Shown piece after piece: positions 1 to 45,251 of a stretch of 45,251 nucleotides of DNA; position 1 is the stretch's first letter, and each line of letters opens with the position of its first letter. The notes beneath the pieces are model-generated. The model searched no databases. It saw only the letters and a program-made list of their open reading frames with translations, and was not told the origin of the DNA. The stretch lies in assembly GCA_013202495.1 (NCBI GenBank), contig JABMQQ010000074.1:1-45251 (forward strand), given 5' to 3'. The stretch comes from Fidelibacterota bacterium (GTDB lineage: Bacteria; Fidelibacterota; UBA8477; JABMPR01). The position numbers and the translations under genes were made by a program.

Positions 1-753
1 CATCTGGACGATCTGTTTGGCGTAAGAATCAATATTGGCATTCCAGTTGGCCATTTCAGTAATCCAGATTAGTTTGCCATATTTTTGTAAACGATCCAGC
101 TGCTGGGAAAGACCATAATCATACCAATGAAAGGCAAGATAATCTATTCGTGGTTCACGACCCTGCGAACTTTGGTAGGCTGAATAGAACGCATCCAGCC
201 AGACTACTGGATCCCAATAGTTGTCTAGGGTTCCCCAGTTCATTGCTGGACCAACCAGCTTCAATTCGCGACCGTCATCATTGGCCAGATCAAAAAGAAA
301 TTGTTCGTAGATGAGCCAGTCCAATACTGCTTGAGCAGGGGTCCGATTGGCCTGGTCTACCAGATTCGGCTCATTCATGACCAGCAAGTACTCTATTTCG
401 GGGTGGTCAAGAATGAAAGCCCTGGCCTGGCCTCTTTCTGCAATGGATGTATTCCCGCCCCAGAGCATGGGGATGTATTCCATCTGGTAATCATCATAAT
501 ATCCCTCAGGGGCTGAGGTGTTGAAGTACCAATTATACCACCAGGAAACGCCGCCCTTCAGAGTATCCAGATCATCAGCATTTCTGAGGTTAAATGAAAG
601 ACCTCGCTTGGTACTTTTTGCTATGGTAACTGTTGTGTCAATGATATCGGGAGGGTTGGTTTCAGTGGGTCCATCTTCACAATTCATTATAAATAAGAAG
701 CTGAGTAAGAGAACAATACTGGATTTCATAATTCTCATTTTGCGTAGGTTCAC
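1..753 (-). CDS. GH128-like glycosidase lipoprotein (3' end outside window)
   Basis: The reading frame is open to the left edge, giving 251 visible codons. I chose the GTG at 751-753 because GAAGGA lies four to five bases upstream; in-frame ATGs at 736-738 and 727-729 lack such a site. The N-terminus has Arg/Lys, then a hydrophobic stretch ending LFIMNC, a lipobox-like sequence with an unusual Asn before the Cys. Downstream are the marks of the Asl1-like / GH128 TIM barrel: GGVSWWYNW near the start, VMNEPN (candidate acid/base Glu), LAFHWYD, and WITEMANW (candidate nucleophile Glu). The family cleaves beta-1,3-glucans. The product is probably a surface or periplasmic lipoprotein glucanase. 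The family call is from memory of motifs; the C-terminus is not visible. Confidence 0.7.
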   Translation of the reverse strand, partial: MNLRKMRIMKSSIVLLLSFLFIMNCEDGPTETNPPDIIDTTVTIAKSTKRGLSFNLRNADDLDTLKGGVSWWYNWYFNTSAPEGYYDDYQMEYIPMLWGGNTSIAERGQARAFILDHPEIEYLLVMNEPNLVDQANRTPAQAVLDWLIYEQFLFDLANDDGRELKLVGPAMNWGTLDNYWDPVVWLDAFYSAYQSSQGREPRIDYLAFHWYDYGLSQQLDRLQKYGKLIWITEMANWNANIDSYAKQIVQM

Positions 754-980
754 AATTCCTTCAGTTTGACAATTTAATTCGACCTTCGTTCTGGTTCTCC
801 GGTCAAACCATAATCGGCAAATTGTAAGCCACGAGGAAATTTTAAGAAAACCTAGAGGTGTTAGTGCCTCTTAGGTGTATCCCACACGCGTTTCTGTATG
901 AGCAGACCCTTATTCCAAGTTTGACAAATACTGGCCAAACCTATTAAAAGTATAAGGAATCAGGGGCTAATCTTATCATT

Positions 981-2303
981 TTAATATTTTAGTGAGTTAT
1001 CTGATAGATTCTGAAGACAACACTCCTGAAAAACGGCTTTACTCCCACAGGGGCAGGGGTCTGACAATTCCACATCAATATTGGGAAAGCCCTGGTCTTT
1101 TTCATGCATCCATCCCACAATATTGGTGGCTGGTTGACCCAGCTCAAGGATTTCCTTAAGAACCCCTAATTCAGGTTGAATGGATGTGAAAAACTGTTTA
1201 TAGCCGTTACAGAGATAGTTGTGTCTCTGCTCTCCATTAGACCCCTCAGCAAATCGATGTTTAGGACACTCCCCATGACACAGGTACAAAACTTCACACT
1301 CATTGCATATTTGCGGTAAGCCATCCCGTTTATCAGCTCCAAAGTTTTGTTGATCCGAGGAATGAACAAGATCTAAAAGGGGAATCTCAAGTATGTTCCC
1401 CAGTCGATATTCTGGAAAGACATAGTGATCACATGAGTATAAGTCTCCATTGTGTTCGACTGCTAAGGCCTGACCACAAGTAGCATTCCAAACACAAACG
1501 CCGGCAGGTCTGCCCATCTCATTTGCCAGAGCTGCCTCAAATTGCTGGACATAGATGGTTCCCACATCTTCACGGACCCAGCGCTGGAAAATCTGGTTCA
1601 AAAATTGACCGTAGCTTTCCGGATCTACAGACCATTCAGCCATGTCAAGATTGTGCATTTCATGGGGTGCCGCCAAGGATCCGTCTGGTCTGGTCCGCTC
1701 AACAGCGGGAATAAATTGCCAATACTCACTGCCAATGGATTTCAAAAAATCGTATATGGCGTTAGCCTCATCCTGATTACTCTGGTTCACGACCGTGAGT
1801 GTGTTGAATTCAACCTTGTACTTTTTTAGGAGTTCCAGTCCCAGCATGACCTTTTCAAAAGTGCCATCACCATGGTGGCCAATTCGGTATTGATCATGTA
1901 ATGCCTGGGGACCATCGATTGATATGCCAACCAAAAAGTGGTTTTCATGCAGGAATTCACCCCAGATCTCATCCAGCAGGACTCCATTGGTCTGAATGGC
2001 GTTACTGATCTGCTTTCCCTCGGAGTGTTTATTCTGAAGTTGGACAATTTCTTGGAAGTATTCCACTCCCAGTAGGGTGGGTTCGCCTCCCTGCCATGTG
2101 AAATGAACGGTGTTGGTGGGCTGGGATTCAATATATTGTCTAATAAATGATTCCAGAACGTCAGGCTCCATTTTGAAGGTAGTATCCTTAGGAAACAGGG
2201 ACTCTTTCTCCAGATAGAAACAGTAGTCGCAGGTCAGGTTGCAGGCTGGACCCACAGGTTTAGCCAGGATATGAAAAGAAGTTTTAACAGGAGTGTTTGT
2301 CAT
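981..2303 (-). CDS. Anaerobic sulfatase-maturase-like radical SAM/SPASM protein
   Basis: A 440-residue radical SAM enzyme of the anSME/AslB type, which oxidises an active-site Cys or Ser of a sulfatase to formylglycine. The cluster motif CNLTCDYC gives Cys21, Cys25 and Cys28. The SPASM region follows with CGQALAVEHNG.LYSCDHY and CNECEVLYLCHGECPKHRF. The C-terminus carries DPCPCGS...ECC, a SEC-C-like zinc motif. The frame extends to a GTG at 2331-2333 inside terC, but ATG 2303 gives the family-typical start (FHILAKPVGPACN); neither has a strong ribosome binding site. It begins 16 bases after the terC stop and is probably co-transcribed with it. No sulfatase gene is present in the window, so the substrate is unknown. 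Confidence 0.85.
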   Translation of the reverse strand: MTNTPVKTSFHILAKPVGPACNLTCDYCFYLEKESLFPKDTTFKMEPDVLESFIRQYIESQPTNTVHFTWQGGEPTLLGVEYFQEIVQLQNKHSEGKQISNAIQTNGVLLDEIWGEFLHENHFLVGISIDGPQALHDQYRIGHHGDGTFEKVMLGLELLKKYKVEFNTLTVVNQSNQDEANAIYDFLKSIGSEYWQFIPAVERTRPDGSLAAPHEMHNLDMAEWSVDPESYGQFLNQIFQRWVREDVGTIYVQQFEAALANEMGRPAGVCVWNATCGQALAVEHNGDLYSCDHYVFPEYRLGNILEIPLLDLVHSSDQQNFGADKRDGLPQICNECEVLYLCHGECPKHRFAEGSNGEQRHNYLCNGYKQFFTSIQPELGVLKEILELGQPATNIVGWMHEKDQGFPNIDVELSDPCPCGSKAVFQECCLQNLSDNSLKY

Positions 2304-2319
2304 GGAGATAAGGCTGTGT

Positions 2320-3036
2320 TCAGCTCGCCTCACTCGCTTTTAAGACTTTGTTTTTCCTGTTCTGCTCAAAACGCATCTGCAGCATTTCAACAACAATGGC
2401 AAAACCCATGGGGAGATAGATCAAGGTTCTGGGAACATGTTGGTGTAGACCTTCAATGAAAAGGGTCACGCCAATAGTAACCAGAAATGAGAGCGCCAAA
2501 ATCTTGAGGGAGGGTCGGGCAAGAATGAATTCACCGATAGGTTTGGCAAAGGCCAGAATCCCCAGGAACGATACAACAACAGCTGGAATAATCACCCATA
2601 TTTCTCGTGTGAGCCCGATGGCTGTAATAACAGAATCAAGGGAGAAAACGATATCGAGCAGAACGATATCCCTGATGGCTTTAGCGAAATTTGCTGCTCC
2701 AGCTGATATTTTATTCTCACCATCTTCAATTATTTCAACGGTGTGATGAATTTCCTTGATGGCTTTCCACAGAAGAAACATGCCACCAGCCAGCATGACC
2801 AGATCCCGTACAGATAGACCAAAGACAACGGATTGTTTAATGCCGGTAATGGCTAGGAGAAGGGCTAATATTGCGATTCGAAGGACCAGGGCAAAAAGAA
2901 GACCAAGGTAACGGGCTCGCTCTCTTCGTGCTTCTTCCACACGATCCACCATGATGGAGATGACAAGAATATTATCAATCCCTAAGACTAGCTCTAGTCC
3001 GAGTATGAGTGCAAATGTGGCGATATGATCAATCAT
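2320..3036 (-). CDS. TerC-family integral membrane protein
   Basis: A 238-residue polytopic protein with the TerC signature near the N-terminus (LELVLGIDNILVISIMV) and a second acidic membrane motif (DIVFSLDSVITAIGLT). The conserved intramembrane Asp residues are present. TerC/Alx/YkoY proteins are implicated in metal (often manganese) export and tellurite resistance; the substrate here is not determinable. GGAG lies five bases before the ATG. The length is typical for the short YkoY-like branch. It is the first gene of a likely two-gene unit with the radical SAM gene. I saw no yybP-ykoY riboswitch in the upstream leader. Confidence 0.85.
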   Translation of the reverse strand: MIDHIATFALILGLELVLGIDNILVISIMVDRVEEARRERARYLGLLFALVLRIAILALLLAITGIKQSVVFGLSVRDLVMLAGGMFLLWKAIKEIHHTVEIIEDGENKISAGAANFAKAIRDIVLLDIVFSLDSVITAIGLTREIWVIIPAVVVSFLGILAFAKPIGEFILARPSLKILALSFLVTIGVTLFIEGLHQHVPRTLIYLPMGFAIVVEMLQMRFEQNRKNKVLKASEAS

Positions 3037-3274
3037 TTTTTCTCCATGTCGTGTTCAATAAGTCAGGTTGGTACCGATTAAGAAGAATGCACTCGCCTGA
3101 AAATTGATAGCTTAAAAAAACCAAAAATACCCTTCGGCCTTCACGGTACAAGATTAAAACTCCACTGAGCCAGCGAAACTGGACCCGCTTATAGTTGTTC
3201 AGGGCTACCATTTACAGTCGAAAGCTTTAAAAACGTGAGTTGAAAATTTTTTCTTGCATATGGGGTGTGCCACA

Positions 3275-3298
3275 TGTACCATCACAGCAAGTGGTACA
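3275..3298. promoter_or_regulatory. Inverted repeat, candidate GntR operator
   Basis: TGTACCA (3275-3281) and TGGTACA (3292-3298) are perfect 7-base inverted arms around a 10-base spacer. They lie 18 bases before the preferred GntR start and within the intergenic region shared with terC. Position and symmetry suggest autoregulation by the adjacent regulator; this is inference. Confidence 0.55.
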
Positions 3299-3315
3299 GA
3301 AAGGACTCTGAATTT

Positions 3316-3696
3316 ATGAATATCACCATAAACATTGAAAGCTCAACTCCACTGTTTACACAATTGATGGACCAAATCAAACAAGTCATTCTAGCTGATG
3401 CCCTTAAGCCAGGAGATGCTTTACCTTCTATAAGGCAACTGGCCAATGATCTGGATCTCAATAATAAAACTGTGGCCAAAGCATATCGTCTGCTCGAAAG
3501 AGATTCCATCATCCAAGCCAAGGGCTATAGAGGAACATTTATCCATCCTCATGCCAAAGCAAACTGTTCAGTGGACCTGAATGAGTGGGTCACACAAAAA
3601 TTGACAGAGACAGTATCATCCCTAAGATCATCGGGTGCCACTGACTCTGAAATCCGCATCGCATTTGGAAATGTTATGCACAATCGTAGTAGCTAA
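3316..3696 (+). CDS. GntR-family (YtrA-type) transcriptional regulator
   Basis: A 126-residue short GntR protein. It has the winged-helix motif LKPGDALPSIRQLANDL followed by NNKTVAKAYRLLERDSII, then only a short tail, as in the YtrA subfamily, which lacks a large effector domain. I chose ATG 3316 (MNITINIESSTPLFTQ, the usual YtrA beginning, with AAAGGA ten bases upstream) over an upstream start at 3265 that would overlap the candidate operator. Its TAA stop is part of the AAGGA ribosome binding site of the next gene, so the two are translationally coupled. YtrA-type regulators usually control their own operon together with membrane or transporter genes. Confidence 0.85.
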   Translation: MNITINIESSTPLFTQLMDQIKQVILADALKPGDALPSIRQLANDLDLNNKTVAKAYRLLERDSIIQAKGYRGTFIHPHAKANCSVDLNEWVTQKLTETVSSLRSSGATDSEIRIAFGNVMHNRSS

Positions 3697-3706
3697 GGAA
3701 CCAGTC

Positions 3707-4552
3707 ATGCCAGACAATATCATATTTTACATCGTATTCTTAAGCCAGATTATTCTAATCTCTTATTATTACCCCCATCAAGTTCTTAATCAGATGAGGA
3801 CAGTCATAGCAAACTATCCACCTGAGAATTACCCCAAGCTTTACCCGAAACCAGTTGAATATTACAAAGGGGGTCAACGAATATACCGAGTTATAAACTT
3901 GGCCATAGTGGCAATGGGCGCCATCCTCATAGTGGCCATTGCTATCTGGGACTATACTTCTACCAATAAGGTCTCAGATGCCATACCATTTGCCTATTGG
4001 GTGATTCAAATCCTCCCAATCCTCATCATGGAACTATTGGGCTTTACAAACTTCAGACTGATGCGCAATACAAACACAAAAGCGACACGTTATGCGGAAT
4101 TGAACCCAAGACGATTGTTTGATTTTATTTCTCCAGCTATGTTTGGCCTGGCAATATTCATGTATGTCGCTTGTATCCTGTTTTTCTACAATATCCATCA
4201 ATTTCAGTTCCATCCCAGCAATGATACTTTTGTCATCTTTGTAGCTCTGACCCTCATGAATTCGTTGTTCGCTGGAATTATTTTCAGGAATTTGACTGGT
4301 AAAAAATCGAATCCACATCAAGCCCATGCTGATCGGATGCGTCAAATAGAGACGTCTATCAAGTCTTTATTCGTCATGAGCATCGTGGCCAGCATATTCC
4401 TTATCACAGTCGAGGGTATGCAAGAGCTTGGATTGAATTTCCATGTAGCCAGCCTCATGAGCTTCTATCTGCAATTGACCATCGTGATTGGTCTAGGATC
4501 AATGCTGAGAAAAATCAGGATAGAAGACATCAACTTTGATGTCTATAAATAG
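3707..4552 (+). CDS. Seven-helix membrane protein of unknown function
   Basis: A 281-residue protein I do not recognise. Seven hydrophobic segments are visible, roughly at residues 4-22, 62-83, 96-115, 142-165, 180-198, 223-241 and 248-268. A charged loop NPHQAHADRMRQIE lies between helices five and six. ATG 3707 is chosen because AAGGA sits seven bases upstream; the longer frame from 3635 would overlap most of the end of the GntR gene. Gene order GntR-membrane protein with stop/RBS overlap indicates one operon, so expression probably follows the GntR signal. No catalytic or transport motif is obvious. Confidence 0.75.
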   Translation: MPDNIIFYIVFLSQIILISYYYPHQVLNQMRTVIANYPPENYPKLYPKPVEYYKGGQRIYRVINLAIVAMGAILIVAIAIWDYTSTNKVSDAIPFAYWVIQILPILIMELLGFTNFRLMRNTNTKATRYAELNPRRLFDFISPAMFGLAIFMYVACILFFYNIHQFQFHPSNDTFVIFVALTLMNSLFAGIIFRNLTGKKSNPHQAHADRMRQIETSIKSLFVMSIVASIFLITVEGMQELGLNFHVASLMSFYLQLTIVIGLGSMLRKIRIEDINFDVYK

Positions 4553-4745
4553 AATGCATAGAAGTGGAAGACCAACCTTCATGGTATAGTGAACAACAGG
4601 TTTGTATTGGGTCAATTCTTTGAAATATGGTAGATGTTTCCACCTCTTTACAAGTAACTGCTCAATTGTTATCTAAACTTTGCTTCGGGAATTCGGTTTG
4701 CATAAATAGCTGGTTCTTAATTGGCAATAAAATTAAGTTGAACCA

Positions 4746-5984
4746 ATGTCCGTTCTAAAAAATCTAAATATTCATGTGGTTGATGATGATCCCGATGTAC
4801 TCCTGGTAGTAAAAGCCTTACTTGAGGATTACGATGCAAATGTCAAGACCAGCACTTCCAGCAAAAAAGCTCTTGATGAAATCATAGAAGACAAGCCTGC
4901 TCTTGCCATCCTGGATTTAATGATGCCTGAGATGGATGGTCTGGATTTGTGTCGACTCTTACGCAAAGAAGCTGATCTGGCAGACATGAAAATTGTGATT
5001 TTTTCAGGAAAGTCCTATGAACAGGATCAGCAGCGAGCGCTTTCTTTTGGTGCTGACGGTTATCTGACAAAACCCCTGATCACGGATGAATTTATCCAGA
5101 AGTTGAAGGACATTGTAGAGGAGAAAGTTGAAGTGACCTACTGGGGTGTGCGCGGTACTCTACCCGTCCCAGGGGAAGGTTCCCTACGCTATGGTGGCAA
5201 CACCATGTGCACTTCAATCCAATTTCCCAAGGACAACCTCTTTATACTTGATGCAGGGTCTGGTATCAAACAATTATCTGATCACCTCATGGGACTGCAG
5301 CTAGAGGCACTCCACGCTAAAATATTTATTTCTCACCCCCACTGGGATCACATCAACGCGCTCCCATTTTTTGTTCCGCTCTACATCCCTGGGAATGAGT
5401 TTGAAATCTTTGGCGCATCCCATGGCAGTGTCACCATGCGGGAGTTAATCTCTGCCCAGATGGATGGTGTGTATTTCCCAATACGGATAAAAGAATTTGC
5501 TGCTCGGACATATTTCCGTGATCTCAAAGAAGAAGAATTCAGAATTAATGATATCCTGGTTAAAACCATGTTGCTTTCCCATCCTGGGACCTGTCTTGGA
5601 TATCGTCTGGAATACAAGAACCGATCGGTTTGTTATATCACGGACAATGAGTTATTTCCAGAAGGAACCAGGGAATACAACACAAATTACTGGGATAAAC
5701 TGACAGCATTTATACACGGCACCGACATTCTGATTACAGATGCTACTTATACCGATGATGAATACCTCAAGAAAAGTAAATGGGGTCATTCCGCCGTATC
5801 TCAAGTTGCCAAACTTGCTCATGATGCAGAGGTCAAAGAATTGCACCTGATTCACCATGATCCCGATCAAAACGATGACGCCATTGATGCCAAGCTGAAA
5901 ACGGCTCAAGATCTTTTGACAGAGTGGAATTCGAAAACCAGATGTGTAGCCCCACAGGAACGCCAAAGCTTTAAAATTACCTGA
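4746..5984 (+). CDS. Response-regulator receiver fused to metallo-beta-lactamase-fold hydrolase
   Basis: Residues 1-125 form a CheY-like receiver: acidic pair Asp13/Asp14, phospho-acceptor Asp57 in LAILDLMMPEMDG, and Lys109 in GYLTKP. From about residue 130 a metallo-beta-lactamase fold follows, beginning TYWGVRGTLPVPG. Metal motif ISHPHWDH, then LSHPGTCLGYRL, ITDNELF, LITDATYTDDEY and HLIHHDPDQND complete an RNase Z / cyclic-nucleotide-phosphodiesterase-like ligand set. Output is therefore probably hydrolysis controlled by phosphorylation; the substrate is unknown. No histidine kinase lies next to it, so the phosphodonor would act in trans. The ATG has only a weak ribosome binding site. It is flanked by 193 and 149 base gaps and is probably monocistronic. 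Confidence 0.85.
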   Translation: MSVLKNLNIHVVDDDPDVLLVVKALLEDYDANVKTSTSSKKALDEIIEDKPALAILDLMMPEMDGLDLCRLLRKEADLADMKIVIFSGKSYEQDQQRALSFGADGYLTKPLITDEFIQKLKDIVEEKVEVTYWGVRGTLPVPGEGSLRYGGNTMCTSIQFPKDNLFILDAGSGIKQLSDHLMGLQLEALHAKIFISHPHWDHINALPFFVPLYIPGNEFEIFGASHGSVTMRELISAQMDGVYFPIRIKEFAARTYFRDLKEEEFRINDILVKTMLLSHPGTCLGYRLEYKNRSVCYITDNELFPEGTREYNTNYWDKLTAFIHGTDILITDATYTDDEYLKKSKWGHSAVSQVAKLAHDAEVKELHLIHHDPDQNDDAIDAKLKTAQDLLTEWNSKTRCVAPQERQSFKIT

Positions 5985-6133
5985 TTCTCCCTGGCTACAG
6001 GGGAACACTTTCACAAAAAACTCATCACCTACCACATATATAAATTGTGCTATTTTGCAGTGATTAGAATTGCCATATTGGAATTGCACCCACGCGCACT
6101 ATCTTAATACTCGCGAAAAGGAGCTATTGCTAA

Positions 6134-6844
6134 ATGGAAAATGATATCTCAACCCTCGTCACTGCAGCTGCGTCAATAGGATTTGTCCATACTGTCTTAG
6201 GTCCAGACCACTATTTACCCTTTGTGGCCATGTCCAAATCCGGTCAGTGGAGTATCATTAAAACCGCAATTATTACCTTTATTTGTGGGGTAGGGCATGT
6301 GGCTGGTTCCATTGTACTTGGTCTCCTTGGTGTTTCCCTTGGATTGGCTTTAGGGAAGCTGGAGGCTTTGGAATCTTTCCGAGGCGATCTTGCTGCCTGG
6401 GGTCTCATCATTCTTGGGTTATTGTACACAGCCTGGGGTGTCCTGCATGCGTTAAGGAATCGACCACACGTGCATGCGCATATCCATAAAGATGGTGAAC
6501 ATGAGCACCTCCATGAACACGTCGATGAACATGGCCATATCCACAAAGTGAAGGGCAAAGCCCTTTTCTCACCCTGGGCGCTCTTTATAATATTTGTCTT
6601 CGGTCCCTGTGAATCCCTGATTCCCCTGCTCATGTATCCCGCTTCAGAAGGAAGCACCATGGGTTTAGTTCTGGTGACTCTGGTTTTTGCCATTGCCACC
6701 ATCGGAACCATGTTGGTCATCGTACTTGGAGCAAGTTATGGCATTAAAATGATACCTATGAAAAAGCTGGAACGCTTTACCCATGCCATTGCTGGTGTAA
6801 CTATTTTCCTCTGTGGTGTTTCCATACAGTTTTTAGGACTTTGA
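6134..6844 (+). CDS. UreH/NicO-like metal transporter with His-rich loop
   Basis: A 236-residue polytopic protein. The N-terminus has GFVHTVLGPDHYLPF, which resembles the HxxxxD metal motif of the NiCoT/UreH/RcnA group. A cytosolic or periplasmic loop at about residues 113-139 is strongly histidine-rich (HVHAHIHKDGEHEHLHEHV and so on), as in nickel/cobalt handling proteins. A second half contains VFGPCESLIPLLMYPA, typical of the family's second conserved block. Five to six helices are visible. AAGGAG lies ten bases before the ATG. Likely role: Ni, Co or Zn movement across the inner membrane, direction unknown. No urease or hydrogenase genes are present. Confidence 0.75.
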   Translation: MENDISTLVTAAASIGFVHTVLGPDHYLPFVAMSKSGQWSIIKTAIITFICGVGHVAGSIVLGLLGVSLGLALGKLEALESFRGDLAAWGLIILGLLYTAWGVLHALRNRPHVHAHIHKDGEHEHLHEHVDEHGHIHKVKGKALFSPWALFIIFVFGPCESLIPLLMYPASEGSTMGLVLVTLVFAIATIGTMLVIVLGASYGIKMIPMKKLERFTHAIAGVTIFLCGVSIQFLGL

Positions 6845-6871
6845 ATTCCTATATAACTATATGGCTAGGCT

Positions 6872-7099
6872 TTAATCCCCTTTATAAGTGGAGACACCCA
6901 TGGATTTCATAATTGGACACACCTTGGTTAGACCCGTCTTTAAAAAGAAGGGGACCAAAACGATGACTACTACCAGTATGTATATTGGGAATAAGTCGTC
7001 ACCTACAAAATGATATATTACGGCACCCAGGGCGATGACACCCAGGATGATTCTGATGATACTGTCTATTTGTCCTACATTTCTTTGTTCTTCTGCCAT
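6872..7099 (-). CDS. DUF2892 small membrane protein
   Basis: A 75-residue protein with the DUF2892 pattern (NVGQIDSIIRIILGVIALGA...PFFLKTGLTKVCPIMK), two hydrophobic helices and a conserved Cys-Pro. Homologous modules occur alone or fused to rhodaneses (YgaP), and the function is not settled. GGGG lies five bases upstream of the ATG. It is 60 bases downstream of the DUF1761 gene on the same strand and convergent with the metal transporter, with only 27 bases between the two stops. Confidence 0.85.
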   Translation of the reverse strand: MAEEQRNVGQIDSIIRIILGVIALGAVIYHFVGDDLFPIYILVVVIVLVPFFLKTGLTKVCPIMKSMGVSTYKGD

Positions 7100-7159
7100 A
7101 TCTACCCCATTTCTTGAATGATTAATCCACCATTTTCTAGCCTACGATAAGTGAATATT

Positions 7160-7594
7160 TTAACGCCAGAGTCCAACGATGAGGCCAGTGACGGCCAGAC
7201 CAACCAACCAGTAACCCCCATTGATCCAAACATAAGACCAGGGTCGCTTCTCAAAAGCAGGAGCGGTTATGAGATATGAGAATATGTAGCCGATCCACAC
7301 AAAAAAAGCAGTCGTTAAACCCACTTTAACGGCACCGGAATCTGGAAATACATAGAGGAGATAGTCTATCAAATAAGCTGTTGCTACCGCCATGAGCAAT
7401 GAGGATACAAACATGAGCCCAAAGGACATGACCATATTCTCTTCGGCTTTCTGGGCTTCTAGATCTGCCTCACTCAATCCCATTGATTTTATCCAGGCTT
7501 TACCAAATACTGGACCATACCAAATCGCTCCAATACCAAAAAAGACCAGAGCAGAAACCAGAACTGCCCAATAATTCACCATAGATTCATACAT
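7160..7594 (-). CDS. DUF1761 membrane protein
   Basis: A 144-residue protein with four hydrophobic segments and the family pattern ALVFFGIGAIWYGPVFGKAW near the N-terminus. AAGGAG lies six bases before the ATG, a strong initiation site. DUF1761 proteins are small integral membrane proteins of unknown function. It is probably co-transcribed with the DUF2892 gene downstream. Confidence 0.8.
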   Translation of the reverse strand: MYESMVNYWAVLVSALVFFGIGAIWYGPVFGKAWIKSMGLSEADLEAQKAEENMVMSFGLMFVSSLLMAVATAYLIDYLLYVFPDSGAVKVGLTTAFFVWIGYIFSYLITAPAFEKRPWSYVWINGGYWLVGLAVTGLIVGLWR

Positions 7595-7922
7595 GTCGAC
7601 TCCTTTTTGATTCTATTAGATACATAAAAAACAAGGGCATAGGTATCAGCCCCCTGTAATCATAGTAAATCCTATTATCATAGTAATTGCAGGAAGATAT
7701 CTGGTCATGGATGGGGGAGCAAGCACATTATTCATAGCAGGTATGCACAAAAACCCACGAGAAATTCAGGTAAAATTTCATTGTCCTCAAAGGTATATAA
7801 GTAGGTAAAAATATTTTTTATAGTTTCTGGATGATCGATTATAAATACTTGCTCCACTGGCATGGAAAATGCATATGTCATGCCTGGAAATGAATGATGA
7901 CAATATTAGGAATATATACAAA
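7595..7922. other. Intergenic stretch, no gene seen
   Basis: I see no supported coding region or RNA here. A short direct repetition of ATCATAGTAA occurs near 7662-7687. The segment must hold the promoter of the minus-strand DUF1761 gene and of the plus-strand small peptide gene, but I cannot place either confidently. Confidence 0.4.
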
Positions 7923-8024
7923 ATGACCGACCCAAAGAAACATTCTAAAACGCTTCAAATAATTATACGTACAGCGGTATTCCTGCTTTTAAATGGCTTA
8001 TTAGTAATAAGTTTTTTGAAGTAG
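7923..8024 (+). CDS. 33-residue single-helix membrane peptide
   Basis: An open frame reading MTDPKKHSKTLQ, then a hydrophobic run (IIIRTAVFLLLNGLLVISF) ending Leu-Lys. This gives a basic N-terminus and one transmembrane helix. TTAGGA lies about 11-12 bases upstream, a weak ribosome binding site. A strong rho-independent terminator starts 13 bases after the stop, which is the main evidence that a short transcript ends here. The peptide may be real; alternatively the transcript is a small RNA. No family recognised. Confidence 0.45.
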   Translation: MTDPKKHSKTLQIIIRTAVFLLLNGLLVISFLK

Positions 8025-8036
8025 AGCCGTCCTCCT

Positions 8037-8066
8037 TAAAAGGGCCTCCTCGCGGAGGCCTTTTTG
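8037..8066 (+). terminator. Rho-independent terminator
   Basis: GGCCTCC (8043-8049), loop TCGC, GGAGGCC (8054-8060), extended by an A-rich 5' flank pairing with the T tract TTTTTG. It is a textbook terminator for plus-strand transcription, ending the small peptide transcript. Confidence 0.9.
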
Positions 8067-8249
8067 TTACATGCAGGTCACCATTTAGCTTTGATGCGTG
8101 ACTGATTCATACTCCAAATAGCAATCCCCACACTTGACTTCACACTGTATACATGATAAAATGTATCATAAAAATTTTATCAGATTGGATTTCAAGTGGG
8201 CATCAACCTTCGTAGAACATATAATCACTCCCTTCCCCAGGAAGAACTT

Positions 8250-8672
8250 ATGGGGAAATTTGTCAATTTCCAAAAGGTGGAGGGGAATCCATTTAACCTC
8301 CAAATCTCCAATCATCTAATCTCTCTGAATGTGAAAGAAGATGAACAACACTGGTGGTCTCCAGAGATGACGCTACGTCTGGAAAAAGAGGAAAGTAAGA
8401 CCACGATTTTTGAATCCATCGGTCCCAACTCATCCATGTTTACTCTGGCCATGTTTTTTGTGATTCTCGGTTCAGTCCTTTTTCTGGCAGCACTGATGTG
8501 GTCACTCTCCCAAATGACTGTTGGTGAATCACCTGTTCAGTCAATCCTGGTGACCTTTCTTTCCGGTCTGCTCATTCTGCTGACTTTTGGATGGCTAGCC
8601 ATGGGAAGAATGAGAGCAAGGGATCAGGTGACCAGACTTAAGCAATTTGTAGCAGAAATTATTGAGGGTTAA
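8250..8672 (+). CDS. Unknown protein with two C-terminal membrane helices
   Basis: A 140-residue protein that I do not recognise. The N-terminal 70 residues are soluble and charged (ISLNVKEDEQHWWSPEMTLRLEKEE); helices lie at about 73-97 and 103-126, and a basic tail follows. AGGAAG lies six bases before ATG 8250, so I prefer it to the GTG at 8196. It stands alone between a terminator and a 147 base gap. Confidence 0.6.
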   Translation: MGKFVNFQKVEGNPFNLQISNHLISLNVKEDEQHWWSPEMTLRLEKEESKTTIFESIGPNSSMFTLAMFFVILGSVLFLAALMWSLSQMTVGESPVQSILVTFLSGLLILLTFGWLAMGRMRARDQVTRLKQFVAEIIEG

Positions 8673-8819
8673 CCTTCAATTCCACGAAGTAAACTCCGTC
8701 AATAAACCGTATTTGAAGTCTGGACGTCGATTCTAACTTAAAACGCAAGCTTCAAGTGGGTTCTTAACAATTTCAGATATCCAGGCCAGTTGCTACATGC
8801 GGAGGTAAAGCAGAAAATT

Positions 8820-10109
8820 ATGTTATCAAAAAACGCCCTTAAAACAAAAAATGGCAGACTACTGGCATTTTCTCTCCTCTATTTATCTGAAGGTATCCCC
8901 TTCGGATTTAGTGCTATTGCTCTGGCAACCCACCTGCGCATGAGTGGGGTTGGGCTCACCGAGATCGGACTATTTACTGCTTCTCTGTATGCCCCATGGG
9001 GCTTTAAATGGGCCTGGGCACCCCTGGTAGATCTCATAAAATTTAAACGTTTTGGTGCGAAAAGAACCTGGATAGCTACCGCCCAGGCTGCCATGATTGG
9101 AACCCTGGGCATCGTGGTATTCTTTGACTATTCTACCAATATTCAGCTTCTAACTACACTCATCATAATTCACAATATTTTTGCCGCTACCCAGGATGTG
9201 GCCATTGACGCCCTGGCAATAAAGGTCCTACCAGAGAATGAACGCGGTATTGCCAATGGCTTTATGTTTGGTTCTTCCTATCTAGGCCAGGCTATTGGTG
9301 GTAGTGGTGCTTTGTTGATTGCTGGAAAGTTTGGCTTTGAGTTTTCCTTCCCCTTTGTCCTTCTCGCTCTCACCCTCATCCTGGTCTTCGTAACATTGAG
9401 ACTTCAGGAGCCGGCAGAGCCCATCACAGAAAAAATCCAATCTGGTGTCAGCGTCTTTCAAGAAATACTCAGTCAAATGAAACTGTTTTTAAAGGAGCTA
9501 TATCTAGGCTTCTTTAAGTCAGGAACTGGTCCATTGGTGGGCGTTGTTTTCTCTTTGCTCCCCTTTGGAGCCCTGGCCCTGGGTCTGGTTCTGGGAAGTG
9601 CCATTCAAGTAGATCTTGGAATGGATGAAAACCAGATAGCTAAGTTGACCATGTTCGGGACCATTTTTGCCGCTGCAGGTTGCATCATTGGTGGCTGGAT
9701 CTCAGACCGGGTTGGGCATCGAAAAGCTCTGGGTGTCTGGTATGTTTTGACGACTATCCCGACCTTTTATCTTGCTCGTCAGTTTATTGGGGTTGAGGGA
9801 ACAGCCGGTGTCACCATCGATCTCTTCTTCTATGTATCAATCGCCTACAGCTTTGCCAGTGGTTTACAGCAGGGAACCAGCACAGCCGTGTTTATGGGGT
9901 TGACCAGCCCAGCCGTAGCGGCAACACAATTTACAGGCTATATGGCTCTGCATAATTTTGTATACTCTTATTCCAGTCTGTGGCAGGGTAAATACGCTGA
10001 TCTGCATGGCTATGCAAAAGTACTGTTTATGGATGGCTGGATTGCCTTTATACCCCTCATTCTGTTGCCATTTCTCAAACCAAGAAAACAGTCTGTTGAA
10101 ACGAATTAG
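8820..10109 (+). CDS. AmpG/SLC33-like MFS transporter
   Basis: A 429-residue, about 12-helix major facilitator. Motifs GFKWAWAPLVD in the first loop and ATQDVAIDALAIKVLPENERG followed by ANGFMFGSSYLGQAIGG in the middle are typical of the AmpG / acetyl-CoA transporter-like branch, which moves muropeptides or other bulky anionic substrates. The substrate is not determinable. ATG 8820 starts MLSKN; an upstream TTG at 8790 is possible because GGAGG at 8801-8805 is distant (14 bases) from 8820. It ends one base before the ATG of the LytTR regulator, so the two are one operon. Confidence 0.75.
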   Translation: MLSKNALKTKNGRLLAFSLLYLSEGIPFGFSAIALATHLRMSGVGLTEIGLFTASLYAPWGFKWAWAPLVDLIKFKRFGAKRTWIATAQAAMIGTLGIVVFFDYSTNIQLLTTLIIIHNIFAATQDVAIDALAIKVLPENERGIANGFMFGSSYLGQAIGGSGALLIAGKFGFEFSFPFVLLALTLILVFVTLRLQEPAEPITEKIQSGVSVFQEILSQMKLFLKELYLGFFKSGTGPLVGVVFSLLPFGALALGLVLGSAIQVDLGMDENQIAKLTMFGTIFAAAGCIIGGWISDRVGHRKALGVWYVLTTIPTFYLARQFIGVEGTAGVTIDLFFYVSIAYSFASGLQQGTSTAVFMGLTSPAVAATQFTGYMALHNFVYSYSSLWQGKYADLHGYAKVLFMDGWIAFIPLILLPFLKPRKQSVETN

Positions 10110-10110
10110 T

Positions 10111-10977
10111 ATGGACAACTATAGACCAAAATGGATTCATAAGCCTTATCCCCGTGTCTCGCATTTCCGGGGCCAGTTCCTGATTTCCCTCTCTTTTGGA
10201 TTGTTCATTTTTCTATTCCTGCTCTTCTTTCAACCCTTTGGTCTTGGTAATATGGATACCAATAAAACTGTGTATGTCGTCGGATTTGGCTTGATCACAA
10301 CCTTTATCATGCTGGCCAATTACTCACTTAGCCCGCGAATTGCCCCAGGCTTTTTTGATGCAGATAAGTGGACGGTGGGGAAGGATATCTTATATGGTCT
10401 CTGGAATATCATTTCAATAGCTCTAGCAAATTATGTGTACCATGTGAAGGTAGGTGGGCAAAGTATCGATCCCGATGCCATACTCTCGTTTATCATTATC
10501 ACTGCTTCAGTTGGTGCATTTCCCCTCACCATTATGGTCTTTATAAATGAATTGTATCTTAATGACAGACATCAGAAAAATGCCTCTAAGATCAGCCAGC
10601 AAATTGAATCTGGCATCCTGGCCGATCAATTTGAAACAAAGCAAAAAAATGTGGTAATTGGTGACTCTGAAAGCGACTCATTCGAATTGAATGAGGAAGA
10701 TTTGTTATTTGTCCAAGCAAGCGATAATTATTGCCATATACATTACCTCGAAGAAGACAAGATATCGACCCGCCTCATACGAACGACTCTAAAGAATATT
10801 GAAGTTCAATTGTCCGACTTGCCCCACATGAAAAGATGTCACCGGTCATTTATGGTAAACCGGCAAAAGATTTCCAAAATCACTGGTAACGCCAGAGCGT
10901 ACACCATCCATTTTTCAGTGAGCGATAAAAAGATTCCTGTATCCAGGGGCATCAAGAAGGATAGCTTTTTCGCCTGA
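10111..10977 (+). CDS. Membrane-anchored LytTR transcriptional regulator
   Basis: A 288-residue protein with four hydrophobic helices in the first 150 residues and a C-terminal LytTR DNA-binding domain: LLFVQASDNYCHIHYLE, TTLKNIEVQL, MKRCHRSFMVNRQKI and PVSRGIKKD. It has no receiver or kinase domain, so it is a one-component membrane sensor-regulator of the kind common in Bacteroidota-related lineages. ATG 10111 starts one base after the stop of the MFS gene. A likely role is sensing a membrane or transport-linked signal and controlling the operon; targets are unknown. Confidence 0.85.
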   Translation: MDNYRPKWIHKPYPRVSHFRGQFLISLSFGLFIFLFLLFFQPFGLGNMDTNKTVYVVGFGLITTFIMLANYSLSPRIAPGFFDADKWTVGKDILYGLWNIISIALANYVYHVKVGGQSIDPDAILSFIIITASVGAFPLTIMVFINELYLNDRHQKNASKISQQIESGILADQFETKQKNVVIGDSESDSFELNEEDLLFVQASDNYCHIHYLEEDKISTRLIRTTLKNIEVQLSDLPHMKRCHRSFMVNRQKISKITGNARAYTIHFSVSDKKIPVSRGIKKDSFFA

Positions 10978-11095
10978 TCATTTCTAGAACCCGTCCCATT
11001 TATCCCAAATAATTCCCATTCACCACAGAGCAGTATCCTCTGATAATCCAGTGTCTATCTTTGAATCGTAAACGAATTAATAGAAGGAGATGGAT

Positions 11096-11548
11096 ATGAA
11101 GAATACATGTATAATGATCGCATCATTATTGTTTGGTATGAGCCTGAATGCTCAAATGGGGGTGGTAGAAGTGGAAATTACTGATGTTGTCGCTGAGTGG
11201 GGTGGATCAGTAAACATTGGCTTATATGAGAAAAAAGGTTTTCCCAAAATGGGTCAAGCCATTGTCAGCGAAAATGTACCGGTGCGAGATATCAAGGCGA
11301 CTCACAAGTTTGAGAACATCCCGGTTGGAAAGTATGCCATCGCGGTGTTCCAGGATGTGAATGGTGATGACAAATTAAATCGTACTATTTATGGTCAACC
11401 CACTGAGCCCTATGCATTTTCAAACAATGTGTTTGGACGATTTGGACCACCTAAGTTTGCAGAGGTTTCTTTTTCCGTAGAGAGCGATGCCAATTCAAAA
11501 TTGGTCATTCATCTTAAAGAGTATTCCTTCAAAAATAGGGGGGAATAA
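11096..11548 (+). CDS. DUF2141 secreted protein
   Basis: A 150-residue protein. The signal peptide MKNTCIMIASLLFGMSLNA is followed by a beta-rich domain with the DUF2141 pattern: GSVNIGLYEKKGFP, FENIPVGKYAIAVFQDVNGDDKLN, PTEPYAFSNN. ATG 11096 is preferred because AAGGAG (11084-11089) is six bases upstream; the ATG at 11090 abuts it. The function of the family is not established. It is followed by competing hairpins that overlap its stop. Confidence 0.85.
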   Translation: MKNTCIMIASLLFGMSLNAQMGVVEVEITDVVAEWGGSVNIGLYEKKGFPKMGQAIVSENVPVRDIKATHKFENIPVGKYAIAVFQDVNGDDKLNRTIYGQPTEPYAFSNNVFGRFGPPKFAEVSFSVESDANSKLVIHLKEYSFKNRGE

Positions 11549-11587
11549 TTCCCCCAGCATAAACTTCATAGAATGCTGCTGGGGGGG
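11538..11587. terminator. Overlapping hairpins between convergent genes
   Basis: GGGGGAAT (11539-11546) and ATTCCCCC (11548-11555) form one inverted repeat that includes the stop codon of the DUF2141 gene. CCCCCAGCA (11551-11559) can alternatively pair with TGCTGGGGG (11577-11585). The two are mutually exclusive. There is no T tract on the plus strand and only a weak one on minus, so this is a possible bidirectional terminator or mRNA end structure. Confidence 0.45.
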
Positions 11588-11612
11588 TACAGAAGTAATT
11601 TTTGCAGGTAGG

Positions 11613-11933
11613 CTACATCACTTCACTGATTTGAATGGTGGGCTCAATGTTTGTGAAATTGGGTAAATCTTTCATGATTTCGTCAACATTTGGGCCAAAA
11701 GAATTCTCAAATGCAGCCACAGTTTCAAAATATAGATTGCTCATGGTGGCAAAAGGAGCCACTGATCCGGGGGCTGCACCACCCAAGCCTTTTTCAATTG
11801 ATGCACCCCTCACAGAATCTCCAAGAAGACCGCCTACCAGTGGGATGTGCTTGTTGAGGTAGTAATCCATATCAAAGGTTTTGCCGTCTCCATTTGCATA
11901 GAGAACACTTACTTTTATCATACCTTTTTCCAT
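11613..11933 (-). CDS. EthD-family small protein
   Basis: A 106-residue protein starting MEKGMIKVSVLYANGDGKTFDMDYYLNKHIPL, the EthD dimeric alpha+beta barrel pattern, with a C-terminal block ISEVM. EthD-like proteins are small ferredoxin-fold proteins; the founding member is needed for ETBE degradation, but most are uncharacterised. AAAGGA is six bases upstream of ATG 11933, so the longer frame to 11996 is not used. It is convergent with the DUF2141 gene. Confidence 0.8.
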   Translation of the reverse strand: MEKGMIKVSVLYANGDGKTFDMDYYLNKHIPLVGGLLGDSVRGASIEKGLGGAAPGSVAPFATMSNLYFETVAAFENSFGPNVDEIMKDLPNFTNIEPTIQISEVM

Positions 11934-12523
11934 AATAATCCTTTCAATGCGGCTGGAATTAATGTGAAAGTCTAATCGCCGTCCACTAGACATCACTATT
12001 TGCTAAAAGATAGACTCACAAAATATTTCCATTTGTAAGCGGGATAAGTTTTGAACCCCTGAATCTACTGAGAGAGAATGACCTGACAAGGCATAAACAT
12101 GACAAAAAGAATCACATAGCACGTACTCATCCAAAGAAAACCCCTTATGAAGTCATGAAATCTCTCTTAACTTGATCATACTTGTGTACAAAAGGGTATG
12201 AAGCATCATCGTGGGCTTAAATGCTCAAGAAATAATGGGGGGACGATCTATTCTATTCATTCCAATAGTTTGGGCGCTAACAGGTCAACTCAATAAGTTT
12301 GATTATTTCTATATTTGCAAATTAATTCGTATAGGATTATTATGCCCAATAAATCAAGAAAAAATTTGGAATCAATTCACTAAACTGCCAATAATAATGA
12401 GTTCGTCAAAAATCTCTGCTAGTATATGAAGAACCTCAGTCCAATTGATATCCTGGCTGCCAGCTTGTCGGATCTTTATAAAAATGAATCCCATCTATTA
12501 GTGGTATAAACTAGGGAGTGAGA
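11934..12523. other. Intergenic stretch with repeat copy 1
   Basis: A long noncoding stretch. It contains the first copy of the ~100 bp dispersed repeat. A 72-codon frame at 12211-12429 has no ribosome binding site or protein-like composition, and I do not call it. Confidence 0.5.
12021..12122 (+). repeat. Dispersed direct repeat, copy 1
   Basis: Matches 16953-17054 in the same orientation, 82 of 102 bases by hand alignment without gaps; the best block is CATGACAAAAAGAATCACAT. It flanks the three-gene unit on the left. I do not recognise it; it may be the remnant of a duplicated gene or element end. Confidence 0.75.
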
Positions 12524-13606
12524 ATGAGTCTATTTCAACCCATATTTTCAACGAAACCTGAACCGGGACGTAAACCCGAGCAAGTCCTCACCCTACAAGA
12601 ATTTATCGACTTACTTCTAGAGGAAGAAAAATATTGGGGCGATGACCAGCACAATACGAAGCTAATCATTACCCGCTTACGGAAAATATTTTATGATCAG
12701 TGGGGGTGGAACCAAGAGCTTATACGGGGAGCTGCAAACATTGAGGGACGTTACTTGATAACAGTGGTAGATGATGCTGCTGATCATAGTAAACCAATTC
12801 ATCAATATAAGAATAATGAGTATGTGCCAAAGCATCGGACGGTTACCTATCGACCTGATGATAAAATTTATGGCGACACGCGGGTGGGGCAAACGCCTGA
12901 AATCTATAAAAATGATCATCAGGAGGTATTGTTGCCCGATGGATCATATTGCGATGTAGCTCATATACTTGCCGGACTAGATGCACATAATCATCCCCAG
13001 GTTGTTAGCCCCCTTCCCAATTTTTTATTTTTCTTGAATTTTATGTGCCCCCACGTTGATTCCAATAGTGACATTGTTACTTGGCTGGGAGATATCGCAA
13101 GCTCTTCAGGTGACTTTCTCTTTGATTATCTTAAAAATGGGAAACAGCCACTATCCGAATCCGGTGAAGAAAAGGACATACTTAAGGATGCTCCTGGCTC
13201 TGATATGCTAGGAAACATTGAATCATTTGTAATTGCTGGAAAGTATAATATCGGAAGTGATAAGGGGATGAGTTTCACAGAGATTCTATCAGATTATTAC
13301 CTGCGAGAATCCGGCAGGGAACATAGGAATCAACGAATGAGATTATATTGTGAAGCCATTGGGTTAAAGGGGTGGGATGGAGAATACTTCACCAATGAAT
13401 CACCCTGGTTAAAGTATTATCACCGGCAATTACGTGACAATATCGCCTTTCAAGTAATGAGCTTGACAGCTGAAAAACTTAGTAGCATCTGGTACCCTCT
13501 CTTGATCTGGTTCAATTTTTACCGTGATGTTTTAAAGATTGATACGCTTCTAAATATTTACCTGGATACTTTAAAAGTAGAACTCAAAAAGGAGTTAAAA
13601 CTATGA
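12524..13606 (+). CDS. Unknown soluble protein upstream of membrane protein and cyclase
   Basis: A 360-residue protein of no recognised family. No signal peptide or clear transmembrane helix. The most conserved-looking block is in the middle: DVAHILAGLDAHNHP, then VDSNSDIVTWLGDIASSSGDFLFDYL, where His, Asp and Trp-Leu-Gly-Asp spacing looks like a catalytic or binding core. A charged, Tyr-rich C-terminal half follows. GGGAG (12513-12517) lies six bases before ATG 12524. It overlaps the next gene by ATGA, so it forms one translationally coupled operon with the polytopic protein and the adenylate cyclase, and may act with them in one pathway. Confidence 0.7.
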   Translation: MSLFQPIFSTKPEPGRKPEQVLTLQEFIDLLLEEEKYWGDDQHNTKLIITRLRKIFYDQWGWNQELIRGAANIEGRYLITVVDDAADHSKPIHQYKNNEYVPKHRTVTYRPDDKIYGDTRVGQTPEIYKNDHQEVLLPDGSYCDVAHILAGLDAHNHPQVVSPLPNFLFFLNFMCPHVDSNSDIVTWLGDIASSSGDFLFDYLKNGKQPLSESGEEKDILKDAPGSDMLGNIESFVIAGKYNIGSDKGMSFTEILSDYYLRESGREHRNQRMRLYCEAIGLKGWDGEYFTNESPWLKYYHRQLRDNIAFQVMSLTAEKLSSIWYPLLIWFNFYRDVLKIDTLLNIYLDTLKVELKKELKL

Positions 13607-14790
13607 GTGGTGATTTAAGCATGCTCAAAAAGGTAAACTTTCTTCTTTTGGCCATCGGAGCAATGATATTTCTACCGTATGTTGGCTCCTGGTTACATTA
13701 TAATGGGAAGTTTCCAGATCATTTTTTTGATTACCCACCGCTGTCCGCTGAACCTAAAGCACCGTTTAATATGTTTGTTTTTGTGATGCTATCAATTCTG
13801 GCATTGGCAGTTGCAGTTTTATATGTATTTCCACGGATTTTCGGTTTTAAAAAACCAATCGCCACACCCGCGCCAGACATAAAAAAAGTGTCATTACCAA
13901 TATGGTTTTGGATTGGTTTAATTATGTGGGGCGGTTGTTTGACCATGCTCTTTACTCGTATGACGGAGCTCAAATGGTTATTGCATTGGTCGGATCTGCC
14001 AATTTTTTGGGGTTTTACTCTCATGCTGGATGGCATTGTTTACAAGCGCAAAGGGGGGGTGTCAATCATTGCTACAATTCCCCAGGAAATGGTTGGTATT
14101 GCTTTATCCTCAGTTGCGGGATGGATGATTTTTGAATACTTAAACTTTTTTGTTGGAGAAAACTGGTATTATCCAGCCGGAGATATCATCCCAAATACGG
14201 AATTCCTGCTTTATGCTATTATTGGTTCTTCTGGGTTGATCCCAATGGCTTTTGAGTGGTATAGTTTACTCAATACATTCGAGGGGATGAAACATCGTTT
14301 TGATCAGGGTCTTAAATTCTCTCTTCCACTATGGTTTAAAAACATTGTCCTTGTCATCGCTTTTAGTGGCATGTTCGTCTCTGGGTTATTTCCAAATCAA
14401 ATGTTTTTTTCCCTATGGGTTTCACCTCTCCTCATCTTGGCAATCATTCTGGATAGGATAAATGTATGGACACCTTTTGAACCTATTAAAGATGGGAATT
14501 GGACACCCATCCTGGTTTTTGCCCTGACCTATCTTCTGACAGGTGTAAGCATGGAGGCCTGGAATTTCTTTAGCGCGGCTCATGCAAATGATGTGGTAAC
14601 GACCTATGCCCCAGCTTATTGGGTATATAGTCTTCCCTATGTGAACACACCTAGAATGTTTGAAATGCCAATTCTCGGATATTTGGGTTATTTACCCTTT
14701 AGTGTCTACTGTTGGATATGGTGGATTATGTTTGCCTTTTTATGCAACATTCCTACCCGGTTTGCAGATCTTACTGCACGGGGGAACTAA
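13603..14790 (+). CDS. Polytopic membrane protein of unknown function
   Basis: A 395-residue protein with about ten hydrophobic helices. The first helix LLLAIGAMIFLPYVGSWL is followed by a Pro-rich loop. The C-terminus has WVYSLPYVNTPRMFEMPILGYLGYLPF, a block I associate with uncharacterised bacterial membrane proteins, not with a known enzyme. It overlaps the preceding gene by ATGA and is six bases before the cyclase start, so it is the middle gene of a tight three-gene unit. No catalytic assignment is justified. Confidence 0.7.
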   Translation: MSGDLSMLKKVNFLLLAIGAMIFLPYVGSWLHYNGKFPDHFFDYPPLSAEPKAPFNMFVFVMLSILALAVAVLYVFPRIFGFKKPIATPAPDIKKVSLPIWFWIGLIMWGGCLTMLFTRMTELKWLLHWSDLPIFWGFTLMLDGIVYKRKGGVSIIATIPQEMVGIALSSVAGWMIFEYLNFFVGENWYYPAGDIIPNTEFLLYAIIGSSGLIPMAFEWYSLLNTFEGMKHRFDQGLKFSLPLWFKNIVLVIAFSGMFVSGLFPNQMFFSLWVSPLLILAIILDRINVWTPFEPIKDGNWTPILVFALTYLLTGVSMEAWNFFSAAHANDVVTTYAPAYWVYSLPYVNTPRMFEMPILGYLGYLPFSVYCWIWWIMFAFLCNIPTRFADLTARGN

Positions 14791-14796
14791 AACTAT

Positions 14797-16770
14797 ATGA
14801 AACGATTCGCCCTATTCTTTAGCGTATTATTATTGCCATTGTATGTAAGCTCGGATGTTTTCACCTGGAGTGATCAACTCTACGAATCAATTACGGAATA
14901 CACTTATACATTGGAAGATGCGGCAGGTGAATACACAATCGAGCAGGTCAGCAGTCCTGAATTTGAATCCAGGTTTACTAAAGTGGATAGAAAAATATTG
15001 AGTTTCGGGATCACTTCATCTTTCCACTGGATAAAGTTTGAGTTAAATAATCCGACTGAAGCGGAGCTCTTGTTGGAAATCGCCCAGTTTTCTCTCCCTG
15101 TTTGCGAATTTTATTTTATGAAAAATGGTGCCTGGAAGAAGATCAGATCAGGCTATGGGGTAAATGTTGAAGACAGAATTATTAAAGATCATTTTCAAGT
15201 TTTCAACCTATCGTATGGAGCTGAGGAATACTATTTAAAAGTGAAATCATTTTCGCCACCAATACCCTTGAAGGTTTGGGAAAAGAACAGCTACGAAAGT
15301 AAAACTGCACAATTAAAACTAAGTTATGGTATATATTTTGGGATATTAGTATTCGTTATTCTAAATAATATTTTTCTGTTCTTCTCCTTTAGAAATCTAA
15401 TTCATTTGCACTATGCCTTTCTGGTGTTGATACACATCTTTACCTCTGCATTTGTCATGGATGGATGGGGGTTGTATCTCTTTAACGATCTTAATTTGAC
15501 TGGCCTATACACATATATTCCCATGATCAACATGGCTAATACCGCACTTTATGGTATTTTATTTTTAGAAATAAATAAGTTCACCAGCAAAAAAGTGAAT
15601 ATGTTTGCTTGGGCTGTTTTCATTTACTTCCTCTCATATATGGTGTGGAGTTTATTATTACCCCACATGGTTGTGATTACCATAAACCAGATTTCAGCGC
15701 TATTGAGTTTAAGTTTTGTGGTTTATCTGGGATTAATAGTTGCCCAGCACGGGAATAGGGTGGGTCGTTATTTTGCCAGTGCATACCTTTTATATTTTTT
15801 TATTGTTATTTTGGAAGTCATCTACATTCAGCTGGGTTGGCCAAAATACATATTTGGCTTGAGTTATGTTGCTTTCGCAATGTTTTTGGAGGTAATTATA
15901 CTTTCATTTGCACTCACAAAACGATTTCAATGGGAACAGAGAGCGCAAATCAAGGCCACTTTAGATGCACAGGATAAGCTGATAGAACAAACCAAAGAAA
16001 ACGAAAGAATTGTTCTCGCACAAAATACTTTGCTTGAAGAGAAGGTCCATGAAAGGACTGCACAGCTTGAGCAATCGAATACCCAACTAGGCAATACCCT
16101 TCATGCAGTTGAAAAGGAAAAAGCTAAAGCTGAAGAAATCCTGCTTAATATTTTGCCTCGTGCAACGGTTAAAGAACTACAAGAGAAGGGGTATGCAGAA
16201 CCTAAAAACTACGAAATTGCCACCATCCTTTTTACTGATATTAAAGATTTCACTTCAACAACATCAGCGCTTTCTCCTCAAAGATTAGTGGAAGGTTTAA
16301 ATGAATGTTTTAAGGGATTCGACAGCATCATTCTAGACCTTGGATTGGAAAAAATTAAAACAATTGGTGATTGCTATATGGCTGCCTCAGGCCTACCCAA
16401 TGAAAGAAACGACCATGCCATCATTGCTGTGGAAGCAGGATTACGTATGATGGAGTTTATGGAAGAATGGAAAGAAAAGCAGGCTCATCTAGGCAAACTT
16501 TCATGGGAAGCCCGTACGGGAATTCACAGTGGACAGGTGATCGCCGGTGTAGTCGGAGCTCATAAATATGCCTTTGATATTTGGGGAGACGCTGTCAACA
16601 CAGCTGCTCGCATGGAAACCAATAGCGCCATTGGTAAGGTCAATATTTCAACAACTACCAATTCTCTAGTGAGGAGTTATTTTAACTGTATTCCCAGGGG
16701 AAGAGTTGATGTCAAGGGCAAGGGTGAAATGGAGATGTTCTGGGTAGAACGCCCCTTGAAATCAAATTGA
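14797..16770 (+). CDS. 7TMR-DISM receptor adenylate cyclase (class III)
   Basis: A 657-residue receptor enzyme. Signal peptide (1-19), an extracytoplasmic 7TMR-DISMED2-like beta domain (about 20-170, containing SFHWIKFELNNPTEAELLLEI and the following beta strands), seven helices (about 180-375), a coiled coil (about 385-445, with EERVLAQNTLLEEKVHERT-like heptads) and a C-terminal cyclase homology domain (about 450-650). Metal-binding Asp in LFTDIKDFT; KIKTIGDCYMAASG carries the Lys, and FDIWGDAVNTAARM the Asp, expected for adenine rather than guanine specificity. DISMED2 domains resemble carbohydrate-binding folds, so a sugar-like ligand is plausible. It is the last gene of the unit begun at 12524. 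Confidence 0.85.
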   Translation: MKRFALFFSVLLLPLYVSSDVFTWSDQLYESITEYTYTLEDAAGEYTIEQVSSPEFESRFTKVDRKILSFGITSSFHWIKFELNNPTEAELLLEIAQFSLPVCEFYFMKNGAWKKIRSGYGVNVEDRIIKDHFQVFNLSYGAEEYYLKVKSFSPPIPLKVWEKNSYESKTAQLKLSYGIYFGILVFVILNNIFLFFSFRNLIHLHYAFLVLIHIFTSAFVMDGWGLYLFNDLNLTGLYTYIPMINMANTALYGILFLEINKFTSKKVNMFAWAVFIYFLSYMVWSLLLPHMVVITINQISALLSLSFVVYLGLIVAQHGNRVGRYFASAYLLYFFIVILEVIYIQLGWPKYIFGLSYVAFAMFLEVIILSFALTKRFQWEQRAQIKATLDAQDKLIEQTKENERIVLAQNTLLEEKVHERTAQLEQSNTQLGNTLHAVEKEKAKAEEILLNILPRATVKELQEKGYAEPKNYEIATILFTDIKDFTSTTSALSPQRLVEGLNECFKGFDSIILDLGLEKIKTIGDCYMAASGLPNERNDHAIIAVEAGLRMMEFMEEWKEKQAHLGKLSWEARTGIHSGQVIAGVVGAHKYAFDIWGDAVNTAARMETNSAIGKVNISTTTNSLVRSYFNCIPRGRVDVKGKGEMEMFWVERPLKSN

Positions 16771-16952
16771 ATCTCAGAGAGGGATTTTAACCATCTGGAC
16801 ACCTCTTAGCCTGCAGAAGTAAACAAGGTATTCTTGGTGATTCTCTGCTTATCAAAAATAAGTTTAGTTCTAGATATACTTCGCCTCTCTCCAGTATCAA
16901 GATAATGATTAATTGCCCTTTCCCTGATCTATTGGTGACAATAAACCTCAAG

Positions 16953-17054
16953 AAATACTTCTACTTGTACGGCAGATAAATTTTAAACCTCCGAATCTGC
17001 TCGGAGAGAATGATCTTACAAAGCACAAACATGATAAAAAGAATCACATTGCAC
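16953..17054 (+). repeat. Dispersed direct repeat, copy 2
   Basis: The partner of 12021-12122 and in the same orientation. It lies 182 bases after the cyclase stop and 122 bases before the rhodanese start, inside a 406 base gap with no other feature I can name. Confidence 0.75.
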
Positions 17055-17176
17055 ACACCTAACATCTAGAATACTTTGATTATGGTGATTCAAGGACAGG
17101 CTAAGACCTGGATAATATGGGGATCACTGCAAGATGATTGTAGAGTACAAAATGAAACAGAGTAAGGATTGCCGTT

Positions 17177-17476
17177 TTGGATAAAGAACTTAGTCTAGAC
17201 CAGTTTGTCGAAAAATATGAGCGGGGTGATATCCGGATTCTGGATGTTCGCGAAACCTGGGAAACCCCTTTCATCAGGGGTGAGAACGTCATCAACATTC
17301 CCATGAACCAACTCCCCCAAGCTATTGATATAATTCCCAGGACAGAAGATCTTGTGGTGATCTGTCAGCACGCGGTTCGATCAAAAAGGGTTATCGAATA
17401 TCTGGAGTCTCAACATGGTTTTGACAATTTGATCAATCTAACTGGGGGAGTGCACCTCTGGATAGGAAATAGCTAG
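17177..17476 (+). CDS. Single-domain rhodanese
   Basis: A 99-residue cytoplasmic sulfurtransferase-type protein. CH2A-like block RILDVRETWE, then IPMNQLPQ and the active-site loop ICQHAVRSKRV with catalytic Cys63 intact. The start is TTG 17177 with TAAGGA about nine bases upstream; no ATG is available in frame. The C-terminus GGVHLWIGNS is atypical; most relatives read GGxxxW or GGVxxY. A decayed paralogue follows at 20531, on the far side of the PadR/UvrA2-like operon. The substrate or partner is unknown. Confidence 0.8.
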   Translation: MDKELSLDQFVEKYERGDIRILDVRETWETPFIRGENVINIPMNQLPQAIDIIPRTEDLVVICQHAVRSKRVIEYLESQHGFDNLINLTGGVHLWIGNS

Positions 17477-17631
17477 CCCAAGCCACGTACAACGCGGCAT
17501 CATGCCGACCCCGCTGTGGGTTCGGATTTAATTTCTTCCCTCAGTTCTCCCTAATTAATAGATCAAACTTTTCCCAGCCCTGGATTGAGCTCTCAAGCTA
17601 AAAAACAATTCAAAAATATAGTTGCAATATG

Positions 17632-17651
17632 ATATTGGATGTATACAATAT
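17632..17651. promoter_or_regulatory. Candidate PadR operator
   Basis: ATATTG (17632-17637) and CAATAT (17646-17651) are inverted arms around GATGTATA, 25 bases before the padR start. ATGTAT-type centres are common in PadR sites, so autoregulation is plausible. Confidence 0.45.
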
Positions 17652-17675
17652 AGGCATCTAATAATGGAGGAAAAT

Positions 17676-18227
17676 ATGGGTCCAGAAACGATTTCAAATG
17701 CAGAGGCGGCCCTACTGGGTTTGCTGGCAGAAAAACCAAAACACCCGTACCAGATCGAGAAGGATGTGGAGTACCGGGAGATGCGCACCTGGACCGATTT
17801 GTCTATGTCATCCATCTACAAACTATTGAAAAAGCTGGAGGATCAAGAATTGGTATCCAGCGAGATGGTCCTCACGGAAGACAATCGTGCCAGGAAGATC
17901 TATTCGATCTCTGAAGCGGGCCGGGAATGTCTTGAGATCAAGCTTCGCGCCTTGCTGAGACGACCTGAGGTGCTGAAAGACCCCTTCCATCTTGGTATCT
18001 ACAATGCTGATATCCTGGAGCATGATGAACTCATCTCATGTCTTGAGTTCTACCGCGAGTCCGTGGTGGAGATCATTGCTGGATATGTCAGGCTCAAGGA
18101 TTTTTTAACACAGGAGAATTGTTCCCCGATCCGTCTCGCCGTTGCCACACGACCAGCCTATCAATGGGAAGGTGTCCTGAAGTGGCTGGATGAATTTCTA
18201 CCCAGTCTCAAAGCGGATCTGAAATAA
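17676..18227 (+). CDS. PadR-family transcriptional regulator
   Basis: A 183-residue regulator. N-terminal winged helix with AALLGLLAEKPKHPYQIEKDVEYREMR and SMSSIYKLLKKLEDQELVSSE, wing KIYSISEAGRECL, then a C-terminal helical dimerisation region of the VirR type. GGAGG lies five bases before ATG 17676, so the longer frame from 17622 is rejected. Its TAA overlaps the ATG of the UvrA-like gene by one base (TAATG). PadR proteins typically repress an adjacent drug-resistance gene and release DNA on binding the drug. Confidence 0.9.
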   Translation: MGPETISNAEAALLGLLAEKPKHPYQIEKDVEYREMRTWTDLSMSSIYKLLKKLEDQELVSSEMVLTEDNRARKIYSISEAGRECLEIKLRALLRRPEVLKDPFHLGIYNADILEHDELISCLEFYRESVVEIIAGYVRLKDFLTQENCSPIRLAVATRPAYQWEGVLKWLDEFLPSLKADLK

Positions 18228-20485
18228 TGGAACATATCGAGATCAGGGGAGCTCGAACCCATAATCTAAAGAATATCGATCTGGACATTCCACGCAATAA
18301 ATTTGTGGTGGTTACCGGCGTGAGTGGATCAGGCAAGTCCAGCCTGGTGTTTGATACAATCTATACCGAAGCCCAGCGCCAACTCATCGAAACCTTCTCC
18401 ACCTTTGCCCGGCGGCGTTTACCAAAACTCACCCGTCCAGATGTGGATGAGATCAAGAACCTGGGAACGGGGATCGTCATCGATCAGAAGCGGTTGGGAA
18501 AAACACTGCGCTCCACCGTAGGGACAGCTACTGAGATATATACCTACTTACGACTCCTGTTTTCACGAGCTGCTGAACCCTTTGTCGGTTTTTCACATGT
18601 TTATTCATTCAATCATCCTGAAGGCATGTGCCCCTCTTGCAAAGGTCTGGGAAAGCGAATTCAACTAGACAGAGAGGCCATGTATGATCCCGAGCTCAGC
18701 CTCAGGGAGGGAGCCATCCTTCATCCAGATTATAAGGTCGGTGGCTACTACTGGCGAACCTTTGTTAGTGTGGGACTCTTTAATCCAGATAAGAAGCTGA
18801 AAGATTTTGCACCAGAGGAACTTGAGCGTCTCTTCGATGCTGAGGATGTTGAGTATCATTATGACCACAGCGGGGTGGAGGTCAAAAAAAAGTGGACTGG
18901 TTTGATCCAGCGTCTCGAAAGTTACTATGTCCAGAAGGCTGAAGATGAACTACCGAAAGCGCGCCGGGATGCCTATCAAAAGTTTCTGGTCTACCAGGAG
19001 TGTAACTCCTGCCAGGGAACCCGCTTGAATGATACCGTGCTCTCAGCCCAACTGAACGGTAGGAATATCGCTGAACTCTCTGGCATGGAATTAACAGATC
19101 TGGATGACTTCTTCGCCGGATTAACCGCTAATAGTATTCAGGTCATGGTGCAAAAGATCAGATCCGTTCTCCAGCATCTCATAGGTATCGGTGTGGGTTA
19201 TCTAACACTGAACAGAGCAGTGGCGACGCTATCTGGAGGGGAATCCCAACGAGTAAAGATGGCACGTCAATTGGATTGTGACCTCACCGGTCTCATGTAT
19301 GTGTTGGATGAACCGTCCATCGGATTGCACCCCCGGGATACGGACCGCTTGCTTGACATCATTCATGATCTGCGTGATAGAGGGAACTCAGTTCTGGTTG
19401 TGGAACATGATCCTCAGATAATTGAGGCAGCTGATTGGATCGTTGATATTGGACCCAAGGCTGGTCGACATGGGGGGCAGTTGTGTTTTGAAGGTATTGG
19501 ATCCATGTTAAGATCGGCGGATAGTCCCACAGGTCTCGCCTTGCAAAGAAAGACATCCACCAAAAAAAATGCACGACGCCTGCCCCAGGGCTGGATGGAA
19601 ATAAGGAATGCCACAGCCAACAACTTGAAGAACATTTCAGTGAATATTCCCACTGGTATTTTGTGCTGCATTACAGGAGTTGCAGGGTCTGGGAAGAGCA
19701 GTCTGGTCCATTCAGAATTGGTGGGACGATTTCCTGCCGTAGTCATTGATCAATCAGCTCCTGGGAAATCCAGCCGCTCAAATCCTCTTACGTATACTGG
19801 AATTTTCGACAGGGTCAGAAAGGATTTTGCAAAAGCAGCCGGGACTCGACCAGCCCTCTTCAGCTTTAATTCTGAGGGAGCCTGCCCGGCTTGCAAGGGT
19901 CAGGGATATCAAAAAGTGGATATGAATTTTCTGGATGATATTACCATTCTTTGCCCAGAATGTGAGGGTAAGCGCTATAAACCAGAAGTTCTGGAGCATC
20001 TTTGGCAGGGAAAGACCATTTTTGACATTCTTGAAATGTCAGTAGCAGATGGTCTTGACTTTTTCACCGATAGGAAGACCCTCTCCCAATTGTCACTATT
20101 AAATAGGGTCGGTCTGGGCTATTTGAGTCTGGGTCAATCTTTAAGCACGCTATCTGGTGGGGAAGCCCAGCGCTTGAAACTGGCAGCTGAGCTGGATCAT
20201 GCTGGTAATCTTTACATCCTTGATGAGCCTACCACTGGTCTGCATATGAGTGATGTCCGGCGTCTCATGGTCATCATCGATGAGTTGGTGGAGGCTGGAA
20301 ATAGTGTCCTCATCATCGAGCATAATCTTGATGTGATTCAACAAGCTGACTGGATCATCGATCTTGGCCCAGAGGGTGGACGAGGTGGTGGGGAAGTGCT
20401 TGCCGAAGGTGCACCCGAGCAGGTCTGCCAGATTGATGGTAGTATCACAGGACGATATCTAAAGGAAGCTATGAATTACCCCTAA
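18227..20485 (+). CDS. UvrA2-like ABC excinuclease/drug-resistance ATPase
   Basis: A 752-residue duplicated ABC ATPase of the UvrA family. First half: GVSGSGKSSLVFDT, zinc module CPSCKGLGKR, CNSCQGTRLN, signature TLSGGESQRVKMARQL and Walker B YVLDEPSIGLHP. Second half: GVAGSGKSSLVHSE, CPACKGQGYQ with CPECEGKRY, TLSGGEAQRLKLAAEL and YILDEPTTGLH. It is about 190 residues shorter than UvrA1, and the stretch after the first Walker A is too short for the UvrB-binding domain. That places it with UvrA2/DrrC-like proteins linked to resistance to DNA-binding drugs. It is coupled to the upstream PadR gene, which supports drug-responsive expression. Confidence 0.9.
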   Translation: MEHIEIRGARTHNLKNIDLDIPRNKFVVVTGVSGSGKSSLVFDTIYTEAQRQLIETFSTFARRRLPKLTRPDVDEIKNLGTGIVIDQKRLGKTLRSTVGTATEIYTYLRLLFSRAAEPFVGFSHVYSFNHPEGMCPSCKGLGKRIQLDREAMYDPELSLREGAILHPDYKVGGYYWRTFVSVGLFNPDKKLKDFAPEELERLFDAEDVEYHYDHSGVEVKKKWTGLIQRLESYYVQKAEDELPKARRDAYQKFLVYQECNSCQGTRLNDTVLSAQLNGRNIAELSGMELTDLDDFFAGLTANSIQVMVQKIRSVLQHLIGIGVGYLTLNRAVATLSGGESQRVKMARQLDCDLTGLMYVLDEPSIGLHPRDTDRLLDIIHDLRDRGNSVLVVEHDPQIIEAADWIVDIGPKAGRHGGQLCFEGIGSMLRSADSPTGLALQRKTSTKKNARRLPQGWMEIRNATANNLKNISVNIPTGILCCITGVAGSGKSSLVHSELVGRFPAVVIDQSAPGKSSRSNPLTYTGIFDRVRKDFAKAAGTRPALFSFNSEGACPACKGQGYQKVDMNFLDDITILCPECEGKRYKPEVLEHLWQGKTIFDILEMSVADGLDFFTDRKTLSQLSLLNRVGLGYLSLGQSLSTLSGGEAQRLKLAAELDHAGNLYILDEPTTGLHMSDVRRLMVIIDELVEAGNSVLIIEHNLDVIQQADWIIDLGPEGGRGGGEVLAEGAPEQVCQIDGSITGRYLKEAMNYP

Positions 20486-20530
20486 ACATTTGTCTCAGGT
20501 CTTTGGGTTTAGCCCATCAGCGCGTCTACA

Positions 20531-20744
20531 GGGATCCCCCAATCGAGGGTGAGAACGTCATGATCCCAATGAATCAACTTCCTCAAGCTATTGTTTGATT
20601 CTATGTGCAGAAGACCTTGTTGTGATCTGTCAGCATGCAATCAGATCAAAAAGGGTTATCGAATATCTGGATTCTCAACATGGTTTTGACAATTTTATCA
20701 ATCTGAGCGGTGGGGTCTCTACATATTTCAGAGAAACAGCTTAA
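20531..20744 (+). pseudogene. Decayed rhodanese paralogue
   Basis: It aligns with the second two-thirds of the rhodanese gene at 17177-17476. Long stretches are nearly identical, for example around ATCTGTCAGCAYGC and AAAAAGGGTTATCGAATAT, and the Cys loop ICQHAIRSKR is readable. The first ~30 codons are missing, three bases are lost near 20561, and one base is lost near 20600. An in-frame TGA follows GCTATTGTT. The tail, in the restored frame, ends GGVSTYFRETA then TAA, closer to a standard rhodanese end than the intact copy. Confidence 0.85.
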
Positions 20745-20750
20745 ACCTTA

Positions 20751-21575
20751 CTACCAAATTACTTCTGACATCTCTACTGGTTTATCAAAACCTTTTGGTT
20801 TTACGCCCTCAAGACGATTCATTGAAAATTCGTCCTCTGGGCATAAATCATGAACAATCCTGGCTATGATAATTTTATCCGGTGCTGCAAAATCGCATAA
20901 TCGAGCAGCCAATTGGACAGTCGTTCCAAAAAAATCTCCATCTTCTTGAACAGGCTCACCTGCGCTCAAACCAATCCGGACATGTAATGTTTCATCAGGA
21001 GCATCTTCATTATATCCGGCAAATGCCTGTTGAATTGAGATTGCACAATTTACAGCATCAGCGGCATTAATGAAGGACACCATAAAGCCATCACCAGTAT
21101 GCTTAATTTCCCGTCCGGAGTGTTGACGTATGGCATTACGGGTCAGGGCGTTATGTACTCGAAGTAAAAACATGGCCTTATCATCCCCTAACCTGGTGGT
21201 AGTGGCAGTAGAATCCATGAGATCTGTAAACATGATGGTACGAAAAGGTGAATCTTTTGGAGCGGTAGATTGTTTTTCTTGAGCTTCCGCCGAAATTGGG
21301 TCTTTGATATTTCCTAGAAATGCCTGAACGACTGTGGGATCTACCTCGATGATTTCATGTGGAATGGAACCATGTGCAGCGCCATGGACATGCACAACCG
21401 AATCTTGATCAGGAGCATCAATCAGACAGAAGGCAGTACCTCTTTTCTCATCAAACCAGTAGGTCTGTATTTCCACACCGTATTCATCCTGGATTTCAAG
21501 ATCCAGTTGATGCGCCTTTTCAACTGTATGTCGGGTAGCACCCTCCATGTAGTGACGATCCATGTATATTGGCAT
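20751..21575 (-). CDS. DUF4242 / class III nucleotide cyclase fusion
   Basis: A 274-residue soluble protein. Residues 1-90 match DUF4242 (MPIYMDRHYMEGATRHTVEKAH, then TYWFDEKRGTAFCLIDAPD and VHGAAHGSIPHEIIEVD); a relative of this domain binds nickel. Residues 110-274 form a compact cyclase homology domain: TIMFTDLMDSTATTTRLGD with metal Asp, GREIKHTGDGFMVSF, and IGLSAGEPV...FFGTTVQLAARLC. Lys in IKHTGD is at the base-selecting position. AAGGAGGT is nine bases before ATG 21575; the longer frame to 21674 is therefore rejected. A possible reading is a metal- or redox-sensing cyclase; this is inference. Confidence 0.85.
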   Translation of the reverse strand: MPIYMDRHYMEGATRHTVEKAHQLDLEIQDEYGVEIQTYWFDEKRGTAFCLIDAPDQDSVVHVHGAAHGSIPHEIIEVDPTVVQAFLGNIKDPISAEAQEKQSTAPKDSPFRTIMFTDLMDSTATTTRLGDDKAMFLLRVHNALTRNAIRQHSGREIKHTGDGFMVSFINAADAVNCAISIQQAFAGYNEDAPDETLHVRIGLSAGEPVQEDGDFFGTTVQLAARLCDFAAPDKIIIARIVHDLCPEDEFSMNRLEGVKPKGFDKPVEMSEVIW

Positions 21576-21759
21576 CTCAGTTGACCTCCTTTTATTTGAC
21601 GGGACTCCAGAAACAATTCCCAGAGAGCACAGCAACATCTGATTGCATATCTCAATTCCTAAAAGCCGGAACAATGAAGTTGTGTTTGATAGTGAGTTAA
21701 TCCAATAGCTTAATTATGACAAATGATATCATAAATGATTTATCCCTATGGAAACACAA

Positions 21760-21921
21760 TCAAGATGGTTTTTGAAGCTCAGCCCCACCTGAATCCTCAA
21801 CAACAGATTTTATTGTTGAGTCGGATGGGGATAGAATGCCAGTTGTCCAATTGGAAGACTCCCTTGAACGTTCATCCAGATATTCAGTAAGATGATTCTG
21901 CAGCTGTTCTTCAACGGACAT
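21760..21921 (-). CDS. Possible 53-residue acidic protein
   Basis: An open frame starting MSVEEQLQNHLTEYLDERS and ending SGGAELQKPS, 16 bases after the stop of the membrane protein gene at 21938. No ribosome binding site is visible, so it would depend on coupling. The frame contains the inverted repeat CTCAACAA (21796-21803) / TTGTTGAG (21813-21820), which might instead be a transcript-end hairpin. Composition is protein-like (amphipathic N-terminus), but I cannot confirm it. Confidence 0.3.
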   Translation of the reverse strand: MSVEEQLQNHLTEYLDERSRESSNWTTGILSPSDSTIKSVVEDSGGAELQKPS

Positions 21922-21937
21922 GATTAAAGCAAGTAAT

Positions 21938-22348
21938 TCAACGCTTGAAATAATTTCTTGACCAGTAAATCACGCCCACAAAGATAACGTTTACAATTGT
22001 TGGGATAAGAATCTGCATGAGTCCTAATTGCTCTTTAAACATAAAAAAAGCGACCACGCTATTGAGGATGAAAATTGACATATAGGTGAAGGCAAATGTC
22101 GGTGCCCAGGATTTTCGAGTCCATAAGGCAAACAGGAAGGTGAGTGGTGCAGCGATATCAAGAAGTACTACAATTAGACCTGCAACAAACCCATACACAT
22201 ATACACCAAAAAATGGGAGCCCGGATTCATACCGCATAGAGAGACCTATGATCGATCCAAGGGTCCATAAAACAATAACTCCAAATAGAATTTTAAGAAG
22301 AATTGGAATTGGCTTCCAACCTTGTTCTGATTCAGTTGTTGTACTCAT
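21938..22348 (-). CDS. Four-helix membrane protein of unknown function
   Basis: A 136-residue protein with hydrophobic helices at about 14-34, 42-70, 77-100 and 108-130, and a soluble Ser/Thr/Glu-rich N-terminus (MSTTTESEQGWKP). AGAGG is about nine bases upstream of ATG 22348. The pattern resembles small DoxX-like or DUF-type membrane proteins, but I do not assign a family. It stands 123 bases downstream of the Rieske-ThDP gene on the same strand. Confidence 0.65.
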   Translation of the reverse strand: MSTTTESEQGWKPIPILLKILFGVIVLWTLGSIIGLSMRYESGLPFFGVYVYGFVAGLIVVLLDIAAPLTFLFALWTRKSWAPTFAFTYMSIFILNSVVAFFMFKEQLGLMQILIPTIVNVIFVGVIYWSRNYFKR

Positions 22349-22471
22349 TTTTACATGCCTCTTTTTAAGTGATCTGAATAATATCCAGGTTCTAAAAATT
22401 ATATAGGACAATAATTATCACCATACAAGCAATATTCTTAGCCGCCTTCATTCTTGGATAATCGATGAGTA

Positions 22472-24418
22472 TTAGACCAAGGAAACATCGCTTGCTATTT
22501 CGACCAGGCCAGGTCCTTCTAGACTGAACAATTCTTTTAAAACTCCTGTAAGATCAGATTTGTGATTAACTGCAAATCCCGTGGCTCCAATAGAATTGGC
22601 CAGCTCTGCAAAATTGGGGTTCACCAGGTCTGTACCCCAAACAGGGAACTGACCAGCGCTCTGCTCTTTTGAGATTTCCCCCAATTCGTTGTTATTCAAA
22701 ACGACGATCTTGATGGGCATCTTATACTTAACAATGGTTGTAAGTTCTGCCAGATATTGACACAACCCACCATCACCGCATACAACTACGACAGGTCGCT
22801 TATCACCAACTGCTGCCCAGGCTCCCAGTGCTGCCGGTAATGCAAACCCAATGGAACCTAAATAGCCAGACATTAAGAACGATTGTTCCTGTGACTCAAA
22901 ATATCGTCCCAACGAATAGGCATTATTGCCAACATCAACACAGATCACGGCATTTTTTGGAACGGTTTCGGTGAGGGCCTGGAAGATCACACTGGAGCTG
23001 AATCCCAGATTCCTGTCTTCTTTTAAGCGTCTTGATTTCTCTACCCTCCAAATATCCCAACGCTCACCAATTTCATTTCGTTGATCCATCGCTGGGAGAA
23101 CGGAAGGGAGTTGCTCCAATATTTTCGTCGTGGTGATTGAAATTTCTCCCCAGACCGGGCAATCGATCTCATGAAATTTACTCAACGCCAATGGATCAAA
23201 ATCGATCTGGATGGTTGGCTTTTTGGGTGTGATTCCCGTATGCTTTGAAAAGGAAGCTCCAATGACCAATAAAAGATCACTTTCGTTCATAAAGTATGAA
23301 GCAATGGGAGTTCCACTCCGACCCAAAACTCCACCTGCAAGCTCATGCCCATCAGAAATAAGACCTTTGCCTTTGAAAGTCGTGACCACCGGACACTTGA
23401 GTCTTTCTGCAAGTGCTAAAACCCTTTCCATATGGAAGCGAGCTCCATGACCTATGACTATCACTGGGCGTTGCGCCTTGCTTATCATTTTTACCGCGAG
23501 TTCCAACTGTTCGGAGGGTGGGCTGATCGTCTGTTGTGTTAAACGGCGCCTGGAATCCGGTATTTCTGTCTCAGCGGCTAAAGCAACCTGAACTTCATCT
23601 GGAAAGGTTAAATGTACTGGTTCTCGATTATGAAACGCATGCCGTATGGCTTGAGTCATGAGTTCAGCATGCTGTGAATCCTTGTGAACGCGATGGTTAA
23701 AGCTGGTAACACTCTGAAAAGCCTGGACCAGATCAACTTCCTGAAAAGTTCCCGTCCCAATTACTTGGGTCTCAATTTGTCCAGTGAGGGCAATCAGGGG
23801 TGAACGATCAACCCGGGCATCCCAGAGACCCGTGAACATGTTGGTAGATCCTGGGCCGGCAATAGCAAAGCAGACAGCTGGACGTCCAGTAAGTTTTCCA
23901 TAGGCCGAGGCAGCAAATGCGGCAGCACCCTCATGACGAATCCCGATGTATTTCAGATTTCCTTGCTCTTCCTGACGTCTCATGGCATCTGCCAAACCCA
24001 AATTGGAATGCCCTACCATACCAAATACTGTATTCACCTCTGCTTTAACCATGGTTTCAACTATGACATCTGCAATGGTTACAGCATGGGGAGTTACTTT
24101 GGGAAGTCCGACAAAGACTTGCTTGCCCTCAATTTTGACTGGATAGCTCTCCACACCGTCGTCAAAACCAGGAGCTTTTCCACTACAGGGATGATAATCC
24201 CAACCATGCCAGGGACACCTAAGCAGTCCCTTCTCAATACTGCCCTCACCCAGGGGTCCACCCTGGTGTGGACAATGGTTATCCAGGGCACAAATGTTTC
24301 CTTCAAAATGAGTAAGGCAGATTTGTTTATTGCCTGCCGTGACCGTCATAACTCGGCCCTCTACCAGAAAATCTTTATCTTCAAGCACTGGCCACCACTT
24401 TAGACTGTTGTTACTCAT
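22472..24418 (-). CDS. Rieske ferredoxin domain fused to ThDP-dependent oxidase/decarboxylase
   Basis: A 648-residue fusion. Residues 5-108 are a Rieske [2Fe-2S] domain with ligands Cys49, His51 (CPHQGG), Cys68 and His71 (CPWHGW). From about residue 112 a complete three-domain thiamin diphosphate enzyme follows: RHEGAAAFAASAYGKLTGRP with the catalytic Glu, AGPGSTNMFTGLWDA, the middle domain around VIVIGHGARFHMERVL, and the ThDP/Mg motif GDGGLCQYLAEL...VVLNNNELGEI. Close types are pyruvate oxidase, acetolactate synthase and sulfoacetaldehyde acetyltransferase. AAGGA is seven bases before ATG 24418. The iron-sulfur domain suggests electrons leave the ThDP intermediate, but the substrate is unknown. 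Confidence 0.85.
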   Translation of the reverse strand: MSNNSLKWWPVLEDKDFLVEGRVMTVTAGNKQICLTHFEGNICALDNHCPHQGGPLGEGSIEKGLLRCPWHGWDYHPCSGKAPGFDDGVESYPVKIEGKQVFVGLPKVTPHAVTIADVIVETMVKAEVNTVFGMVGHSNLGLADAMRRQEEQGNLKYIGIRHEGAAAFAASAYGKLTGRPAVCFAIAGPGSTNMFTGLWDARVDRSPLIALTGQIETQVIGTGTFQEVDLVQAFQSVTSFNHRVHKDSQHAELMTQAIRHAFHNREPVHLTFPDEVQVALAAETEIPDSRRRLTQQTISPPSEQLELAVKMISKAQRPVIVIGHGARFHMERVLALAERLKCPVVTTFKGKGLISDGHELAGGVLGRSGTPIASYFMNESDLLLVIGASFSKHTGITPKKPTIQIDFDPLALSKFHEIDCPVWGEISITTTKILEQLPSVLPAMDQRNEIGERWDIWRVEKSRRLKEDRNLGFSSSVIFQALTETVPKNAVICVDVGNNAYSLGRYFESQEQSFLMSGYLGSIGFALPAALGAWAAVGDKRPVVVVCGDGGLCQYLAELTTIVKYKMPIKIVVLNNNELGEISKEQSAGQFPVWGTDLVNPNFAELANSIGATGFAVNHKSDLTGVLKELFSLEGPGLVEIASDVSLV

Positions 24419-24641
24419 CGTAATTCCTTTGTTTTGACCCATTGCACAAAATCAATGGATCTTAATTGATTGACAGATTCGAATGTAGTATCTGAATATG
24501 ATAAATGTAGGAGCGTCTTATTACTGTCAGATCAAAGACATTAGGTATTGTTCAATTTACGTGTGTAATGATTGATTATGATATATATATGGTGCTGAGA
24601 TCAGGGGCCTCAATTAAACTATATTAATTAGGGGATATAAT

Positions 24642-25328
24642 ATGGCATTCAAGGATAGGCATTCACCATCAATCCTGATGAAATCGCTTTTGATTCTTGG
24701 GCTGTTAGGTGGAATCGTGATATCAACATTGTTGACTACTGGCAATTCGATCTGGTTATCTGAGTTATTTCAGTATGAGGGGACCACTGGATCAGCAGCT
24801 CACCTGTGGTTGATGTTCGCTTGCGGTATGTTCTACGTGCTTAGATTCATCATTGGGATGTTTGTCCTCATGCAACGCAATATTGGCTGGGTTGAAGGGT
24901 TGATGACATCCCTATTGTTTTTTATGATGTTCTACTTATTCGGTATATCGGCAGGGAAGCAAAGCGAAGCCCTGGGTTTGGTTGATTATTTTGGCGTAGG
25001 CATATTTCTTATTGGATCCTATATCAATTTTAAGGCCGATTACGATCGCTGGAAGTGGAAGCAGCTAGAGTCGAATCAGGGGAAATTGTACACTTCAGGC
25101 TTATTTAAATACTCTATGCATATCAACTATTTTGGGGACTCACTCACCTATCTGGGGCTAGCCATGATAACCCATACAGGAGTCTGCTATCTCATTGTGT
25201 TCGGAATATGCCTGAATTTCATATTCTACCAGATCCCACAATTAGATAAATATCTGCTGGAGCGGTACACGGATCAGTTTATGTCCTATCGAGTCAATAC
25301 CAAAAAATTCATTCCATTTATTTACTAA
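24642..25328 (+). CDS. DUF1295-like membrane protein (steroid-reductase/methyltransferase fold)
   Basis: A 228-residue protein with five to six hydrophobic helices. The C-terminal block GLFKYSMHINYFGDSLTYLGLA corresponds to the YSRHPNYFGE-type motif of DUF1295 / 3-oxo-5-alpha-steroid 4-dehydrogenase-like and isoprenylcysteine-methyltransferase-like proteins. Arg-His-Pro is here Ser-Met-His-Ile, so the motif is only partly kept. The tail PQLDKYLLERYTDQFMSYR is also family-like. AGGGGA lies about seven bases before the ATG. It is divergent from the Rieske-ThDP gene across 223 bases. Function uncertain. Confidence 0.7.
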   Translation: MAFKDRHSPSILMKSLLILGLLGGIVISTLLTTGNSIWLSELFQYEGTTGSAAHLWLMFACGMFYVLRFIIGMFVLMQRNIGWVEGLMTSLLFFMMFYLFGISAGKQSEALGLVDYFGVGIFLIGSYINFKADYDRWKWKQLESNQGKLYTSGLFKYSMHINYFGDSLTYLGLAMITHTGVCYLIVFGICLNFIFYQIPQLDKYLLERYTDQFMSYRVNTKKFIPFIY

Positions 25329-25355
25329 GACAGATCATTATCGATCCATTGAAAC

Positions 25356-25395
25356 GGTACCAGCGAAAGCCAGCTTTGAAAAGAGCGATGGTACC
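25356..25395. repeat. Inverted repeat in a gene-poor stretch
   Basis: GGTACCA (25356-25362) and TGGTACC (25389-25395) are perfect 7-base inverted arms 26 bases apart in the 342 base gap 25329-25670. Otherwise I see nothing in this gap. The arms share GTACCA/TGGTAC with the candidate GntR operator at 3275-3298, which may be chance. Confidence 0.35.
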
Positions 25396-25670
25396 TGGGA
25401 TTACATTCAGGTTCAGGTATTATCAATTAAGCGTTAGCAGGTTGGGCACTTAGGACGATTCAAACCAGGCATTTTGGAAATCGCGATGACTCTAGGCATG
25501 TTTATAATACGATCAGTCTAAAATTGGCATTAGCACTTCACAACATCAGAATATTTGGCCACACCTTCTGGCATAGCAGGCTTTTAGGAGTATTTGCTGG
25601 TAAGCCATATGTACATTACATTCGGGCATACCAAACTGATCTTAAAATTGTATTTTAGCCGTCGAGTAAA

Positions 25671-27131
25671 ATGTTAAGAATCTCAATATATTATCTCTTT
25701 TCGCTTGGTGTGATGACCATCTATGGTGGTCAAGTATGCCCCTTTATTGATACTCTAACTATAGTCGAATGGGGCTTAACACTCGCTGTTTTTTTCCTTA
25801 TCCTATTTGGAGTGCGTCATCAGCTCATTACGAAATTTGTCTTTTCCAAACCCGCCATGGAACAACCCAGACAGCAGATGATCTTTGAGTTTAGTCTGTT
25901 TATTATAGCCGGTCTGGTAATCGCAATTTACAACCATTTTGTCTATGTTTTCCCACCTATTGGGAGCGGTGGCAAAGTGACGGTGGGAATGTTCACGCTG
26001 GGTTCCTTCCTGGCTATTGATATGGCCTTACTGCGGGAGCGGCTTGTCATTCAGGAGGCTAAGAAGCTGGGCAGTCGCTTTGCTCCAGTCAAGGATTTCA
26101 CGTCACTGATTAAAAAATTCACTATCTTTGCCATTCTGGTTCTCTCATTCGTATCCGTTGTGATACTGCTGGTCATCAGTAAAGACATATATTGGATATC
26201 CATGGTGGCTGCTGAGGACATTTCCTCTGTTCAGCGCACCGTTTCCTTTGAAGTATTGTTTGTGATAATTATTACCCTGGGTTTAGTTCTGAATTTGATC
26301 TATTCCTATTCACAAAATTTAAAACTCTTCTTTGCCAACGAGACACAGGTTTTAAGTGAAGTGAATACGGGAAACCTTGATGGTTATGTCCCAGTGGTAA
26401 GTCGGGATGAATTTGCCCATATTGCGCAACACACCAATCAGATGATCGATGGATTGCGGGAAAAACGCCGCATCCAGAATATCTTTGGCAAGGTTGTCAG
26501 TCCAGAGGTAGCCTCTCATCTGCTCTCTCTTGAAGAGGGTGAATTCAAATTGGGAGGTCAGCGCAAAAAGTTGGTTATCCTTGTTTCAGATATCAGGGGT
26601 TTTACCAGCCTCACAGAGGATCATGAAGCCGAGGAGTTGGTACACGGGCTAAATCTTTATTTTTCAGACATGGTAGAGATCATTCACAGGGAGCAGGGGA
26701 TAGTGGATAAATTTATCGGGGATGGAATCCTGGCTGTGTTTGGTCTCACCAAGCCGGAACTTGCTGCACATCAAGCCATTAATGTAGCCCTGAACATGTT
26801 TAAGCAATGTCAACTCAACGGTGAAAGTTATGGTATACCCGTAAAAATCGGTATAGGCATTCACTCTGGCGATGTTATTGCTGGAAATATTGGATCTGAG
26901 GAACGCATGGAATATACTGTCATCGGGGACACCGTTAATATTGCAGCTCGTCTGGAAAGTATGACAAAATCACTGGATGCTCCTCTCCTGATTTCAAAAA
27001 CACTTTATGATGGATGCGAGCGTTCCCAACAAGCCCTACCCTGGCAGAATTTTGGACCCAGGGAGCTCAAAGGGAAGGCCAGGAAAATTGAGATTCTGGG
27101 GCTAACTATGGAGCAGATTAATTCTGCCTAG
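25671..27131 (+). CDS. Membrane adenylate cyclase with HAMP domain (class III)
   Basis: A 486-residue protein. About six helices in residues 5-215, a HAMP-like linker (about 215-268, NTGNLDGYVPVVSRDEFAHIAQHTNQMIDGL), then a cyclase homology domain (about 290-470). Features: LVSDIRGFTSLTEDHEAEELV with metal Asp, GIVDKFIGDGILAVFG carrying the adenine-selecting Lys and second Asp, GIGIHSGDVIAGNIGSE, and YTVIGDTVNIAARLESM. This matches the CyaB/CyaC-like bacterial adenylate cyclases. The ribosome binding site is weak (GAG). It appears monocistronic; a hairpin at 27227-27257 lies between it and the convergent DoxX gene. Confidence 0.85.
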   Translation: MLRISIYYLFSLGVMTIYGGQVCPFIDTLTIVEWGLTLAVFFLILFGVRHQLITKFVFSKPAMEQPRQQMIFEFSLFIIAGLVIAIYNHFVYVFPPIGSGGKVTVGMFTLGSFLAIDMALLRERLVIQEAKKLGSRFAPVKDFTSLIKKFTIFAILVLSFVSVVILLVISKDIYWISMVAAEDISSVQRTVSFEVLFVIIITLGLVLNLIYSYSQNLKLFFANETQVLSEVNTGNLDGYVPVVSRDEFAHIAQHTNQMIDGLREKRRIQNIFGKVVSPEVASHLLSLEEGEFKLGGQRKKLVILVSDIRGFTSLTEDHEAEELVHGLNLYFSDMVEIIHREQGIVDKFIGDGILAVFGLTKPELAAHQAINVALNMFKQCQLNGESYGIPVKIGIGIHSGDVIAGNIGSEERMEYTVIGDTVNIAARLESMTKSLDAPLLISKTLYDGCERSQQALPWQNFGPRELKGKARKIEILGLTMEQINSA

Positions 27132-27226
27132 ATTCCAGGATCAGGTCTTCACTCTCAGAGCTTCAGTTTGGCAGACGTATTTGCTATCGAGCCAAGTTTT
27201 CCGCTCCACACCACGTTACGGAATAC

Positions 27227-27257
27227 AAAAAAAGCCCTCCGATTACTCGAAGGGCTC
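27227..27257 (-). terminator. Rho-independent terminator for DoxX gene
   Basis: Read on the minus strand: AGCCCTTCG, loop AGTAAT, CGGAGGGCT, then TTTTTT. One G-T wobble in a nine-pair stem. It begins 25 bases after the DoxX stop and probably also limits plus-strand transcription from the cyclase. Confidence 0.9.
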
Positions 27258-27281
27258 TTAGTTTGATTCTATAGAAGCGGA

Positions 27282-27701
27282 TTAGTCTGTTGCTGATTCA
27301 CTCGGACTGAGCAACTCATTTCCCCGCAAGGCAAACAAGGCACCCAGCAATAGTACCAGGAGCTGGAATTCCATACCACCCATAGGTTTGGCTTCAGATG
27401 CGACAAAGCCCCATTGTGGCCAGTGTACCATGGCAATAGCGCCAAACATGACAACGGCTGCCAGGGCACCAGAAATCCGGGTAACCAGTGAACCCAGGAA
27501 AGGTCCTGCCAGAAAACCCAGACCTACTAGAATCTCCACCAGTGCGAGCATGTAAACGCCTGCTACAGGCATTCCCATTCCTTTGGCCATCATTTCCGCC
27601 ATGGGGAATTTAACAACCCCGTGGAATAAAAAAATTGCTGCCAGCTGCAATCGGATGATCCAGTGGCCGTGTTCTTCTGCAAAACTTGTTAATGTGTTCA
27701 T
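27282..27701 (-). CDS. DoxX-family membrane protein
   Basis: A 139-residue, four-helix protein with the DoxX pattern: WIIRLQLAAIFLFHGVVKF, MPVAGVYMLALVEILVGLGFLAG and FGAIAMVHWPQWGF. DoxX-like proteins are quinone-linked or redox-associated membrane subunits in some systems, but most are uncharacterised. ATG 27701 has GAGGAA about six bases upstream; the frame to 27758 is not needed. A strong terminator follows. Confidence 0.85.
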   Translation of the reverse strand: MNTLTSFAEEHGHWIIRLQLAAIFLFHGVVKFPMAEMMAKGMGMPVAGVYMLALVEILVGLGFLAGPFLGSLVTRISGALAAVVMFGAIAMVHWPQWGFVASEAKPMGGMEFQLLVLLLGALFALRGNELLSPSESATD

Positions 27702-28067
27702 ATCTTTCCTCTCGGTCTCTATTATGGTCGGTTGTCCTGCTGAATCAAGCTTATACAAACACAGGATACCTTCTGTTATGGAAAGCCAAGATAGGAATTT
27801 GAGAGAGTGCGACTGTCACAGAGCTGACAGATCATTGCTTTCCCCGAAACTGAGGAGCGGGTGAATTTCAGATAAAAGATAGGCAATACGTATCTGTAGA
27901 AATGAATGCATATTACGATATGGGGTTTGATGTTGATTTATTCAGGGAGAGGATTTCATATGCCAGACTACTTTTACAAAAGGAAAAAAGGAGAGCGAAA
28001 TTTCCATCTACCAAACAAAGCGCACGCCTATAGTGGCGTGAGAAGCGCAGGTGTTGGCTCTAAATCG
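27702..28067. other. Gap with no confirmed gene
   Basis: A 60-codon plus-strand frame at 27906-28088 is Lys/Arg/Gly-rich, lacks a convincing start and overlaps the end of the prepilin gene; I do not call it. On the minus strand CACGCC-ACTATA-GGCGTG (28021-28042 region) is a weak hairpin that could end the prepilin transcript. Confidence 0.35.
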
Positions 28068-28526
28068 TCACCAACCAAGCCAGGCTAAAATGTTATCTAT
28101 CCAACTGCTGCCAGACCTGGTGGTCTCACCGAAAGTTCCATCCTGGTTCAGGGTACGGTCATGATCAAGAATATTACCCCCGGCACACCTTATCATATAA
28201 TAGTTACCACTAATTAATGAATAGGTGTAGGAGTCGTCTGAGAAATACGCGCCAGTTAGCTCTCCCGGTTGAAAATACCCCCAATCCGCCTCAATCACAG
28301 AAACACCAAGTCCATCTGGATAGGAACCAAATTCAGCATAATAGATTCGTAGTTGGCTCCTAATGCTTCCAAGCGCCACATCTGCCTCAGCCTGCTTGGC
28401 TTTTTCAACGCTATTTCCGTAGATAGGTATGGCAATTGCCGCAAGAACCCCAATGATCACAATAACCACCATTAATTCTAATAGTGAAAATCCGCGGTCA
28501 TTATTGATATAGCTTGAATGAGTCAT
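28068..28526 (-). CDS. Type IV prepilin-like / pseudopilin protein
   Basis: A 152-residue class III signal protein. Short leader MTHSSYINNDRG, cleavage before Phe13 (G|FSLLELMVVIVIIGVLAAI), Glu at +5, and a long hydrophobic N-terminal helix continuing as amphipathic helix VEKAKQAEADVALGSIRSQLR. The C-terminal domain has YFSDDSYTYSL and MIRCAGG. It is PilA/pseudopilin-like and would be processed by a prepilin peptidase and assembled in the inner membrane. No other pilus or type II secretion gene is nearby, so it is an orphan. The ribosome binding site is weak (GAGA). Confidence 0.85.
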   Translation of the reverse strand: MTHSSYINNDRGFSLLELMVVIVIIGVLAAIAIPIYGNSVEKAKQAEADVALGSIRSQLRIYYAEFGSYPDGLGVSVIEADWGYFQPGELTGAYFSDDSYTYSLISGNYYMIRCAGGNILDHDRTLNQDGTFGETTRSGSSWIDNILAWLGW

Positions 28527-28807
28527 AAGTTTTATCTCATTAAAAAATACTTTGTTAAAGATTTAAATCAAGTCAGAATAAGCCGGACAGACCCGATTTG
28601 TCTGTGATACTGTATACATCCAGTGGATTACGCCGGGCAGTCAGGTTTTAATTGCAAAAAGCTAAAGGTCATCACAGGTTTGGCATTGTGATGTCTTGAA
28701 AAATTGATCCAGTCCTTACTATTCGCTTGAAAGATTCAGTGTGCCATGGAGACCACAGCTCTTCAGTAAAACTAATTGAATCACAAGCAAATACAGAAGA
28801 CTCAGGT

Positions 28808-30541
28808 CTAAATAACGCCGTAGATCGCTTGATCCTTGCCTTTGTCTATAGCCCAGCTAACATTTCCATAATCAAAATGCCAGTACTCCTTCAGATCTAC
28901 GACAAAATCTTCAGCTTCAAAGAGACCGATAAGTAGCTTGCGATTGTTCTTGGCTTCTGGAGTAATGTATGGATGATAGGGATAACACTTGTCATTCAGG
29001 GTTATTTTAAATCCATCGTTGGTTCCAAAACGCATGATGGCATTCTGCTTTAAATCATATATAAGCGCATCCACTGCGCCGCCTGTGGCATGCATGGATT
29101 TACTTGGTGGAGCGATAAAATAGGATACGAGTTCTTCGATTTCCTCTAGTTCCTTTTTAGGGTACTCTATCTGCAACTGGGCAACCCGTTCTTGCCATAA
29201 TAGACGTTGATGTTCAAAGGATCGCCATGCTGAACGGAGCCACAAGGTTTTATCTTCCATATCCAATCGTTTGCTTATGCGGCCGATCTTTTCATAAACG
29301 GCCTCCCTTACCATAAACTTGTAGCCTGGTTGGCTGGATGGTTCAAACATCAAATTGAACCCTGACTCGTTCAGATTATGCATGGGAGAATGATCTTCTT
29401 TTATAGAAATGCCTGGCTGTAACTGAAGATGTCTGCGGTAATTTTTTTCAACCCTTTCGCAATATTCATGGGCATTCACACGATCGCTGGAAACCTTGTT
29501 TACATGTCGCGAACTCATAGCCGAAAGCAGAGCTGCATAATTCAGATCGAATTCTAATTCATTTCCAACGCTTAATTCTAGATCCTTAGCGTTGACAATA
29601 AGGTGGTCACTACTTGCTCCAATGATTTCAATATCTACCCTGGGCGTGAGCCCGGATACTTGAACATCCTGCAATCCAATACCCAGAATGGCTCTTCGAA
29701 TTTGTCCCTGGTCCACAAACTTTGGAGTATTACCAAATGCATCCTGGGCGATGGTTCCATAGGGCAACGAAGGCTTTATTTTGGATTCCACAATTTCGGA
29801 AACCAGAGTCATCGCGTCTGTATGTAAACCGGGTATGGGCTTTCTCGAAACAGTTTCACATCCCAGATAGATAGATTCACCCAATCTCAAATTATTGACC
29901 CTACCCACATCCTGCGTAGACATAAACCAGTTATAGTTGGCAGAATTACCCCCGGATACATACTCAAGTTTTAATCCATGTTTATTTTCAATATCATTAG
30001 CGATGGAAGACAATTTCCCCATGTTCTCGTCATCAGGTATCACCCCACCAAAACAAGCCAGATTGGCTCCAATACCGGCGAGATTGATCCCCTCCATTTT
30101 TGAAACTTGCTTAACCATGTCATCCAGATCAGATGGCATCAGCCCTTCTCTTAGATCACCCAGCTCCAGCATTAAAATAATTTTATGGGACTTGTCGTAC
30201 TCAATGGCGTGAGCAGAGAGTCTTTCAATAACTGAGAATTCAGTATTAAGGCTAATGTCAGCGTACTTAACAACAGCCTCGGCCTGGCTGAGAGCCGGGG
30301 TTCTGGTGAGCAGGAATTGGGCTTGTACACCTGCCCCCCGCATTCTTTTGATATTCTCGATCCTTGAATCAGCAAGAATATCTATTCCACAATTAACCAA
30401 AGTTCTGGCTATACGTGGGTTTCCTCGGACTGCTTTGGTCACAGCAATAAGGTGAATGCCCTTAGAACCATAGAGATTTATTAACGTTTTTGCATTATGA
30501 GCTATTTTCTCAAGATCTATCTCTATTCTTGGTGTGATCAT
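28808..30541 (-). CDS. Amino-acid racemase fused to VanX-type D,D-dipeptidase
   Basis: A 577-residue fusion. Residues 1-375 are a PLP-dependent alanine-racemase-type domain of the ornithine/YhfX branch: Schiff-base Lys36 in LIAVTKAVRG, ELGDLREGL, GANLACFGG, YVSGGNSANYNW and RLGESIYLGCE. Residues 400-577 are a peptidase M15 domain: SMHATGGAVDAL supplies the SxHxxGxAxD zinc ligands and KEYWHFDYG the catalytic Glu and third ligand. All key residues of both halves are present. It overlaps the DUF1611 gene by ATGA. VanX-type enzymes cleave D-Ala-D-Ala-like dipeptides, so the fusion may release and invert amino acids from peptidoglycan fragments. No signal peptide, so it acts in the cytoplasm. Confidence 0.85.
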   Translation of the reverse strand: MITPRIEIDLEKIAHNAKTLINLYGSKGIHLIAVTKAVRGNPRIARTLVNCGIDILADSRIENIKRMRGAGVQAQFLLTRTPALSQAEAVVKYADISLNTEFSVIERLSAHAIEYDKSHKIILMLELGDLREGLMPSDLDDMVKQVSKMEGINLAGIGANLACFGGVIPDDENMGKLSSIANDIENKHGLKLEYVSGGNSANYNWFMSTQDVGRVNNLRLGESIYLGCETVSRKPIPGLHTDAMTLVSEIVESKIKPSLPYGTIAQDAFGNTPKFVDQGQIRRAILGIGLQDVQVSGLTPRVDIEIIGASSDHLIVNAKDLELSVGNELEFDLNYAALLSAMSSRHVNKVSSDRVNAHEYCERVEKNYRRHLQLQPGISIKEDHSPMHNLNESGFNLMFEPSSQPGYKFMVREAVYEKIGRISKRLDMEDKTLWLRSAWRSFEHQRLLWQERVAQLQIEYPKKELEEIEELVSYFIAPPSKSMHATGGAVDALIYDLKQNAIMRFGTNDGFKITLNDKCYPYHPYITPEAKNNRKLLIGLFEAEDFVVDLKEYWHFDYGNVSWAIDKGKDQAIYGVI

Positions 30542-31617
30542 TGAGTGGCAACTCGTTTTTGAAGATCGGGGAAAGTGCTTAGTATGGCCTCAACAAGCTT
30601 GTCACATCCATACTTTAATACATCGGTGGTTGGTCGGTCGAACTTGGATTCATACTCATTAATCGTATCAACTAATTCCTCATCAGTCATGTCCTCATGA
30701 TTTATGGTGAGAGCAATAACTTTGGTTTTGGAAAACAATTCCATTAGCTCAATTTCATATTCCAGAGTACTCATGGGTAACTCGGGATAGTCAGCATGGT
30801 TGATTCTTTTAGGTGGGTGTTGAAGGATAACTGCCTCTGGTACGGCTCCTCTCAGGATGGCACTTGTAGATCCATAAGCGGGGTGGCTCAGGGCACCCTG
30901 CCCTTCAACAATAATTATATCTGGATGCTCCTTTTTATCTGCATTAAGAATTGCGTATTCAATCTCTCCAGTGGCAAAACCAGAGGTCAATACATCCACG
31001 GCTAAGCCATATTTTGCTCCCTGGAGTAGACCGGTTTGCCCGGTTGCAATGAAGACCGGATTCAGTCCCACCTGTTTTAACGCTTCAACCAGTTTTACTG
31101 CGGTTGTTCGCTTGCCAACGGCGCAATCTGTACCCAGTATAGCCATAACAGGCGTTGTGACGTCATGGATACGTCCACTGAAATTGTGCAGATTCTTTCG
31201 CGGAGGGGATTTTCTCAGATCATAAATTTGGACCTGGTACTCAATTGCCTTGCGGATAAATTCATCATCATCTGTAAAAAATTCAGGCAAACCATTTACG
31301 AAGTTCATACCTGTTTTCATGGCCTCCAGGATTATCTCTCGCTGCTCCTGATCGAGAAAAGCAGCCTGTGCGGCAATCCCGTAAATAAAATATTCTGGAA
31401 CATAGCCCAATACGTCGATGGCATTTTCGATACTTGAGAAAACAGGGATATTATTTTTGATGCCATCAAGATATTCTCCTGAATCAAGACCCTCTTTGGT
31501 GCTATCAATTATACCTAGAATATCATACTTTTCCGAATGCCGGGCCAGGCCATTGGCAACCTTTCCATCAATCTGTCCTAATTCGTTTTCAGAATACACT
31601 AAAGCTCTTGCTAACAT
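30538..31617 (-). CDS. DUF1611 P-loop protein (possible D-amino-acid N-acyltransferase)
   Basis: A 359-residue protein. The N-terminal Rossmann-like half ends with GLPEFFTDDDEF. The C-terminal half has the P-loop variant ILGTDCAVGKRTTAVKL, then FIATGQTGLLQGAKYGLAVDV and IIIVEGQGALSHPAYGSTSA, all diagnostic of DUF1611. From memory, one characterised member (DgcN) is a D-glutamate N-acetyltransferase in D-glutamate catabolism; others occur beside dipeptide epimerases. GGAG lies eight bases before ATG 31617. It is the first gene of a two-gene unit with the racemase-dipeptidase fusion, which supports a D-amino acid or peptidoglycan-recycling role. Confidence 0.8.
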   Translation of the reverse strand: MLARALVYSENELGQIDGKVANGLARHSEKYDILGIIDSTKEGLDSGEYLDGIKNNIPVFSSIENAIDVLGYVPEYFIYGIAAQAAFLDQEQREIILEAMKTGMNFVNGLPEFFTDDDEFIRKAIEYQVQIYDLRKSPPRKNLHNFSGRIHDVTTPVMAILGTDCAVGKRTTAVKLVEALKQVGLNPVFIATGQTGLLQGAKYGLAVDVLTSGFATGEIEYAILNADKKEHPDIIIVEGQGALSHPAYGSTSAILRGAVPEAVILQHPPKRINHADYPELPMSTLEYEIELMELFSKTKVIALTINHEDMTDEELVDTINEYESKFDRPTTDVLKYGCDKLVEAILSTFPDLQKRVATQ

Positions 31618-32042
31618 GGGATTTCTCCATCCTTGGTTTGTTGCGAATTATCTATCAGATGTGACCAAATCCTTGTCAGGTGTATCGGGTACAAGGGTGT
31701 TGTGGCGAAGGTCAAGCAGAGCTGGGTGTGCGGGTCAACGCAACGCTTGTTTGACAATTCCAGGTCTAATTTTTTCATCATGAAAGGCATCCTGCCACTG
31801 TGGTTTTTTTGGCAGGGCTACTCTATATACACTTTATTCCCCCCAATGCAATCAGGAACCAAGACTTCGCCTAAAGTATTATTATTTCTGGATCTGGACT
31901 TGGGAGATTCGGGCGTAAATGACAGTGCTGTAGTTCGGCTCTGACTCCATCATACTTCGCTCAATCCCAGGATGAGCTCCGTTTTTCAGAAATATGCAGA
32001 CCAGCCGTCGCTCCTCCCGCCGCCGTTGGCGGGGTTCAAACT

Positions 32043-32080
32043 ACCTGCCTGCGCGGAGACCGACTTCGGCATAGGCAGGT
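32043..32080. repeat. REP-like hairpin element
   Basis: ACCTGCCT (32043-32050) and AGGCAGGT (32073-32080) are perfect inverted arms around a GC-rich loop containing CCGACTTCGGC. It sits in an insertion relative to the related repeat at 37.2 kb and looks like a mobile palindromic element. Confidence 0.6.
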
Positions 32081-32091
32081 GGCCTGGCAGG

Positions 32092-32133
32092 CCCTTATAC
32101 AGTAAGGGCTTGCAGGTTTGGGTTGCTAAAAAG
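32092..32133 (+). repeat. 42 bp dispersed repeat, copy 1
   Basis: Begins with the hairpin CCCTTA-TACAG-TAAGGG and ends TTGCTAAAAAG. It matches 37298-37339 at 35 of 42 positions by hand alignment. Confidence 0.65.
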
Positions 32134-32422
32134 GGGCTGATAAAAAAAGTCCCCAATTATGATCAGGGCTTTGATGTTTTGCATTTGGGTATCAGTATGT
32201 GATCATTGATGACTTGATTAGTGCTTTTTCTTATCGTGGGAAAATTTCAAATCCAAATGATTTTGCGCCAAATCAAATGTTACTATCCACTGGTATAGTT
32301 GACCTACTGTAGCTCAAAATTGAGCAAATAGAATTGTACAATCCTTAGTTTCCTGCTAATCAGTGGATCAGCTTCTCTGATTAGTCTTCCCCTGAGAAGG
32401 TAGTTTTGTATATTTAAGCATC

Positions 32423-32433
32423 TGTTGCATTGT
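32423..32433 (+). promoter_or_regulatory. TGTTGCA site before sigma-54 activator
   Basis: TGTTGCATTGT here recurs exactly at 33803-33813 in the candidate enhancer. It is 36 bases before the GTG start of the activator, so the activator may regulate itself. Confidence 0.4.
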
Positions 32434-32468
32434 CAGACTCATACTAGATGCACAGAAGGGGAGGTCGA

Positions 32469-33785
32469 GTGGATAAATCCATAGAAAAAGCTTCAGAGAT
32501 TCTTGACTCTTTAAGTGAGGGAGTCATTACAATTGATAAGAAGTTCGTGATAACCTTTATCAATAGTGCTGCAGAATCATTTATTGGCACCACACGTCAA
32601 GATGCTATTGGCAAGAGCTGCAAGAGCATATGCCGATCTGAGCTGTGCGAGGCAGATTGTCCCATCACGCAGGTCATCAAGTCGGGCAAGAGTATTCACA
32701 ATTTTAATTCGAGAATGATTGCAAAGAATAAGAAAATTATTCCTGTAGTTCTCAACGCAGTAGTGTTAAGAAACAATCGAAATGAACCCAAGGCCGGCGT
32801 CCTTTCATTTCACCCCGCATCAAATCCCGATAGCTTGAAAAGTGTGGCCATACCCAACAGCTTTTGTGGTATTATCGGCAAAAGTAAAGCAATGCTGGAT
32901 ATCTTTCAATTAATACGGGAAATATCAAGATCTGACGCCAGTGTTTTAATTCAAGGTGAGACAGGAACAGGAAAAGAGTTGATTGCCAACGCAGTGCATG
33001 AGCAAAGCCAGAGAGCTTCAAATGCATATGTGAAGGTGAATTGCGCTGTGATCCCTCCGCAATTATTAGCCAGTGAACTTTTTGGGCACACCAAAGGGGC
33101 CTTTACAGATGCAAAAAGTGATCGGGTTGGTCGTTTTGAGTTAGCTGACCAAGGCACAATCTTCCTGGATGAAATTGCCGAGATGCCGACGAATATGCAA
33201 ACGCAATTATTGCGAATACTCCAAAACGGTTCTTTCGAGAGGCTGGGGGATTCTAACACGAGAACGGTAAATGTCCGAGTAATTGCTGCTACAAATATGG
33301 ATATTCAATCCGCAATAGACGGAAACAGGTTTCGGAATGATCTATTTTTTCGATTAAATGTCATCCCCATTCATATTCCACCTCTGAGAGAGCGGAAAGA
33401 GGACCTACCTTTTTTGTTTGAACACTTCATCCAAGTATTCAATCAAAGATATAACCGACAGATTGAAGAAATTGATACTGATGCCCTGGATATCCTTTTA
33501 CAGCATGAATGGCCTGGTAATATCAGAGAAGTCGAGAATGTGATAGAATATGCCTTTATCAGATCAAAAAAGAACCATTCGATATGTATCTGTGGCTTAC
33601 CACCATCCTTAAGAGCTCACATAGTGTGTAAAGAGGAAAGTGGGTCGACAGGCATAGCATCCATGAAGTCAGAACAGCTAGTAGCCCTCTTAGATCAAAA
33701 CAACTGGAATCAAAGCAAAGTAGCCGACATTTTAGGTGTACATCGATCCACAGTCTGGCGAAAATTGAAATCAATTCAGAGCTAA
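32469..33785 (+). CDS. PAS-domain sigma-54-dependent activator
   Basis: A 438-residue NtrC-type activator. N-terminal PAS (about 1-120) with a Cys-rich segment CKSICRSELCEADCPIT, a feature seen in PAS sensors of sulfur/metal-respiring bacteria and possibly redox- or cofactor-sensing. AAA+ domain: QGETGTGKELIANAVHEQS, the sigma-54 contact loop GHTKGAFTDA, LDEIAEMP and FRNDLFFRLNVIPIHIPPLRER. Fis-type helix-turn-helix NQSKVADILGVHRSTVWRKL at the C-terminus. I prefer GTG 32469 (GGAGG five bases upstream, start directly before PAS) over ATG 32448. It has no kinase/receiver link, so it senses directly. Two sigma-54 promoter matches follow downstream. Confidence 0.85.
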   Translation: MDKSIEKASEILDSLSEGVITIDKKFVITFINSAAESFIGTTRQDAIGKSCKSICRSELCEADCPITQVIKSGKSIHNFNSRMIAKNKKIIPVVLNAVVLRNNRNEPKAGVLSFHPASNPDSLKSVAIPNSFCGIIGKSKAMLDIFQLIREISRSDASVLIQGETGTGKELIANAVHEQSQRASNAYVKVNCAVIPPQLLASELFGHTKGAFTDAKSDRVGRFELADQGTIFLDEIAEMPTNMQTQLLRILQNGSFERLGDSNTRTVNVRVIAATNMDIQSAIDGNRFRNDLFFRLNVIPIHIPPLRERKEDLPFLFEHFIQVFNQRYNRQIEEIDTDALDILLQHEWPGNIREVENVIEYAFIRSKKNHSICICGLPPSLRAHIVCKEESGSTGIASMKSEQLVALLDQNNWNQSKVADILGVHRSTVWRKLKSIQS

Positions 33786-33792
33786 AATTAAC

Positions 33793-33887
33793 TGTTGCAA
33801 AGTGTTGCATTGTTGCATTTGTTCTGCATCAGTCTAAAGCATTAATTATAAAGCACATAACTCAATAAGTGTTGCATTCGATGCAAC
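33793..33887. promoter_or_regulatory. Candidate upstream activating sequences
   Basis: Three direct copies of TGTTGCA (33793-33799, 33803-33809, 33811-33817) and the palindrome GTTGCAT-TCG-ATGCAAC (33871-33887). They lie about 55-150 bases upstream of the sigma-54 promoter at 33942, the usual distance for an enhancer of an NtrC-type activator, and directly after the activator gene. Confidence 0.65.
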
Positions 33888-33941
33888 GTTCTCAATGACG
33901 TTACAAGGTGCAAAGGTGTTTTCATCCTAAAAATGCAATAA

Positions 33942-33958
33942 TGGTGAAGTATTTGCAT
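33942..33958 (+). promoter_or_regulatory. Sigma-54 promoter match (TPR-like gene)
   Basis: TGGTGA-AGTAT-TTGCAT fits TGGCAC-N5-TTGCA with GG and GC ten bases apart. Predicted transcription would start near 33969, almost at the ATG at 33970, so translation would be leaderless or start further inside. Confidence 0.45.
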
Positions 33959-33969
33959 TTCTGACAGCT

Positions 33970-34440
33970 ATGACAGAAATGCTGGCCAACTATTATTTGA
34001 TGAATCACAAATTTGAGGCTGCCGTTGCCGAATTGGAAACAGCCTTAATAAACTGTCCCAATAGTCTAAGTATCAAGAGAAAGCTTATGCTTGGCTACGT
34101 TATTACAGATCGTTCAGATGAAGCTTTACCACTGCTTTCTAGTATGGTCGAGGATGATTTGCCCAGCCTGGTTGGCAATTTCGACTCCGATGAAGTTTGT
34201 CCCTTCTCCATACTTCATGAAATAATCACTGGAACCCATAAATCAGCGAGATCCGCAGAGAATCTGACGAAGTCACTAGGCATAATCTGGCTGTTTCAAG
34301 ATGTCCCTAAGTCCTTGATATATTTGGAACAAGCCTATGCTAATGATACCAAAAATGTTTCACTGCTAAAGGTGATAAATATGGTGAGAGGATATATAAA
34401 AGAGTCTCGATCTTCAGTTTCCCAGTCTTCATACACATAA
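33970..34440 (+). CDS. TPR-like protein of unknown function
   Basis: A 156-residue helical protein. The opening MTEMLANYYLMNHKFEAAVAELETALINCPN is a TPR-like helix pair (Asn-Tyr, Ala, Pro spacing), followed by IKRKLMLGYVITDRSDEALPLL and, near the end, a third pair SLIYLEQAYANDTKN. No signal peptide or membrane helix. The start is uncertain: ATGs at 33970, 33979 and 34000 are in frame and none has a ribosome binding site. It lies between the sigma-54 activator and the rhodanese lipoprotein and may be a cytoplasmic partner of that system. Confidence 0.6.
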   Translation: MTEMLANYYLMNHKFEAAVAELETALINCPNSLSIKRKLMLGYVITDRSDEALPLLSSMVEDDLPSLVGNFDSDEVCPFSILHEIITGTHKSARSAENLTKSLGIIWLFQDVPKSLIYLEQAYANDTKNVSLLKVINMVRGYIKESRSSVSQSSYT

Positions 34441-34455
34441 TATGAAATATTTTCA

Positions 34456-34472
34456 TGGCATACTCATTGCCA
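34456..34472 (+). promoter_or_regulatory. Sigma-54 promoter of rhodanese-cytochrome operon
   Basis: TGGCAT-ACTCA-TTGCCA matches the -24/-12 consensus closely with correct spacing. Transcription would start near 34483, leaving a leader of about 65 bases before the ATG at 34548. Confidence 0.7.
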
Positions 34473-34547
34473 ATAACAGGTATAAAATGCACAAGATTTC
34501 AAAAACAATTTCAGTAAACCAAAGGTCAATAACTTAAGGAGAACCGT

Positions 34548-35549
34548 ATGCGCTTAATTTTGATACTTACATGTACACTACTGCTTTTCGCGTTTTGGTC
34601 ATGTGATTCAACGGAAGATGCTGAGGATGATTTCACTAATTTTGAACTCATCCAACCGGTGTTGGAAACCAGTACCTCTGCAGGTGCAGGAAAGCCAATA
34701 TCAGCTCAGACACTTTTTGATAATATGAACGATGGAAATGCATCAAACGATTACTTCGTTTTAAGTGTAAGAAGTGCTGAAACGTATGCATTGGGACATA
34801 TCCCTGGAGCAATTAATATTTATTGGAGAGATGTTGGCAATCCAACTAACCTCGCTCTGTTACCTACTGACCAGCCAATTCTTGTGTATTGCTACACAGG
34901 ACACACCGGTCAGGCAGTTGCGACTGTGTTGGTCAATCTTGGTTATGATGCAGTGAACCTCAAGTACGGATTTATGTCCTGGTCGAAAGATGAAACTGCC
35001 AGAGTACAGAGTCCCTTTGTTGATGATGTTGATGGTCATGATTATGCCACCGAAACAACAGCCACAGCTGGGGGTGATTTCGCCCTCGCGGAGCCAGATT
35101 GGATTAGCTCACAAGATGCTGATGAAATCATTGGGACTGCCGCAGATTATTGTTTAACAAATCGTGGACCGGTGATCAAGGCTGCTGATTTATTTGCCAA
35201 TTTGAATGATGGTGATACCACAAACGATCCTCAGGTCGTGAGTGTCCGTAGTGCCGATACCTATGCAATTGGACACATTCCTGGAGCCATCAATATTTAT
35301 TGGAAAGATATTGCCATCATCGACAATCTTAAAATGATTGACCCTTCAAAACAGGTTGCGGTATACTGCTATACCGGACATACTGGTCAAATTGCAGCAA
35401 CAGTATTATCCATCCTGGGTTATGATGCCGTAAATATGAAACACGGTATGATGGCCTGGTCACGTGATGTGGACGTTAGGGTTCAAAGTTGTTTCACTGA
35501 GGATGTTGATTCTCATGATTTCGCTATTACCACCGGGACCAACCCTTAA
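34548..35549 (+). CDS. Tandem-rhodanese lipoprotein
   Basis: A 333-residue exported protein. Signal peptide MRLILILTCTLLLFAFWSC with the lipobox Cys at residue 19, an acidic linker, then two rhodanese domains (about 50-160 and 210-325). Each has ALGHIPGAINIYW or AIGHIPGAINIYW, and the same active-site loop YCYTGHTGQ with a Cys but without the Arg typical of thiosulfate sulfurtransferases. The near-identical halves indicate internal duplication. AAGGAG lies about six bases before the ATG. A sigma-54 promoter match is upstream and a multiheme cytochrome follows. Likely an extracytoplasmic sulfur or polysulfide carrier feeding or protecting the cytochrome; inference. Confidence 0.85.
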   Translation: MRLILILTCTLLLFAFWSCDSTEDAEDDFTNFELIQPVLETSTSAGAGKPISAQTLFDNMNDGNASNDYFVLSVRSAETYALGHIPGAINIYWRDVGNPTNLALLPTDQPILVYCYTGHTGQAVATVLVNLGYDAVNLKYGFMSWSKDETARVQSPFVDDVDGHDYATETTATAGGDFALAEPDWISSQDADEIIGTAADYCLTNRGPVIKAADLFANLNDGDTTNDPQVVSVRSADTYAIGHIPGAINIYWKDIAIIDNLKMIDPSKQVAVYCYTGHTGQIAATVLSILGYDAVNMKHGMMAWSRDVDVRVQSCFTEDVDSHDFAITTGTNP

Positions 35550-35571
35550 TTAAAGCGGACTAAAATCGACG

Positions 35572-35611
35572 AATTCAGCAGAGACTACCCTCCAGTAATC
35601 TCTGCTGAATT
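35572..35611 (+). other. Intercistronic hairpin
   Basis: AATTCAGCAGAGA (35572-35584) and TCTCTGCTGAATT (35599-35611) are perfect 13-base arms with a 14-base loop. No T tract follows and it ends about seven bases before the GGAG of the cytochrome gene. It is probably an mRNA-processing or stability element tuning cytochrome against rhodanese expression. Confidence 0.7.
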
Positions 35612-35628
35612 GCAATTGTGGAGCGACC

Positions 35629-37005
35629 ATGACGAAACAAACAGTTCTAGTATTCATCTCATTCTGTCTACTCATTTTTTCATGTGGAGAAGTGGATGAT
35701 GACCCAAAGGATATTGTTGCAAGCTCTAGCTGTGTGGGTTGTCACAACAACATTGATTTATTGTTGGTAGTGGCTGATCCAATTGAAGACACCGGTGGTG
35801 AATCAACAGGCGAAGGCTGAGGTGGCTCAGTTGCTCAGTTGAGCGCAGAAGACCGTGTGTTTGTGGGAGATAGTTTTTTTGAGACTGTCCATGGTGAAAT
35901 GACTTGTGTCGAATGCCATGGCGGGGACAATGAAACAGACCTCACCAAAGAAGCCAAATCATTGGCGCACTCCCCTGATAAAAACTTTATTGCCCATCCA
36001 AGTCAGGATGCTGAGACATACTGCAAGGAATGTCATACAGAGGAAACAGAGAACTTTGCAAATAGTCTGCATTATACTCAAGCAGGATATTTTGAACGAT
36101 TTAAGGTCCGTGCGGGGGGGATGGACCTCCGAAATGATGCAAACATGCTAGCGGGCTTTAAACAAGATTGCGGAAGCTGCCATGCTACATGTGGACAATG
36201 TCACGTCACCAGACCAGTGTCAGTGAAAAGTGGTTTAAATTGGGGACATGAATTTAAGAAGATCCCGGATTTAAATAATAATTGTACAGCCTGTCATGGT
36301 TCCCGGGTTGGAGAGGAATACAAAGGCTCGCATGCTGGCGAAGAAGGCTGGCCGGCTGGAATAAGAGCTGACGTTCATTACAATAATGGTTTTCGATGCG
36401 ATTATTGTCATACTGGACATGAAATGCATGGAGATGGTTCCGAGTATTTCTACAGATATGTTGAGAATTCGAGCATGGTTCCGCAGTGCGAGGATTGTCA
36501 TACATATTCTGATCCGGAAACGAGCAGTCCTGATTACAATAGCTATCATGCCACGCACTGGACGGGTAGTGGTTCAAAGCTTCAGTGTCAGGTTTGTCAC
36601 TCCCAATCATACAAGAGCTGTAATGGATGTCATGCGAAAGGAACCGCCAGTCATGGTGGGATCACGGGTAAATCCTACCCATCTTTCAAGATTGGTAAAA
36701 ACTATTTAAAGAGTGTAGATCGAAATTACGATTACGCTTTAGTGAGACATATTCCGATCTCACCCGATACATATAATAATTGGAATGGATCGTATACTCT
36801 CACAACCTTTGCTGCTGAACCCACATGGAAATATACCACTCCTCATAATATTCAGCGTTGGACTGCCCAAACTGATACTACAGGAGGAGTATGGTGTGGC
36901 TTGTCCTGCCATTCCAACGACAATCTTTTTCTACATGAGACTGATGTCGATTCAACCTATTTGGATGCAGAGTTACAAGCCAATGAGAACGTCTTTATGG
37001 ACTAG
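35629..37005 (+). CDS. Multiheme c-type cytochrome lipoprotein with in-frame TGA
   Basis: Two frames, 35629-35820 and 35821-37005, are in register and separated only by TGA at 35818-35820 (codon 64). The first part holds a lipoprotein signal (LLIFSC, Cys at 19) and one heme motif CVGCH; the second has no ATG, no ribosome binding site and no export signal, so the two were or are one 458-residue protein. Heme motifs in order: CVGCH, CVECH, CKECH, CGSCH, CGQCH, CTACH, CDYCH, CEDCH, CQVCH, CNGCH, plus CGLSCH with three residues between Cys. That is ten CXXCH and one CX3CH. Possible role: outer-surface or periplasmic electron transfer, perhaps on sulfur compounds given the rhodanese partner. A terminator follows. 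Whether it is functional depends on the TGA. Confidence 0.75.
35818..35820 (+). other. In-frame TGA within cytochrome gene
   Basis: The context is a Gly-rich linker, GESTGEG then TGA then GGSVAQ. A single change from GGA (Gly) would restore the frame. The downstream bases can form only a weak hairpin (GCTCA/TGAGC) with no obvious SECIS apical GGU, so selenocysteine is possible but not favoured. Confidence 0.8.
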
Positions 37006-37093
37006 TCTCCAATAAAGTAGACCGCGTTGCTCTCCAGGTATTCCTCCATGGGAATTACATTACCTGGAGGCAGCGCCAACTACCCAAGAAACC

Positions 37094-37120
37094 AAAAAAC
37101 CCGCTGATGTGGGTTTTTTT
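37094..37120 (+). terminator. Rho-independent terminator after cytochrome
   Basis: AAAAAACCCGC, loop TGAT, GTGGGTTTTTTT. It starts 88 bases after the cytochrome stop; the A/T symmetry makes it usable on both strands. Confidence 0.9.
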
Positions 37121-37128
37121 ATTTCTGT

Positions 37129-37167
37129 GGCCTCCCTGCATGTTTTCTAGCAAAGTGAAAACTGCAG
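37129..37167 (+). repeat. 39 bp dispersed repeat, copy A
   Basis: GGCCTCCCTG... ending TGCAG matches 41086-41124 at 30 of 39 positions. Both are followed within 20 bases by GGGACGG and a short hairpin with a seven-base loop that looks like a tRNA T-arm read on the minus strand. Confidence 0.55.
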
Positions 37168-37297
37168 GCTAAGGGACGGAATTGAACCGCCGATCAGTCT
37201 ACGCTCTTCGAGCTTTGCCGTGGCAGGCACAGGGATTAACTGAGCGTCATCCCTTTGGGATCCCCTCGTCTTACTTCGCTTTTCAACAGTATGCAAA

Positions 37298-37339
37298 CCC
37301 TTATACAGTAAGGGATGGTGGGTTATAGTTGCTAAAAAG
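37298..37339 (+). repeat. 42 bp dispersed repeat, copy 2
   Basis: The partner of 32092-32133, with the identical 17-base hairpin CCCTTATACAGTAAGGG. The 393 base gap 37006-37398 contains this repeat, copy A and the terminator, and no gene. Confidence 0.65.
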
Positions 37340-37398
37340 TTGCCGATAGATTACCTGGTGCCCTTCTAGTTTTGATCGACATAATCTACAGGTCATGG

Positions 37399-38049
37399 TC
37401 ATGAGTTTTTAAGTTTTTCCGCAACGTAAAGATGTACACTACCAAAGCCACCGATCTCTTCTTCAGTATATTCGAACCCAAAACGTTCAAACATTGGTTG
37501 CATCTCTCTAATGATATCTCCCATAGCAATCCAAGTCTTCGTTGCTTTCATTCCTAACCAGTTTCGATTTCTTGGATATTCAATATCCACCAGTATTAAT
37601 TTTCCACCTGGTTTTAATACTCTGCGCATTTCCGACATTGCTTTTATACCATCTGGATAGGCTGAGAAAGCCATCGTATTTACAATTGAGTCGAAATATT
37701 CATCTTCGTAGGGTAATGCCTGGACATCTCCTTGTCGAATATCCGCTAAGACGCCCTGTTTGTTTAATTGTTCTTTTAATAGCGTCACAAATTTTTCATT
37801 ATAATCAATCCCATAAGTGTCATATTGTGCCGCGTATTGCTTCAATAAATACCCTGTACCAAATGATACTTCTAACACTCTTGGACCTTTGATATGAGGG
37901 ATAGCGGAGTTTATCCATCGTCGCCAAAATGTAAATATTTTAGTCACTATATCGTAGGTGCTGGCAAATCCTGTATAGAATTTATTGAATTCCTCCGTAA
38001 ACTTTTGCTTATTTTTCGGCTCGTTACTGTAAACTACATTGGTTGACAT
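37399..38049 (-). CDS. Class I SAM-dependent methyltransferase
   Basis: A 216-residue methyltransferase. SAM motif I VLEVSFGTGYLLK, acidic post-I YGIDYNE, QGDVQALPYEDEYFDSIVNTMAFS as motif II and RRVLKPGGKLILVD as motif III: a UbiE/Methyltransf_11-type Rossmann fold. The substrate is unknown; the C-terminal region (MFERFGFEYTEEEIGGFGSVH) is UbiE-like but short. GGAAG is six bases before the ATG. It lies 66 bases after the metallo-hydrolase on the same strand and may be the third gene of the sigma-54 operon. Confidence 0.85.
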   Translation of the reverse strand: MSTNVVYSNEPKNKQKFTEEFNKFYTGFASTYDIVTKIFTFWRRWINSAIPHIKGPRVLEVSFGTGYLLKQYAAQYDTYGIDYNEKFVTLLKEQLNKQGVLADIRQGDVQALPYEDEYFDSIVNTMAFSAYPDGIKAMSEMRRVLKPGGKLILVDIEYPRNRNWLGMKATKTWIAMGDIIREMQPMFERFGFEYTEEEIGGFGSVHLYVAEKLKNS

Positions 38050-38115
38050 AATTGCTTCCCTTATGAATGTTGACCCAGGGCTATATCAAAGCTCTTCTAG
38101 ATAATACTAGAGGAT

Positions 38116-38991
38116 TCAACTTAACACGATCTCATCACCATATTTCATGATCCGGCAATCGATGTCCATTTTTTCGACTTCTGTCTTGAAAACCTGGTCG
38201 TTGGTAGGATTGACATTTCTCCTCCAGAAAAAGTCTCCATTATAATGACAGGGAATGACCAGTTTCGGTCTCATCAATCGCACAGCCTCGAGGGCGGCTT
38301 TTACATCCATTGTATTTCCAGCTGAGCCCCCAATAGGTATCATCAATATATCAGGATTCAATTCTTCCCAACCCTCTTGAAAGAGAGTATCGCCCAAATT
38401 GACAATTGATTTATTTTCTACCTCGATCTTGTAGCCAATGACACCCCGGGCGAAGGCTTCAACGTTATCTTTTTCCAGCCTGATCAAACCCCAGAGTAAT
38501 TTTACGGTTCCGTGGTTATACACATTGAGGGTTTCATCAATCTTTTGCACCCGCAACCCGGCGAGATATACCTCCTGACCACCATGACCCTTCTGCAAAA
38601 CCTCATTGTTCATATAGAATAGTCCTCCTCCAAGGCGGAGTGCTAAGGGTCCATGCTCTGCCATCAATCCCTGTACCTGAACCGGGCCAAGCTCAAGGCG
38701 CTCAGACACTCCCAATGCGTGGACAGCGCTGATCTGATCAGATTTGAATCGATCAACCAACTCTTCATGACAAATAACTGTGGCCTGACTCTGCTCAGCC
38801 ATTTCTACAGCATAGTCAAAGTGGTCAGGATCCCCGTGGGTTGAAAAAACATGAGTCACACCCTCCCATTCCGCTTTAGGGATGAGGCTATTCAGTTTGG
38901 TCCACCACAGATTACGTCCCGCATCAATCGCCAGCTTATAACCAGCACCCTCGATGATAAACGCGTTATATAAATAATGTTTGATTTTCAT
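38116..38991 (-). CDS. Metallo-beta-lactamase-fold hydrolase (UlaG/UPF0173-like)
   Basis: A 291-residue hydrolase. Metal motif THGDPDHFD gives His52, Asp54, Asp56 and His57; LGDTLF supplies the bridging Asp and IPCHYNGDF the last His. The N-terminus MKIKHYLYNAFIIEGAGYKLAID is typical of UlaG/YtkL-type single-domain hydrolases. There is an insertion around LFYMNNEVLQKGHGG. Its ATG overlaps the stop of the small upstream gene (ATGA), so the two are translationally coupled and belong to the sigma-54 operon controlled from 39376-39392. Substrate unknown. Confidence 0.85.
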   Translation of the reverse strand: MKIKHYLYNAFIIEGAGYKLAIDAGRNLWWTKLNSLIPKAEWEGVTHVFSTHGDPDHFDYAVEMAEQSQATVICHEELVDRFKSDQISAVHALGVSERLELGPVQVQGLMAEHGPLALRLGGGLFYMNNEVLQKGHGGQEVYLAGLRVQKIDETLNVYNHGTVKLLWGLIRLEKDNVEAFARGVIGYKIEVENKSIVNLGDTLFQEGWEELNPDILMIPIGGSAGNTMDVKAALEAVRLMRPKLVIPCHYNGDFFWRRNVNPTNDQVFKTEVEKMDIDCRIMKYGDEIVLS

Positions 38992-39332
38992 AATGATCCC
39001 CTTTTGGTAGTTTGATGTTTGGTGGATGGCAAGTGATCCAAATCCGTGTCACTGAATAGTGTTGATATCTCTGTCCAACTTGAATGATGAGTCAAACCAA
39101 TATCTTGTAGAAGATGTCGCAGGCTAATACTCAGTGAACTATCTGAATCTGATGGTTTGGTTAGCTCATATTTTATGTGAATTGCATAATCGGTTTGAAT
39201 ATTGGTATGTCTATAAAGTACAATATCAGTGTTGTTATACGCGTCCCGCATCCCCTTGAGAATTTGTCTAAGTTGTTCAACGGTTTTATGAATATGCGTT
39301 GACTCGCAACGTAATTCAATTATCTCAATCAT
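38988..39332 (-). CDS. Small protein of unknown function, first gene of sigma-54 operon
   Basis: A 114-residue protein starting MIEIIELRCESTHIHKTVEQLRQILKGM, with alternating beta and helix segments and DYAIHIKYELTKPSDSDSS. It looks like a ferredoxin-fold (ABM-like) small protein, but I cannot assign it. GGAG lies five bases before ATG 39332, so the frame to 39362 is not used. It lies about 34 bases downstream of the predicted sigma-54 transcription start and overlaps the hydrolase gene by ATGA. Confidence 0.65.
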   Translation of the reverse strand: MIEIIELRCESTHIHKTVEQLRQILKGMRDAYNNTDIVLYRHTNIQTDYAIHIKYELTKPSDSDSSLSISLRHLLQDIGLTHHSSWTEISTLFSDTDLDHLPSTKHQTTKRGSL

Positions 39333-39375
39333 ATTTCTCCGAGTGTTAATTTTATCATTCATCTGTCAGACACAA

Positions 39376-39392
39376 TTGCCATAAACATGCCA
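39376..39392 (-). promoter_or_regulatory. Sigma-54 promoter of hydrolase operon
   Basis: On the minus strand TGGCAT-GTTTA-TGGCAA fits TGGCAC-N5-TTGCA with correct GG-GC spacing (one mismatch in the -12 element). Predicted start near 39366. Confidence 0.6.
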
Positions 39393-39447
39393 AAGCTATA
39401 TCATCAATATATTCAATAGTTTATAGTTTTCTAACAACTTAAATATG

Positions 39448-39457
39448 TGATATATCA
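39448..39457. promoter_or_regulatory. TGATATATCA palindrome
   Basis: A perfect 10-base palindrome, 22 bases (centre to centre) from the next related site. It shares GATATATC with the two arms of the larger inverted repeat. Confidence 0.55.
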
Positions 39458-39467
39458 TGATATTGGT

Positions 39468-39509
39468 TGTGATATATCGTTATCATAAATAGATTAACGA
39501 TATATCACA
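39468..39509. promoter_or_regulatory. Large inverted repeat, candidate activator enhancer
   Basis: TGTGATATATCGTTA (39468-39482) and TAACGATATATCACA (39495-39509) are perfect 15-base inverted arms around 12 bases. It lies 24 bases before the GAF activator gene and about 75 bases upstream of the divergent sigma-54 promoter, an expected enhancer distance. Confidence 0.7.
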
Positions 39510-39532
39510 TTTTATCATCTGAAGGAAAATAC

Positions 39533-41065
39533 ATGAACAAGAGTGAATTTTTCAGACAGGCTACTCTCAGAATCTGCGGGAATCTAGATATTGAGGCGGC
39601 CTTGTACTCATTACTGATATTCCTCCAGGATCACATGCCGGTTACAAATATATTTCTGCAAAAATTCGAGCCTGGTTTCAATTCCATGCGCACTATTGCA
39701 TACGCAAACTCAAACGATTGTGGTTCACTAGATTTACTGACCCCCCTCACCAGCCAATCTCAGGAAAGAGCCGGAAGCTCTCAATCTGGCGATGGTATGT
39801 TTCTCATCGATGATCCAGGCAATTTCCCGGTGGCGCAGGAAATGCTCTCTTTTCATAATCTTCATGCTTCAAGCTTGTTGTTAATGATCATGCGTGCTGA
39901 GATTCTCACACTGGGTTCGTTGGTCCTCATCAGTGAAGAACCTGATCGATTTAACGATGAGCATAAGGAGTTAATGGCTTTATTAACCAAGCCGTTGATC
40001 GTAGCGCTCTCGAATGTTTTGAAGCATCGAGAAATTTTATCACTAAAAGATCTTTTGGCCGAAGATAATCGCTTTTTGCAGAAAGAACTCCGCAGCCAAT
40101 TATCTGATGAAATTATTGGTGCCAATTTTGGATTGAAAAATGTTATGTCTCGTGCCAGGCAGGTCGCAGGAATGGATAGCCCTGTACTACTCCTGGGTGA
40201 AACGGGAGTTGGTAAGGATGTTATCGCACAAGCCATCCATTATTCATCCAAGCGAAGGGATCGTCATTTTATAAAGGTCAACTGTGGAGCTATCCCAGAA
40301 TCGCTCATCGATAGTGAACTATTCGGACATGAGAAAGGCGCATTTACGGGCGCCTTAAAATTGCAATTGGGCAAATTTGAACGTGCAGACGGAGGTACGA
40401 TTTTTCTTGACGAGATTGGTGAACTTCCCCTTAAGTCCCAAACCAGATTATTGCAGGTTTTACAAGAAAAAACCATCGAGCGCGTGGGTGGGACAGAGAC
40501 ATTGGATCTTGATATTCGAATTATAGCAGCCACCAACCGCAATTTGGAGGCCATGGTTAGCTCGCAGGAATTTCGAGCCGACCTCTGGTTTAGGTTGAAT
40601 GTATTTCCCATCAACATCCCGCCCTTGCGAGACCGGCTGATTGATCTTCCTGCTTTCACACAATATTTCCTACATGAAAAGTCTAAAGAATTGAAATTGG
40701 AGGCGGTTCCTGAGCTTAAACCCGGCGCCATCACAAAATTATCTAGCTATGAATGGCCAGGAAATGTGAGAGAATTACAAAATATCATTGAGCGTGAGAT
40801 CATTATTAATCCTTCAGGTCCCATAGATTTCAGTAATAGTGGAATTGGACAGACTATAAAATCCAAGCAAAAAGTAACCCACGAGGGGACAATTGAAAAG
40901 CTTGATCTAGCTATAGCTCGTCACATTCAACGCGCGCTGACGGCAACTGGCGGTGTTATTCATGGACCAAGTGGGGCAGCTGAACTTCTTGGAGTCAATC
41001 CCAATACCTTGAGAAGCAGAATCAAAAAACTTTCTTCAATGTTTGACTTTCGTTTTGATGGATAA
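39533..41065 (+). CDS. GAF-domain sigma-54-dependent activator (FhlA/NorR-like)
   Basis: A 510-residue activator. Residues 1-170 are GAF-like (LDIEAALYSLLIFLQDHMPV, then MIMRAEILTLGSLVLISEE), a coil follows, and the AAA+ domain carries LGETGVGKDVIAQAIHYSS, sigma-54 loop GHEKGAFTGA, LDEIGELPL and FRADLWFRLNVFPINIPPLRDR. C-terminal Fis-type helix-turn-helix GAAELLGVNPNTLRSRIKKL. The architecture is that of FhlA/NorR; the GAF ligand is unknown and the usual NorR iron ligands are not apparent. AAGGA lies about six bases before the ATG. It is divergent from the hydrolase operon and presumably activates it through the inverted repeat between them. Confidence 0.85.
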   Translation: MNKSEFFRQATLRICGNLDIEAALYSLLIFLQDHMPVTNIFLQKFEPGFNSMRTIAYANSNDCGSLDLLTPLTSQSQERAGSSQSGDGMFLIDDPGNFPVAQEMLSFHNLHASSLLLMIMRAEILTLGSLVLISEEPDRFNDEHKELMALLTKPLIVALSNVLKHREILSLKDLLAEDNRFLQKELRSQLSDEIIGANFGLKNVMSRARQVAGMDSPVLLLGETGVGKDVIAQAIHYSSKRRDRHFIKVNCGAIPESLIDSELFGHEKGAFTGALKLQLGKFERADGGTIFLDEIGELPLKSQTRLLQVLQEKTIERVGGTETLDLDIRIIAATNRNLEAMVSSQEFRADLWFRLNVFPINIPPLRDRLIDLPAFTQYFLHEKSKELKLEAVPELKPGAITKLSSYEWPGNVRELQNIIEREIIINPSGPIDFSNSGIGQTIKSKQKVTHEGTIEKLDLAIARHIQRALTATGGVIHGPSGAAELLGVNPNTLRSRIKKLSSMFDFRFDG

Positions 41066-41085
41066 ATGACCTATCATCGAATACT

Positions 41086-41124
41086 GGCCTCCCTGGATGT
41101 TTTAACCAAAAAGGAAAATTGCAG
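41086..41124 (+). repeat. 39 bp dispersed repeat, copy B
   Basis: The partner of 37129-37167. It is followed by GGGACGGGGATTTTAAGTCC, where GGGGA/TCCCC can pair around a seven-base loop. The 391 base gap 41066-41456 holds this, a hairpin at 41253-41270 and the tetR promoter region, and no gene. Confidence 0.55.
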
Positions 41125-41252
41125 TAGTCGTGGAAGTGTCGGGACGGGGATTTTAAGTCCCCTATTCGCCATCTGTATGTGGCTTGTTACAGTTAGTTAC
41201 CGGGATAGGTGAATTCGCGTGTGTAGTATATGTGCTTAAAATAGGTAAAAAT

Positions 41253-41270
41253 ACTTGGCTTACGCCAAGT
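41253..41270. repeat. Short perfect hairpin
   Basis: ACTTGGC-TTAC-GCCAAGT, a 7-base stem without a T tract. It may end the GAF activator transcript weakly or be part of the local repeats. Confidence 0.4.
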
Positions 41271-41424
41271 CATAATCAGCCCAGGCGATAGCTAAAAGGT
41301 AAACAACAAGCTCAAACTGATAGTTGTTTGTTAGATGATCTGGAAGAGTCAAATCACGAGGGTTTGATCAGACCAGTTAACAAATGTGATTTTAATTGTT
41401 GTGATCTGGGAATACATAGCTAAG

Positions 41425-41444
41425 TTAGTGAGCGATAACAAACG
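41425..41444 (+). promoter_or_regulatory. Candidate TetR operator, copy 1
   Basis: TTAGTGA-GCG-ATAACAAACG, 12 bases before the tetR ATG. It is repeated with three central changes at 42055-42074. Confidence 0.65.
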
Positions 41445-41456
41445 TTAAGGATTCAA

Positions 41457-42035
41457 ATGACCAAGAGTTACACAAAAAGACAAATCCAGATTATTCACGC
41501 TGCTGTGGAGCTTATTGCGACTGGGGGGATGTCTGCCTTGACAATGAACAACATCGCATCAAAAATAAATGTCACCGAGCCAGCTCTTTATCGCCATTTC
41601 AAGAGCAAGAAGGAGATTCTCCTCGGCGTTATAAAGTTATTGCGTCATAGTGGACAAATTTCAAAAACAAATGAAAAAACAGGATGGGAGTTGGTGGAAA
41701 GTACCATGCAGGGTCGCATTGCCAGCTTCATCGAAATGCCAGGTTTAGCTGCCATCATCTTTTCGGAAGAGATATTCTCTGGAGATAATGACTTGTCTTT
41801 ACAGATAAAAGCTATGATGAGAGAGACCCAGGAGCGATTTATCAAAGTCATGCATTTGGCTCAGCAGGAGGGAACTATACGATCTGACCTAGAGGCTGAG
41901 CAAATAGCTCTCATGGTTATCGGTTCATTTCGCTTTCTGGTCACCCAATGGCATTTATTTGAAAATAATTTTGACCTGGCCAAACGCGCATCAGCTCTTT
42001 TTACAGATCTTAGAAAGCTGCTTCTCCTTCAATAA
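41457..42035 (+). CDS. TetR/AcrR-family regulator
   Basis: A 192-residue regulator. N-terminal helix-turn-helix TNNIASKINVTEPALYRHFKSKKEIL-type block (here TMNNIASKINVTEPALYRHF), preceded by IQIIHAAVELIATGGMSALT. The helical C-terminal domain has EAEQIALMVIGSFRFLVTQW. TAAGGA lies six to seven bases before the ATG. It is 47 bases upstream of the RND exporter, and both genes carry the same 20-base motif at their starts, so it is probably an autoregulated repressor of the exporter operon. The inducer is unknown. Confidence 0.9.
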   Translation: MTKSYTKRQIQIIHAAVELIATGGMSALTMNNIASKINVTEPALYRHFKSKKEILLGVIKLLRHSGQISKTNEKTGWELVESTMQGRIASFIEMPGLAAIIFSEEIFSGDNDLSLQIKAMMRETQERFIKVMHLAQQEGTIRSDLEAEQIALMVIGSFRFLVTQWHLFENNFDLAKRASALFTDLRKLLLLQ

Positions 42036-42054
42036 ATTTTTTTACTATTATATG

Positions 42055-42074
42055 TTAGTGATTAATAACAAACG
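42055..42074 (+). promoter_or_regulatory. Candidate TetR operator, copy 2
   Basis: TTAGTGA-TTA-ATAACAAACG, identical to copy 1 outside the three central bases. It overlaps by one base the GGAG ribosome binding site of the RND gene, so binding would block initiation of that transcript. Confidence 0.65.
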
Positions 42075-42082
42075 GAGCTAAA

Positions 42083-44377
42083 ATGAAAACAATCAACGAA
42101 AAAATCCTGAATCATCCCTATCTAACTATGGGTCTGATTCTCCTGATCACGGTCTTTTTCTTTCAGCAGATTAAGGAAAAGGGTCGCATTGAAACTGACC
42201 TGGATAAGTATATGCCACAAAATCATCCAGAGTTTGTCTACAGCGATCAAGCTGAAGAGATGTTCGATATTAAAGATGGAATCATCATCGCCATCGAACA
42301 CCCCGAGAGCATTTATAACCCGGAAACACTACAGAAAGTAAAAGATATCACCAAGTCTCTCCAGAAAATGGATGAGATTCACAAAGGTGATGTGACGTCA
42401 CTCTATACTGCTGATAACATTGTGGGCACCGAAGAGGGCATGGATGTGAAAGCATTTTATAAACGGGTTCCTAAAGCAGAAAAACTTGATGTGATGCGCC
42501 AGGGTGTAGCCGGGAATGACATGGTAGCTGGTCGTCTCGTATCTGATGATGAAACGGTTGCTGTGATCATCGCAAGAATAGATGATGATGTATTCACACA
42601 GGATTTTTACAAAGCAATCATCGATCTGGGTGAAAGCTTTGAGGGACCTGAGAAGATTTATGTCGCCGGGAGTCCCATTGTGGAAGGAACCATGGCACTA
42701 CTGGGACCAGCAGATATGAAACGTATGATTCCAGTTGTGGTCCTCGTCATTCTTTTAGTACTATTCGGAGTACTCAGGAGTGTTAAGAGTACGCTTTTTA
42801 CCTTCCTGGTGGTTGCGATCAGTTCTATCTGGACCTTCGGCTTGATGGCCCTAGTTGGTATCCCGACCTATGCGGTATCAACTATGATCCCGGTCATGCT
42901 GATTGCCATTGGTGTGGCAGATGGTATTCACTTTTACAGCCATCTCGGTATATTTCTCCGGGAAAATCCTGGGGCAGATAAGACAACAGCCGTCAAGGAT
43001 ATGATCCAGGGGATGTGGAAGCCAGTGGTCATGACCTCTGTTACAACCGCAGTCGGATTTATCTCATTGCTAACCTCGCAGGTATATCCTATTAAATACT
43101 TTGGCTTGTTCACAGCCTTTGGAGTTATAGTAGCCATGTTTTTAACTCTGGTCCTTATTCCTGCTGGAATTATGGCTTTCAATCTTCCTAAACAACGCAC
43201 GAAGAAAGAAGAGTCTAACTCAGAGAACGGTGATCTTGCCCAGAAATTCTCATCCGTATTGCTCGCTCAAAAAAAGCTAACCTGGGCTTTTACACTTGGC
43301 TTGGTCATCATATCACTGTGGGGAATCAACAAGGTTTGGATCAATTCCAGCTTCCTGGATAAATTCGAATCAGATTCAGATATTGTGCAGACCGATGCGT
43401 TCATCAACGCAAAATTCGGTGGGACATCGACCATCAATGTCATTCTGGAAACTGACATTACAGGCACATTCAAGCAGACCAATGTTTTACAGCTAGTGGA
43501 TAAAATGCAGATGGATGTGGAATCCTATGATATGGTGGGCAGCTCCTTTGCACTTACCGATTATCTCAAACGCATGAACATGGTCATGAATGCTGATGAT
43601 GGTGATTTCAACACCATCCCGAATAATGAGGAGCTCAATGCTCAATATCTGCTGCTCTATGAAATGTCAGGTGATCCTGAAAACCTATGGAGAGTCACGG
43701 ACTACGATTATCGTCGCCTGAATGTCACCTTCCAGGTAAAAAGTGACAATTCCAAGGTCATCAACGAAGTCCTGGGTCGCATTGAAGACTATCGACAACC
43801 CCTGAGTGATATGGGTGTCGAGTTGAACTATGCTGGTTCAGGCTACAAAGCGCTGATCTTCACCGACCTGATCCTTGAGGGGCAGATCAAGAGTCTGGTG
43901 TTGTCCCTGGTGATTATCGTTGCACTATTGGGATTCATGTTCAAAAGTGTCAAAGCCGGACTGGTTGGGAGCTTTCCAATTGTCATTACGGCTATCATTG
44001 GGTTTGGTGTCTTGGGAATATTTAACATTCCTTTAAGTACCACTACGGCTCTGCTCTCGAGCATAGCCATTGGTATCGGAATTGATTTTGCTGTTCACTA
44101 TCTGGATCGTTATCGCTTGAATAGACAATCCGGTTTGAGTGTGGAACTGGCAGTATCAGAAACCATGAACCATTCAGGGCGAGCCATTGTCTTTAACGCA
44201 ATCGTGGTGATCGCGGGATTTATGGTGCTTCTGGCATCCGTATTTCCGCCAAACCGTGCGCTGGGAGCCCTGGTGTCACTCAACATGTTCGTCAGTTTTG
44301 TAGGAACCCTTACAGTTATGGTCCTATTGATTGTTAAATCAGGCTTATTCAGCCCAAATGATAGAGGTGTAAAATGA
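42083..44377 (+). CDS. RND-superfamily (MMPL-type) exporter
   Basis: A 764-residue RND protein with two repeats, each one helix, a periplasmic loop and a five-helix block. First helix LTMGLILLITVFFF, periplasmic IETDLDKYMPQNHPE, then VVVLVILLVLFGVLRS and IPVMLIAIGVADGIHFYSH; second half LGLVIISLWGINKVW, SLVLSLVIIVALLGFMF and SSIAIGIGIDFAVHYLDRY. The IGVADGIH and IGIDFAVHY motifs correspond to the proton-relay region. GGAG is five bases before the ATG. It overlaps the LolA-like gene by ATGA. This pairing with an outer-membrane lipoprotein-sorting-like protein is common and suggests lipid or hydrophobic cargo export. Confidence 0.9.
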   Translation: MKTINEKILNHPYLTMGLILLITVFFFQQIKEKGRIETDLDKYMPQNHPEFVYSDQAEEMFDIKDGIIIAIEHPESIYNPETLQKVKDITKSLQKMDEIHKGDVTSLYTADNIVGTEEGMDVKAFYKRVPKAEKLDVMRQGVAGNDMVAGRLVSDDETVAVIIARIDDDVFTQDFYKAIIDLGESFEGPEKIYVAGSPIVEGTMALLGPADMKRMIPVVVLVILLVLFGVLRSVKSTLFTFLVVAISSIWTFGLMALVGIPTYAVSTMIPVMLIAIGVADGIHFYSHLGIFLRENPGADKTTAVKDMIQGMWKPVVMTSVTTAVGFISLLTSQVYPIKYFGLFTAFGVIVAMFLTLVLIPAGIMAFNLPKQRTKKEESNSENGDLAQKFSSVLLAQKKLTWAFTLGLVIISLWGINKVWINSSFLDKFESDSDIVQTDAFINAKFGGTSTINVILETDITGTFKQTNVLQLVDKMQMDVESYDMVGSSFALTDYLKRMNMVMNADDGDFNTIPNNEELNAQYLLLYEMSGDPENLWRVTDYDYRRLNVTFQVKSDNSKVINEVLGRIEDYRQPLSDMGVELNYAGSGYKALIFTDLILEGQIKSLVLSLVIIVALLGFMFKSVKAGLVGSFPIVITAIIGFGVLGIFNIPLSTTTALLSSIAIGIGIDFAVHYLDRYRLNRQSGLSVELAVSETMNHSGRAIVFNAIVVIAGFMVLLASVFPPNRALGALVSLNMFVSFVGTLTVMVLLIVKSGLFSPNDRGVK

Positions 44378-45141
44378 AAATCATGAAACACATCAGTACA
44401 ATATTAATTCTGGGTGGAACACTTTTCGCCCAACACCCCAGTGGGTTGGAGATTACCCAAAAGGTCTATAACCGCCCGGTTAGCAAGACTATGGAAGCCA
44501 AACTGAGCATGACGCTTGAAAACTCGAGAGGGGACCAGCGCGTGCGAGAGATCAACCAATTCACCAAGGAATTTGGAACTGTGGAAAAGAAGCTCATGGT
44601 CTTTTTAAAACCCAATGATGTCAAAAATACGACCTTTATGAATTGGAGTTTTGAAGATGGGAGTGAGGATCAATGGATCTATCTGCCTGCTCTAAAAAAG
44701 ATCAAGCGTATCTCCAGTGATAGCGACAGTGATTACTTCATGGGATCCGATTTTACTTACGATGACCTGGGTGATCGTCACCCCAAAGAGGATACACATA
44801 CACTGCTCGGGGAAGAAATCATCGATGGCCATGATTGCTATATCGTTGAGAGTATTCCTGTCGATGAGGAATATATGTATTCCAAAACCGTCACCTGGAT
44901 CATCAAGAACAAATGGATTGGTTATAAAAAAGAATTCTATGATGAAGATGAGGACTTATTGAAGCGGCTCAGCCTGGTGCAATATGACGAATATGATAGT
45001 GTTATCGTACTCACAGAAGTCAAGATGAATAATATCCAGACTGATCATTCTACCATTATGAAACTCACTGAAGTGGAAGTCAACAAAGCCATTGCAGACA
45101 ACATGTTTACAGAACGCATGATGAAACGCGGGTTGAGGTAG
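44374..45141 (+). CDS. LolA-like outer membrane lipoprotein-sorting protein
   Basis: A 255-residue secreted protein. Signal peptide MKIMKHISTILILGGTLFA, then the beta-rich LolA/LolB-like fold: SKTMEAKLSMTLENSRG, KKLMVFLKPNDVKNTTFMNW, DQWIYLPALKKIKRISS, DYFMGSDFTYDDL and GHDCYIVESIP. It belongs to the subgroup paired with RND/MMPL exporters. It starts inside the exporter's stop (ATGA), so expression is coupled and under the TetR regulator. It probably carries a lipid or lipoprotein across the periplasm for the exporter. Confidence 0.9.
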   Translation: MKIMKHISTILILGGTLFAQHPSGLEITQKVYNRPVSKTMEAKLSMTLENSRGDQRVREINQFTKEFGTVEKKLMVFLKPNDVKNTTFMNWSFEDGSEDQWIYLPALKKIKRISSDSDSDYFMGSDFTYDDLGDRHPKEDTHTLLGEEIIDGHDCYIVESIPVDEEYMYSKTVTWIIKNKWIGYKKEFYDEDEDLLKRLSLVQYDEYDSVIVLTEVKMNNIQTDHSTIMKLTEVEVNKAIADNMFTERMMKRGLR

Positions 45142-45251
45142 TTTTTGAGTTTAATGAGTTTAATGAGTTTAATGAGTTTAATGAGTTTAATGAGTTTAAT
45201 GAGTTAATGAGTTAATGAGTTAATGAGTTTTTGAGTTTTTGAGTTTTTGAG
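45142..45251 (+). repeat. Tandem 8-9 bp minisatellite at window end
   Basis: Starts directly after the stop: one TTTTTGAG, six TTTAATGAG, three TTAATGAG and three TTTTTGAG units, thirteen in all, running to the last base. Three related unit types are sorted into blocks. Slippage-prone; the true length and right border are outside the window. Confidence 0.95.

Follow-up and report, generated by a model that had tools for sequence, protein, structure and literature searches.

The window analysed here is a 45,251 nt stretch of a contig of an uncultured marine Fidelibacterota bacterium, in which a sequence-only reading had proposed a sigma-54-controlled module. All the claimed parts are present: an activator, TGTTGCA sites, a palindrome, sigma-54 sites, a TPR-like gene, a tandem-rhodanese lipoprotein and a multiheme lipoprotein, all on the plus strand except the palindrome, which has no orientation. 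The activator (32448..33785) harbors PAS, sigma-54 AAA+, AAA lid and Fis-type HTH domains (Pfam E 4e-11, 1e-69, 1e-22 and 2e-9) and belongs to the sigma-54 enhancer-binding activators (PF00158 E 1.2e-69, HTH_8 E 2.3e-9). A Cys cluster, CKSICRSELCEADC, was read in its sequence, and its GAFTDA loop stands where GAFTGA is usual in sigma-54 activators. It shares with the PAS-type members of this group the PAS, AAA+ and Fis-HTH architecture, a palindromic site and -24/-12 promoters. Among the NCBIfam models PrdR comes closest, at 345 bits where 795 are required, so that the activator falls into no regulator family named there. Among the 23 class genomes, three have an ortholog (E<=1e-90), namely the window's own, G003 and G006, and these same three carry this type of module.

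An 11-mer that had been noticed before the activator gene, TGTTGCATTGT (32423..32433), has five copies in the bin and none in the backward control. TGTTGCAT is retained in G006 and the stretch is not alignable in G003; this copy is a possible autoregulatory site. Three clustered TGTTGCA sites form a putative upstream activating sequence (33793..33817), whose core GTGTTGCATT is kept in G006 and G003. The clustering of this motif was borne out in position, as four of the eight window copies lie within 33793-33876 and one at 32423, but not in number, the eight copies being no more than the 8.6 expected by chance. The palindrome TGTTGCA-N5-TGCAACG (33870..33888, TGTTGCATTCGATGCAACG) is a putative activator-binding site. 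With one mismatch to TGTTGCA-N5-TGCAACA, it has a single counterpart in the bin; at two mismatches or fewer there are 29 sites, against five in the backward control. A search of related genomes found it kept in position and approximate form in G006 and G003, with changes in one arm each.

Two sigma-54 promoters had been proposed, and they fared differently. The consensus is no more frequent in the window than chance predicts (23 matches at two mismatches or fewer, 25.9 expected) and the match at 34456 is one of five with a single mismatch, so that it is unremarkable by itself. Its conservation is what singles it out: CATGGCATACTCNTTGCCA is identical in the three genomes apart from the N positions, while the surrounding DNA has diverged in G003. 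This site (TGGCATACTCATTGCC, 34456..34471) is the predicted promoter of the rhodanese-cytochrome pair. The other site (TGGTGAAGTATTTGCA, 33942..33957), 12 nt 5' of the ATG of the TPR-like gene, is weaker as a promoter candidate, since its -12 GC is GT in G003 (TTGC to TTGT); TGGCGAGGTTGTTGCA and TGGCAGGGTTCTTGTT stand at the equivalent place in the relatives L113 and L118, respectively. A lack of conserved promoter elements or gene order in relatives, which had been named as an outcome that would speak against the module, was not observed: both other module-bearing genomes of the class retain the gene order and the activator, along with the palindrome and the promoter at 34456. The rhodanese-cytochrome unit is thus, judging from these conserved elements, very probably under sigma-54 control by the adjoining activator.

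The TPR-like protein (33970..34440, 156 aa) has TPR_14 as its best Pfam match, below the cut-off (E 7.5e-4). Homologs with 29% identity lie between activator and cytochrome in L113 and L118 (E 8e-17 and 3e-16), two near-identical contigs that carry an activator (52% identity, a fragment at the contig end in L113), the TPR homolog and the cytochrome in the same order. The following lipoprotein (34548..35549) contains two rhodanese stretches (Pfam E 2.4e-32), each with the catalytic Cys in a CYTGHTG active-site loop, as read in the sequence. The last gene (35629..37005), followed by an intrinsic-terminator-like hairpin and T run (37094..37120), had been described as a decaheme-type cytochrome. 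It is indeed a multiheme lipoprotein, but it holds ten CxxCH motifs and one CxxxCH, starts at the ATG at 35629 and contains an in-frame TGA at codon 64 (35818..35820) that had been overlooked; one heme motif precedes this codon and ten follow. If the TGA is read as selenocysteine, the product is an eleven-heme cytochrome of 458 aa.

The same codon is TGA in 62 of 78 relatives retrieved, Cys in seven (L063, L110, L113, L114, L118, L120 and L128) and another residue in eight, one sequence being truncated. It is also TGA in the orthologs of G006 (95%) and G003 (78%). On both sides of it dN lies well below dS, with synonymous sites near or beyond saturation in the comparisons with G003 and with L124, a Calditrichaceae contig. 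The codon thus sits inside a conserved frame under purifying selection, with Cys at its position in some homologs, as expected of a selenoprotein.

A bacterial SECIS-like hairpin just 3' of the UGA is indicated by covariation among relatives, analysed in two sets grouped by loop bases. In the set of 40 sequences the score is 0.467, against at most 0.171 when the register is slid, with 38 cells changed on both sides; neither the score nor the both-side changes are reached in any of 500 shuffles, while two of five covariation measures are weak (19/500 and 245/500 shuffles as high). The 26 other sequences give 0.213 against at most 0.056. Proof of the hairpin came from this covariation and not from minimum-free-energy folding of individual sequences, in which none of seven passes z -1.72. 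The window's own hairpin, GCUC-AGUU-GAGC at 35833-35844 (region 35832..35846), has a stem of 4-5 bp, is not more stable than shuffles (z +0.66), and forms one of the six pairs of the group-A register, pairing instead in a register shifted by one. Among Cys forms, L063 and L113 keep all six group-A pairs and L118 four, and in the Cys clade of L110, L114, L120 and L128 the hairpin is at chance, with two to three of six. No SECIS match was found in Rfam.

The bin that holds the window contains a tRNA-Sec. Neither selA nor a true selB was found in it (86% complete); each scores above its cut-off in 21 of the 23 class genomes, and since the two genes adjoin in relatives, a single assembly gap could explain the absence of both. 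Across the family, SelA is present in 35 of 39 genomes with the TGA form and in two of six tested with the Cys form (Fisher p 0.006). The genome of L124 is one of the four TGA-form genomes with no SelA match, and G015, another genome of the class, harbors the Sec machinery beside a Cys-form cytochrome.

These data bear on other readings of the TGA. As a true stop, it would end a 63-aa monoheme lipoprotein, followed by a separate cytochrome starting at the TTG at 35839. Mechanical ORF calling does yield this split, with both pieces consecutive in one frame. The second piece has no visible signal peptide 3' of the TGA, so that ten heme motifs would be stranded without the export needed for heme attachment outside the cytoplasm. 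Moreover, Cys-form relatives carry both pieces as one reading frame, the aligned TTG is an ordinary Leu position (TTG, TTA or CTG, with one GTG), and a covarying hairpin stands at a fixed distance after the TGA, all of which makes a true stop very improbable. Decoding as another residue such as Trp or Gly, or generic suppression, is likewise very improbable: the TGA does lie in a Gly-rich stretch and eight of the 15 full-length non-TGA members have other residues, yet Cys is the commonest substitute (7/15) and the Sec machinery co-occurs in relatives. TGA also terminates 12 of 31 selected window ORFs, and as such a normal end it is not reassigned wholesale. Neither the true stop nor codon reassignment stood up to these tests, and both were discarded. 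An assembly error or a decaying gene might be suspected in a fragmented draft of 255 contigs, but is refuted in practice by the same-codon TGA in 62 of 78 relatives and in independent genomes, and by the purifying selection on both sides, and its probability is negligible. Codon 64 is, on this comparative evidence, almost certainly decoded as selenocysteine.

In 58 of the 78 loci a rhodanese ORF in the same orientation adjoins the cytochrome or overlaps with it; none was found in the other 20. In the tree, the window cytochrome groups with that of L124, its nearest relative outside the genus (support 100/99), and not with the second copy in its own genome; the neighbouring rhodanese lipoproteins are 50% identical over 333 aa. 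This grouping suggests lateral transfer of the module, which three of the 23 class genomes carry. In L124 a sigma-54 site (TGGCACACTCATTGCA) and a palindrome precede the rhodanese-cytochrome pair, and no activator gene was seen near it. Where the flanking DNA was long enough, in 75 of the 78 loci, the 300 bp preceding the cytochrome match were searched for sigma-54 sites, a search that is blind to the L124 site as this precedes the upstream rhodanese. It found no GG-N10-GC in 36 loci and at least ten of the 12 consensus bases in two; among the 20 best sites listed, four exceed the best of 20 shuffles. Sigma-54 control therefore seems to be confined to a subgroup and is not general in the wider family.

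The closest known system is the Geobacter extHIJKL(MNOPQS) cluster, where ExtH is a rhodanese lipoprotein and ExtKL a predicted Sec-containing pentaheme cytochrome (NF040886), according to PMC5877670 and PMC6148476. Both systems have a rhodanese lipoprotein whose neighbour is a multiheme cytochrome interrupted by a TGA that is predicted to encode Sec, and in part of the window cytochrome's family further multihemes also lie nearby. However, the ExtKL TGA comes after five heme motifs, whereas here it follows the first, and the window unit differs in having a dedicated PAS/sigma-54 activator. NF040886 (cut-off 250 bits) does not match the window cytochrome or the C141 copy (E<=1), four relatives (E<=0.1) or anything in G000, G003 and G006. 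In 13 family-holding genomes nothing is over cut-off; seven of them have weak matches, the best at 42 bits, and the six examined are other multiheme genes. Identity with ExtKL was rejected on these scores and on the layout, which lacks five hemes before Sec and a non-heme tail.

In Table 1 of PMC13188914, an inventory from 2026 that covers 119 families of prokaryotic selenoproteins, the multiheme or CXXCH proteins closest to ours are a Sec octaheme cytochrome of the tetrathionate reductase family (TIGR04315) and a GSU2204-type CXXCH protein (NF041027). Neither model matches the window cytochrome or the C141 copy at E<=1, and our family is not recognisable in that table. No NCBIfam model is over cut-off for six family members, and searching PDB sequences with the family profile yielded no meaningful hit (best E 0.22). 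No description of such a Sec cytochrome family was found in the inventory table or in searches of an open-access library, including passages of PMC3495685, PMC8691401, PMC7894505, PMC9012536, PMC2702500, PMC9012183, PMC10376724, PMC6896113 and PMC12545173, which hold nothing directly on it. The cytochrome thus appears to represent a widespread family of selenocysteine-containing eleven-heme lipoproteins across many little-known bacterial groups, apparently undescribed.

Taken as a whole, a redox unit of a Sec-decoded eleven-heme cytochrome and a rhodanese under a dedicated activator is likely. The two lipoproteins would form a two-gene unit, with the PAS/sigma-54 activator encoded just upstream. 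UGA 64 would be decoded through SelA, SelB, tRNA-Sec and the hairpin directly 3' of it, and the lipoprotein-type signals on both products lead us to expect their export. The rhodanese may bind sulfane sulfur (or selenium) on its Cys, as a persulfide, and pass it to Sec64, with formation of a selenosulfide, while the heme chain would supply (or remove) electrons. The pair would then work at the cell surface or in the periplasm, reducing or oxidising polysulfide, thiosulfate or selenite/tellurite. The second copy of the pair in the genome tips the balance slightly towards reduction, as it is followed by a b561-type cytochrome in the membrane and by more multihemes. The sulfane-sulfur chemistry, like the sulfur-related role that the sequence-only reading had deduced, is proposed tentatively, with somewhat less than even confidence. 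A role in the reduction of selenite/tellurite or metal oxides, of the kind proposed for the Geobacter ext cluster, would agree with the common rhodanese lipoprotein and Sec multiheme, with barrel-like proteins (by reading) and multihemes in some relatives and with a weak match to ExtM (34 bits, cut-off 800), but the window module has no barrel gene and no NCBIfam match to ExtKL, and we consider this role rather unlikely. Some record names (BS150m, SI036, SulCav), as we read them, hint at anoxic or sulfidic habitats.

A 49-member alignment points to a further possibility. Against eleven heme motifs in the window cytochrome there are only ten conserved non-motif His, nine of which stand in 47 or more of the 49 rows and the tenth, H374, in 44, so that one heme would be without a distal His. 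Position 64 is Sec or Cys in 43 of 49 and is the only other conserved soft-ligand candidate besides the lipidated Cys19. Sec64 might then sit at a heme, its selenolate acting as ligand or as catalytic group at the open face and handling sulfane sulfur delivered by the rhodanese, a speculative and improbable arrangement that, if true, would be a natural heme-selenocysteine active site.

The family adds to the few heme-containing selenoprotein families listed, and does so in uncultured bacteria. Ordinary gene calling is expected to truncate such genes at the TGA, just as happened in the mechanical ORF list, so that the signal peptide and the first heme are lost. That a Sec cytochrome is paired with a rhodanese, in a family distinct from Geobacter ExtH/ExtKL, makes a common sulfur or selenium chemistry testable, and the set of activator, palindrome and promoter offers a way to learn when the unit is in use.

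The module occupies 32423-37005, entirely on the forward strand, and comprises a PAS/sigma-54 activator, intergenic TGTTGCA sites with a palindrome, a small gene for a TPR-like protein, a two-domain rhodanese lipoprotein and a multiheme cytochrome. Every element named by the sequence-only reading is present. The cytochrome frame is longer than the mechanical ORF (35839-37005): it starts at an ATG at 35629, and its additional 5' part encodes a lipoprotein-type signal (LLIFSCGE) and the first heme motif (CVGCH). What the earlier reading overlooked is a single TGA that interrupts this frame at 35818-35820, codon 64, in the context GEG-TGA-GGS. Selenocysteine (Sec) is the reading of this codon that fits the relatives, the downstream hairpin, the decoding machinery and the substitution pattern alike. 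TGA is the terminator of 12 of the 31 selected ORFs of the window, and it is thus not reassigned wholesale.

Two other genomes of the same class harbor the module, G006 (95% protein identity) and G003 (78%), and both have TGA at the same codon, with the DNA directly 3' of it almost unchanged. Among 24 full-length family members compared within the class (two truncated ones, L027 and L034, were left out), 18 have TGA, one Cys, one His and four no equivalent at codon 64. In comparison with G003 and with L124, a Calditrichaceae contig, both flanks of the TGA are close to or past saturation in synonymous differences but low in amino-acid differences, and the TGA is retained.

A scan with one genome per species gave 207 relatives, and 78 loci from these were retained; many of their genes overlap with those of the class comparison, and the two counts are not to be summed. 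The homologous codon is TGA in 62 loci, Cys in seven (L063, L110, L113, L114, L118, L120 and L128) and something else in eight (L061, L062, L075, L080, L081, L092, L105 and L122), and one locus is truncated (L064). Together with the window, G006, G003 and a second copy on another contig of the window's bin (C141), the 62 make 66 aligned TGA sequences, in which two Gly codons always directly follow the TGA. In L105 (7040-8551), a Krumholzibacteriota member, we observed GDAWVGEVPPLE where relatives read DG-TGA-GGEVPxLE, which may be a real change, an indel or a sequencing error. The record titles of TGA forms include Neomarinimicrobiota, Calditrichota, Krumholzibacteriota, Gemmatimonadota, Latescibacterota, Electryonea, Eisenbacteria, Delongbacteria, Myxococcota and KSB1. 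Some bin labels are unreliable, since the near-identical TGA-form cytochromes of L087, L089 and L090 have record titles that point to three different phyla (Gemmatimonas, Latescibacterota and Fibrobacter). A maximum-likelihood tree of 81 rows requires 3 changes of the Cys label and 10 of the Sec label, and because the tree is rooted at the midpoint only, it does not give the direction of change; the Cys forms L063 and L113/L118, however, each sit within otherwise TGA-bearing groups.

For the hairpin, an ungapped alignment starting at the TGA was divided into groups according to the loop bases. A group of 40 shares a stem at 15-20/24-29 in which 86% of the cells pair and 38 carry changes in both partners, with a covariation of 0.467 against 0.056-0.171 for slid partners. 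None of 500 shuffles reached the paired share, the both-side changes or the covariation; two weaker measures, pairs with a double change and pair types, were reached by 19 and 245 of 500, respectively. The other 26 sequences, mostly Krumholzibacteriota-like, form a stem at 16-23/27-34 that is 94% paired (covariation 0.213 versus at most 0.056 when slid), and at most one of 500 shuffles was as high on any measure. These tests are limited by coding constraints and by the derivation of the structure from the same sequences; the slid controls carry the same coding constraint. Among Cys forms, the clade L110/L114/L120/L128 pairs no better than chance at the stem, which is still visible in L063 and L113. 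The window's own hairpin is short, lies one base off the group consensus and does not exceed shuffled sequences in stability.

The window's bin encodes a tRNA-Sec (anticodon TCA), and SelB and SelA each score above cut-off in 21 of 23 class genomes. Neither gene, adjoining in relatives, was found in the window's bin, which is 86% complete. Outside the class, SelA was searched for 50 of 61 loci (E<=1e-40) and accompanies 35 of 39 TGA forms, two of six Cys forms and four of five others (TGA-form versus Cys-form genomes, p = 0.006); four TGA-form genomes of unstated completeness, that of L124 among them, gave no match.

A same-strand rhodanese ORF, detected with a profile grown inside the 78 loci from the window's own first domain, adjoins or overlaps the cytochrome in 58 of the 78, starting 17-280 bases after the cytochrome match in 51 of these 58. 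The rhodanese precedes the cytochrome in the window and in L124. Its size is usually about 300-360 aa, longer in Krumholzibacteriota-like and some other contigs. In L113 it is split into two overlapping ORFs; in the near-identical L118 (9233-9547) this gene was not found between the cytochrome and the next gene. Some loci also carry further multihemes and proteins that by eye resemble outer-membrane barrels, three of which had no Pfam or NCBIfam match. The second copy in the window's genome (L131, 27-10417 of C141) combines a MerR regulator, a TGA-containing cytochrome, a rhodanese, several multihemes, a cytochrome b561-type membrane protein and NHL proteins.

Among described systems the closest is ExtH/ExtKL of Geobacter: one cluster encodes a rhodanese lipoprotein together with a pentaheme cytochrome predicted to contain Sec, and selenite and tellurite reduction are impaired when ExtI is lost (PMC5877670, PMC6148476); the cytochrome of this cluster was already a candidate in PMC1914089. 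The window cytochrome has a different architecture and is not recognised by the ExtKL model (NF040886), and six members of its family stay below the cut-off of every NCBIfam model. An inventory from May 2026, which covers 119 selenoprotein families of prokaryotes, has ExtKL, GSU2204 and an octaheme cytochrome among its entries (PMC13188914). Its Table 1 holds nothing recognisable as the window family; the comparison covers published, open-access literature.

The window cytochrome pairs with that of L124 at full support, apart from the C141 copy, and the window rhodanese is 50% identical to that of L124 versus 37% to that of C141, a pattern that points to lateral transfer of the module. Upstream of the module, both the window (28068-28526) and G006 (L129, 2979-3437) have a pilin-like gene (FSLLELMVVIVI), making the surrounding locus partly syntenic. 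Activator orthologs occur in exactly the three class genomes with the module, in the same gene order. The window has no excess of TGTTGCA (8 observed, 8.6 expected), but four of the eight copies fall in the 84 bases that follow the activator gene, and one more stands directly upstream of it. Sigma-54 consensus matches are not enriched in the window either, and five of them, the one at 34456 included, have a single mismatch. By numbers this site would not stand out, but as a predicted promoter it is conserved among the three genomes, as is the palindrome in position and approximate form. In the bin only one other site fits the consensus of the palindrome as closely, which suggests a narrow activator regulon. 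L118 has an activator (52% identity), a TPR homolog and then a Cys-form cytochrome. L113 has an activator fragment; its TPR gene is preceded by a sigma-54 site, and the palindrome TTTGTTTCACCGAAACAAA is also present. In L124, TGGCACACTCATTGCA stands upstream of the rhodanese and the palindrome TTGAAACGACCTGTTTCAA occurs as well, with no activator gene in the stretch examined. Sigma-54 sites are not evident elsewhere in the family, and some other loci have different regulators (MerR, TetR). A second gene reading as a sigma-54 activator, its AAA+ region visible in translation, lies close downstream of the module (39533-41065). Activators of 578 and 582 aa also lie near TGA-form cytochromes in L111 (4592-6328) and L094 (1737-3485); part of their sequence aligns with the window's activator at 39% and 36% identity, their N-terminus resembles by eye a low-molecular-weight phosphatase/arsenate reductase, and L111 has TGGCACGTATTATGCT before the next gene.

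Finally, the rhodanese and the cytochrome both have lipoprotein-type signals, the rhodanese keeps a Cys in both active-site loops, and the cytochrome has 11 heme motifs. Across 49 members, ten conserved non-motif histidines stand against eleven hemes, and position 64 is the only other conserved soft ligand besides the lipidated Cys, which raises the possibility, as a hypothesis, that Sec64 serves one heme. Sulfane sulfur or selenium borne by the rhodanese would react at Sec64, and the hemes would move the electrons.
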